Source: Haliotis asinina | Lineage: Eukaryota; Mollusca; Gastropoda; Lepetellida; Haliotidae | Assembly (NCBI RefSeq): GCF_037392515.1 | Contig: NC_090280.1 | Location: 18,478,001 to 18,542,000, forward strand | DNA length: 64,000 nucleotides | Direction: 5' to 3' | Shown here: positions 1 to 64,000 of the stretch, piece after piece | Layout of the letters: each line of letters begins with the position of its first letter | Numbering within the stretch: the stretch's first letter is position 1 | Translations under genes and position numbers: made by a program | Notes under the pieces: generated by a model | Seen by the model: only the letters and a program-made list of their open reading frames with translations | What the model was told of the DNA's origin: nothing | Databases searched by the model: none

Positions 1-60
1 TGGATGGACCGGTGCAACGTCTTTATTTATGAAGTACGACCTCTCAACTAACTGGGCATT
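1..60 (+). pseudogene. relic of the last exon of a fibrinogen-related (FReD) gene
   Basis: The end of this stretch, around TACGACCTCTCAACTAACTG, matches the conserved last codons of the FReD genes downstream (the MKIRPLN-stop end of exon 5; gene 5 has the same bases followed by the same CTGG). One base is missing relative to the intact genes, and the upstream part of exon 5 is not recognisable. The window cuts it at position 1. The same relic recurs at 23970-24030, so it marks the edge of a large duplicated unit. Confidence 0.6.
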
Positions 61-239
61 TCCCAACATGTCTTGCTTCAAAACGAACACTTATTAACGT
101 GTCGTTTTAAGTCGCGAATGCTGACATAGATAGTTATAAATACACCAGAGGAGATAAGAGGACGCATCACACCCTCGGATGTTTCATTGTGATATCATCA
201 CATCTGATCCATGTGATGATACATTGATGTTCTTTTCAG

Positions 240-690
240 TTACAATGTTCTGTGTACAGGGTTCTCTGTTTAGCATTCACTGTTCATTTTGTTTATTGTT
301 CGGTGTTCGGTGTTCACTGTGTTCAACGCGGAGTGTTCACTGTTCGGTGTTCAATGTTCAATGTCTGTGTTCACTTTTCAGTCACAGTGATCCGTTTTGA
401 ATGATCGGTGATGGGTGTTTTCTGTTCAGTACTCAACGTTCGATGTTCATCGTTCAGTGTTTACTGTTATATTCAGCATTCAATATTAAGTTTAGAAATC
501 ACTGTTCGGTGTTCACTGTTCAGTGTCCATGTTCACTTTTCATTTACAGTTTTTCACGTTGAGTGATCGGTGGTCGGTGGTCGGTGGTTACTGTTCAGTA
601 ATCACTGTTCACTGTTCACTGTTCAGTAACAGTTTTAAGTGATCAGTGATCAGTGACGTTTGTTCACTGTTCAATATTCATAGAATGGTG
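240..690. repeat. degenerate GTTCA/CAGTGTTCACT short-period repeat
   Basis: About 450 bp are dominated by variants of TGTTCACTGTTCAGTGTTCA. This is an imperfect minisatellite with a 6-12 bp unit. It recurs at about 24190-24690 with small expansions and contractions, as expected for a repeat carried along by the 24-kb duplication. Open reading frames across it arise from the repeat and are not genes. Confidence 0.8.
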
Positions 691-1719
691 TTGAGTTGAA
701 GAGTATGTTTACAGAGTGAAATCTTCATACAGGGTATTGAAGACACAAATAAAGGCAGGGTTAGATTCATTCGAATATAATTTGGTAATGTATTGTAAAG
801 ACAACTTTATACGTCTTTGTGCAACGTAGAGACTGTCAACAGGTGAAGTTCTGGAAGACTCAAGACAAAGTCTTTGACCTTGGTGATGGAGAGAATCAAG
901 AAGTTTAAGGTTGCTTTTGCAGGCTCCATCATAAACGATGAAGCCATAATCAAGTTTTCAACGGACCAGCGATCGGTATAGGTCTAGGAGGGTAGCTTGA
1001 TCCCCTCCCCACTTGAGCCGGAAACAACTTTCAACAAATCGAGTGCTTTCAGGCGTTTGGCTTTACGAGACTTGATATGCGGCAAAAAAGTTTAATGGGA
1101 ATCGCAAACTAGGCCCACGAACTTGGCCTCCTTTACAACTTTAATGGGAGTGCCATTTAATGATCGTTCTGGGTCCTTATGGGGCCTATATTTTCTACAG
1201 AAATGTATACAATTCGATTTGGATTTAGAAAATTTAAAGCCGTTTTCAAGACACCATTTATTTATTTTGTTCTATATAAGTTTTGATCTATATAAGTGAA
1301 GGAGGGTAGCTTGATCACCTCCCCACTTCGAATTAGAAACGACCTTTAATAAATCCAGCGCCTTCAGGCATTTATTTTTAGGGACTTGATATGGGGGAGA
1401 AACGTTAAATGTGAGTCGAAAATCAGACCCAAGAACTTTGCCTCCTTAACAACTTTGATGGGAGTACTATTTAGAAACAATTCTGGATCTTTATGCGGTT
1501 TGTATTTCCTACAGAAATGTATACAATTGGTTTTCGTTTTAGAAAATTTAAAGCCGTTTTCTAGACACCATTTGTTAATTTTGTTGAAACATAACTGCAG
1601 TTGCCGTTCAATAGTATGCATATTTTTCCCGAGACAAGAAATATTAAAATCATCCACAAATAATGATCCATCAATTGAATCATTTAAAACCTTAGATAAG
1701 CATGGAATCCGAGAAGGGA

Positions 1720-2050
1720 CATTGTCGCGTTGTCGCATTGTCGCGTTGTCGCCCTCTCAAAACCAAGCAAAATGAGGCAAAAATTAACCAAAGCGCGACA
1801 ATGCGACAACGCGACATTTCGCCTATTTGTCGCATTGTCGCGATGTCGCGTGTCGCGTTTCGAATAACATTTTCTCTGTTCCTCCAAAGTACGACACGCG
1901 ACATAGCGACACTTTTCAAGGTCAAAATATGTCGCGTTGTCGCATTGTCGCCCTATCTACGATGTGTAAAAAAACCTAAACATTTACTAAAACGCGACAT
2001 GCGACAATGCGACATATTGAAATGTCGCATTGTCGCGTTGTCGCCCTTTC
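1720..2050. repeat. left subterminal GTCGC-rich array of the palindromic element
   Basis: Clusters of GTCGCGTTGTCGCATTGTCG and its reverse complement alternate with unique spacers of 40-60 bp. They are rich in CpG in an otherwise AT-rich neighbourhood. The arrangement mirrors that at 5435-5760. Subterminal repeats of this kind often bind transposase; that role is inferred. Confidence 0.8.
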
Positions 2051-2769
2051 CGATTAACGATGCGCATGCGTAGAAAGTAAATTATAGTACGCATGCGCAG
2101 GAAAAGTTAAACTACAGTTAAACTACAGTTTTACACTTCAATGGTCCTTTTGCTACTTCCAATGTTTTTTTAAAATGCAGTAGTGGTTGAAATGGCAGTT
2201 GGACCGCTTTTCTTGAACTTAATGCAAATCTTCATTGTTGGTTTGAAAATTATTTTATATATAAATGTATTTAGTGATTGAAGTGTGTTTTAGGAGCAAG
2301 ACAAATATTTGATACTTTTCATTGTAATCAGGGCACACATTTGCCCTGTCATTCAAGGCGGGGCAATTTGCTGTGCAGATTAATGTCTCTTTGTCACACC
2401 AGATAGCTATTATCATAAGTTCGAATACCAGCACCATACACATTAATCACTTTGAACATTTCGGCGATATCCAGATGACAGGTTGTGAGAAACTGAAATA
2501 TTGTTAAAATTCTAGCCACATCGGCAGAAACATCAGGTCATGTCCTCGTGTTCCATAATGTGGCTCCTGACACAGTTTCATGGCACAGTCCTGTCCGACG
2601 CTGATGAATTTGTTCGAGATCTGCCTTTGTTCAACCAGCAGTGGATGGATACCAAGTAGAATGAGATATCACGTAACCACCCGACACCTCAAAGACAGTT
2701 TAGGTCGGCTTTGAACGTGATGATGGGAAAACGCCATACAAATGGACTGTTATCATTGTGATATACTAT

Positions 2770-3465
2770 CCCAAGAAATAAACGCATAGACGAGAAAACT
2801 GTTGAGAAAAGTTTCAAACGTGTATAACTCGTCCATAAATAGACTTTAGTGCATGAATTTTACATCAGTAATGAGTGCATGTGCTTTAGAAGAAGGTAAT
2901 GTCTATAAAACAAATAAATAATAAGCGAAGACGTTGATGACGACGCAGCACGACCCTGGCGTCGGGTTTTCTGGTTCTCAAACGAATCTCTTTCAGCCTG
3001 TTCCGTACAGTTTGACCTGACATCCTCTGAAGCCCAGGTGCCCTGGCCGTTGTGTTCTCACCCGTGGGAGTACCCGTGGGAGTAATGTCTATAAAACAAA
3101 TAAATAATAAGCGAAGACGTTGATGACGACGCAGCACGACCCTGACGTCGGGTTTTCTGGTTCTCAAACGAATCTCTTTCAGCCTGTTCCGTACAGTTTG
3201 ACCTGACATCCTCTGAAGCCCAGGTGCCCTGGCCGTTGTGCTCTCACCCGTGGGAGTACCATCACGCAACTGTAGTACCCGCATGTACCTGTTTGAGCTG
3301 CAGTGGCAACTCTAGGTCTGCCTGAAAGGGGGCGGTGATTTCTTATATCTGTTTGGCTGCAACGAGCTGCAAGTCATTATATCTTGCTCAGACTAACATT
3401 CAGACGCCTGGCAACAGAAGAGTTGTGAAAATACAAATCGTCTATGCGTTTCTTTTGGAGGAATG
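2770..3465 (-). mobile_element. Tc1/mariner relic with internal 186-bp duplication, nested in the left palindrome arm
   Basis: The block has no counterpart in the right arm. Near its ends are inverted copies of AAACGCATAGACGA (about 2783-2796 and 3438-3450), which resemble Tc1-type termini. Inside, two tandem copies of a 186-bp segment (2901 and 3087) encode, on the minus strand, a helix-turn-helix-like stretch with MSGQTVRNRLKE and RLRTRKPDVR, as in the N-terminus of Tc1-like transposases. There is no catalytic domain, so it is a deleted relic. Confidence 0.6.
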
Positions 3466-3527
3466 GTTTATTAGAAACGATGAAATAGCTTGGTATCGTT
3501 GCGTACCCTTGAAGTGCCAGAAACCAA

Positions 3528-3715
3528 CTCTCCCTCCCTCACTCCTCCTACTCTGCGAAGCTCCACTCCATTCCACACCACACCTCTCCTCGCCCCTCCT
3601 TCTCCTTCACTCCTCCGGCGCTCCGTTCTACTCCACTCCACCCTAGCGCACTCCTCTCCGCTTCGCTCCACACCACTCCTCACTCCTCCACCGCTGCACT
3701 CACTCAAGGTTTGGG
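3528..3715. repeat. CT-rich strand-asymmetric tract
   Basis: About 190 bp are nearly pure pyrimidine with occasional A (CTCCACTCC-like units). The matching part of the right arm (about 4620-4680, as its complement) is only about 60 bp, so the tract expanded in one arm after the palindrome formed. The peptides it spells on either strand are low complexity and not genes. Confidence 0.75.
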
Positions 3716-5434
3716 AAGCTTCGTAAATTAGCCAGGTATTTCAATACAATAATGTGTTGTCATGTCTGTTTTAGTTCTATTTGAATCCTGTCTTATTAAC
3801 CCTGCACATGAGATAATTCACAATATATCTCATACTTTTCTCATATGGATACTTGATCAAGTGATACTTATGTACTACTTTCAAACATGCACCTACTGAA
3901 TCATAATATTCTTCAGCAAAATGGACAGTTTGAATGCGCCATTAACCACGCACCCTTAACCCACACACTACACGGCAACATGGATGTTCATTTATCATTG
4001 TTCTGAGTTCGAATCACGGGTATCTCAGCTCTTAAAAAGCATATAAAAATGATCATGCTTGTGATAGTTTTTGGATTCCGCCGTAACTAATAAAACGCGA
4101 CACGCGACAATGCGACAAAGCATTTAGTCATTAGTAAATATCTTATAATACATACTGTGGTCAATATTTTAACCAAACGCGACGCGCGGTAATGCGTGAA
4201 TACATTTCATCAAAATTTCATTAGTTACGGCGGAATGTAAAAAAAAAACTATGACAAGCATGATTATTTTTCGATATTTTTAAAGAGTTCAGATAGCCAG
4301 GGATCGACATCAGAACAATGATAAATGAACGTACATCTAGTCGTAAAGTCCATAGTGGTTGAGTGTCGTTGCTTAACGGAATGGTTCTATTCAGACTGAC
4401 CCTTTTGCTGAATTTTTTTTGATACAGCAGCCGTAGGTTTGAAACGATACAGGTACATTTGTACATGTGTATCGCTGGATCTAGTATCCGTATGAAAAAA
4501 TTATGAGGCATATTGTGAATCGGGTTATGTGCAGGATAAATAATATAGGATTCAAACGGAAATGAAAACGGGCATCACAATACATCATTGTAATGAAACA
4601 CCGTGCTATTTATACCAATAAACCTTGGGTGAGTGGAGTGGAGCGGCGAGAAGAGTGAGAGGAGTGAGGGAGGGAAAGCTGGTTCCTGGCACTACAAGTG
4701 TACGCAACTCTACCAAGTGATGTCATTGTTTCTAATATCTTACTGCTAACAGTCCATTCGTAAGGCTTTTTCCCACTATGACGTTCAAAGTCGACCTAAA
4801 CTGTCATTGAGGTGACGGATGGTTAAGTGATATCTCATTCTACTTGGTATCCATCCACTGCTGGCTGAACAGAGGCAGATCTCAGACAAATTCATCAGCG
4901 TCGGACAGGACTGTACCACGAAACTGTCAGGAGCCACATTATGGGACATAGTGACCCATTCGAGGACATCACCTGATGAATTTGCCGATGTGGCTTGAAT
5001 TTTAACAATATTTTAGTTTTTCACAACCTGTAATCACAACCTGTCATGGAAATGTCCAAAGTGATTAATGTGTATGGTGCTGGTATTCGAACGTATGATA
5101 ATAACTATCTGGTGTGACTAAGAGACTAACTCTGCTCAGCAAACTGCCCCGCCTTGAATGACAGGGGTACAGTGCGCCGTGATTACAATGAATAGTTGCG
5201 CTACTAATTCGATTTGCTGCAAGAACACACTTGACTGGCTAAATCCATTTGCAATATGTAAAACAATAAAGAAAGATTTGCATTAAGTTCAAGAAGAGAA
5301 GGCCCATTGCCATTTCGAGCACTACTTCATTTTAAAAACCATTGGAGGTAAGGAAGACCAGTGAAGTCTGGAATAGAGTATAACATTTTCAGCGCATGCG
5401 TAGATTAATTCACTTTCTACACATGCGCACCGGT

Positions 5435-5760
5435 AACAAAAAGGGCGACAACGCGACAATGCGACATACATTTTGTCGCATTGTCGCGTGTCGCGTTTTA
5501 GTGAATTCTTACATATCTTAGATAGGGCGACAATGCGACAACGCGACATATTTTGACCTTGAAAAGTGTCGCTATGTCGCGTGTCGCACTTTGGAGGAAC
5601 AGAGAAAATGTTATTCGAAACGCGACACGCGACATCGCGACAATGCGACAACTAGACGAAATGTCGCGTTGTCGCATTGTCGCGCTTTGGTTAATTTTTG
5701 CCTCATTTTGCTTGGTTTTGAGAGGGCGACAACGCGACAATGCGACAACGCGACAATGTC
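5435..5760. repeat. right subterminal GTCGC-rich array of the palindromic element
   Basis: This is the mirror image of the left array: clusters of GCGACAATGCGACAACGCGA with the same unique spacers in reverse order, including the spacer with the CTTGAAAAGTGTCGC junction. Pairing the two arrays would give a hairpin stem hundreds of base pairs long. Confidence 0.8.
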
Positions 5761-5776
5761 CCTTCTCGGATTCCAT

Positions 5777-7585
5777 AGATAAGCTATTGATCTTAATGCT
5801 AAACAATGTGACAGACAAAATACTACCTTGGGGGACACCCTGATCCTGATTGTAATGATCAGACAGGGTTGAATTTACTCGGACTTGAAGTCTTCTATCT
5901 TTTAGGAACTGTGAGATAAAAAGAGGTAAACGACCTCTCAAAACAAAATCATGCAAATCCTTTGAAATACCATGCTTCGAGGTCGTATCATGAGCCTTTT
6001 CAAGATCAAAGAAAATTGATACAGCGTGTTCTTTATTAACTATGGCACTTTTGACAAAGGATTCTAATCGTACCAAATGATCAATGGCACTACGATTTTT
6101 CCTGAAACCACATTGATTGTTTGTTACAAGGTTATTGGTTTCAAGATACCAAGTCAATCTATTATTCACCATACGTTCCATGGTTTTGCGGACACAGTTA
6201 GTTAGAGATATCGGTCTGTAATTCGACGGATCTGTATGATCCCTGCCAGGTTTTGATATCAGGACTACAATGACATTACGCCATGAAGGTGGAAGTTCTC
6301 CAGACGTCCATATTTGGTCAAATATATCTAAAAGTGTCATCAGACATGGTTCAGATAAATGTTTCAGTAGCTGGTAATGGGTCACCAGTTGCAGTGTCAT
6401 GAGCTTGCTTAAGGGCAGTTTGTAGCTCATGTAATGAAAACACTTCATTGTAATCTTCACCATTATTTGAGTCGAAATTAACTTTTGTCTTTTTCTTCTG
6501 TTTCTGATATTTCTGACACTCAGGGACATAATTTGCCGATGATGAATTCTTTGAACCATGTTCCAGACCTAGCCCATTGGTGTGCGTGAATTAATTTGGA
6601 GACAGTTTCTCCAAGGTTGTCGTTTGTTTTGTTTAAAGGTACGACGTGCCTTTGCATTCAATATTTTGAATTTGTTTAAGTTGTGGACAGTTGGGTGATA
6701 TCGGAAATATTTTTCTGCCCTTTTCCTCGCTTTCCTGGCTTGTCTACAATCTGTATTAAACCATGGTATCCGTACATGTGGAGTTGTAGAGGATTTTGCT
6801 ATACACGCATCAGCAATTTCATTTAAAACGTCAGAAAAACACTTAACAGAATCAGTTATATCGCTGAAACATTCAGGTCTTAGTTTAAAAGTCGGTAAAG
6901 TTTGAAACAAGGACCAGTCTGCCTTAGAAAAGTTCCATCTTGTATATGATGGAGAGCCATATGGATTAATTTCTGATAAAATAGTTGGAAAGTGGTCACT
7001 TCCGCAGAGGTCATTGTGGACTGACCAATCAAATTCATTAAGTAGATTAGAGTCTGCAAGCGACAAATCTAGAGAAGAGTGAATGACAGTTGCAGGATGC
7101 AGATAAGTGCTTGAATCGTCATTAGATATACACAAGTCATTATTGGATATAAAATCTCCCAATATTTTACCTTTAGTGTTAGTGTTTGCACCGAACCAGA
7201 TCGAGTTATGGCCATTGAGATCAACCATTATGATACAGGATTTAGGGAGTTGGTCATAGAGAGCTTGAAGATCAGACAGCTGGAGTGTCAAAGAAGGCGG
7301 AATATACAAAGAGCACAGTGTAAAGGTAACGTGAAGAGTTAGTCTCACAGCAACAACTTGGACATTAGTTGTGAGTGTTAGAGGACTGTGGATAACGTCC
7401 TGCTTTACAAGGATTGAAGGTGAAAAAGAATGATAAGCCAAGAACTGACGTAAATTAAAAGTATCTATCTGCTTCAGATAGGTTTCCTGCAGGCAGAAAC
7501 CTGATGGAGCAAAATCTTGGACTAATAACTGTAACTCATTAAAATTGGTCCGTAATCCTCTACAATTCCACTATATTATATTTTT
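5777..7585 (-). pseudogene. LINE 1 ORF2 remnant: endonuclease and reverse transcriptase
   Basis: Read on the minus strand from about 7585. The endonuclease shows VDLNGHNSIWFG (the GDLNGHNP motif with a changed first residue), a DLSLADS motif and GSDHFPTIL. The linker has WFNTDCRQARKARKRAEK. RT motifs follow: PSNYRPISLTNCV, QCGFRKNRSAIDHLVRL, FFDLEKAHDT and QGVPQGSILSVTLF. The order EN-linker-RT is that of LINE ORF2. Frames are broken near 6560 and elsewhere. The catalytic FVDD box and the C-terminus lie across the palindrome, in 717-1701. This is a dead copy. Confidence 0.85.
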
Positions 7586-8741
7586 GGAATGGACTATCTT
7601 TTAGGCAGAATAATTGGGGATCTATCCCGTCCCATTTTAGAGGGCGACAGTTATGTGCCCTGGAATGGGAGTGTTCGGACACGTCCATATCCTCAAGTGA
7701 ACCATATTTATTATATAGCTGAACTTGATTTTCTGATCCCTTTGATACTCTGCTACTTTGAAGTTTTTTAGTTGAATCTGACCTTGGTTTCGGCTTGCTT
7801 TTAATGGCCTGTTGAACATTTGTTGATTGTTGATTGAGATGGTGATTTGTCCTGTGGTATGAACGTTTCACCTTGAGACTCAGATTGGATTTGGGATGAA
7901 ATAACAACTGTTGTTTGAGTGGATTGTTCTGGGGAAAATCTCTCGGGAGTATCAGTTTTCACCCATGTCGAATCTGTTTGACAGGTGATTGACGTAGTTG
8001 GGACTTCGGCCTGTTTAAAACAAAAGGTTGTATCAGATAGCGTTCTGGAGACTGATGCGCACGTTTCGGTCTGTCCTTGGGTTTGTAGGAGTCTTTTAGC
8101 TTCTGCATAACTGATGTTTTTACTGAATTTAATCGTATTAATCTCCATCTGCTGTTTCCACATCGGGCAGTCCTTAGAGGAAGATGAGTGTGTTCCAAAG
8201 CAGTTGGCGCACTTTTTTAAAATTGCTGTCACAGTCTTCTGTTACATGTGTCTTCTCACTGCAGTGAGCGCATGTAAAAGACAATGTGCAGGTGTTCATA
8301 CCGTGGCCAAACTTCTGACATTTGAAACATCTGAGAGGGTTAGGAATGTATGTATCAACCCTGATATTGCAGTATCCTGCCTTAAGTGACTGAGGTGCAG
8401 ATATGTGTTTGTCTGGTGGATGTCTGATGGATGGTGATAAACCGTTTTACAAGGGTAACTCCTTGATCTTTCATTTTTGTGACTATATCCAGTTCTGTCA
8501 TGTCAGCGAACAATCGATCCTGATCTCGTACAATACCTTTGCTGGTGTTAAGAGTTCGGTGCGCAGAAACTGAAACGGGTACACCTACAAACGATTGAAG
8601 GGAAAGGAGGTTTGATGCTTGCTGTCGTTTGCTACATTCGACTAACAAAGCACCGGAACGTAAGCGTCTAATGTTTTTCACGTCCCCTACAATGCCCTGA
8701 ATTCCTTTAGAAACTGCAAACGGATTTAATTTCAGAGGCAT
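7560..8741 (-). pseudogene. LINE 1 ORF1 remnant: zinc-knuckle RNA-binding protein
   Basis: Minus-strand reading starts with LNPFAVSKGIQGIVGDVKNI, which equals the N-terminal region of LINE 3 ORF1, and ends in the linker with YNKYGSLEDMDVSEHSH, also shared with LINE 3. Between them are fragments of the cysteine-rich knuckle region (CANCFGTHSSSSKDCP) and the serine/glutamine-rich tail. At least two frame breaks separate the pieces. LINE ORF1 proteins of this type bind the element's RNA. Confidence 0.8.
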
Positions 8742-9479
8742 TTTATCAATAGCCTCAATGACTATAAACCATGGCCACTAATCGATAGACTGTGAAGTGC
8801 GCTGTTCATCATCATTGTCGAGTGGACGTTTATTTATTTATTTTTTTAGGGAGTATCGTAAGCCATATTGAATTTTTATTGTTTCATCATCCGAGCTCCC
8901 CACCCACCACGAAGTATCACAAGGACAATGCTAAAAACAAGCGAATCTCCAGTTTGCAGCATCAAGGATACCCGGATGATTTACTAAAGTAGAAAAATCA
9001 ATAGATTAATGATTCCACCAGACAGGCCTATGAGCCACTGCCCTCTGGCACACAACTCTGGGCAAAACCGTTATTGAATAATGTATTGAAATTCAGAGTC
9101 CAAAAAATTCGCCAAGACTTTAAAACATATCATATGATAATTCTCAGAATTTGGTGCAACAGTGTATTAATGTAGAACAGGGCTTGTCGTGACCAGCCGA
9201 TTGATCGAATCGGGCCTATTCAACCACCCGTCTAGGTGAAGTTAGGGCCAAAGTGGTGTGTTGGGCAACAGGATCACCTAGTCCTTGTTCCAGTACCCTC
9301 AACCACCATGATTCCCTCCTCCACCGCCAACTGGTTGCCCAATTTGGTCGCCTCTTACGACCAGCAATGGGGTGCTGTGGACACATTCAGCCTCGAGTCC
9401 ACACGGGAGAAGAGCACTTAGCGTTACCCAGCACCCACCACGAGCAGGCGGTTCTTCGCCGATGCCATGTTTACTGAGT

Positions 9480-9925
9480 AGAATGTAAGTAGAGATTATG
9501 GTAAAACATAAATCAGACCTACTATTATTACATAACTGACACGACAGGACAGGAGTTTCAGAAATAGCTGTCTGAAATGTATTTATCTGTGAGATGGGTT
9601 TAGTTTATTACATAATGTGTATGTTTTCTACATTATAAAAGAACGGATAAATATTGTATCTCGTTGTTTAAGGACATCTCAGTAACGTTAACGTCCAGGA
9701 AGGTGCTACTTTGTGTTAATGTAAACAAACATAGTGTCGTGCTTCTCCTTTGGCAACATATTAAAAAATCATATGTTGAAAGAGTTCTACAGTCGAACTT
9801 GTTGCACTGATAGAGAAAATATAATTCAATATATCAATTCAATTGTTTGTTCAGCATGTGTGGCCTCCGGTCTGTAGACAGATGATACTGCTGCAGGTTG
9901 GACGTTGTATGTTACAACCGTGGTT
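9480..9925. other. flank of LINE 1, no gene seen
   Basis: AT-rich sequence that repeats at 36533-37190 after LINE 2, confirming that the flank was duplicated with the LINE. The second copy contains an extra block of about 110 bp (36625-36740) with a FReD-type 3' end that is missing here. I see no coding signal. Confidence 0.6.
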
Positions 9926-9929
9926 GTAT

Positions 9930-11850
9930 GAGACTTAGGGCGTAGTAAACATGATGTTGTAGCTTGATAATAACTTTGTGTTTATACGTTTATATCATAG
10001 GATATGTAGGTAAACGGTATCGTTTGAGATCATACACTGGACATCCTAACATGAAGTTCACCTTCAATAATGGCCAACTTACACACTTTCCACAGTTGTG
10101 ATCCATTTATTACATTACAATATCACTCTTATACAGATGATATAACCAGCAGGTTGAGATTTGCAGTTTACAACATTTGACATCTCAGACGTAGTGCATA
10201 GTGAACATAAAGTTGTAGCTTTATAACAACGTTTGTATCACTAGATGCCATTAAGTTAATAAAACTAGATTTTATACTCTTCAAAAACGTAGGGAATAAT
10301 GAACAACTACGTTTGTAAGGAAATGGTGATGCACTCTCAAAACGTTCAATAATACCATGTGAACATTGATTGACTCCGAAAAATCTCCTAAAAATTTTTA
10401 ATCGTAAATTATAAAAAATGAAGATCCCCTACCTTTTTGACGAGTATATATTATAGAATGTACAGACCAACGATAGGTATTTAGTTATTTAGCTTTCATA
10501 AGCTGGACACATCATAACAAAATGGAATTCATCTTCAATCCTGGCACTTTTTACACAGTCGCAGTGTTCTCATTACGTTATGATATCGCCCACGTTCAAC
10601 TCGTAGTCTAGCCATGCCAATACGCACTTTCGTCAAGTCGCGACGATATAAGGAACAGTCACCACGTGTTAAATACACTTCCGGTTGTAAGTTCAGTATG
10701 GAAGAAGCATAAGAGTCATACTGCTACTACACTGCAAACAAGATTTCCATTCCTGATTTAAAATTTCAGTAACACGTCGCTTAAACTCTGACAAATATAC
10801 TTCAAGACTGCCAACAAACTGAAACACCCAGTCGTACCGTAACTAAATAAAACTTGCCTAACTGATGAAGCCCATGTATGACGATCGACCTTATCCAGTG
10901 AATACATCATTTCATATGCTTTACGTGGATACCCATGACTAGGCATACGGGTAACTCTCAGCCAGAATTTGACACATCTTAATAGAGAAGACACAAAACT
11001 GGGAATCTGCCCCATTCGTCCATAACTAGAACATTTGGAGCCCTTGTACTAATGTTAAGAAACCGTTTGATAGTACTGTAGACGTTGAAAGCTCCACAAC
11101 TCGGATCTGTATAACAGTGGCATGACTTGGGAGTCAAATAATGTAAAGTAAACCTTGTAGGTAAACTGCCAATAGGAATAAATCGTTGTTAAAACTTCAA
11201 ACAAGGCTTTCTTGACCTTCATAGCAGGGGAACTGCAGTTCTGTGCAAAACGTATTTGACTTGTAAGAACTAAGCCCAAATAATTGTAGCTAGAAACTAC
11301 ATCCATATTAATCAGACTGTAGGTCGACTTTTCCACACATGATGTTTTTTCACTCTTCCTGAAAACCATTATTTTAATTTGAAACATACTAAGAGTCAAA
11401 GCCCATGATTCACAGTACCTTTGGAGACCATCAAGACGTTTCTGTGGACAATTTACGCTATCTGCAGCATGTAGACATGAAGAGAAGCAATTACAAGGAA
11501 ATGATCAGAAACATGGAAAGAGGGTGAATCATAAACATGTGAAGTGATGACCGACTGTCCTAGGTGTTCGGGAGGAAATGTGTAATCAGTTTTGTAGGAT
11601 TGTGTGTTTCTCCTGTTTCAGTGTTATCATCATGTTATCATTTGTCCCACTTCTTTGCCGCCGTAACAGGAAGGTATCATATTCTGCTCAGAGAGATACT
11701 GTTGAAGTAAGCGTGACCTGTGCGAGGTTTGATAATTGATAATGTCGGTGTTGAAATGTCGCCACACAAGATATTGTGGCTAGTTTCAGAGAGTTCATCA
11801 ACAACGTCAGATGTTTCATTTAACCGGTTTTGATAGGCAGACAGTGCTAT
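9930..11850 (-). mobile_element. second LINE family (CR1/L2/RTE-like), rearranged copy B1
   Basis: On the minus strand, 11399-11055 encodes an RT thumb-like stretch (KIMVFRKSEKTSC and SSYNYLGLVLTSQIRFAQ), and 11015-10758 encodes the following C-terminal part (RVTRMPSHGYPRKAYEMMYS). The distal C-terminal region is present twice (about 9930-10160 and 10430-10700). From 11465 to about 11850 the sequence jumps to the endonuclease-side end seen at 19610-20060, so the central RT is deleted. The copy at 37190-38860 is its duplicate. Clade assignment is uncertain. Confidence 0.65.
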
Positions 11851-11854
11851 TGGT

Positions 11855-12005
11855 GGTCAGCCTGGCTGGGTTGATTGAGACAGTTGCGCAGATCGATGCT
11901 TATGTTGATCATGTGATTGTCCAGACTCGATTATTTACTGACCACCTCCGTAACTAAACTAAACTCACTCACTCATCCAAACCCACTCACTCATTCACAC
12001 ATTCA
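11855..12005 (+). mobile_element. gastropod tRNA-style SINE, 5'-truncated, CTCACTCACTC tail
   Basis: The stretch with GACAGTTGCGCAGATCGATG, a TGATTGTCCAGACTCGATTA motif and a tail of CTCACTCACTCATCC is the conserved 3' half of a SINE family very common in gastropods. The tail is on the + strand. The same insertion stands at 20090-20220 before gene 2, so it predates the gene 1/gene 2 duplication. Confidence 0.7.
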
Positions 12006-12189
12006 GAGTGTACTTTCACAAACAAATGTGATGTACGGCTGTAGACACGAAGTCCCTATGTAATTATTGCGATACATAGGTTTAGCTGGTGACCTGACAA
12101 CTGAACGATCCACTTTGAAACCGGATCTATTTTGGTTTAAGTGTTGAATAATGATTATACAAGTGTTCAGCTCATGTTTATCAAGTGTA

Positions 12190-12502
12190 TTTAGATAAGT
12201 GGAAGACAAGTGTGTGCACCACGAGGAGATGGATACCAGAGAGGGCCGGGATTATGACTTACTTTAGTTACAGCAGAGGTCCACTTGTCCTGGCACTGTT
12301 TGTCAGTTCAATGTACAAGTACCTCTCGGTGTGTGATACAGCATATAAACACCACAAGTGTTGCCATTGTGTATATCATATTCCTGTTACAGATGCAGAG
12401 TGTTTTGATTGGCACTGAAGTTAGCCTTTAAATACATAGTACTCCACACTCAAGACCCATTCACTCGGATTCAGTCCGTACAACCAGCTATCAGAGAGAA
12501 GC
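12190..12502 (+). promoter_or_regulatory. conserved upstream region and TATA-like core of FReD gene 1
   Basis: A block around 12190-12340 (AGATAAGTGGAAGACAAGTG and, further on, TGTCAGTTCAATGTACAAGT) recurs before all five FReD genes. TTTAAATACA (12427-12436) followed by TAGTACTCC lies 76 nt before the ATG. A CATTCAGTCCGTAC-like box lies just before the start codon in every copy. The block is read in different frames in different genes, so its conservation is not that of a protein. Confidence 0.55.
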
Positions 12503-15266
12503 ATGGTGTTCCGACTATGTCTGTGTGTAGTGTTGCTGGTTGGTGGTGGATATGCCAACATATCCGGCGACTACTGTCAGGTTCTGGACAACTACGATAC
12601 TTTCAAGACATCCATGGATAACTTCCTGGCTTCCAGGGATGAAACCTGTGGAAACACGGACAGGCGCAGTGGTGAGTACATCGTAGTGTAGAAAGTTACG
12701 GCACCAGTGACTTTACAGCTTTGTTAGTATTCTGAGAGCTCTATATCTATGCTTTTCAACCAGTGGTAGAAGCTGTTCCAGATACACACACCTCCCAAAT
12801 GTCTTTGTACACTGGACAGTAAGACATAGGAAAGCGGCACATTCCTCGCGCATTGTTTTTGAAACTTTAAATACATTTTTGTACAGATTTGTTTGTATTC
12901 TGACAGCTCTATATCTATGCTTTTCAACCAGTGGTGAAAGCTGTTCCAGATACACACACCTCCCAAATGTCTTTGTACACTGGACGGTAAGACATAGGAA
13001 AGCGGCACATTCCTCGCTCCTTGTTTTTGAAACTTTAAATACATTTTTGTACAGATTTGTTAGTATTCTGAGAGCTTTATATCTTTGCTTTTCAACCAGT
13101 GGTGAAGGTTTTTCCAAATACACGCACCTCCAAAATGCCTTAGTACACTGGATAGTAAGACATAGAAAAGCAGCACATTCCTCGCTCCGTGTTAAGGAGC
13201 GTCATATGATGTCATAGCTCTGACCATGTTACATTGTTATATGCCTCAATAAAATGTTATTCAGCTTTCTCCTTTTATCAAACTTAACATTCACTTTTCA
13301 CCTCGATATCTTTTGATTTAATCGTATTGGTAGAAGTATTGCTAGAATAATAAATAGTTGCGAATTTTGCGTTGATCAAGAGGCAAGTTAAGAATTATTA
13401 ATTCCAGCAACAACATTCACTGTTCCAAGTGGTTGATATACGCCGAGACTGCAAGAGACATTATGTAAATGAGGAAATATGGAAATAAGCCCAAATACGC
13501 TTCATATTGAACAGACTGTAAGAGCATGTTGGACGAGTTTCCCGAAGCTGATGACGGAGTTTACCGAATCAACCCGACAGATGGGAAGGGGTCATTTCTG
13601 GCCTACTGTGACATGACTGGCGGAGGATGGTTGGTAAGTTCCACACAATATCTGCAGCATGACAATTCTTCCTTCAAAGTGCAATGGTGATGTCAATGTG
13701 TCATATATCTCAATATTCGCACAATGAGACACTGATTTTCAATGAACAGGTATTTCAAAGGCGACTGGACGGGTCAGAAGATTTCTATCGAACCTGGTTT
13801 GAATACATGGACGGATTTGGAAACCTCACCCGAGAGTTTTGGCTTGGTTCGTACAAACATCAATTTCCCGTCAGAACCATATGTGCTTCGTACTTCCGTG
13901 ACATTGCACTCATTCCATCGTTTAAATGTTGAGTATATGCCCACAATTGATATAGTGAAGCATATGATAGTGTTCGTCTATCTTTGTTGTAAGTCTGTGA
14001 TAACTTGGTGTCTGATATATTGTAAGTCATAATTGGTTTTATCTGTCTGTATCTAGTATACAAAGAAACTGTTGTTATCGAGGTTTAAGACAAATATGCA
14101 CAGCTTTTATATATGAGGTCGAAGAGATAGAATAGGGCTTCTTGAAAACGGATTTCGAAAAAGAAAGTCGTGATAAATATTTTATTGATATTTAAGCCAA
14201 AATTATTACCATACAATTATGCATTTGCGACTTCATTGTGTGTTTGGGTGTGAACAGAGAGATCCTTCTGGTCGTCAGGATGTACACAACGGCTGGATTT
14301 CCGACATGGAACAACTGATGAAACTCAGGGTCTCCACTGTGGTTTTTCAGTAATACTGCACAGTATCTTGCTTTACTGATTGACTCGCCTCCTTGACCCG
14401 GGGTGTCACTATAACCCATGATTTAGTTTTCATTTCATACAGTGTGTGACTGGAATCTTCTCCAGAACTTCGTGATAACTAAAGATGTGGTCATATTTCA
14501 GGAAATGAGAAGATACACCGACTGACGAAGCAGAAAACCTATGAACTGAGAATTGACCTGGTGAACAAATCAGGAAGTCACTTCTTTGCTGAGTACAACA
14601 GTTTCCACCTGGGCAGCATGTCAGAGTTCTACACTCTGTTCATCGGGAAATATTCAGGAACAGCTGGTGAGTATGTTGTAAATATCAATTTGTGTTTGTT
14701 TCAGAATGCCATATATTCCTATTGTGTTGATTAAATCATTGTTCCTTCTACCTGGATGATTAGAATGAAGGAATGTAATACACTATTGTGAAGGTACACA
14801 TTTCTCCGTAAAGGAAGCTATGAAACCGTTAATCGTTATGTGAAACGGGAGATGACATGTGAGCATTTTGCTCAATTTCATAAGAAATCTGTTTGTACAC
14901 AGCTCTCTTTGACGCTGTGGTCAGACTATTCTGTGTTTGGCTCAGACGCATACAGTGTTGTCAAACAAGCCATGACTGAACGGTATGTTACAGTTCAGCA
15001 TGGAGTGTTCAAGTAATAGTCAGAAATATGCTGGTGTTTGTGTATTTTCAGGAGACAAGATGTTGTATCACAACAACACCAGATTCAGTGCAAAGAATTT
15101 GGATCTTGATGCACAATCCGGGAACTGTGCTGTGACACATAAAGGGGCGTGGTGGTTCAAATCGTGCTACAACTCACATCTGAATGGTCTGTACAGTGTG
15201 AGACCTCGATGGTTTGGTTTGTCAGGACTTAAGTTTTCCTCCATGAAGATTCGACCTCTCAACTAA
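12503..15266 (+). CDS. FReD gene 1: secreted fibrinogen-related protein, 254 aa
   Basis: Exons 12503-12671, 13515-13633, 13750-13846, 14502-14666 and 15052-15266 join to one 254-aa frame with GT-AG introns (phases 1,0,1,1). Residues 1-18 ([18 protein letters not shown]) are a signal peptide. A 38-residue linker holds Cys25 and Cys49. The fibrinogen C-terminal domain runs from about 57 to 254: DCKSM start, [36 protein letters not shown] split by intron 3, [10 protein letters not shown] calcium-site region, and GAWWFKSC ligand-pocket region. It is slightly shorter at the C-end than typical FReDs. There are sequons at NIS, NLT, NKS and NNT. There is no IgSF or collagen part. By family this is a lectin-like secreted recognition protein, perhaps immune; the ligand is unknown. 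Exon 1 is identical to that of gene 2. Confidence 0.92.
12720..13203. repeat. 168-bp tandem repeat, about 2.9 copies, in intron 1 of FReD gene 1
   Basis: Units start at 12720, 12888 and 13056, exactly 168 bp apart, each beginning TTTGTTAGTATTCTG or a close variant. Gene 2 has only one copy (about 20937-21085), so the array grew or shrank after the genes duplicated. Because 168 is a multiple of 3, long open frames run through it on both strands. The minus-strand peptide ([14 protein letters not shown]) recalls the C-terminal FG..LWNSLP region of LINE reverse transcriptases, so the unit may derive from a LINE. Confidence 0.85.
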
Positions 15267-15452
15267 ATGATGATTACTTGGTCACGTTGAGTATCACCAC
15301 CACAACAATAACACATTTTCATCACACTATCACAAGATGGACACTGACTCTTTTACATCAGACTACACTGAGATCAAACAACTACGTAAAAAATAAGAAT
15401 TATTGAATCAATATTTATTTATGGATGCAGGAGACATGTGGATACCAGTCTT

Positions 15453-15458
15453 AATAAA
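15453..15458 (+). terminator. candidate polyadenylation signal of FReD gene 1
   Basis: AATAAA lies 187 nt after the stop codon, preceded by AT-rich 3' UTR-like sequence. It is the first canonical signal after the gene. Cleavage site not determined. Confidence 0.4.
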
Positions 15459-15479
15459 CCAGTACTCAGAGCAACAGTA

Positions 15480-17600
15480 AAGTGTACTGACATGGAAGTT
15501 GAAACTGAAATCCAATTAATGTTAGGAATAATTATCCGACATTATCCTGGTTAGAGCGTTGTTTGAGGTAACTGCAGAAGTTACGCCACTTTACGCAAGA
15601 AATACGAGAATGCCAATCAAGGTAGGTATGCAATGTTGTTGACTTTAACAGTGAATGTGTATTTTATGTGCGCATAAATCCGTTACTGTGAGCAATGGGT
15701 GGTGAGGACATTTGTGTGTGCACGTTTGTGTGTGTAATGTGTGGTGTGTACATGCTTCTGTGAGTACGGCGTGCACAGTTCAGCTGCAGCTCACATAAAC
15801 TAGCCATTGAAACTGGCAGATTTTCAGATATGCCAAGGTATGAGAGACTGTAAAGTCTGCAACACTGAATTCGTCGTGACTAAAAGTCACTTTCTTTTGT
15901 AACTTATGGTAACCTCCAACAAAGATACACGCCCCTCTAATATGCTGCATTCCCAACTGTGGCAAAGTTGAACCTATTCGTATCTTCCCAACACGAATCA
16001 GTTATAGGAAACTTGGCCTGCTACTTTTTCCATGCCTCAAACCTTAGTAGGAAAGCTCTCGTATACAATAAATCCTATGTAGCATGCATCACTGATCATT
16101 AATATGGGACATTACTATCCCAGCCTCTTGTGGTACCTGTACTCGTGTTTGGGATGTGTAAAACTTATTTCTATGCCATGATATATCTGTACTTTGTTAA
16201 ATCCGATGAATTACCGGTTACGAACCGTTCTATTTTCCAAGTCTTGATGCCTTGTATGGGTATCCATGGTAACAGGTTGCATTTGATATGGTCTGTTATA
16301 ACTGTTATGAGTCAAACCTCAGTTTTGTACCCAGTAATGTTGCATTATGCATCATTGATCGTGGAATATTATATATTCCATGCGTTGACACACCTGGATA
16401 ATCATCCTGTAAAACTGACTGTATGTACCTGCTGAACTTGCATATACCCTCTTAAAACTTTTGTATGTCTACTTTGTAGAGTAATATTAGGTATAACTGA
16501 ACTTTATGCCTGGATTCACATGACTAAAGAGTCTGTATAACTGATTGTTCCATAATATAGTCTATGTATGTATTTGAACCATGTTGCCAACAGGACTTAG
16601 CTTTAAAATTTTAAAATTAAGCATCACTGAATGTGGAATGGTATATCATCTCTGCAACAATGATAGTGGTGTCTGGTATGTTATCCAGGCTGCACAGGTA
16701 GCATCCAATATTGCCTGATATTTCGACTAGGACTCAAGCTTTTATTTAGTTTTTTTAAAAAATAATCTTGTATATCTACCCTGTAGTGTAAAATTGTTAT
16801 CATTGATCATGGAATGGTGTATACCTCATGCTTTGACACACCTGTATAAATATTCTGTGAATATCGATTGTATGTATTTGTCGTACTTGCATAAGTCTTG
16901 ATCACTGAACGTAGAATACAATGGCTTTCATGCCCTGGTACACATAATAATTATTTTGCAATACAGATCGATAGTATCATCATATAGCCTTGCTGTTTTA
17001 GCATGCATTCCTGTGTTATGTATAGAATATGCTGTATAGTGGGCGCTCAATGTGTGCATGTTTGTGTGTACAGGGAGGTGTGTACATCATTCTGAGTGTA
17101 AAGTGTGTTTTGTAGATGCTTGTGTGTGTACAGGGTGGTGTGTACAATGAATGAATGAGTGAGTGAATGAATAAATATCTTTATTTCCTCCAGTAACTTC
17201 GGCTAGTAATTATACTGTTAACACAACGCACATACTTAACACAACGCACACACTGATGTTTTGTAAAGAGAAAAAAGGAAGTTTTAAAATGGATCATTGT
17301 CTATAGCTCACTATCTATAGATGCAGGAATGATCTCAGGATCCTGGAGCTTCGCAGACTGTGTGATTGCTTCGGCATAACCTTCCAAGGAACATCAGCTT
17401 CATTGTGTCTATAGTAGCTGTCACAGTCACAGTCCCCTTAAGTTTGAATATTTGGAACGGTCGAAGATCTCTGACGAACATTTTACACAGTTCGTGTAAA
17501 GTAGCGCTGGATAGTTTCAGTGTTATTTGTTCTTGTCCGGGACATATTTGACCACCTTTCTCTCGCGAAGAAGGAGCATGGAATTATTACTCTACGTCAT
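15480..17600. other. intergenic region with GT-rich patches, no gene seen
   Basis: I see no supported exon. Two GT-rich patches (about 15690-15780 and 17040-17150) have GTGTGTAC-type units. A short patch at about 17150-17220 (GAATGAGTGAGTGAGTGAAT followed by TTATTTCCTCC) looks like a retroposon 3' tail on the minus strand. Open frames such as 16130-16435 lack any recognisable domain or codon signal. Confidence 0.5.
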
Positions 17601-17603
17601 ATG

Positions 17604-17778
17604 GTAAGACCACAGGGGCTTGTTTTGCTGAAAAGAATACGTCCTGGGTCCAACAAGCGTACACAGACATCCATTTTTGTGTACCTTCTTTGTATGTATA
17701 TGGATATGAGTGTACGCGTGTTCTCCCCAGAACATATTATTTTCAGTAATACAAGCCCCTGTGGTTTAGCTCTAAGAC
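17604..17778. repeat. 175-bp imperfect hairpin (small foldback element)
   Basis: ACCACAGGGGCTTGT (about 17609) is matched by ACAAGCCCCTGTGGT (about 17751-17765). The pairing continues inward with mismatches (GCGTACAC...GTGTACGC), leaving a loop near 17690. The two strands therefore spell similar peptides, which explains the open frames here. It could be a MITE; I saw no clear target duplication. Confidence 0.65.
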
Positions 17779-17804
17779 CAATATCTCCATGTGAGTTAAA
17801 CAGG

Positions 17805-17841
17805 CACCCCTCCCCCCTCCCCCCACCCCAGCCCCCACCCT
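17805..17841 (-). other. G-quadruplex-capable tract on the minus strand
   Basis: The + strand has six or more C-runs of three to six bases within 37 bp, so the minus strand carries GGGTGGGGGCTGGGGTGGGG and more. It meets the usual four-run G-quadruplex pattern several times over and stands out in this AT-rich window. Confidence 0.7.
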
Positions 17842-18379
17842 TCAATTGGTACATGGCTGCAATTGGTACGTGAGTGGCCTGCGTTTGTTTACATTTGAGA
17901 TGCAATTCCTTCAAATTTGCTGTAATTCCTTCAATTACTTGGGGGCCTGTTCAAGGTTTCTCTCTCCTTAACACGAGATATCGTACTCCTTTCGGATTCT
18001 GAATGTGTACTCATAAAGGATCCTGCGTACATTGTGGTCGATTTCATTGACGGTCTGTAATTTCCCAGGCTGAAAGGGCATGACTGGTAAATGTTACTTT
18101 CACCCTTGATTGCTAGGACACAGTTTTTGCTTGCAATATATGTCAGTCTCCATTGGCAAACATATTGATGGTCAGTTTCTAAGGAGACACGTCGGCCACT
18201 ACTTGTCGGGCTTATGAGAGTCGTGAGTAAGACTACTGTATAGTGATCAAGTCCAAGAATAAGACCTTGTCGTAAATGACCAAGGCGTACGTGTCTTGTC
18301 CGCGACATATATGCTCATTTACATGCACAAAAAACATTCATGCGACTTGTCTTGTCAGCATGTTTGACACATCCAGTCA

Positions 18380-19737
18380 CTTCATAGTACGACTGATGTA
18401 TTATATGTCAGTCTTTTCCTTGCACACAAAACATAAATAGTTTTAGCATCAGCCTGTTGTGCCAGATACGATCGAATGCTTTCTGGTTGTCGAGAAAGAA
18501 AGTGTATACATTGGAGGACCTGTCCGTAAGTATATAGGTAGCTAAGTTTGCACCATCCTCTGTTCGGAAACCACACAGTAGTCTGTGTGGGAAGTCAGGT
18601 TCCATATGTATTTAACGTACCTCTCAATTCTTTCCAACAGTATCTCCTCAAACAGTGTCCCAATGACGGAGGTTAAGGTGACACTGCTGTAATTCGCAGG
18701 ATCCGATCTGTACTTTTTGTTTCTTCTGTATATTGGAATAATTGTCCCCGATCTTAACAATGCAGGGATATAACAGGCATGTGCCATTCTGTTAAACAAT
18801 TTCGTTAAATGTTTGAGGACCACACCGAGAACGACACAAATATGTTCATTTGTGGTTTGGTCCGTACCAGTTGATTTTCTCATTTTTCGGAATTGTTTCA
18901 ATGGTTTAGTTCACCCACTTCAATGTCCGTTTTGAGTATAGGGTCATCGTCATGTGTAGTGGTATTCTTAAGATCTGGTCTACCCTAGAGTGGATCTCAT
19001 TACGAAAGTCGTTATCAATCTGTGGCCGTTCAAGAGGTGATAATAGATCTGCATAGTTGTCTGCCCACAAATTACTAACTTCAGCTTTGTACTTCAGGTG
19101 TGTGCTAACGGTCTTAGGTTTCCTTTGAATCCTAACAATCAGGATTGAACTGAATTCAGGAATATCAACTTCGCGAGCAGAATTTATCTCCACGTACATG
19201 TCTTTATCCCACTCTCCCCCGGATTGTCTCCCTTTTACAAAGGTCACAGTTAACCTGTTTGTATAAGGTATACGAGTCGTTATCAGCACCTCGGGCCTGC
19301 CTTCAGCTGACCAAAACCTGTCTGTTTCTGCATCCTGTAGTGATACAGATCGAGATTCCATCGTTTCCAGAAGGGTTTTAGGTACGGTCTATGGTGTCCA
19401 CTTGGCATTTGCTCATGAGCAGACTTCTTTAATGCACTGACAATTTCGTCAAAGTAGTTCTCTATCATATCTGCTTCTACAGTCCCAGTCACTGGTGTTA
19501 GGTCACCTAGCAATCTGTGTACGTCGGCTTCGAACATATCAGTTTGTAGTTAACTAGCTTTTGATCCCTTGTGGGGAGTAGATGGTATACTAACCATACA
19601 AGCAGTAGTATTGAGCATGTCGACATGAAGGGAAGCAGATAAAGAGAAATGATCAGATACATGGAAAGGGGATGAATCATAAACATGTGAAGTGATGACC
19701 GACTGACGTAGGTGTTCAGGAACAAATGTGTAATCAA
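18380..19737 (-). pseudogene. second LINE family, copy B2: endonuclease end and reverse transcriptase fragment
   Basis: Read on the minus strand from about 19737. The linker after the endonuclease (FEADVHRLLGDLTPVTG) is followed by RT motifs: RSGTIIPIYRRNKKYRSDPA, YSSVTLTSVIGTLFEEILLE, LLCGFRTEDGANLATYIL and FLDNQKAFDRIWHNRLMLKL. These correspond to conserved RT blocks 0-A of CR1/L2/RTE-type LINEs. Several frame changes occur and the copy stops before the YADD box. Sequence beyond 19737 (to about 20060) matches 11520-11760 before gene 1. Confidence 0.75.
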
Positions 19738-19842
19738 TTTTGGCGTATTGTGTATTTCTCCTGTTTCAGTGTATCACCATGTTATCATTTGTCAAACTTC
19801 TTTGCCGCCGTAACAGGAAGGTATCATATTCCACACAGAGAG

Positions 19843-19989
19843 AGTGAGTGAGTGAGTGAGTTTAGTTTTACGTCGCACTTAGCAATATTCCAGCTATATG
19901 GCGACGGTCTGTAAATAATCGAGTCTGGACCAGACAATCCAGTGATCAACAACATGAGCATCGATCTGCGCAATTGGGAACCGATGACG
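19843..19989 (-). mobile_element. SINE insertion with 12-bp target duplication
   Basis: A GTGAGTGAGTGAGTGAG tail is followed by TTTAGTTTTACGTCGCACTT and AATAATCGAGTCTGGACCAG, the conserved body of the gastropod SINE, here on the minus strand. CCACACAGAGAG flanks it at 19831-19842 and 19990-20001. The matching place before gene 1 (about 11675-11700) lacks the SINE and has a single CAGAGAGATACTG. The insertion therefore followed the gene 1/gene 2 duplication. Confidence 0.85.
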
Positions 19990-20089
19990 CCACACAGAGA
20001 GATACTGTTGAGGTAAGGGTGACCTTTACGAGGTTTGATAATTGATAATGTCGGTGTTGCAATCGCCTCACAATACAGTGACAGTGGTC

Positions 20090-20220
20090 AACCTCGCTGG
20101 GTTCATTGACACAGTTGCGCAGATAGATACTCATGTTGATTGTCCAGACTCGATTATTTATTGACCAGCGACGTAACTAAACTAAACTCACTCACTCACC
20201 CAAACCCACTCACCCATGCA
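20090..20220 (+). mobile_element. SINE 3' half, copy shared with the gene 1 flank
   Basis: Same body (CAGTTGCGCAGATAGATACT, TTGTCCAGACTCGATTATTT) and CTCACTCACTC tail as at 11855-12005, at the same distance from the FReD gene. It lies close to and opposite in direction to the SINE at 19843-19989, giving an inverted pair. Confidence 0.65.
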
Positions 20221-20407
20221 GAGTGTACTTTCACAAACAAGTGTGATGTACGGCTGTAGACATGAAGTCCCTATGTAATTATTTAGATGATGCATAGCTT
20301 TAGCTGGTGACCTGACAACTGAACAATCAATTTTGAAACCGGATCTACTTTCTTTTAAGTGTTGAATAATGGTTATACAAGTGTTCGACACATGTCCATC
20401 AAGTGTA

Positions 20408-20720
20408 TTTAGATAAGTGGAAGACAATTGTGTGCACCATGATTAGATGGATACCAGAGAGGTCCGGGATTATGACTTACTTTAGTTACAGCAGAGGTCC
20501 ACTTGTCCTGGCACTGTTTGTCAGTTCAATGAACAAGTACCTCTCGGTGTGTGATACAGCATATAAACACCACAAGTGTTGCCATTGTATATATCATATT
20601 CCTGTTACATATGCAGAGTGTTTTGATTGGCACTGAAGTTAGCCTTTAAATACTTAGTACTCCACACTCAAGACCCATTCACTCGGATTCAGTCCGTACA
20701 ACCAGCTATCAGAGAGAAGC
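20408..20720 (+). promoter_or_regulatory. conserved upstream region and TATA-like core of FReD gene 2
   Basis: Nearly identical to the region before gene 1. TTTAAATACT (20645-20654) plus TAGTACTCC lies 76 nt before the ATG, and the CACTCGGATTCAGTCCGTAC box follows. Its conservation suggests that genes 1 and 2 are controlled alike. Confidence 0.55.
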
Positions 20721-23183
20721 ATGGTGTTCCGACTATGTCTGTGTGTAGTGTTGCTGGTTGGTGGTGGATATGCCAACATATCCGGCGACTACTGTCAGGT
20801 TCTGGACAACTACGATACTTTCAAGACATCCATGGATAACTTCCTGGCTTCCAGGGATGAAACCTGTGGAAACACGGACAGGCGCAGTGGTGAGTACATC
20901 GTAGTGTAGAAAGTTACGGCACCAGTGACATTACAGCGTAAACAGCTCTATATCTATGCTTTTCAACCAGTGGTAAAAGCTGTTCCAGATACACACACCT
21001 CCAAAATGTCTTTGTACACTGGACAGTAAGACAGGAAAGCAGCACATTCCTCGCTCCTTGTTTTCGAAACTTAAAATATATTTTCATTTCCAGTTTTCTA
21101 TCTGTTGGCGCACATACGTTTTGAGTAAACATTTTAACATGCCTCAGTAAAATGTTATTCAGCCTTTTCTTGTTATTAAACTTTACATTCGTTTTTCACC
21201 TCGATATTTACAGGGTTTTAAATTTAATCGCATTGAGAGAAGTATTGCTAAAATAATAAATGGTTGAGAATTTTGAGTTGATTCTGATTTTCAAAATGCA
21301 AGTTAAGAAGGAATGATTTCAGGAACAACATTCTCTGTTCCAAGTGGTTGATATACGCCGAGACTGCAAGAGACATTATGTAAATGAGGAAATATGGAAA
21401 TAAGCCCAAATACGCTTCATATTGAACAGACTGTAAGAGCATGTTGGACGAGTTTCCCGAAGCTGAGGACGGAGTTTACCGAATCAACCCGACAGATGGG
21501 AAGGGGTCATTTCTGGCCTACTGTGACATGACTGGCGGAGGGTGGTTGGTAAGTTCCAGACAATATCTGCAGCATGACAGTTCTTCCTTCATGTGTAATG
21601 GTAATGTCACTGTGTCATATATCTCAATATTCGCACAATGTGACACTGAATTTCCATGAACAGGTATTTCAAAGGCGACTGGACGGGTCAGAAGATTTCT
21701 ATCGAACCTGGTTTGAATACATGGACGGATTTGGAAACCTCACCCGAGAGTTTTGGCTTGGTTCGTACAAACATCAATTTCCCGTCAGAACCATGAATGC
21801 TTCGTACTTCCGTGACACTGTACTCATTCCATCGTTTAAATGTTGAGTATTTGACCACAATTGATATAGCCAAACATATGATAGTGTTCGTCTATCTTTG
21901 TTCTAGGTATGTGATAGCTTGGTGTCTGATATGTTGTATGTCATAATTATATATATGTGTCTGTGATTAGTATACAAAGAAATTGGCGTTATTGAGGTTT
22001 AAGACAAATATGTATCGATTTTATATATGAGGTCGAAGCGACAGAATAGGGCTTCTTGAAAACGAATTTCGTGAAAAGAAAGTCGTGATAAATATTTTAT
22101 TGATATTTAAGCGAAAAGTAAATCATTCCCGTAAAATTATGCATTTGCGTCTGGGTTGTGTGTTTGGGTGTGAACAGAGAGATCCTTCTGGTCGTCAGGT
22201 TGTACACAACGGCTTTGTTTCCGACATGGAAACACTAATGAAACTCAGGGTCTCCATTGTGTTTTTTTCTGTACGAATGCACAGTATCTTACTGTACTGG
22301 TCGCCTCCTTGACCCGGGGTGTCACTATTACCCATGATTGAGTTTTCATTTCACACAGTGTGTGACTGGAATCTTCTCCAGAACTTCGGGATAACGTAAG
22401 CTGAGGTCATATTTCAGGAAATGAGAAGATACACAGAGTGACGAAGCAGAAAACCTATGAACTGAGAATCGACCTGGTGAACAAATCAGGAAGTCACTTC
22501 TATGCCGAGTACAACAATTTCCACCTGGGCGGCATGTCAGAGTTCTACACTCTGTTCATCGGGAAATATTCAGGAACAACTGGTGAGTATGTTGGAAATA
22601 TTACTTTGTGTTTGTTTCAGAATGTCATATATTCTTATTGTGTTGATTAAATCATTGTTCCTTCTAAATGGATGATTAGAATACCGCGAATGAAGGAATG
22701 TAATAAATTATTGTCAAGGTTCACATTTCTCCGTAAAAGAAGCTATGAAACCGTAAATCATTATGTAGAACGGGAGAGGACATGTAAGCATGTCGCTCAA
22801 TTTTAGCATAAATCTGTTTGTACACAGCTCTCGATGATGCTGTGTTCATACTATTCTGTGTTTGGCTCAGACGCATACAGTGTTGTCAAACAAGCCATGC
22901 CTGAACCGTATGTTACAGTTCAGAATGGAGTGTTCAAGTAATAGTTAGGAATATGCTGGTGTTTTCAGGAGATCAGATGTTGTATCACAACAACACCAGA
23001 TTTACAGCAAATAATCTGGATCTGGATACAAACTCGAAGAACTGTGCTGTGACGTATAAAGGGGCTTGGTGGTTCAACTCGTGCTACAACTCACACCTGA
23101 ATGGACTGTACAGTAAGGGACCAAAATGGAGTGGTTTGTCAGGACTTAAGTCTTCCTCCATGAAGATTCGACCTCTCAACTAA
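20721..23183 (+). CDS. FReD gene 2: secreted fibrinogen-related protein, 254 aa
   Basis: Exons 20721-20889, 21430-21548, 21664-21760, 22418-22582 and 22969-23183, with GT-AG introns and the same phases as gene 1, give an open 254-aa frame. The signal peptide and linker (residues 1-56) are identical to gene 1. The FReD domain keeps the DCKSM start, [27 protein letters not shown] and FWLGNEKIHR. Exon 5 differs most: [20 protein letters not shown] replaces the gene 1 stretch. Other changes are RVTKQK for [14 protein letters not shown] for NSFHLGSM and SGTTG for SGTAG. It is a young tandem copy (8218 bp from gene 1), probably with the same secreted recognition role and a slightly different binding surface. 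Confidence 0.92.
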
Positions 23184-23239
23184 ATGATGATTACTTGGCC
23201 ACGTAGAGTATCACCACCACAGCAATAACACATTTTCAG

Positions 23240-23960
23240 TTTGAATATCAATTTGAATAATTTTGTAATCTATCTGCAAACCATAAAGAACAACATTTAT
23301 CCTTCATCTTCCTCCAGTGTTTTCTTGTTTACAACACATTCATAACTTGAACCATGTGCTGTTGCATACACACTGTTACACAGCAGTTCATTTCCATTTG
23401 TCATTCAACTGCTTTGTTTCAGTTCCTTTAATGATATTTCGGTCAGTAACATTGAATGTTTGGTATTTTAAAACATATCTTTATCTCGAAATGTTTGTAA
23501 AGAAATTTGGTTTGGATTTTAGAGTCGATGTCGTCATTCATGTTTCCGACATATTGCTCGTGCATTACTGAGAAAAAGTTTTCGACATGCACTTTCAAGT
23601 ATCATTTTCATGTTTAATAACTAACGTTTACAAGCATATTGTGTGATGTGTTGGCACATTAGTACGATTAATGGGACTCAAACATCGGAGTTGTCTTAAT
23701 AAGGATAGCTGTCAAAATGTATCGAAATCAGCTTCTAAAAACGCCTATTCTATTATGAGGGTGACTTCATGAGGTAAAGAAGTATCTTATCGCTACACAA
23801 ACAAGTAAACAGATTTACATGTACGCATACGTTTGTTGTGGCTTCATCTTTGACAAGGACCAGTGCACTCAACAGTACTTCGGGTTATTGGTAGAACTGA
23901 ATAGTGGTAGTGCAATAGCTGCGACAACTTCTACCTCAACAGAGTTAACAGAAGGCAACC
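23240..23960. other. gene 2 downstream region, no gene seen
   Basis: AT-rich sequence without a recognisable exon. The 84-aa open frame at 23317-23571 has no domain and is probably chance. At about 23930-23990 the sequence runs into the FReD exon-5 relic. Confidence 0.4.
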
Positions 23961-24030
23961 TGACCGGAATGGATGGACCGTTGCAACGTCTTAATTTATG
24001 AAGTACGACCTCTCAACTAACTGGGCATTT
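23961..24030 (+). pseudogene. second relic of a FReD last exon, start of the duplicated 24-kb unit
   Basis: From 23970 the sequence repeats position 1 onward with few differences, including the decayed exon-5 end (TACGACCTCTCAACTAACTG) and the GTTCA repeat after it. Here about 40 bp more of the upstream side are visible, but I cannot recognise a good exon 5 reading frame in them. Confidence 0.6.
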
Positions 24031-24189
24031 CCCAATATGTCTTGCTTCAAAATGAACTCTTATTAAAGTGTCGTTTTAAGTCGCGAATGCTGACATAGAT
24101 AGTTATAAATACACCAGAGGAGATAAGACGATGCATCACAACCTCGGATGTTTCAAGGTGATATCATCACATCTGATCCACGTGATGAT

Positions 24190-24690
24190 ACATTGATGTT
24201 CTTTTCAGTTACAATGTTCTGTGTACAGGGTTCTCTGTTTAGCATTCACTGTTCATTTTGTATATTCCTCGGTGTTCGGTGTTCACTGTGTTCCCCGCGG
24301 AGTGTTCACTGTTCGTGTTCAATGTCTGTGTTCACTTTTCAGTTACAGTGTTCCGTTTTGAATGATCGGTGATGGGTGTTCTCTGTTCAGTACTCAACGT
24401 TAGATGTTCAGTGTTCAGTATTCACTGTTCACTGTTCAGTGTTTACTGTTATATTCAGCATTCAATATTCAGTTTAGAAATCACTGTTCAGTGTTCACTG
24501 TTCAGGGTCCATGTTCACTTTTCATTTACAGTTTTCCATGTTGAGTCATCGGTGGTCGGTGTTTACTGTTCAGTGTTCAGTGTTCACTGTTCACTGTTTA
24601 ACATTCACTGTTTAGTGTTCACTGTTCAGTAACAGTTTTAAGTGATCAGTGATCAGTGATGTTTGTTCACTGTTCAATATTCATAGAATG
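24190..24690. repeat. second copy of the GTTCA/CAGTGTTCACT short-period repeat
   Basis: Counterpart of 240-690, with local gains (for instance extra CAGTGTTCACTGTTCACTG units near 24570-24620). This copy runs directly into the LINE 2 target duplication at 24708. Confidence 0.8.
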
Positions 24691-25431
24691 GTGTTAAGTT
24701 GAAGAGTATGTTTACTGAGTGAGTGAGTGAGTTAATATTTGACGTCACATCGGCAAATATTGCAGCCATATCGTGACGAGAACATACGTGATATAAAAAC
24801 GAAATATATATGCATATTATGAAGAACTTGTCGACAAAGGACAGTAAACCCACTAGACTATCACAATTAGTATGTGAAACTAGCGTGGAAACTTAAACAA
24901 TAGTAGTATCACTATTTGACAGTACAATGTAAAACAGGCCATAGATCGCCAACAACTAAAGGTAGATCACCATACTAGAGGCCATGGGGACTTACATTAC
25001 TTCTGCTACCTGCATGGTCCCTAACTGGATTTACACCATCCTCTCAGCTGCTGGCGACTGTATGCAAGATTAACCACAAATTAAACTGACAGAAATACTA
25101 CGGCGAAAAAGGAGCAGGATTAAATTTGACTTCAAATGTTTTGGGACGTACGTACCGTCTCAGCAGGACAATAATTTTACGGTACTTCAACCCCCTTCGA
25201 GGATACAGCCACTAACAATGTCAGTTACCAATTTAACTTCCAGTCATAAAATACTTATCTATTTACGAGTCACTCAACAAATCTAATTCTCCTAAAAATG
25301 CAATAATTAAATGGGAACTTACGTTACTAAAAAGGTCCTTCATAGTTCCTGATTTGAAATAATTATCCTTTGTGATGGAATATTTCATCACAAGGGATGC
25401 AGAATGGAAGATCCTCACCTTTCAATAAGTA

Positions 25432-28400
25432 TTAATGAGTACATCTTGTATTGCCAATACGACATCGCCGCATGATGACCTCTTCAAATCTGGACTGACA
25501 GTCCAAGTAGGTGTAACCAATATACGGTTTTATTTCATGTAATTTAATTATACCTACTTGGGTGTCCCACTTCTTCTGCATCAGATCACGGGTGTAAGTT
25601 CTAATGGTAGCTTTGTAATCAGAGTATGGAATAAGAAGTGGTGTCACAGATTTGTTGAGTGCTGCCTTGGCAGCAAGATCGGCCATTGTGTTACCAGAAA
25701 TGCCTACGTGGCTGGGTAACCAACAGAAGACGATGTCGCATTGGCCAGTAGCAAGATCGTTATACAGTTCAATAATTTCAGTTAAAAGTGGATGTTTACA
25801 AGACAAATTGTTAACAGCCTGAAGACAAGAAAGAGAGTCGGAATATATTATATATTGTTCATGTTTAGGAATATGTTTTAGAGCCGTTAATATTGCGTTT
25901 GCTTCTGCAGTAAAATTAGAGCTGTTATCTGGCATTCTAGAAAATGTTGTTCTGGATCCAGTGACAATGATGCGTCCCCGTCCATGGACCCATCTGTAAA
26001 TAAGGGTTTGTAATTGCTATATTTATCTTGTAGTTCATTATATTCTTGTTTATATTGTAAGTCATTTGTGTCTGATTTTATAAAATGCAGTTAATGTTAG
26101 GTCCACTTGGGGCCTAACCAACTGCCAAGGAGGAGGAGACGGGAGGGAGCTATGTTTTCCAGCTTAATACCAGCCGAAGAAAGAAAGGGTTTAATTCTGT
26201 GCCCTAGAGGTGGAACCAGAGAAGATTTCTTCTTGTATAAATCTTCATATAGGGTATTGAAGACACAAATAAAGGCAGGGTTAGATTCATTCGAATATAA
26301 TTTCGTAATGTATTGTAAAGACAAGTTTATATGTCGTTGTGTAACGTAGAGTCTGTCAACAGGTGAAGTTCTGGAAGTCTCAAGACAAAGTCTTAGACCT
26401 TGGTGATGGACAGAATCAAGAAGTTTTAGGTTGCTTTTGCAGGCTCCACCATAAACGATGAAGCCATAATCAAGTTTTCAACGGACCAGCGATGATATAG
26501 GTGTAGGAGGGTAGCTTGATCTCCTCCCCATTTTGAGCTGGAAACAACTTTCAACAAATCGAGTGCTTTCAGGCATTTAGCTTTACGGGACTTGATACGC
26601 GACACAAAAGTTAAATGTAAATCGAAAACTAGGTCCACGAATTTGTCCTCCTTTACAACTTTGATGGGAGTGCCATTTAAAGATAGTTCTTGGTCCTTAT
26701 GGGGCTTATATTTTCTACAGAAATGTATACATTTCGTTTTGGATTTAGAAAATTTAAAGCCGTTTTCAAGACACCATTTACTTATTTTGTTTAAACATAA
26801 CTGCAGTTGCCGTTCAGTAGTATGCATATTTTTCCCGCGACAAGAAATATTAGAATCATCCACAAATAATGATCCATCCATTGAATCATTTAAAACCCTA
26901 GATAAGCTATTGACCTTAATGCTAAACAATGTGACAGACAAAATACTACCTTGGGGGACACCCTGATCCTGATTGTAATGATCAGACAGGGTTGAATTTA
27001 CTCGGCCTTGAAATATTCTGTCTTTTAAGAACTGTGATATAAAAAGAGGTAAACGGCCTCTCAAACCAAAAGTATGGAAATCCTTTGAAATACCATGCTT
27101 CGAGGTCGTATCATAAGCTTTTTCAAGATCAAAGAAAATTGATACAGCATGTTGTTTATTAACTATGGCATTTTTTAAAAAAGGATTCTAAACGTACGAA
27201 ATGATCAATGGTACTACGGTTTTTCCTGAAACCACATTGAATATTTGTTGTAAGGTTATTGGTTTCAAGATACCAAGTCAATCTTTTATTCACCATACGT
27301 ACCATGGTTTTGCAGACACAGCTTGTTAGAGATATCGGTCTGTAATTCGACGGATCTGTATGATCCCTGCCAGGTTTTGGTATCGGGACTACAATGACAT
27401 TACGCCATGAAGGTGGAAATTCTCCAGACGTCCATATTTGGTCAAATATATCTAAAAGTGTCATTAGACACGGTTCAGGTAAATGTTTCAGTAGCTGGTA
27501 ATGGATATTATTATCACCAGTTGCAGTGTCATGAGCTTGCTTAAGGGCAGTTTGTAGCTCATGTAATGAAAAAACTTCATCGTAATCTTCACCATTATTT
27601 GAGTCGAAATTAACTTTTGTCTTTTCCTGCTGTTTCTGATATTTCTGAAACTCAGGGACATAATTTTTGCCTATGATGAATTCTTTGAAACATGTTCCAG
27701 ACCTTGCCCAATGGTGTGCGTGAATTAATTTTGGAGACAGTTCCTCCAAGGTTGACGTTTGTTTTGTTTAAAGGGACGATGTGCCTTTGCATTTGAATTT
27801 ATTTAAGTTGTGGACAGTTGGGTGACGGCGGAAATCATTTTTTTGCCCTTTTCCTCCATTTCCTGGCTTGTCTACAATCTGTATTAAACCATGGTATCCG
27901 TACATGTGGAGTTGTAGAGGATTTTGCTATACACGCATCAGCAATTTCATTTAAAACGTCAGAAAAACACTGAATAGGATCAGTTATATCACTGAAACAT
28001 TCGGGTCTTAGTTTAGAAGTGGATAAAGTTTGAAACAAGGGCCAGTCTGCCTTAGAAAAGTTCCATCTTGTATATGATGGAGAGCCTGATGGATTAATTT
28101 CTGATAAGATCGTTGGAAAGTGGTCACTTCCACAGAGGTCATTCTGGAGTGACCAATCAAATTCATTAAGTAGATTAGAGTCTGCAAACGACAAATCTAG
28201 AGAAGACTAAGTGCCAGTCGCATGATGCAGACAAGTGCTTGAATCGTCATTATATATACACAAGTCATTATTGGATAATAAATCTTCCAATATTTTACCT
28301 TTAGTGTTAGTGTTTGTACCGCCCCAGATCGGGTTATGGCCATTGAGATCACCCATTATGATACAGGATTTAGGAAGCTGGTCATAGAGAGCTTGAAGAT

Positions 28401-28722
28401 CAGACAGCTGGACTGTCGAAGTAGGCGGAATATACAAAGAGCACAGTGTAAAAGTAACGTGAAGAGTTAGTCTCACAGCAGCAGCTTGGAGATTAGTTCT
28501 GAGTATTAGAGGACTATGGATAACGTCCTGCTTTACAAGGACTGAAGGTGAAAAAGAATGATAAGCAATGAACTGACGTAAATTAAAAGTATCTATCTGC
28601 TTCAGATACGTTTCCTCCAGACAGAAAGTTGATGGAGCAAAATCTTGGACTAATACCTGTAACTCATTAAAATTGGCCCGTAATCCTCTACAAGTCCACT
28701 GTATACTTTTGGAATGGGCCAT
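25432..28722 (-). pseudogene. LINE 2 ORF2 remnant: endonuclease, reverse transcriptase, RNase H
   Basis: Minus-strand order: IQWTCRGLRANFNELQVLV start; LEETYLK; GDLNGHNPIWGG; GSDHFPTIL; PSNYRPISLTSCV; QCGFRKNRSTIDHFVRL; QGVPQGSILSVTLF; LFVDDSNIS (the catalytic DD of RT); then RNase H with [21 protein letters not shown] and [19 protein letters not shown]. Zinc-type C-terminal remnants end at about 25432. Frame changes occur near 28200, 27830, 27150, 27065 and 25935, giving at least five lesions. Confidence 0.85.
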
Positions 28723-28729
28723 CTCTCAG

Positions 28730-29782
28730 GCAGAATAATTGGGGATCTATCCCGTCCCATTTTAGAGGGCGACAAGCTATGTGCCCTGGCATGGGAGTGT
28801 TCGGACACGTCCATATCCTCAAGTGAACCATATTTATCATATAGCTTAACTTGATTTTCTGATCCCTTTGATACTCTGCTACTTTGAAGTTTCTTAGTTG
28901 AATCTGACCTTGGTTTTGGTTTGCTTTTAATGGTCTGTTGAACTTCTGCTGTTAATTGAGATGGTGATTTGTCCTGTGGTATGAATGTTTCACCTTGAGA
29001 CTCAGATTGGATTTGGGATGAAATAACAACTGTTTGAGTGGATTGTTCTGGGAAAAATCTCTCGGGAGTTTTAGTTTTCACCCATGTCCAATCTGTTTGA
29101 CAGGTTATTGTCTGTCCTAGGGTTTGTAGGGGTCTTTTAGCTTCTGCAAAACTGATGTTTGTACTGAATTTAATCTTAGTAATCTCCATCTGCTGTTTCC
29201 ACATCGGTCAGTCCTTAGAGGAAGATGAGTGTGTTCCAAAGCAGTTGGCGCACTTTTAAAAACTGCTGTCACAATCTTGCGCTCACTGCAGTGAGAAGAC
29301 ACATGTAACAGACAATGTGCAGGTGTTCATACCTTGGCCAAACATCTGACATTTGAAACATCTGAGAGGGTTAGGAATGTATGTATCAACCCTCATATTG
29401 CAGTATCCCGCCTTTACTGACTGATGTGCGGTTGGCAAGGAAAACGAAAACAGGTATGTGTTTGTCTGATGGATTTCTGAGTTTTTACGGGTGATAAACC
29501 TTTTTACAAAGGTAACTCCTTGATCTTTCATTTCTCTAACTATATCCATTTCTGCCATGTCAGCGTACAATCGATCCCGATCTCGTACAATACCTTTGCT
29601 GGTGTTAAGAGTTCGGTGCGCAGAAACTGAAACGGGTACATCTACAAACGATTCAAGGGAAAGGAGGTTGGATGCTCGACTAACAAAGCACCGGAACGTA
29701 AGCGTCTAATGTTTTTCACAACTCCTGCAATGCCCTGAATTCCTTTAGAAACTGCAAACGGATTTAATTGCAGAGGCATTTT
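28730..29782 (-). pseudogene. LINE 2 ORF1 remnant: zinc-knuckle protein
   Basis: Minus-strand pieces match LINE 3 ORF1: the N-terminal LNPFAVSKGIQGIAG region, LYADMAEMDIVREMKDQGVT, PNPLRCFKCQMFGQGMNTC (first CCHC knuckle with the His replaced by Gln), a broken second knuckle, and the tail with YDKYGSLEDMDVSEHSH. It is split over at least three frames. Confidence 0.8.
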
Positions 29783-30957
29783 ACCAATAGCCTCAATCAC
29801 TATAGATCGTGGCCAGTAATCGATAGACTGTGAAGCGCGCTGTTCATCATCATTGTCGAGTGGACGTTTATTTCATTTTTTTGAGGGAGTTTCGTAAGTC
29901 ATATTGAATTTTTATTGTTTCATCATCCGAGCTCCCCTCCAACCACGGAGTATCACAAGGACAATGTTAAAAACAAGCGGATCTCCAGCTTGCAGCACCA
30001 AGGATACCCGGATGATTTACTCAAGTAGAAAAATTAATAGATTAATGATTCCACCAGATTGGCCTATGAGCCACCGCCTTCTGGCACACAGCTCTAGGCA
30101 AAACCGATATTGAATTATGTATTGAAATTCAGAGTCCAACAAATTCGCCAAGACTTTAAAACATATCATATGATAATTTTCAAAATTTGGTGCAACAGTA
30201 TATTAATGTAACACAGGGCTTGGCGTTCCCAGCCGATTGATTGAATCGGGCCTATTCAACCACCCGTCTAGGTGAAATTAGGGCCAAAGTGGTGTGTTGG
30301 GCAACAGGATCACCTAGTCCTTGTTCCAGTACCCTCAACCACCAGGATCCCCTCCTCCACTGACACAGGCACCCGTGGCGGACCACCTCCTCGTGGTGGG
30401 TGCTGGGTAACGCCAAGAGCTCGCCGACACCCCCGTAGTGGACCCGGGGGGATATTTGGTCCACCAACCCGTTTGCCGTGGGTTGCGGCCCTGTGTCGGT
30501 GAAGGACGGGAGTCAGGGGGTTGAGGGGACTGGGGACCTGTGACTGCGTTCCCTTTGCCCAACACACCCCTTCGACCCTTACTTCACCTAGACGGGAGGT
30601 TGAATGGGCCCGGTTCAACCAATCGGCTGGTCATGCCAAGCCCTGTGCATGGAATCTATATATATTTATCATTGCACAAGTATAATTTGAAATTGATGTA
30701 ATTTTGGTCTTGGTTATATTTTTATAAACATGTTTGATTTGAATTATGAGGTTTAGAACTTTACCTAGAGTCTTATGCCCAGAAGGCGATGGCTCATGGG
30801 CCAATCTGGTGGATCAATTATACATAATTCTTCTGCTGGAGTATATCATCCGGGTATCCTTGGTGCTGCAGGCTGGAGGCCTGCTTGCTTTAGTATTGTC
30901 CTTGTGATACTCCGTCGTGGGTGGGGAGCTCGGATGATGAACCCTGAATAACTTACC

Positions 30958-32234
30958 ATGGCTTACGAAACCCCCACTAAAAAGAGCAAACGTCCTCTTG
31001 AAAATGACCCTGTTGATGACCTCAGACCGTCTAAACACATTGACTACTGGCCACGTTTTATTGTCATTGAGACCAAAGATAATGCACCTTTAAAGTTAAA
31101 CCCTTTTGCGGTGTCTAAGGGTATCTAAGGCATTGCCGGTGATGTAAAGAATATTAGAAAATTACGTTCTGGTGCTCTGTTGATCGAGTGCGCCAAAAGG
31201 CAACAGTCGACGAACCTTTTGAACACTGATACTTTCGTTGGCACTCCGGCTACTGTCACGGCCCACAAAACACTGAACACGAGTAAGGGAATCGTACGTG
31301 ATCGAGATCGCTTGCTGGCAGACATGTCTGAACTTGACATTGCTTCCGAAATGAAAGACCAGGGTGTATTATATGTCAAACGTTTCACAACCCGTAAAAA
31401 CAACACAACTATTCAAACCAATACCTATCTGTTTCCATTCTCCTCACCTACTGCTCCAGCATCACCTAAAGCTGGATACTGTAATATCAGTGTGGAAAAG
31501 TACATTCCGAACCCCCTTCGGTGTTTCAAATGCCAAAAGTTCGGCCACGGTGTCAATACTTGCACATTGTCTGCTGTGTGTGCTCACTGCAGTGAAAAGA
31601 CACACACAACAGAAGATTGTGACAGTAACGTCAAAAAATGCACCAACTGCTCAGGCGACCATTCCTCATTTTCAAAACAGTGTCCTATTTGGAAAGAGCA
31701 AATGGAGATAAACAGAATAAAGTTTACTCAAAATATCTCCTTTTCTGAGGCAAAAAAATGGTAAAGAGGTCTGATCTTCCAGAAAGTTATGCTGCAGTAG
31801 CAAAAACATCATCGGAGTCTACCTCTAAAATAACAAAATCAGCCACAGGCTGCCAAACTACTTTGACTTGGGTAAATTGCGATTCTCCACAGCCTTTGTA
31901 CCCTGCTATATCATCTCAGACCGAGGAATCACTTCCTAGTACATCAAAGTCTTCTTCTGATCACAAATCATCATCATCTCAGTTACACTCAAAGGCTCAA
32001 TCGACAGCTGATAGTCAACAAACGGTGAAAAGTAAACCGAAGCCACAGAATGATGCTTCAAAACAACAAAGTGCCAGAGATCCTAAAGGGTCACAAAATA
32101 AAATTCAATTGTACAATAAGTATGGGTCTCTTGAAGACATGGACGTTTCTGAAAACGTCCATTCTAGGGCACATAGCTTGTCCCCCTCCAAAAGAGTGCG
32201 TGGTAGATCCCCAATAAATCCCCCCAAAAGATAG
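30958..32234 (+). pseudogene. LINE 3 ORF1: RNA-binding zinc-knuckle protein, about 425 codons
   Basis: It starts MAYETPTKKSKRPLEND at 30958. After FAVSKGI a TAA (31126-31128) stands where LINE 1 reads Gln, a one-base change. Three zinc knuckles follow: CFKCQKFGHGVNTC (CX2CX4HX4C), CAHCSEKTHTTEDC (same spacing) and CTNCSGDHSSFSKQC (CX2CX3HX6C). A frame shift at about 31757-31763 separates these from the Ser/Gln/Lys-rich tail, which ends with SLEDMDVSENVHS and SPINPPKR-stop. ORF1 proteins coat the LINE RNA and act as nucleic-acid chaperones. Confidence 0.85.
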
Positions 32235-32239
32235 TTTAT

Positions 32240-35200
32240 TCCAATAATATTGTACAGTGGAACTGTAGATGATTGAAGACTAATTTACCTGAATTACAGC
32301 TATTAGTCCAGAATTTTACACCTTCAGCGATATGTCTCCAAGAGACATATTTAAAACAGTCACATACATTTGACCTTCGTCATTTTAATGCATATCATTG
32401 TTTTTCACCTCCGGGTGTAGAGTGACTGGCGGATCATCCGTTCTAGTCAGACAAAACGTTATTCAAAGCCCTGTTTCACTAAATACTAATATGCAGGCTG
32501 TTGCAGTGAGAATTACGTTACATGTAGCGTTTATGCTATGCTCACTCTATATTTCGCCGTCTTCGACATTTGCCAAAACCGATCTTCAAGCCCTGTATGA
32601 CCAACTCCCGAAGCCCTGTATTATAATGGGAGATTTAAATGGGCACAACCCACTCTGGGGTAGTGTAAATACAAACACTAGAGGCAAATTGTTGGATGAC
32701 TTTTGTTCTGACAATGACTTATGTATTTATAATGATGGTTCCAACACATATTTACACCCTGGTACAGGGACTTATTCTGCTCTCGACTTGTTATTGACAA
32801 ATTCAGAACTATTAAATGAATTCGAATGGTCAGTCCACGATGACCTCTGTGGAAGTGACCATTTTCCTACTATATTAAAAGCTGTAACTCCATCTGATGT
32901 TCCTCCATCATCAAGACGGAATTTTAAAAAGGCTAACTGGGCTTTATATGAAACACTGTGTGCTGAAAAACTTAAACCCGATCGTTTTATTGACGTTCCT
33001 GATGCTATTAAATCTTTTTCTGATGAACTGAATTCCATAGCTGATGAGTGTATACCAAATTCCTCTGTAGTTCCACACATAAGAAAATCATGGTTCAACG
33101 ATGAGTGCAAACAAGCTAGGAAGGCAAGGAAAAAGGCAGAACATTAGTTCCGTCGCCATCCTATGGTACATAATTAAAATAAATTTTAAATTTTAAATGC
33201 TAAAGCACAGCGTTCTTTTAAACAGAGCAAACGCCAATCTTGGCAAAATTATGTGTCCAAAATAAATTCTCGGACACCCATGTCCAAGGTATGGAACATG
33301 GTCCAGAAAATCAAAGGTAAAGGTTCTAAATCTACTGTCCATCATCTTAAACATGGAGATCAATTGCTTACTGATAAATCAGATATTGCTAATAAACTAG
33401 GTGAAACCCTTGCTAAACACTCTTCCTCCTCAAATTATGTACCAAAAGTCCAGCACTATAAAAAAAAAGAAGAAAAGAAAACTATTAATTTCAATTCTGA
33501 TAATGGGGAAGATTATAATGAAACGTTTTCTATTCATGAACTCCGTACTGCTCTTGATCAAGCTCATGACACTGCTACTGGAGCTGATAACATACATTAT
33601 CAACTCCTGAAGCACTTACCGGAACCCTGTTTAGAGACGCTCTTATATATATTTGATGATATTTGGACTTCTGGTAAATTTCCTTCTTCATGGCATGATG
33701 CTATAGTAGTACCCATACCTCAACCTGGACGTGATCATACTGATCAATCCAATTATCGGCCGATTTCATTAACTAGCTGTGTTTGCAAGACCACGGAACG
33801 AATGATAAATAACCGACTTGTTTGGTACTTGGAAACAAATAATCTCATAACAGATATACAATGTGGTTTCCGTAAAAACAGAAGTACAGTCGATCACCTA
33901 GTGCGTTTAGAATCATTTGTGAAAAACGCGCTGATTAATAAACAACATGTTGTCTCTATCTTTTTTGATCTTCACAAGGCATATGACACAACCTGGAAAT
34001 ATGGGATTTTGAGAGATTTACATGATTTCGGTTTGCGAGGTCGTTTGCCTGAATTCATAGCCAAATTTTTAAACAACAGACAATTTCAAGTCCGAGTGGG
34101 TTCTACCCTGTCTGATCATTACAATCAGGATCAGGGTGTTCCACAAGGCAGTATTTTGTCAGTCACACTTTTTAGTATAAAGATAAACAGTTTATCAAAA
34201 GTTTTAAACGATTCAATTGATGGATCGTTATTTGTGGATGATTTTAATATTTCTTGTCGTGGTAAAAATATGCATACTATTGAACGGCAACTGCAGCTGT
34301 GTTTGAACAAAATAGATAAATGGTGTCTTGAAAACGGAAAAGTTTCTAAATCGAAAACTAACTGTATACATTTTTGTTGTAAATACAAACCGCATAAAGA
34401 CCCTGAACTATCTCTAGATGGCACTCCCATTAAAGTTGTCTTGGAGGCCAAATTCTTGGGCCTAATATTTGACTCACACCAAACGTTTCTGCCCCATATT
34501 AAATCTCTGAAAACGAAGTGCCTGAAAGCACTTGATTTGTTGAAAGTGGTGTCAAATTCTAAATGGGGAGGTGATCAAGCTACCCTCCTCCACCTATATC
34601 GATCACTTGTCCGTTCTAAACTTGATTATGGCTCCATCGTATATGGTGGAGCCTGTAACAGCAACATTAAAATTGTTAGATTCTGTTCACCATCAAGGTC
34701 TAAGACTTTGTCTTGGGTCCTTTAGAACTTCTCCTATCGACAGTCTATATGTTGAAGCTGATGAACCATCCCTTACACAACGCCGTATAAAATTATCTTT
34801 ACAATATATAACAAAGCTATACTCTAACAAATCTAACCCTGCATATAACTGTGTCTTCAATCCTCTTTATGAGGATTTGTATAGCAAAAAAATCTTCTCT
34901 TGTTCCACCTCTTGGGCTCAGAATAAAGCCGTTTATTGCTGCTGCTGAGCTGGGCAATATAGCTCCTTTCCGTCTTCTTTCCTCTCCCCCTTGGCAGTTG
35001 GTTGGGCCACAGGTTGACCTAACATTAACGACATTTAAAAAATCAGAAACGAATGAATTACAGTATAAACAAGAATATAATGAATTGAAACATGCATATA
35101 ACAATTACAAATCCTTATTTACAGATGGGTCCAAGGACGGTGGCGCAGTAGCTTGTGCCACTGTCATTGGATCCAGAACAATATCTTCTAGATTACCAGA

Positions 35201-35813
35201 CAATAGTTCTATTTTTACCGCAGAAACTAACGCCACATTAACAGCTCTTAAATATATTCAAAGACACCCTAAATGTAAACAGTATATAATATATTCCGAC
35301 TCTCTTTCTTGCCTTCAGGCTATTAAAAATATTTCTTGTAAACATCCACTTTTAATTGAAATTATTGAACTGTATAATACTCTTGCTACTGGTCAATACG
35401 ACATCGTCTTTTGTTGGTTACCCAGTCACGTAGGTATTTCTGGGAATGTGATGGCCGATCTTGCTGCCAAGGCAGCACTCAAGAAATCTGTGACGCCACT
35501 TCTTCTTCCATATTCAGATTACAAAGTTAGCATTAGGACGTATATCCGTGATCTGATGCAGAAGAAGTGGGACACTCAAGTAGGTATAAATAAATTACAT
35601 GAAATAAAACCGTATATTGGCTACACCTACTTGGGTTGTCAGTCCAGATTTGAGGAGGTCATCATGCGACGATGTCGTATTGGCCACACTAGATATACAC
35701 ATAAATATTTACTTAAAGGTGAGTATTCCATTACAAGGGATCAGTATTTTAATTCACGAACTCTGAAGGATCTTTTTAATAACACAAGCTCTCATTTAAT
35801 CATTGCATTTTAA
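32240..35813 (+). pseudogene. LINE 3 ORF2: APE endonuclease, reverse transcriptase, RNase H
   Basis: Domain order is complete. Endonuclease: LQETYLKQ (about 32340), GDLNGHNPLWG (32630), GTYSALDLLLTNS, GSDHFPTIL (32850). RT from 33253: SNYRPISLTSCV, QCGFRKNRSTVDHLVRL, FFDLHKAYDT, NQDQGVPQGSILSVTLF, LFVDDFNIS (FVDD in place of the usual YADD). RNase H from about 35100: [50 protein letters not shown], keeping the D-E-D-D residues. Lesions: a TGA near 32272, a frameshift near 32400, a TAG at 33145-33147, more stops before 33253, and frameshifts near 34700 and 34900. The enzyme would nick DNA and reverse-transcribe its own RNA. RNase H plus knuckle ORF1 places it in the I superfamily. Confidence 0.88.
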
Positions 35814-36365
35814 AAAGAATTAGATGTATTGACCGAATTGTAAATAGATAAATACTTTATTATTGGAAGTTTAAATTCATAACTGTGCTTGTTAGTGGCT
35901 GTATCCTCAAAGGGGTTGAAGTACTGTAAAACTATTGTCCTCCTGAGAGGGTACAAACATTCAAAGTAAATTCTAAATTTCCACCTTTTTAATCGTAGTA
36001 TAAGTGTTTTTTATTGTATGGCTAGATTTCCCAAATTGCTGACGACTGAGGGGATGATGTAAATCCAGCTAGGATTCATGCAGGTAGCAAAGGTACTGTA
36101 AGTTCCCATGGTCCCTAGTATGGTGATCTACCTTCAGTTGTTAGCAATCTATAGCCCATTTTTATCTTGTATTGTCCACTGTTTTAGGTATAGTTACTAG
36201 TTGTATATTCTCATCTGTAATATTCTAGTTGTTTTACTGTCCTTCGTTGACAGGTTTTATAATAGACATATATTTCATTTCAGTATTAAATGTTCTCGTC
36301 ACGATATGGCTGAGATATTGCCGATGTGACGTAAAATATTAACTCACTCACTCCACTGACACAGG

Positions 36366-36519
36366 GGCGCAACCCACGGCCAACAGGTTGCCCAATTTAG
36401 TCGCCTCTTACGACCAGCAATGGGGTGCTGTGGACACATTCTGTCCCGGGTCCACACGGAAGAAGAGCACTTTGCGTTACCCATCACCCACCACGAGCAG
36501 GTGGTTCTTCACGGATGTC
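36366..36519 (-). mobile_element. 5' end of LINE 2, separated by LINE 3
   Basis: Continues LINE 2 after the LINE 3 target duplication and matches 9340-9466 of LINE 1 (TTTAGTCGCCTCTTACGACC, ACCCACCACGAGCAGGTGG). It ends at the ATGTTTACTGAAT target copy at 36520. LINE 1 has a small deletion at the place where LINE 3 inserted. Confidence 0.8.
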
Positions 36520-36682
36520 ATGTTTACTGAATAGAATGTAAGTAGGGATTGTGGTAAAACGAAAATCAGACCTACTATTATTACATAACTGACAGGACAG
36601 GACAGGAGTTTCAGAAATAGATGTGTCGTAATACCTGGATGTCATTCATACATGCTATCTAGACAACACTGTCGTTTAACTG

Positions 36683-36688
36683 AATAAA
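36683..36688 (+). terminator. relic FReD-type polyadenylation signal
   Basis: AATAAA sits in CTGTCGTTTAACTGAATAAAC, almost the same as the sequence around the candidate signal of gene 5 (58372). It suggests that the LINE fell into the 3' UTR of the FReD gene whose exon-5 relic lies at 23970. The block is deleted in the first unit. Confidence 0.4.
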
Positions 36689-37189
36689 CACTTGGCCTCT
36701 GTTTTTTTCATCCCTACCTTCTAAGAATGTAGCTGTCTGAAATGTATTTATCTGCGAGATTTTTAATTTTAATTTAATTTAATTTTAATATATTTTTTTA
36801 TCTATGTTTAATTTATTACATAATACCTATGTTGTCTACAGTATAAAACAACGGATAAATGTTGTATCTCGTGGTGTTGTTTAAGGACATCTCAGTAACG
36901 TTAAGGTCCAGGAAGGTGCTACTTTCTGCTTATGCAAACACACATAGTGTCGTGCTTCTCCTATGGCTGTTAGCTTAAAGACACATATGCTGAAAGTCGA
37001 ACTTGTTGCATTGATAGAGAAAATATAATTCAATATATCAATTCAATTGTTTGTTCAGCATGTGTGGCCTTCGACCTTTAGACAGATGATACAGCTGCAG
37101 GTTGGACGTTGTATGTTACAAACGTGGATCTCCCAAACTTAATGCGTAGTAAACATGATGTTGCAGCTTGATAATAACTTTGTGTTTAG

Positions 37190-38860
37190 AAGTTTACAGG
37201 ATGTGTAAGCAAACGGTATCGTTTGAGATCATACACTGGGCATTATAACATGAAGTTCACCTTCAATAATGGCCAACTTACACACTTTCCACAGTTGTGG
37301 TCCTTTTATTACATTATAATATCACTCTTATACAGATGATATAACCAGCAGGTTGAGATTTGCAGTTTACAACATTTGACATCTCAGACGTAGTGCACAG
37401 TGAACATAAAGTTATAGCTATATAATAACGTTTGTATCACTAGATGCCATTGAATTAATACAACTAGATTTTATACTCTTCAAACACGTAGGGTATATTG
37501 AAAAACTACGTTTGTAAGGAAATGATGATACACTCTCAAAACATTCAATAATATCATGCGAACATTGATTGACTCATTGATTGAAAAATCTCCTAAATAT
37601 GTTTAATCGTAAATTATAAAAAAAATGAAGATCCCCTACCTTTTTGAAGAGTTTATATCATAGGATGTACAGACAAACGGTAGGTATTTACGTATTAAGC
37701 TTTCATAAGCTGGATATAACATAACAAAATGGAATTCATCTTCAATCCTGGCTAAGTCACACTTTTCACACAGTCGCAGTGTTCTCATTACGTTGTGATA
37801 TCGCCCACGTTCAACTCGTAGTCTAGCCATGCCAAGACGCACTTTCGTCAAATCGTGACGATATAAGGAACAGTCACCACGTGTTAAATACACTTCCGGT
37901 TGTAAGTTCAAAATGGAAGAAGCATAAGAGTCATACTGCTACTACACTGCAAACTAGATTTCCATTCCTGATTTAAAATATCAGTAACACGTCGCTTAAA
38001 CTCTGACAAATATACTTCAAGACTGCCAACACCCTGAAACACCCAGACGTACTGTAACTAAATAAAACTTGCCTAACTAATGAAGCCCATGTATGACGAT
38101 CGACCTTATCCAGTGAATACATCATTTCATATGCTTTACGTGGATACCCATGACTAGGCATACGGGTAACTCTCAGCCAAACTTTGACACATGTCAACAG
38201 AGAAGACACAAAACTGGGAATCTGCCCCATTTGTCCATAACTAGAACATTTGGAGCCCTTGTACTAATGTTAAGAAACCGTTAAATCGCTAAATGTTGTA
38301 TTCTCTCTAAACACTGTAGACGCCGAAAGCCCCACAACTTGGAGCCCTATAATAACATTGGCATGATTTGGGAGTCAAATATTGTAAACAAAAATCCTTG
38401 TAGGTAAACTGTCCATAGGAATACATCGTGCTTCAAACTTCACACGAGGCTTTCTTGACCTTAATAGCAAGGGAACTGCAGCTCTGTGAAAAACGTAATT
38501 GGCTTGTAAGAAGTAAGCCCAAATAGTTGTAGTTAGAAACTACATCGATATTAATCCCACTGTAGGTCCACTTTTCCACACGTGATAATTTTCCACTCTA
38601 CCTGAAAACCATTATTTTAGTTTTAGACATATTTACCGTGAAATGCTGTGATTCACAATAACCCTGGAGAGTATCAAGTCGTTTCTATGGAAACTTTTCG
38701 TTATCTGGAACAAGAACAACGCCGTCTGCAAAATGTAGGAAAAAAACAAAAACAACAAAAAACAAAAGAAAAAAATACCTCCAATGATATCGGGATACAA
38801 TTGGATACCTCTACTGTTTGAATTAATTATTTCATTCACAAATCTGCACAATGACCATTG
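37190..38860 (-). mobile_element. second LINE family, copy B3 (duplicate of B1)
   Basis: Parallel to 9930-11460. The best frame, 37911-37636, encodes LTKVRLGMARLRVERGRYHN and RLCEKCDLARIEDEFHFVML, the cysteine-histidine C-terminal region typical of many LINE ORF2s. The frame at 38230-37973 equals that of B1. Beyond the part shared with B1, minus-strand sequence near 38720-38660 keeps a decayed RT catalytic box (ADGVVLVPDNE in place of YADD-VVL) and the following LQGYCESQHFTVNMSKTKIM. An A-rich insert (38735-38780) interrupts it. Confidence 0.7.
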
Positions 38861-38864
38861 TTTG

Positions 38865-39240
38865 TGGCTAGAAAACAGAAATTTTTTGCTGCTTTCTTGT
38901 TGAATATCTGCTTTTTACCCCTAACAGTTGACTTACAATTATACAAAACCGGTTTATACTGAGCATAAGTATTGCGCGTTTTACAGTTCCTATGATATCT
39001 AAGCAACTTTCTACTTTAAACCGTAATATTCTTTATCATACCACACATTTTCAACACCTTGGGATGTACAATGGGATGTTTCAACAAAACATTTACATGC
39101 ATCAGATGAGATATTATTAATCACAGAAAGAGACACATCAACATCAGCATGATGCGCATCAGTTGCATTACATATCGCTAACCGAGTTTCCTCACAGGAA
39201 AGGTTGTTCATATATACATCCACCTTTGACTCATCCCAAA
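38865..39240. other. intergenic, no gene seen
   Basis: AT-rich sequence between LINE B3 and the mariner. The 70-aa minus-strand frame (39223-39011) has no recognisable domain. Confidence 0.4.
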
Positions 39241-39244
39241 CATA

Positions 39245-40549
39245 CGAGGGTTGGCTGAAAAGTTCTCAGTCTGAGTGGTTTTTCCCCACCAGGTAGAGAC
39301 AGGTGTTTGCCACCAATGAGGACAATCATTTAGTGAATCATAGATACAAGAACTACAAAAGTACTAATAGTTTTATCTCAACTACAGCTCTTTTGGTAAA
39401 CCTACCCTCTGAAATCATCAGAAATGGACAAAACTGAATACAGGGCAGTCATCAAGTACTTGCAAAAGAAAGGGATGTCCCCATCACAGATACATGCTGA
39501 CATGGTCTCCACTCTAGGGGATGATGCTCCTTCATTTTCCACAGTTAAAAAGTGGGCTGCAGAATTTAAGCGTGGCAGACAAAGCCTTGATGATGACCCA
39601 CGCTCAAGAAGGCCTTCAACGGCAACCACTCCAGAAAACATCACGCGAGTGCTCGATATGTTGATGGATGATCGACGATTGACTACTCGACATATTGCTA
39701 GTGTAGTGGGCATCTCTCATGAGAGGGTTGAGCATATTATCACCAACGAATTAGGAACGACTAAAGTTTCTGCAAGATGGGTGCTAAAGCTATTGACAGC
39801 AGAACAGAAACGTGTCAGGTTCCAGACGTCCCTTGACAATTTGCGTCGTTTTGAAGCAGATCCCGATGATTTTGTGGCACGATTTGTAACCATGGATGAG
39901 ACCTGGATACATTACTTTCAACCAGAAACAAAACTACAGTCAAAACAGTGAAAGCATCCTGATTCACCAGCTCCGAAGAAAGCCAAGTCTGTTCCTTCAG
40001 CTGGAAAGGTGATGGCATCAGTCTTTTGGGATTCCAGGGGTATTCTGCTCATTGATTATCTTGAAAAAGGTCAAACTATCAACGGCAGATACTATGCTGA
40101 TCTACTGAACCAGTTGCGAGAAGCAATCAAAGCCAAACGACGAGGGATGATCGCTAAAGGTGTCCTCTTCCACCAAGACAATGCGCCTGTTCACAAATCG
40201 GTGGTGGCCATGTCAACAATCCTTGATTGTGGCTTTGAACTCATTGACCATCCTCCTTTCCCTTTCCTTATTCACCTGATTTGGCTCCTTCTGACTTCCA
40301 CCTCTTCCCCAAAATGAAAAAGGAACTCGCCGGTCGCCATTTTGCAAGTAATGATGACGTCATTTCCGCTGTGACTGATTTTTTTAGGGTAGCTGAAGAA
40401 GATTTCTTCCTGACCGGGATTCGGGCCTTGCAGCATCGCTGGCAAAAGTGTGTGAACTTGGAAGGGGACTATGTAGAAAAATAAATTACAAACGTGGACT
40501 TTGTAACTTTTTTTCACAATGAGGCTTAGAACATTTCAGCCAACCCTCG
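39245..40549 (+). mobile_element. mariner-family transposon, about 1305 bp, nearly whole
   Basis: Inverted ends CGAGGGTTGGCTGAAAAGTT (39245) and, reverse-complemented, CGAGGGTTGGCTGAAATGTT (from 40549) are flanked by TA on both sides (39243-39244, 40550-40551), the mariner target. The size is normal for mariner. The single ORF is on the + strand. Short matched ends and few lesions mean a comparatively young insertion. Confidence 0.92.
39424..40484 (+). pseudogene. mariner transposase with one nonsense and one frameshift change
   Basis: It starts MDKTEYRAVIKYLQKKGMSP with paired helix-turn-helix motifs (SFSTVKKWAAEF; RHIASVVGISHERVEHII). The catalytic triad is visible: TMDETW, HQDNAPVH and SPDLAPSDFH, the DD34D signature of mariner. 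A TGA stands after KLQSKQ (39949-39951), where relatives have Trp (WKHPDSPAPKK). A small insertion after HPPFP (about 40265) moves the third Asp to another frame. The C-terminal RWQKCVNLEGDYVEK-stop is intact. Cut-and-paste transposition at TA sites is the family function; this copy cannot make the whole enzyme. Confidence 0.9.
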
Positions 40550-40559
40550 TATGATACTG

Positions 40560-41257
40560 TACAGCTTTCAGTGACTAACATTTGAGTTCCCATTGAAAAA
40601 AGTCAGGGGCAGATGATTAGATTCAGATCTGTTTCCAAGCTCAAAGCCCCTTATATAAGAAAACAATTCAGAGGATGCAATACAAAATCTATTGAACTTG
40701 CGCCATCATCCTAGAAAAAAGTACATTTGCCAGTTGGAGTAGACACCCGACCGTTCAGAATGGATATTATTCAATATATATAATGGTAAAACATTTTCAC
40801 TGCAAACCAGTACTTGTAAAAGAACGCGTCACTGTGAGTGAATATTGTAAAACATCAATTCTGCAGGTTTTGCTTCTCTCCACAACACTGTGTGATTTTA
40901 ATCAGTAAGTACATGGAAACTCTCTCCACAAATGTAAACATGTGTAGACGAGTATTGTCATATGGTATATCTTCTTGTGGTCAGCCCTAAGTACATTGGG
41001 ACTGGTGTAAACACTGTTACGTAAAGAAAAACATACTATCCATAACCGATCACTGAGTGTATAGTGTGATGTACACAAAAACACCTCCACACAAACACTC
41101 GTGCCTAAATGATAAGTTTAGGTGTGTTCTTTGATAAACAAACAGATATGTTGATACGTTAGGATCGTTATTTTGTGCCATACTGTAGAAAGTACTTAGT
41201 GGATTGTGACCTTTAAGAAATTTGTATTAAACAATGATTTTGACTACTGTTAAACAT
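40560..41257. other. intergenic, no gene seen
   Basis: AT-rich flank between the mariner and the FReD gene 3 upstream block. No exon or repeat recognised. Confidence 0.4.
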
Positions 41258-41583
41258 GTGTAGTTAGATAAGTGGTAGACAAGTGTGAACACCATGCGGA
41301 GAAGGATACCATTGAGCACCGAGATGATGACTTACTTCTGTTTCAGCGGAAGTCCATTTCTCTTGGTATTGTTTGTCAGTTCAATGTGCAAGTACCTCTC
41401 GGCGTATAATGCAGCATATGAACACCATCAGTGTTAAAATATTGTTTGAATCATATTCCTGTTACAAGTGCATCACATTTTGAATGACAGTTAAGCTTGC
41501 CTATAGATATATAGTACTCCACAACCAAGCACACATTCACTTGGATGACATACAGTCCGTACAAACAACGATTAGAGAGAATA
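41258..41583 (+). promoter_or_regulatory. conserved upstream region and TATA box of FReD pseudogene 3
   Basis: Same blocks as the other copies: AGATAAGTGGTAGACAAGTG at 41270 and a TGTCAGTTCAATGTGCAAGT block. TATAGATATATAG (41502-41514) plus TACTCC lies about 80 nt before the ATG. Confidence 0.45.
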
Positions 41584-43320
41584 ATGGTGTTCCGAGTATG
41601 TCTGTGTGTAGTGTTGTATATATCTTGTGGATATGCTAACATATCCGGTGACTACTGTCAGGTTCTGGACAACTACGACATTTTCAAGACATCCATGGAT
41701 AACTTCCTGGCATCCAGGGGTGAAACCTGTGGAAGAACGGACTTGCGCAGTTGTGAGTAGGTCGTAGGATACAAAAGCTATGACAGTATTGACTTTGAAG
41801 TTTAGTTATTTGTTATCTGTTATTTTTCTTCTGAGAATCCGATACTCGGGTCTGTGCACCACTGGTTTGTCTGATACTTGTGTACTGCACAGTAAGCCAT
41901 AAAAACCCAAACAAAAACAGACAAAGCTCTTCCTTTTTTCTAAACCTCAAAATACATTTTAAGATCGTGTTTTCCCGTGTGTTGACGCACATACGTCTTG
42001 AGTCATATGACGTCATGGCTCTGAAGTGGTTTGATGAGGGTTACAACGTTCAATGTCTCAGTAAAGTGTTGTTCACCTTCCTCCTTACATTAAACCTGCA
42101 TTCCACTTTCCACTTATCTACCGTGTTTTCTACGTAATCACACACATACTACATATAATGATGTACCAACGATTCTTAACCGACGTTTGTACATATAATT
42201 ACGTAAAACTGCCCTCAACAAAACCATTTGGGTAAAAAGTATTTTTTCTTAGAATCAGATCTTACTGTCGCATAATCAGTCGTTGCAGTCAAATGTGTAA
42301 TATGATATGCCAAATCCAGTATAGTAGACATTGTTGAAACATCGAATGGTTGATGAGTCTGCATCGATGCTTATTTTCAAGATACACATTAAGAAAGATT
42401 GGTTCCAAGAGCAATCACAGAGACTGATATACTGAGACTGATTGAAACATTATATAAATCAGACATTTCTGAACTAAGCCCTGATACCCTTCACAACAAA
42501 CAAATTGTAGGATCAGTCTGGAGTTTCCGGAAGATGGGAACGGAGTTTACCGAATCAGTCCTACAGATGGGAAGCGGTCATTTCTGGCCTACTGTGACAT
42601 GACTGGCGGAGGATGGCTGGTAAGTTCCAAACAATATCTGCAGCATGATAATACGTCCTTCAGTCTTAATGTGTAATGTCAATATGTCAGACATCTCAGT
42701 ATTAGCTCATTGTGACATTGAATGTATAAGTGTTTCAAAGGCGACTGGACGGGTCAGAAGATTTCTATCGAACCTGGTTGAATACATGCATGGATGATTT
42801 GGAAACCTTACCCGAGAGCTCTTACAAACATCATTTCCTCCTCAGTTCCATGATCTTGCACACCATAATTGGTTTGTACTTGTGTAACCAATATGGAAAG
42901 AAACTATCGTAATGAATGTTCAAGCAAATAATTATCGATATATAAGGGTGGCGAGGTAGCCAAGTGCTGAAAAAGTTATTGAAATAGATATGAAAGGAAA
43001 AGAAATTCTTTTCGTCAGATCAACCCCCTTCATGACACATTTAATATCGCCGGTTTTGTGTTTTGGAAAGGGATATTTCCTGAATCCATTGGTTCGTATA
43101 ATGAACGTTGATTTCGTAACTGGAATACGATCACACGCACGAACCAAGTCAATGCTTCTGACCCTCTAATCCAATTAGTCACGTCTAACCCCAAGCATAG
43201 GTTGCTGAAGGATTTTCACGGGACGAATCCACATTAGATTCGCTGAAACACATTACTATAAGCTAAACACTGGCTTCTGGCTAGTTATTTCATTATATAG
43301 GCATGTTAGCGACGTGCGGA
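41584..43320 (+). pseudogene. FReD pseudogene 3: exons 1-3 with lesions, exons 4 and 5 lost
   Basis: Exon 1 (41584-41752) is open ([20 protein letters not shown]) with a good donor. Exon 2 (about 42509-42624) is open but one codon short (CRISLEFPEDGNGV), and its acceptor CAG has become CAA. Exon 3 (from about 42729) lost one T after DFYRTW, so the frame shifts, and its FWLG end is missing. The text after it matches the start of gene 4 intron 3 (42950 versus 47230) and then jumps to gene 4 intron 4 (43020-43320 versus 49260-49610), so exon 4 was deleted between. Exon 5 is absent, replaced by a Tc1 scrap. A short secreted exon 1 product is conceivable but unlikely. Confidence 0.85.
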
Positions 43321-43365
43321 CGAAGAATCTGATCGATGTATTGATTGGCCGTCAAACTGCCAAAA
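43308..43365 (-). mobile_element. Tc1-like transposon scrap
   Basis: GTGCGGACGAAGAATCTGAT and GATGTATTGATTGGCCGTCA match 51645-51695 inside the Tc1 transposase gene (minus strand). Only about 60 bp remain, at the truncation point of pseudogene 3. Confidence 0.7.
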
Positions 43366-43369
43366 ACTC

Positions 43370-45480
43370 ATTTTTGGATGGGTTTGGTCAAGCATGACCT
43401 TCTGAAACATTCCAGAAACAATGTGCCACCATACAAATGTTTGAGTGAGAGAGAGAGAGATCCCCCTTTACAAATCGTCAATTAGTTTAGATGTCATATG
43501 ACCTAACGCACAGTTACCTTCAGCTGAGAGGAGGGGGACATGGGTTACTGACCAAGCATTGCCTTTTATACCTGAACCTATAAAACCCGCATAACATGGT
43601 CCAGGTCAGCACATCAGCTGACAGACAAGATTGTATGGCAAATCATCGACACGGTTCCGACCACCGCATTACCAACGACCGAAACTCACATGCCCTGTAA
43701 AGATGACATGGTCCGTTGGCTGCTGAGTGCGTTCACTCACGTGATAGTGTAACCTGCACCCTTCGACTCTTTGCAACAGTTGACACTAAACATGTCCGTC
43801 ATTTCCGATGGTTATAGTGATTCAAATGTTTAGGACTGCTAATGGACTTTTTGCCACGACGGACGACAGCTGCTTTCCTTTGTGGAAGACAATTACCTTG
43901 CTTCATAACATGAGTCAGATGTGTTGACTTAAACAAGACTTTCACAAATGTCATCTCATGTGCTAAGGATGATTGTTTCTAGAAAGTACCAAATACTACG
44001 TTACTGGTAAAAAATGATTATTTTGCAATTGTTGGATACAATAAAGGAACCATATCAAACGTCCCATTTTAGATAAGGTGTATCACTTTGTTCTTGGTGA
44101 CTAGTGTTAATTGTGTGAAAACACATTTTGTAGAAAGTATTATTACCATTAAACTGAAGGTATTGGTGGAGAATGAGTTCAGAAATATACCAGGCTGCTT
44201 TAGTTGCACAAGCATAGTCAGGAATGATAAGGGAAATGTGAAGTAACAGATTTCGTGAAGCTGTCTGACAGTATCTACCTGCAAACCTATGTGTATCGCT
44301 TTAACTTCAATGTCATTAATGTCAAGAAAGACGTCCAATAAAGATAGCCCTCCTTAATATTACCAAATTAAAAAGAAACATTGATTGTCGAAAAAAATCC
44401 TTAAGTAACATTTTCTAATCAAAAGCTGAAAAATAACAAACATTAAAATGTTTGTGATAAAATATACAAATACTGAAAGCGTTGTACAGTTTGTTGTAAA
44501 TATGTGTGCAACCGTGTGCGAGTTAATAGTGTGTTACCTCAGCAGGTTTGCGGTTCTGCGAGGCAGCTGAGATAATTCATGTTTCCTTGAGGTACTTCGA
44601 TCAATTATGTGGACGGAAGTTGCCTCAATATCCCTCTTAGACGTCATCAGTTTCCTTGTAAGGACATTTCAGATCATGCAAGAACCGAATGACCTTAACA
44701 ACCTTGTTACTGACGTCACAAGACCTTATTTTGACGGTGACGAATCTAAACTATTTCTTTTCCAATTTACACCTCAAAGTGCTATAACCTATTGTTCAAG
44801 ATTTTGATACTATGTTTGACAGGACACAGACGTCAGCTGTGGTGAGGGCCGATAAAAGTAATGGTTGTAATGGTGTGTTCAACTTCTTGATTATTTAGTC
44901 ATACATGACTATGTTGAGATATTTTGCATTTTTTGAGGAAACGTATAGACGCATTGGCACTGTAATTCATCACTACTTGGTATCGAGGACATAAACAGTC
45001 AGTTGCCATAGTGCCGCTAACATCTCTTCAGTCATGGTGTTGTCAGATTCCTAGTGTTTAGAATGTTGCTGTACATTGCGAAATGGATTGGATGTTCAAT
45101 TCACCTTCCGCTGAATGCACGTCATGTGCAAGGTGGTTGCCTGGGGGTGACGTCATCGACATCGCAATCTACATCAATAGTCGTCAGATGTGTTTTCTGT
45201 TGACAAACGAAGCGATGAACATTTTGAAGAGGCAACTGTGATGAGGATTTCTCGACTCTAGATCGGTAATGGAGCTACGACAAAGACGAGTTTGGGCTTC
45301 AGTTATCATATGATTTGAACACTCTGACATCGAACGTAACAGTATATACACGACCAATACTCTGCTCGTAGATTCATTGACAAAACAACAACACCAAGAT
45401 CAGCAACACCCAATACAAAAGCGCACAACCTAACAGCATAATATATTCATAATATGTTAAATTTCTTAGATATTAGTAAA
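43370..45480. other. gene 4 distal upstream region; 44040-45480 duplicated before gene 5
   Basis: No exon seen. A GA-rich microsatellite lies at 43447-43460. From 44040 (ATAAAGGAACCATATCAAAC) the sequence is repeated at 52303-53780 with high similarity, including GCATGCAAGAACC and CCTTGTTACTGACGTCAC, so it belongs to the gene 4/gene 5 duplication unit. The open frame at 44607-44807 is partly preserved at 52907-53149 but with a different tail, so I do not call a gene. Confidence 0.55.
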
Positions 45481-45552
45481 TTGATGGATGTATTAGTGAA
45501 TTTCGACATGTGACATTTAAATATTTTGTCAAATGTTAGACAATGTTCAGAC

Positions 45553-45887
45553 AAGTGTTAGACACGTGCTGTAAGATAAGTAGTAAACAAGGGCAGCACC
45601 ATGAGGAGAAGGATACCAGAGACGACCAAACGGATACCCTACTTCAGTTACAGCGGAAGTCCACTTCACTTGGTATGGTTGTCAGTTCAATGTACAAGTA
45701 CCTCTTGGCATGCAATGCAGCGTCGGAATAATACAAGCATTGCCATTGCATGAGTCATATTCCTATTACAAGTGCAGAGCATTCTGATTGACAGTGAAGT
45801 TAGCCTTCAGATTTATAGTACTCGACACTCAAACATACATTTGCTTGGATGGCATTCAGTCCATACGAACAGTGATCCGAGAGAAGC
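45553..45887 (+). promoter_or_regulatory. conserved upstream region and TATA-like core of FReD gene 4
   Basis: Contains the TAGACACGTGCTGTAAGATA block, the GTCAGTTCAATGTACAAGTA block and ATTTATAGTA (45811-45820) about 75 nt before the ATG. CATTCAGTCCATAC lies just upstream of the start. Confidence 0.5.
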
Positions 45888-48800
45888 ATGGTGTTCCGAG
45901 TGTGTCTGTGTGTAGTGTTGCTGGCTGCCTGTGGATATGCTAACATATCCGGTGACTACTGTCAGGTTCTGGACAACTACGACAGTTTCAAGACATCCAT
46001 GGATAACTTCCTGGCTTCCAGGGATGAAACCTGTGGGAACACGGACTTGCGCAGTGGTGAGTACTGAGTAGTATATAAAGCTATGACTCTGTTGACTTTG
46101 AAGCCTTGTTATATTTATCTTCTGAGACCTCGATACTTAGGCCTGTGCAGCACTGGTTTTCCTTATCCAGATACCCATATCTAATATGTTATAATTTTGT
46201 GTACTGTACAGTAAGTCATAGAGCCGTGCCACATTCTACACTCGTTCTTATTTCTAAAACCTAAAATACATTGACAATTCATATTCCCCATGTGTTGGCG
46301 TACATGCGTTTTGAGTAAACATTTTATGGAGCGTCATATGACTCTACAGGTGTTATGTTAGGGTAACAATGTTCAATGCCTCAGTAAAGTGTTATTCACC
46401 TTTCTCATGACATTAAACCTGCATTCCACTTTCCACTTATATATCGTGTTTTCTATGTAATCACACATGCACATACTACATATAAGGGAGTACCAACCAT
46501 TCATTTTGTACCCCACGTTTGTACATATAATTACTTATAACTGCCCACAACACATCCATTTGGGTGAAAGTATTTTTTCTTAGAATCAGATCTTACTGTC
46601 GCATGACCAATCGTTTCAGTTAAATGTGTATGTTATGCCTCTGATGCCAAATCTAGTATAGTAGACATTGTTAAGAAAGATTGGTTCCAAGACTCCAAGT
46701 GATTGATATACCGAGACTGATTGAAATATCATATACCTGAGAGATTTCTGAACTAAGCCCTGATACCCTTCACACTGAACAGATTGTAGGAGCATCTTGA
46801 AAGAGTTTCCCGAAGCTGAGGACGGAGTTTACCGAATCAAACCTACAGACGGGAAGGGGTCATTTCTGGCCTACTGTGACATGACTGGCGGAGGATGGTT
46901 GGTAAGTTCCAAACAATATCTGCAGCATGATAATACTTCCTTCAGTCTTAATGTGTAATGTCAATATGTCAGACATCTCAGTATTAGCTCATTGTCACAT
47001 TGAATCTCAATGAACAGGTATTTCAAAGGCGAATGGACGGGTCAGAAGATTTCTATCGAACCTGGTTTGAATACATGGACGGATTTGGAAACCTTACCCG
47101 AGAATTCTGGCTTGGTGCGTACAAACATCAATTTTTCGTTAAATCCATGATCTTGCACAACATAATTGGTTTGTACTTGTGTATCTGCTATGGAGATAAA
47201 CTATCATTATGAATGTATAGGGAAAAAAACATCGATATATAAGGGTGGAGATGTAGCCAAGTGCTGAGGGAAACGTTGTTGAAGTAGATATTAAAGATAA
47301 AAAAAACATTCTTGTAGAAAAACCTTGTACGCCTGTTTTGTGGAGAATGTAGAGGTTTGAACATCCAGATCTTTTTGGTTGTACACATAGGTGCTGGATT
47401 CTCCATATGGAAGAACTGATGAAGCTGGTGGAACTGTAAAACTGTAGATATAACCGACATAGGGTTTTATTGCATGTAATTTATTTACACCCATCGGGGT
47501 GTCCCACTTCTTCTGCATCAGATCACGGATGTAAGTTCTAATGCTAACTTTATAATCCGAGTATGGAATAAGAAGCGGTGTCACAGATTTGTTGAGTGCT
47601 GCCTTGCCAGCAAATTCGGTCATTGCGTTAGCGGAAATGCCTACGTGGCTGGGTAACCAACAAAAGACGACTGGCCAGTGGCAAGATTATTATACAATTC
47701 AATACTTTCTGTTAAAAGTGGATGTTTACAAGAGATATTTTTAATAGCCGGAAGGCAAGAAAGAGAAAGTCGGAATAGATTATATATTGTTTACGTTGAG
47801 GGTGTCTTTGAAGATATTTAAGAGCTGTTAATATGGCGTTAGCTTCCGCTGTAAAAATCGAACTATTACCTGGTAATCTAGAAGATATTGTTCTGGATCC
47901 AATGACAGTGGCACAAGCTACTGCGCCACCGTCCTTGGACCGTCTGTAAATAAGGATTTGTATTTGCTATATTTACGTTTTAGTTGATTATATTCCTGTC
48001 TATATTGTAAGTCATTTGATTTTATAAATTTTGCCAGTGTTAGATCAACTTCTGGTTTAACCAACTGCCAAGGAGGAGAAGAAAGCAGACGGGAAGGAGC
48101 TATATTTTCTAGCTGAATGCCAGGAGCAGTTATGAAAGATTTCACTTTTACACCCAAAGGCGAACAAGGGAAGACTTTATATTGTATAGATCCTCATGAA
48201 GAGAAGTTAAATGCACGATTTGATTCATTAGAATATAGTTTTGTCATATACTGTAAGGATTTTATATGTCGTTGGGTAAGAGATGGGTCATCGGCCTCAA
48301 CACAGAGACTATCGATGGGAGTGGTTCTGAACGATCCAAGAGTTTAGCCCTTGGTGGTGTACAGAATCAAACTGTTTTAGGTTACTGTCGCAGGCACCCC
48401 CATAGACGGTGGATCCATAATCAAGTTTGGAACGGATTTGTGGTCGATATAGATGAAGGAGTTTAACTTGACTCCCTCCCCATTTAGACTTGTTGAAAGT
48501 CGTTTCCAGTTCAAGTGCCTTCAAGCATTTAGTTTTAAGGGATTTTATATGTGGAAGAAACGTTAAGTGGGAATAATTAGACCCAAGAAGTTGGCTTCCT
48601 TCACTACTTTTATGGGTGTGCCATCAAGAGATAGTTCAGGGTCTTTATGTGGTTTGTATTACTTCGGAATAACGTGGGCTGTGGATATGTTTCAGGAAAT
48701 GAGAAGATACACAGACTGACGAAGCAGAAAACCTATGAACTAAGGATCGATGTGGAGAACAAATCTGGAAGTCTCTACGCCGAGTACAACAGTTTCCATT

Positions 48801-49978
48801 TGGGCAGTATGTCGGAGTTCTACACTCTGTTCATAGGGACCTACTCGGGGACTGCTGGTGAGCATTTGACACACAATTTAAGTTACATGATGTTGCTAGT
48901 CAAGATGTGTGTTGCACAAATATCAACAGGAGGACAAGTGATGTGGATGTTGGTCCACATCATGTTGATGAACTCTGATGGTGGAAATAGAATGAAGGGT
49001 TGTATCTTATTACCTTACTACCCCATCACAATAAGGACTCTGCATGAGACCTGACATCAAGTGTGTCCATTAGCCCTATGTGATGCCATCCTCAAGTCAC
49101 TCGAATGTGTCACCATCGATAAATTCTATGATTTCACTCTTAATTCAATACTTTAGACATAACTGCATGCCTCGAAGCCATGCCATGCATGTCGATTGCT
49201 ACATTTGTATTACGTTATGGCCGTAATTTTGTCTTTTGTGTATTTAGGTAGTTTTGGCTTTTGGTCAGATCAACCACCTCCATGACATATTTAACATCAC
49301 CGGTTTTGTCTTACCCCAAGCATAGGTGCGTTGAAGGATTTTCACAGGTCGATTCCACATTAGTTTTACTAATGCCCGTTATGTCTCTGTATGTTTGAAA
49401 CATATTGTTATAAGTTACACAAATCCCCATAAAGAGTTCCGTAATAAGAAAATACCAGAGTATGATTTAATTCTAAATGAGGTCATTACCTGCTGGTGAT
49501 AACAGCTGTTTTTCTATCCTTCACATGGCAAGGTGTGGTACAAGCTAACCTAAACCCTTACTTCTGGCTAGCCGTTTCCGTATGTAGGCATGTTAGTGAT
49601 TATGTTCCAAGTAAAGTCCTTATGTTATGTTGGAAGCGTCCACATAGTCAAACTGTTTCTTTTTTCGTCGTGGAATCATGAAAGTATCTAAACGAGGACA
49701 CCAGTTAACAATGCGTATACAGTCCATACAGTAGACTAAGACTTTCTCTTCGGTTATTTTCAGGAGACAAAATGTTGTACAGCAACAACACCCGATTCTC
49801 TGCACAGAATCTGGATTTGGATACCTTTCCCCGTAACTGCGCAGACGAAAATAGAGGCGCGTGGTGGTACAATGCATGCGCCAAAGCAGAACTCAATCGT
49901 TTGTACAGTAAAACAATTTACTGGCAAGGAATGTCAGGCATAATATCTTCATCCATGAAAATTCGACCTCTCCTCTGA
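45888..49978 (+). CDS. FReD gene 4: secreted fibrinogen-related protein, 253 aa
   Basis: Exons 45888-46056, 46783-46901, 47018-47114, 48696-48857 and 49764-49978 join to an open frame of 253 aa with GT-AG introns. Signal peptide [18 protein letters not shown] is followed by the linker with the two Cys. The FReD domain has [29 protein letters not shown] and [15 protein letters not shown]. Exon 4 is one codon short ([11 protein letters not shown]). Exon 5 is the most changed of all copies: [31 protein letters not shown], and an IRPLL-stop end. Asn replaces the usual Gly in the LNGLY motif region (LNRLY). Intron 3 (1581 bp) carries a LINE fragment. The role is that of the other FReDs, with probably altered ligand preference. 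Confidence 0.9.
47448..48659 (-). mobile_element. I/Nimb-type LINE fragment inside intron 3 of FReD gene 4
   Basis: Minus-strand sequence matches LINE RNase H ([13 protein letters not shown]-like reading near 47650; [20 protein letters not shown]) through to the RT C-terminus ([40 protein letters not shown]). Both ends are truncated and there is no CTCAC tail. It lies antisense to the gene, about 35 bp before exon 4, and the exon 4 acceptor TTTCAG remains intact just after it. Confidence 0.85.
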
Positions 49979-49984
49979 ACGTGA

Positions 49985-51112
49985 TTCGGAGTGAAAGGTG
50001 CCGCTTGTTTCTTCCAATCATGTATTTCTGGGCTGAAAGTTCCTCGTCTTCCTGTATGAAGAATGTTAGCCTAATGTTGTTGTTTGGAGAATCACACGCT
50101 TGCCGTTTATATCGGCACGATGATTGAAGGATATCACGTTTGTATGTTCACATTTGACAAGTTATGGAAACAAATCGAGCTGCTCTTTTTATCAGACTTT
50201 CAGAGAGTTATGCCACTCTTGATCAGAGGTTGTTTGATCAAGGCTACAACATTCAATGCTTAAGAAAAAGTTTCATGCACTTTTGTGGTAGACACCTGGA
50301 GGAACGTTTGTACCATCAATGACATAAAGGATGTCGGGTGCATTTCCCTATTTTTACCCTATCTGCCTAAAATATGTCAGATGTACAACTGAATAGACTT
50401 AGCATATCTATGTGACAGGTGCCACTGGCGGGCCAGGATACGCTCACCTAATCGAGAACACCTCGTCTCACAACGGCTTTCTGGTTCTCCATAAACACAT
50501 GCTTTGTCATCGTTTCGCAACCTGTCACTGAAAACATCACTGGATTATCTGGTCCAGACTCGATTTGTTGACATCTGTAATTCTTCTGAAACAAATATAT
50601 GCTCCTGATGTAGTCACAGTTGTTCAATAAGCTCTGATTTTAGCATAGATTTCTTATGAATGTGGAAAGGGTTTTGTCGCTTCTATCTATTGAGATGGTA
50701 ACATCCTGCATTCGTAAAAACAAGAGGATTGTATTTAGCAAGCCCTGACCGTTTTCTGCATGGTGTTTATTCCTTCAGTTGGATATCCCAAAACACAGAA
50801 ACACGATAACCTCAATATGTTGTGATGCCTGTTTGGCATTTTGTCGTCAAACACATGTTCCCATCTTTCACAAACTGTACTGACATTGCACGTTTTCTTG
50901 GAAAGTGTGTATTGTCAAAACTCTGACATCGCTTTTGTTGGCACTGGTGTCACTTCATAGAATTAAGTTTTCCCTTTTGCCTGCAAATTTCTGATAATAT
51001 GCCCACTCCTGAGGCTCCCTGTGGCGTTTATAGCCTTTAATAAAGTCTTTACTTATCAACAGATATGAGTCTTGGCTTCATTTTACAATTAAATAATACA
51101 ACAGGAATAAGT
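49985..51112. other. gene 4 downstream region, no gene seen
   Basis: Probably 3' UTR and spacer. No recognisable exon. AATAAA at 51039-51044 in CCTTTAATAAAGTCTTTACT is a possible poly(A) signal, but it is about 1060 nt after the stop codon. Confidence 0.4.
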
Positions 51113-51113
51113 A

Positions 51114-52299
51114 CACTCTTCAAAAAAAGAAACGCAAAACCCAAATGTCAGTGAAAACTTGGTGTTATTCAAGGACGTGTAGATCAGCGGAAAATAGATA
51201 TGCATGAATAAAATTGTGTGGTGCAATGTATTGCTATTGTGTCCATAATTCATGAACATAAGCCATCATAGTCATTACTGCTGTCCACCAGGTGGTGGTG
51301 AAGTCAGTGTCTCGTATGCCCACCTCCAGCTGCTACCACTGCCTGACACCTTCTGGGTACAGATCGAATCAGTCGTTGGATGTTTGTTTGTGGAATTCTT
51401 CTGCATTTCTCCTGCAGCATATGAAACAACGGCTGAAGATTCTGTGGTGGATTGCGACGCCGACGTACCCGCCTATCGATCTGATCCCAAAGGTAATCGA
51501 TTGGGTTTAGATCCGGGAATGTGGAGGGCTAGGGGAGGGTATTGATGTTGTGATTGGCCAGGTAGTCCACGGTAGCACGTGCTGTGTGGGGCCTGGCGTA
51601 GTCCTGTTGGAAGTGCTGCCGTTGACGGTCAACAAGGTGAAGGACGTGCGGACGAAGAATCTGGTCGATGTATTGATTGGCCGTCAGACTGCCTTGGACA
51701 GCACGAGTTCCGATCTCCTTGTGTTTGAGATCGTTCCCCACACCATAACACACCTTCTACCTAATCTGTCCACCTGTCTGATGCATTTAGGAGCAAAACA
51801 GTCATCATGCCGTCTGTAGACACGATCTCCCATCACGTCAAATAAGGAGATAACGGGATTCATCGCTGAACCATATGCGTCTCCAGTTTGCCAGCCTTCA
51901 TGGCAGCACCGTGTTACACCATCTCACTCGTCGATGTAGTCGTGTGAAGGAGGGGTCAACTTTTGGATGTTTGGCACGCATTCCTACTTCTCGGAGACGA
52001 TTCCTGATTGTATGATCGGACGCTCTTCGGGCTCCAAACTCTTCTTGTGCTGTGTCCCGGGCGGTACGATGGCGTAGTGTAGGTGGGTTACCTGGATGTA
52101 CCGGTTTTGGGTGTGATGACTGTCTTCCTGATCTTGGACGGTCATTTGTCGAATTTGTTTGACGAAATCGATCCCACAATCGAGTTATTGTGTTTGGATG
52201 GACGTTGAAGATCCTTGCGACCTCATTCTTTGATTCGCGAGATTGCAGTCGTCGAACAGTCTGATTTCGATCGGCAGCATTGGGACACCCCTTTTTCAT
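51114..52299 (-). mobile_element. Tc1-like transposon, one end missing
   Basis: A left end of CACTCTTCAAAAAAAGAAAC (51114) preceded by TA resembles molluscan Tc1 termini. No matching inverted end appears at the other side. Instead, the first codons of the transposase (MKKG, at 52299) abut the duplicated host sequence that also stands at 44040. About 1.19 kb of the element remain. Confidence 0.8.
51304..52299 (-). pseudogene. Tc1-like transposase, near full length, several lesions
   Basis: It reads MKKGCPNAADRNQTVRRLQ with a helix-turn-helix (EVARIFNVHPNTITRLWDRF), GRPR-like box (NDRPRSGRQS), second helix region and RNRLREVGMR. Catalytic region: WFSDES (first Asp), QDYARPHTA (second Asp) and PDLNPIDYLWDQ, with Asp where Tc1 enzymes have Glu (34 residues on). 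The span is 996 nt (332 codons), normal for Tc1. A stop after NTVLP (51895-51897), compensating frame shifts between 51754 and 51897, and a TAG at 51526-51528 break it. Confidence 0.85.
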
Positions 52300-53780
52300 A
52301 CGATAAAGGAACCATATCAAACGTCCCATTTTAGATAACGTGTATCACTTTGCTTTTGGTGACTAGTGTTAATTAATATTGTGTGGAATTAATGGTGTAG
52401 AAAGTATTATTACCATTAAACTGAAGGTGTTGGTGGAGAATGAGTTCAGAAATATACCAGACTGCTTTAGTTGCACAAGCAGCGTCAGGAATGATAAGGG
52501 AATGATGGGAAGTAACAGATTTCGTGAAAACGTGAAACTGTCTGACAGCATGTACCTGCAAACCTATGTGCATCTCTTTAACTTCAATGTCATTAATGTC
52601 ATAAAAAGACGTCCAATAAAGATAGCCCACCTTAATATATATTTTATACAATTACAATATTTAAAAAAAGATAACTTGATTGTCCAAACAAATCATCAAC
52701 TAACATTTTCAGATTAAAAGCTGAAAAATAAGAAACAATAAAAATGTTTGTGATAAAATATACAAATGCTGACAGTGTTGTACAGTTTGTTGTAAATTTG
52801 TGTGGAACTGTGTGTGAGTTAGTTAATAGTGTGTTACCTCAGCAAAGGTGCTGTTCTGCGAGGCAGTTGAGATATTTCATGTCTCCTTGGGGTATTTCAA
52901 TCATTTATGTGGGCGGAAATCCCCTCAATATCCCCATTGAACGTCACCATTTTTCATGTAAGGACATTTCAGAGCATGCAAGAACCAAATGACCTTAACA
53001 ACCTTGTTACTGACGTCACAAGACCTTATTGTGACGGTGTCACTTCATCTTTGTCCAATTTACACCACACTGTGCTGTATCCTATTGTTCAAGATTTTGA
53101 TACTGTGTTTGACAGGACACAGGTGTCAGCTGTGGTTTTAAGGGTGTGATCAACTTCTTGATTATATAGCCATAGATGTTGAGATTTTGTGCATTTTGTA
53201 AGGAAACGTATAGACGCATTGGCACTGTAATTCATCACTACTTGGTATCCAGAACATGAACAGCCGTTAACACCTCTTCAGTTGTCGCGCGGTCAGATTC
53301 CTGGTGTTTAGAGTCACCCATCGCTGAATCCACGTCATGTGCAAGGTGGTTGACTGGGGATGACATCATAAACATCGAAATCTACATCAACAGTCGTCAG
53401 ATGTGTTTTCTGTTGACAAACGAAACGGTGAACATTTTGAAGAGGCGCTCTGGCAGCTCTAGATCGGTAATTAGTTACTACACGATGTTTGGACTGTGAA
53501 AACGATCCGTTTGGGCTTCAGTTATCATGTGATTTGAACACTCCAACATCAAACGTAACATTATATACACGACCAATACTGCAAGTAGATTTATTGACAA
53601 AACAGCATCACCAACGTCAACAACAGCACACACAGAAAAGTGCATAAACGTACAGCATCATAAATGTATGACTGTCCTTGGAAAATAATGTACGCGTGGA
53701 GATCTCGTATATATTAAATTTCAACCTTTAGATATTAGTACATGGATGAATATATAAGCAAATTTGGACATGCAACCTTT
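52300..53780. other. gene 5 distal upstream region, duplicate of 44040-45480
   Basis: Collinear with the region before gene 4 (ATAAAGGAACCATATCAAAC at 52303; TTGTACAGTTTGTTGTAAAT; CCTTGTTACTGACGTCAC). Small indels separate the copies. The Tc1 element stands exactly at its left border. No exon recognised. Confidence 0.6.
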
Positions 53781-53819
53781 AAATATTTCGTCAAATGCTA
53801 GACAATTATTCTACACATG

Positions 53820-54130
53820 TTAGACACGTGCTGTAAGATATGTGGTAAACAAGGGCGAGCACCATGAGGAGAAGGATACCAGAGACGAGCAGACGGATGC
53901 CCTACTTCAGTTACAGCGGAAGTCCACTTCACTTGGTATGGTTGTCAGGTCAATGTACAAGTACAGTACATACAAGCGTTACCATGGCATGAGTCACATT
54001 ACTGTTACAAGTGCAGAGTATTGTCACTGACCAATTTGAATTTGGCAAATATATAGATATACAGTACTTTCAAGCACACACTCACTCGGACGACATTCAG
54101 TCCGTAAAGGTACAAGCGTCTATCAACAAT
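53820..54130 (+). promoter_or_regulatory. conserved upstream region and TATA box of FReD gene 5
   Basis: TAGACACGTGCTGTAAGATA starts the shared block. AAATATATAGATATACAGTA (about 54047-54066) is the TATA-like core about 80 nt before the ATG, followed by CACTCGGACGACATTCAGTC. A part of the block present in the other copies (the region after CAAGTAC) is shortened here. Confidence 0.5.
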
Positions 54131-57902
<3,772 letters not shown>

Positions 57903-57909
57903 CTGGTGG

Positions 57910-59100
57910 TTTTCATGATGTTGCACATTTAATTGCATAATTTCAATTGCACATGATTTGAATTGAGCACATAAAAGGAGCACATGCAAATCTGCATGAA
58001 ATGCTGTGGAGTTCGTATGTTCGTATGTTCGTATGTTCGTATGTTCGTATATATTCTCGAAATTAACAATGCCGTATAAAAGAGTGCATGGAAATCTGAG
58101 AGGAAACAAGACCATGTAGCACACTATGAAGTGCTTCGGTATGTATGTACGTGTCACCAGCATCCAGGAACATGTTACGTACAGTGTTCAGTGTGAAAAT
58201 TTAATACTTAAAACGATGCTGTGAGGAGAAAACATTCAGCTGACATGCTACTATAGAATAACCGAGGAGAGAGGAGTGTTTAGGTACACCTTGTTCTGAA
58301 TGAAATAGTTTCGAAGCAAAGCCTATATGGTATTTTTCACTCAAGACCTAGACAATACTGTCAATTAACTGAATAAACACATTACTTATATTTGTTGTTC
58401 TCTTTAACATCGATCAATATAGGTGCATGTCATCTGTGTGTGGTCCTGGATTCATCGAAGAGCTTCACATACATCATGACTTGTAAATGACTTGTAAAGT
58501 TTAAAGCGTAATGTGACACAGAAGAGAAATGCAAACAAACTGAACAGTAATAAGACGAATAAAGTGAATGCCAATTGTATGGATAGTAAATACATGTATA
58601 CTGTATCAGGAACACTCTGTGTTTAGATCAACAAAGCTCGTTAACATGATTCCAAATAAAAGGACAGGCCAAACGTCTCTTGCGACACTTGCAACGGAAT
58701 ATAATACACAACAGAAACGAGAATTCCTGTGGAATCTTGTAGAAGGAGGGGGTCCCACTATAGCCAAAACGTTTTGAAAAGTGAACATGACCTTTTAGAG
58801 TATTGCTTGAGATCAAATGAGAACAAAGTAGTTTCGGAATGGTTATACCTTCGAGATGGAATCGTCATATCCGATGAAACCTTCAGGCTTTGATTCACGT
58901 GTTTGCAGATAGGAAAATAAGTATCGACTATGTTACGTATAAAACGAACAGGAATAATACTATATAGGTAAGATAAACGAACCAGTCCGTTTTGCAAAAA
59001 GTGTTACCCCTGTCCTACATATGACTTTCAGCCCCATAGGCTACAAGGTACTTTCTGGGACAGCTTAACAAGAATACTGGTGTTGAGAATCCTGCTGCAC
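57910..59100. other. gene 5 downstream region with microsatellite and polyadenylation signal
   Basis: About five copies of GTTCGTAT lie at 58011-58050. AATAAA at 58372-58377, within AACTGAATAAACAC, is the likely poly(A) signal of gene 5, 470 nt after its stop. The rest, including open frames near 58430-58997, shows no domain I can name. Confidence 0.5.
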
Positions 59101-59109
59101 ATTATAGAA

Positions 59110-59330
59110 TGGATGAGCTGCCTAGTCGTGACACAGATATTCTCTGGTCACCATTCTCCTCGTGCAGCAATTTAAACATCACAGTCTCTACGTCAGAGGA
59201 AAGGTCGTTGACTGAGACTAACGTCATCTACGTGAATCTACACCAGCAGTCGTCAGTCTTGTTGTATGTTGAGAGACGGAATATTTTGAAGAGGCGTCTG
59301 TAATGGAGCTACGGCCAAGGCAATTACATC
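59110..59330. other. decayed copy of the FReD distal upstream region
   Basis: Matches parts of 45130-45290 and 53390-53470 (CGTCAGTCTTGTTGTATGTT, ATTTTGAAGAGGCG, TAATGGAGCTACGGCCAAGG). It suggests that another duplication unit once began here, but I find no FReD exon between it and 64000. Confidence 0.45.
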
Positions 59331-59949
59331 TTAAGACTTGTGTTGAGAAGAAGAAGAAGAACCCAGTGTTTAGATTTTTATTAACTGGTAAATTGTAAAT
59401 TAGAGTAAACAGTCTTTAAACATTTCTTTAATGTTACACAAGGATGTACGAGATAAATATACAATTGTGAGATACATGTACATCAAGTATCGTTCAATGG
59501 ATATCCTCGCAATCGTTCTGCCACTTTTCAGGTTTTGTATTTTCAGACATGCTTGTACATGACTGTGTAATCAGATAAATCGTATCTAATTGTGTATACT
59601 AAATATAAAGGTCCTTTGGTATGCTTTTACCTTTGGTATAATTTTACATTTGAAAAAAACCCCGGATTAACTTTATCTGACTTTATGTATCAAGGACATA
59701 CAGCCATGGACGTTTACTTACTTTGGCTAATAGTGTGCCATTCTTGAACGTGCCTGTACAACTCCATTCAGATAAATCATATATCTGACCTTCATATGTC
59801 CCTCACTTTATAAACAGCATGTTTTGAACTTTATTTCAAACACATCTGGTACAGCCATAGAAATGAAATAACATATAAAATAAACCGGAAACGAACACGT
59901 TTACATTTAAGTTGATAAACGTGATAAGGGTGTCTGTGGCTTTGGTGCT

Positions 59950-60505
59950 GGAGATTTTTGGTGGTGAATTCCTTTGGCCGTGGTCACGTGTCCAACTTCT
60001 CCACCATCGGTGCCAACTCTTATTCTTAATGACTGTTCTAGGAGATAATTTTCAAATCAAGTATTTCATTTCTTGTCTCTCATTTGCGTTCATTATGATG
60101 AAGGAGATGCTTCATCAGGGAAGGTGGGACTGATTCTGGTCATTAGTTTCAGAGTTGACGTTATAGAAAAACACGTTAAACTGCATCTTTTGAGAAACTT
60201 GAAGGTATTTGTGGCTGTGTTACAGAAGATTTCTGTCCTTAAGAAGCATGGATAACTTTCTGGGGGTCACGTATCCAATCTCACCACAACTGATACCTTC
60301 TCTTACGTTCAAAACTCGAATCTTAATTGTCATTTCAAGCAGACAATTTTCACCTCATTATTTCATTTCTTATCTTTTATTATGCTTTGCCACTGGCGGA
60401 AAGAAAAGTAAATCGTTCACATCAGTGTCAGTGAAAAAATACACATAATAACGCGAAGGACCCATTTTAATGGTGGAGTGAGTGAGTGAGGTGAGTTAAT
60501 ATTTA
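59950..60505. repeat. diverged and recent copies of a noncoding repeat, first set
   Basis: 59960-60110 and 60240-60400 share GTCACGT(G/A)TCCAA and ATTTCATTTCTT stretches and look like an old tandem duplication. The second (60193-60505) has a near-identical partner at 61197-61509. A short LINE-like GTGAGTGAGTGAG tail closes the unit. Confidence 0.6.
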
Positions 60506-60782
60506 ACATCACATCGGCATTTAATGGTGGATAATACAAACATAGCTATATCACAAGTGATATATAGATAGCGAATTATGGTTGTAACTAAATATCTGTA
60601 TCGTTCTGCATTCTTAACGCAGAATTACCCTACATCAAAAAAGGGAAATTGAAATGGCCTTAGAATCATGTCTACATTAATTGACGCCACCTCTGAGGTT
60701 CAGCGGATAAGGTCTCTCCCTGTACAGCTGAAGGTCTGATTGCATGACAGCAACTGACGTCGTCCAGAGCTGCAAATTAAGT

Positions 60783-62345
60783 ATGCGAGTGAATGAGTTC
60801 ATATTTACCGTCACATCGGCAATATTGCAGCCATATCGTGACGAGAACAATTCATTTAAAATAATGAAAATACAGGAGTATCTGGAAGAGTAAAACAATG
60901 GACAGTAAAAATACTAGACTATCACAGATATGAACATAAAACTAGCATGTAAAACTAAAACACAGAGAAGACAACACGGGCTATATGTCACCAACAACTG
61001 AAGGCAGATCACCATACTAGGGACCATGGGGACTTACATTACTTTTGCTATCTGTATGGAACATAGCTGGATTTACACCATCCCCTCAGCTGCTGGCGAC
61101 TGTAAGACAATTTAACCAAAACTTAAAATAAAAAATATACTATGTTTAAAACCTTGGTACGTGAAAATGTTCCTTTGAAAGTTCTGGGACATTTTGAGAA
61201 ACTTGAAGGTATTTGTGGCTGTGTTACTGAAGATTTCTGTCCTTAAGAAGCATGGATAACTTTCTGGGGGTCACGTATCCAATCTCACCACAACTGATAC
61301 CTTCTCTTACGTTCAAAACTCGAATCTTAATTGTCATTTCAAGCAGACAATTTTCACTTCATTATTTCATTTCTTATCTTTTATTATGCTTCGCCACTGG
61401 CGGAAAGAAAAGTAAATCGTTCACATCAGTGTCAGTGAAAAAATACACATAATAACGCGAAGGACCCATTTTAATGGTGGAGTGAGTGAGTGAGGTGAGT
61501 TAATATTTAAATAAAAAATATTCTACGTTTAAAACCTTGGTGCGTGAAAATGTTCCTTTGAAAGTTCTGGGACTTATGTGCTTTCTCAGGGGTACAATAA
61601 GTTTACGATACATTAACCCCCTTTGAAGGCACAGCCACTAACAATCGGTGTTTTCTAATTTACACTACATTAATAAAATAACATTTATCTGTATACAAAA
61701 CATGTTGTTCAAAATTTATCCAACAATTCAATTTTTTAAGGAACCAGTTAACAAAAGACAATTTACTTTATTAAAAACTTCCTTAATTGTTTTGACACTG
61801 AAATATTTATCCGTTGTGATAGCAAATCAATACAGTCAAGCAAGACATGCTTGACCGTGATTCTCTCATCACAAGGGATAGAAACAGGGGGATCTTCGCA
61901 TTTTAACAAATACTCATGAGTGTATCTTGTATGGCCAATGCGCCAGCATCGCATAATGACCTCTCCAAATCTGGACTGACAACCAAAGTAAGTATAACCT
62001 ATCGTTGGCTTGACTTTGTGTACTTTATTGATACTTGCTTGGGTCTCCTACTTCTTTTGCATCAGAAAACGGATATAAGATCTAATAGCAGCTTTATAAT
62101 CAGAGTATGAAATCAGAAGTGATGTTACACAAGATCAGCCATTGCGTTACCAGAGACTCTAAAATGGCTAGGCAACCAACAAGGGACGATGTCGCATTGG
62201 CCAGTAGCAAGGGCATTATACAATTCAATAATGTCTAATAAAAGTGAATGCTTGCAAGAAAGATTCTTAATAGCCTGAAGGCACAAAATAGTCAGACAAG
62301 AGTATGTATTCAGTTTGTTTATATTTGGAGTGTTCGGGTATGTGC
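60783..62345 (-). mobile_element. I/Nimb-type LINE, 3' fragment, interrupted by a duplication
   Basis: The 3' UTR (60783-61190) begins with GAATGAGTTCATATTTACCG and GGCAATATTGCAGCCATATC, as in LINE 2. The block 61197-61509 then intervenes and the LINE continues (61510-62345). Its minus-strand C-terminal reading has RIGHTRYTHEYLLKCEDPP and a Cys-His end (CDERITVKHVLLDC), followed by decayed RNase H. About 60 bp (61125-61185) are repeated at 61508-61572. The copy lacks everything 5' of RNase H. Confidence 0.8.
61197..61509. repeat. near-identical 313-bp duplicate of 60193-60505
   Basis: Only about three substitutions separate the two copies, 1004 bp apart. The peptide starting MDNFLGVTYPISPQLIPSLT occurs in both, but nothing supports it as coding. 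The copy sits inside the LINE 3' fragment. Confidence 0.85.
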
Positions 62346-62349
62346 CACT

Positions 62350-62860
62350 AAAGCAGAATTCCCTAAAGATTCAGGGCTTCTACTATGATGGAAATAGTTC
62401 TCTTCACAGTTAATGGGAAAGTGAAGACGTCAATAGGTATACTTTCACTCTGCCTTTTTCAATCTGTCATAATTTGTATGTCTTGTTTGCTTTGCTATTG
62501 ATGTCATATACACTTGGTTTGTTAAAATAGGGAGTATTTAGAAAGGCATTATTTAACATAATTTGTACAGACTTATCTGGTTATCAAGAGTGCTTGTGTT
62601 TGAAACATAGGTACGATATCTAATTCCTCCATCTCTTGTATCGCACTGTATTTGTGACCATTTTGTTTGTTTTTCCCTCATGGGAAACATAACAGCTGGT
62701 TGTCACCGTTCAATAAGAACAAAGCACACGTAGATAGAATTACAATATAGGATGACATGCTAACATTATATTCAGTTACGCCCGCTAGTTCACAGCGACA
62801 GTATGTGTTCTTAACGAAAGTCTGTAAATCTACAGACCTATCACGTTACGTGAAATGAAA
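62350..62860. other. intergenic, no gene seen
   Basis: AT-rich sequence after the LINE fragment. No exon, repeat or RNA gene recognised. Confidence 0.4.
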
Positions 62861-62911
62861 TGTATAAATATCTGAATGACCTCATTCCGCTTTCTGGCGA
62901 TTCCTGCTGAC

Positions 62912-63388
62912 ATGGAGAAGACATCGCTCTGCGTGCCCCTGGTCACTGAGTTTGCCTTTAAAATACCTCGCATGTCTGCAAATTTCCAGGCATCATATTT
63001 GTCGAGTCAGGCTAGTGTTTCCAGTGGGAGGAGGCCCCATGCTAGGTAGTATATGACTGAGGTACTCATTCAACAATTTAAGCGCCAGTTAAGAGATCTA
63101 AAACTTATCTCATTCCTTTCAAAGTAATCTTTTTGTATTCTCTACTATTGTGAAAATCAAACTCGAAAGTTCATGCACGAAAACGGTTTAGCAACTTGTT
63201 CGAGGAACTGCGTCTTCATATATTATTGTTTATTGACCTTGATAATAAGGCCATACGTATGGACAAGCTTTCATGAAATGCCGATGCATATTTTCTCTTT
63301 TAGAGACATCAGGATCTGTTATTGCCACGATGAATCCGGCTGTATCAAACTTGGCCAAGCGTGTCGAAAAAGACAGGGAAGATGAATG
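62912..63388 (+). CDS. weak candidate: small two-exon gene of unknown function
   Basis: GTATAAATATC (about 62860) lies some 50 nt before an ATG at 62912. A frame from there (MEKTSLCVPLVTEFAFKIP) reaches GCTAG followed by GTAGTA (donor at 63046). A pyrimidine-rich TTTTCTCTTTTAG acceptor ends at 63304. Joined, the frame continues RDIRICYCHDESGCIKLGQA and ends CRKRQGR-stop at about 63388, 72 aa in all with four clustered Cys and a basic end. There is no clear signal peptide. No family recognised; another reading of the second exon (TSGSVIATMNPAVSNLAKRV) is also open. It may be chance. Confidence 0.15.
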
Positions 63389-63389
63389 T

Positions 63390-64000
63390 AGGTGTTTTAT
63401 ATATTTTATTTTCACATTTTGACTGTTGAGACTAAATTAATTACAATTTCAGCTGTCACATTATCTTTTTCATATTTATATCACAACACTATCGTACACA
63501 TGTCAGTAATATCTTAGGAAGGTCATATATTCATTAAAGAGGAAGGCGAAACAAAAATATCATTTTAATACATTTGATGGAATGCTGGGGACGGACTACA
63601 GTCGTTCTGATGGAACAGAGATTGTCAGTCAATATGTCTCTTGTACAAACATTGCAGAGTGCGAGAAAATGATCTCTTCACTCAAATGTAACACACTAAT
63701 GACACTTAAATCGTCACAATTGATAACAACAATAACAGAGACAGCACTGTGTCTTTGATTCCAAGATGAAACTGTATTTCAAATTAATGGAGAAACGCAA
63801 CGATATTTTCCTTGAACTCTCAATCAACATAGATCACGAACTACTCGAAAGTTCTGGGTTATCGCAATGATATGCACGGAGAAAAAACAAAACAGACGAC
63901 ACCAGTCAGTATCCGAGATCAGGAGGCAACTATCAGGAGGAAGGGGCGCTAGCATTACGTTTTGTCACTCACTTAAATTACCGGGCAAAAGAAATATGTT
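63390..64000. other. right end of the window, no gene seen
   Basis: AT-rich sequence without supported exon, repeat or RNA gene. Confidence 0.4.

Follow-up and report, generated by a model that had tools for sequence, protein, structure and literature searches.

A non-autonomous foldback transposon family of Haliotis asinina with 6-bp target duplications and IS3EU-like ends

The palindromic element near the start of the 64,000-nucleotide stretch of Haliotis asinina DNA analyzed here (the window; NC_090280.1, positions 18,478,001 to 18,542,000) is one of hundreds of copies, counted by their tips, of a non-autonomous foldback transposon. Its membership in the IS3EU superfamily is highly probable on the evidence of its sequence, although this label rests on the ends and on the duplication length because a transposase was not found in the copies read. 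The family is seemingly undescribed within this known superfamily, and its mirror-built architecture is apparently new for IS3EU. The original prediction recognized no named family in the element. No description of the family was found among the papers listed, but the tips and the length of the target-site duplication (TSD) would place it in IS3EU. No description of an IS3EU foldback was found among the titles and opening lines of abstracts searched, a body of literature that holds few of the subscription journals, and the papers listed in a search for IS3EU in gastropods did not include one on IS3EU.

The 19-base tip, with up to two mismatches allowed, occurs 360 times in forward and 357 times in reverse orientation in the 1.14-Gb genome, and a reversed control word occurs 0 times in either. 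Exact tips that lack an A directly after them number 10, of which L039 was read. The first 299 bases of the element have at least 159 genome matches (best 40 of 771 candidates scored), and both tips lie within the fetched stretch at 14 of 20 loci. L009 is the window's own insertion, duplicated ~55 kb away with flanks that are 98–99% identical; it is without ~2 kb of one arm found in the window copy. The 15 complete copies comprise a ~4-kb class like the window's, a 7–9 kb class, and shortened forms; among all copies read, L034 is the shortest at 59 bp. The original prediction had allowed that copies elsewhere might lack inverse arms. Inverted arms are present in all 14 other copies compared, the center having been read in 12 of these. 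An assembly chimera, also considered at that time, is very unlikely because the same structure recurs at many other places.

The unoccupied paralogue of the insertion site, which also lies in the window, contains AGATAAGC once and no element and thus shows directly that the element was inserted as a unit. AGATAAGC flanks the window copy on both sides, so the perfect 8-bp duplication described in the original prediction exists as a repeat, but it is not a property of the element. With the tips taken as T-ATGG and CCAT-A and the flanking bases compared, we assembled a junction table of 33 copies for which both ends are known. The window and the 10-kb loci contributed 14 of these, 8 are short copies, L029/L030 supplied 1, and 10 were read at their junctions only. 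The flanks agree at 6/6 bases in 28 of the 33 and at ≥5/6 in 30, in a table whose rows are perhaps not all independent, as the flanks of L038 and L063/L064 look alike. Cross-paired control ends reach ≥5/6 in 26 of 1056 comparisons. The three copies without a good 6-bp match are L036, L061/L062, and L063/L064. The tips read TATGG..CCATA, with the outer T in 32/33 and the outer A in 32/33. The 10 junction-only pairs were drawn from 27 pairs found by eye among the 100 tips listed out of 717; 25 of the 27 were read, the other two being on C4. Outside the table are six of the 20 fetched loci that have no tip pair (L013, L014, L017, L019, L020, and L022), as well as L009, the window's own insertion.

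A match of 8/8 flanking bases is found in the window copy and in two copies that keep the T..A tips, and chance extension of a 6-bp match (1 in 16) predicts about two such copies among the 33. The original prediction had expected the 8-bp duplication to recur, whereas the full match is absent from 30 of the 33. The family duplication is 6 bp, and the 8-bp repeat is an accident of the window copy. The window copy has C rather than T as its left tip base, which by coincidence equals the C that follows GATAAG, and by coincidence an A precedes GATAAG. GATAAG appears as AGATAAGC because the left tip base reads C, and for this same reason a genuine 8-bp event at this single site is possible. The length of a duplication is thus best taken from many copies, as the perfect 8-bp repeat here misdirected attention to the wrong superfamilies.

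Coordinates of the element and its parts in the window
Feature	Position	Strand	Remarks
Whole element including terminal bases	1701..5777		Tip base 1701 is C here, T in the family; tip base 5777 is A; 33-copy junction table and empty site
Element as counted in the original prediction	1702-5776		
Left target-site duplication GATAAG	1695..1700	+	Empty site and junction table
Right target-site duplication GATAAG	5778..5783	+	Empty site and junction table
Left outer arm, GTCGC arrays	1702..1972	+	98% complementary to right outer arm
Right outer arm	5506..5776	-	
Left arm, middle part	1973..2763	+	Matched pieces 75–95% to right arm
Right arm, middle part	4735..5505	-	
Nested putative Tc1/mariner remnant, left arm only	2764..3468	-	Flanked by TA at each end; has a subterminal inverted repeat
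Open frame with Tc1-type HTH_Tnp_Tc3_2 pieces	2889..3311	-	Pfam E 2.7e-8
Left inner arm	3471..4091	+	
Center: remnant of ~120-bp GTCGC tandem unit	4092..4219	.	Arrays and 2.7-kb core here in long relatives
Right inner arm	4220..4734	-	
Unoccupied paralogue of insertion site, one AGATAAGC	26900..26907	+	

The ends agree with what has been published for IS3EU. IS3EU elements are described as having TA..TA termini and TSDs of usually 6 bp (PMC10045372), and fungal IS3EU families as having TAYGG..CCRTA ends, 6-bp TSDs, and terminal inverted repeats (TIRs) of >30 bp (PMC12730594). The present family has a 6-bp TSD, TATGG..CCATA ends, and a TIR of >30 bp (271 bp at 98% in the window copy). Its terminal sequence is TATGGAATCC.

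Three other explanations were weighed against an IS3EU origin. The general anatomy resembles that of known foldbacks, and this resemblance, together with the AGATAAGC repeat that flanks the window copy and the single AGATAAGC of the empty paralogue, could point to a superfamily with 8–10 bp duplications (sea urchin TU-like, hAT, or Mutator). Such an origin is very unlikely given the junction table, in which 6/6 matches far outnumber 8/8 matches and two of the three 8-base cases have T..A tips; an 8–10 bp duplication of the TU, hAT, or Mutator kind is not what these copies carry. Still harder to credit, to the point of being nearly negligible, is the idea that the palindrome is no transposon but a product of chance, assembly, or inverted duplication of host DNA. 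The window locus does sit in a segmental duplication, and one short copy (L036/L075) lies between ~70 bp of inverted flanks, but the same structure is found at many places, with duplications of their own, and there is an empty paralogue. The idea of L036 as a large host palindrome was dropped because its inverted flank is only ~70 bp.

A somewhat more serious alternative, although still improbable, is another lineage that duplicates 6 bp, with a Dada-, Polinton-, or unknown-type transposase and TATGG ends that converged on those of IS3EU by chance. Dada elements make 6–7 bp duplications, and Polinton/Maverick elements encode polymerase B, integrase, and capsid-type genes. No transposase was seen in the copies read, and three loci with integrase matches (L051, L052, and L053) look virus-like and of Polinton type, with open-frame classes that recur in the integrase match lists; both observations would suit such a lineage. 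On the other side, the five end bases and the duplication length match the published IS3EU rule exactly, and 15 copies are without a frame of >152 aa. A Polinton/Maverick identity was set aside on the same absence of frames and because Pfam scans of the pieces examined matched none of these genes. IS3EU is the best explanation of the ends and the duplication.

The body of the element has a foldback architecture, with long, internally repetitive inverted arms around a variable middle. The outer arms match over 271 nt at 98%, the arm match reaches 1702-2764 / 4735-5776 at 84%, and the innermost match (3724-4095 / 4216-4612) is at 74%; in the window copy, the arms are far more alike over their outer 270 bp than over the remaining sequence. 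The element contains an inverted word of ≥60 bases, 60 being the longest that was counted, whereas 20 pair-shuffles reached at most 16. The word ATTCCGCCGTAACTAAT at 4075 has its inverse at 4220, which bears out the original prediction of two arms running in parallel to a center near 4150. The GTCGC arrays that it reported are real as well: GTCGC/GCGAC words number 49 in the element, compared with 5.1 on average and no more than 14 in 200 shuffles, and they are distributed over the left outer zone (22), the right outer zone (23), and the center (4), with none elsewhere. The description of the element as almost wholly one palindrome holds for the inverted arms but not for a ~700-bp stretch at 2764-3468 in the left arm, which has no counterpart on the right.

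At this point, the right arm is continuous at GATATTAG, whereas the left arm reads GATA, the insert, and then TA plus TTAG. The subterminal inverted repeat of the insert (2771-2793 / 3438-3458) matches in 20 of 23 columns. Within its open frame, two stretches match HTH_Tnp_Tc3_2 in Pfam (34.4 bits, cut-off 31.5); they owe their doubling to a tandem duplication of 179 bp (2896-3074 / 3082-3260) that is 98.9% identical. We read the insert as a decayed Tc1/mariner element that probably jumped into one arm. This event would predate the spread of the family, as the stretch is shared by 13 of the 14 copies to which the window copy was compared, partially in the case of L018; only L009, from which that arm is missing, does not have it.

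Comparison of outer arms within and between elements suggests occasional arm-to-arm conversion, as the two arms of one element are more alike than the opposite arms of different elements (0.931 on average, with a range of 0.835–0.996 in 14 elements, versus 0.917) and private changes are common to both arms of a single copy when the alignment is inspected by eye. In a permutation test with 13 elements, 56 of 10000 permutations were as high as the observed own-arm identity. L015, in which the right arm is cut short, was dropped from the arm test, and L021, L024, and L028 were started at an inner tip. The effect is modest; between different elements, identity is 0.935 for left arms and 0.904 for right arms, which counts against strong conversion.

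The center of the element is a run of ~120-bp GTCGC-rich units that varies in number among copies. The window copy retains at most one unit, and the long copy L027 has runs of 2.7 and 2.8 unit copies, inverted around a ~2.7-kb core. A 2,681-bp core of the C1 copy has ~100% matches at three other sites, two of them on C6 and the third on C2. Cores that are ~100% identical on different chromosomes demonstrate recent movement and spread of the long form. Co-linear pieces of L027 and of L019, a locus on C6 in which no second tip was seen, are 99.0–99.5% identical, with values of 96–98% only in cross-matches within repeat arrays. The 4-kb class is more diverged, at 93–99% (nine sequences, two incomplete). 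DNA related to the core at 75–93% is found on C14 at 37.65 Mb and on C3 at 52.6 and 53.15 Mb and could represent the source of the core or additional copies. The core itself has no Pfam match above the cut-off in the seven pieces of long cores scanned.

The original prediction that mobility must come from elsewhere is supported across the copies read. There is no open frame of >152 aa in the 15 complete copies, and in Pfam scans of eight pieces of the window copy and seven of long cores, the nested Tc1 piece alone exceeded the cut-off; these scans might miss genes split into short exons. An IS3EU-clade transposase of the integrase-like DDE type was not found in the copies and pieces scanned, and coding copies were perhaps missed because only the first 100 of the 717 tips were listed. 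An IS3EU partner is thus inferred. Genome searches with the rve (best 150 of 3003 candidates scored), IS481 (best 63 of 6983), and IS3 (best 74 of 2756) profiles were filled by other integrases, and many matches lie within open frames of >1000 aa, which we take for retroelements. The integrase-match loci L048 and L051–L054 were read, with L042–L047, L049, and L050 excluded, and the tip word (≤5 mismatches) is absent from all five. L051, L052, and L053 were rejected as partners for this reason and for their virus-like open frames. L048, also rejected, has an IS481-like integrase frame (Pfam rve) next to a neighbor that reads as OTU-like, and its protein finds two close places (93% and 57%) and four at 35–38% among the matches listed. 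One of these four, L054, appears to be an intron-containing, KRBA2-like gene and was likewise rejected. Within the set of copies read, the evidence supports a foldback-type, non-autonomous element moved by a partner elsewhere.

We envision that an integrase-like IS3EU transposase made elsewhere would act in trans by binding the tips, excising the element, and joining it to staggered 6-bp cuts. By analogy with Galileo, the arms of which carry several transposase-binding sites according to two reports (PMC3688188; PMC4079207), the arrays of GTCGC octamers may provide extra binding sites. The long inverted arms could fold or pair, and conversion between them would then partly homogenize their outer 270 bp, while recombination would contract and expand the 120-bp units of the center. 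Together with deletions, which probably originate in the arms and units, unit recombination could account for copy lengths between 59 bp and 9 kb, including short forms such as L009. The full scenario is one that we put forward tentatively, as slightly more doubtful than probable: the foldback architecture arose independently in the IS3EU lineage, the GTCGC octamers form a binding array, the outer arms evolve in concert, and 7–8 kb copies without a transposase spread recently by means of a borrowed one.

Overall, the family combines features of several known systems. Sea urchin TU and Drosophila FB elements have a foldback architecture with repeat-rich outer domains, as here, but TU elements make an 8-bp duplication rather than one of 6 bp. 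The sea urchin and Drosophila melanogaster foldbacks are mentioned in the work on Tetris (PMC4079207), a Drosophila virilis foldback that is like the present family in its long modular arms, its internal tandem repeats, its absence of conserved ORFs, and the failure to find an autonomous copy. Tetris differs in its 8–10 bp duplications, and its authors suggested Mutator. Galileo, a Drosophila element of the P superfamily, is similar in its very long, internally repetitive arms with tandem repeats and other transposons nested in them and in its transposase-less copies (PMC4168063). However, Galileo has 7–8 bp duplications and a P-type transposase, compared with 6 bp and TATGG tips here, and membership in the P superfamily was rejected as the junction table shows a duplication of 6 bp, not 7–8 bp.

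With the IS3EU/GingerRoot superfamily, the family shares the 6-bp duplication, TATGG..CCATA ends that fall within TAYGG..CCRTA, and a TIR of >30 bp. Unlike IS3EU in the descriptions at hand, it has no transposase in the copies read, its inverted arms are kilobases long, and it carries GTCGC arrays as well as 120-bp units in its center. Among mollusks, tandem repeats are tied to IS3EU in Crassostrea, where the satellites CgiSat35 and CgiSat47 (129 bp), compared here by description only, are labeled DNA/IS3EU (PMC8268682); in that paper, IS3EU and foldback co-occur, foldback appearing in the title of a reference. Both Mutator-type and P-type lineages include known foldbacks. According to PMC4079207, most foldbacks, though not all, seem to be of the Mutator type, and different lineages may acquire the form independently. 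If the present family is an IS3EU foldback, it would represent a further independent origin of this form, and one that offers very recent copies, signs of arm homogenization, and satellite-like units that can be tracked copy by copy.

The left part of the window, which carries the foldback element, is duplicated about 55 kb upstream on the same chromosome, with 98-99% identity in matched pieces, and this upstream duplicate holds the same element in shortened form. Older duplications, at 71-93%, lie within the window itself (two pairs are tabulated, among others), and one of them supplies the empty site, the unoccupied paralogue of the element's insertion site.

DNA on chromosomes C14 and C3 has 75-93% similarity to portions of the core of the 7-9-kb copies that form the long class of the family. 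A segment of that core may have been captured, with these stretches as its possible source.

Coordinates of duplicated segments, core-like DNA and individual loci (L-numbers, elsewhere in the assembly)
Feature	Position	Counterpart
Upstream duplication	window 195-12519	C1:18423513-18434000
Older duplication	window 5773-7991	window 26896-29110
Older duplication	window 13231-15321	window 21129-23238
Core-like DNA	C14:37649225-37652495	
Core-like DNA	C3:52575330-52577096	
Core-like DNA	C3:53150868-53152688	
Small foldback copy (L036/L075)	C2:30358182-30358427	
Tandem tips (L024)	L024 positions 216, 265, 313	
Open frame (L014)	L014 positions 7612-8817	
Integrase locus (L048)	C13:45849000-45853800	

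The family's copy at L036/L075, 246 bp long, is centred in roughly 70 bp of inverted flank and has no direct 6-bp duplication at its junctions. At L024, three tandem tips all lie at one end, and a portion of the duplicated target precedes the second, which looks like a joint duplication of tip and target.

Locus L048 contains an IS481-like integrase frame of 338 aa with an OTU-like frame downstream. The integrase has two close relatives elsewhere in the genome (93% and 57%), and L048 could be a separate mobile element in its own right; no element ends were found at this locus. At L014, beyond the limits of the foldback copy, a 402-aa open frame looks like a Tc1-type transposase.
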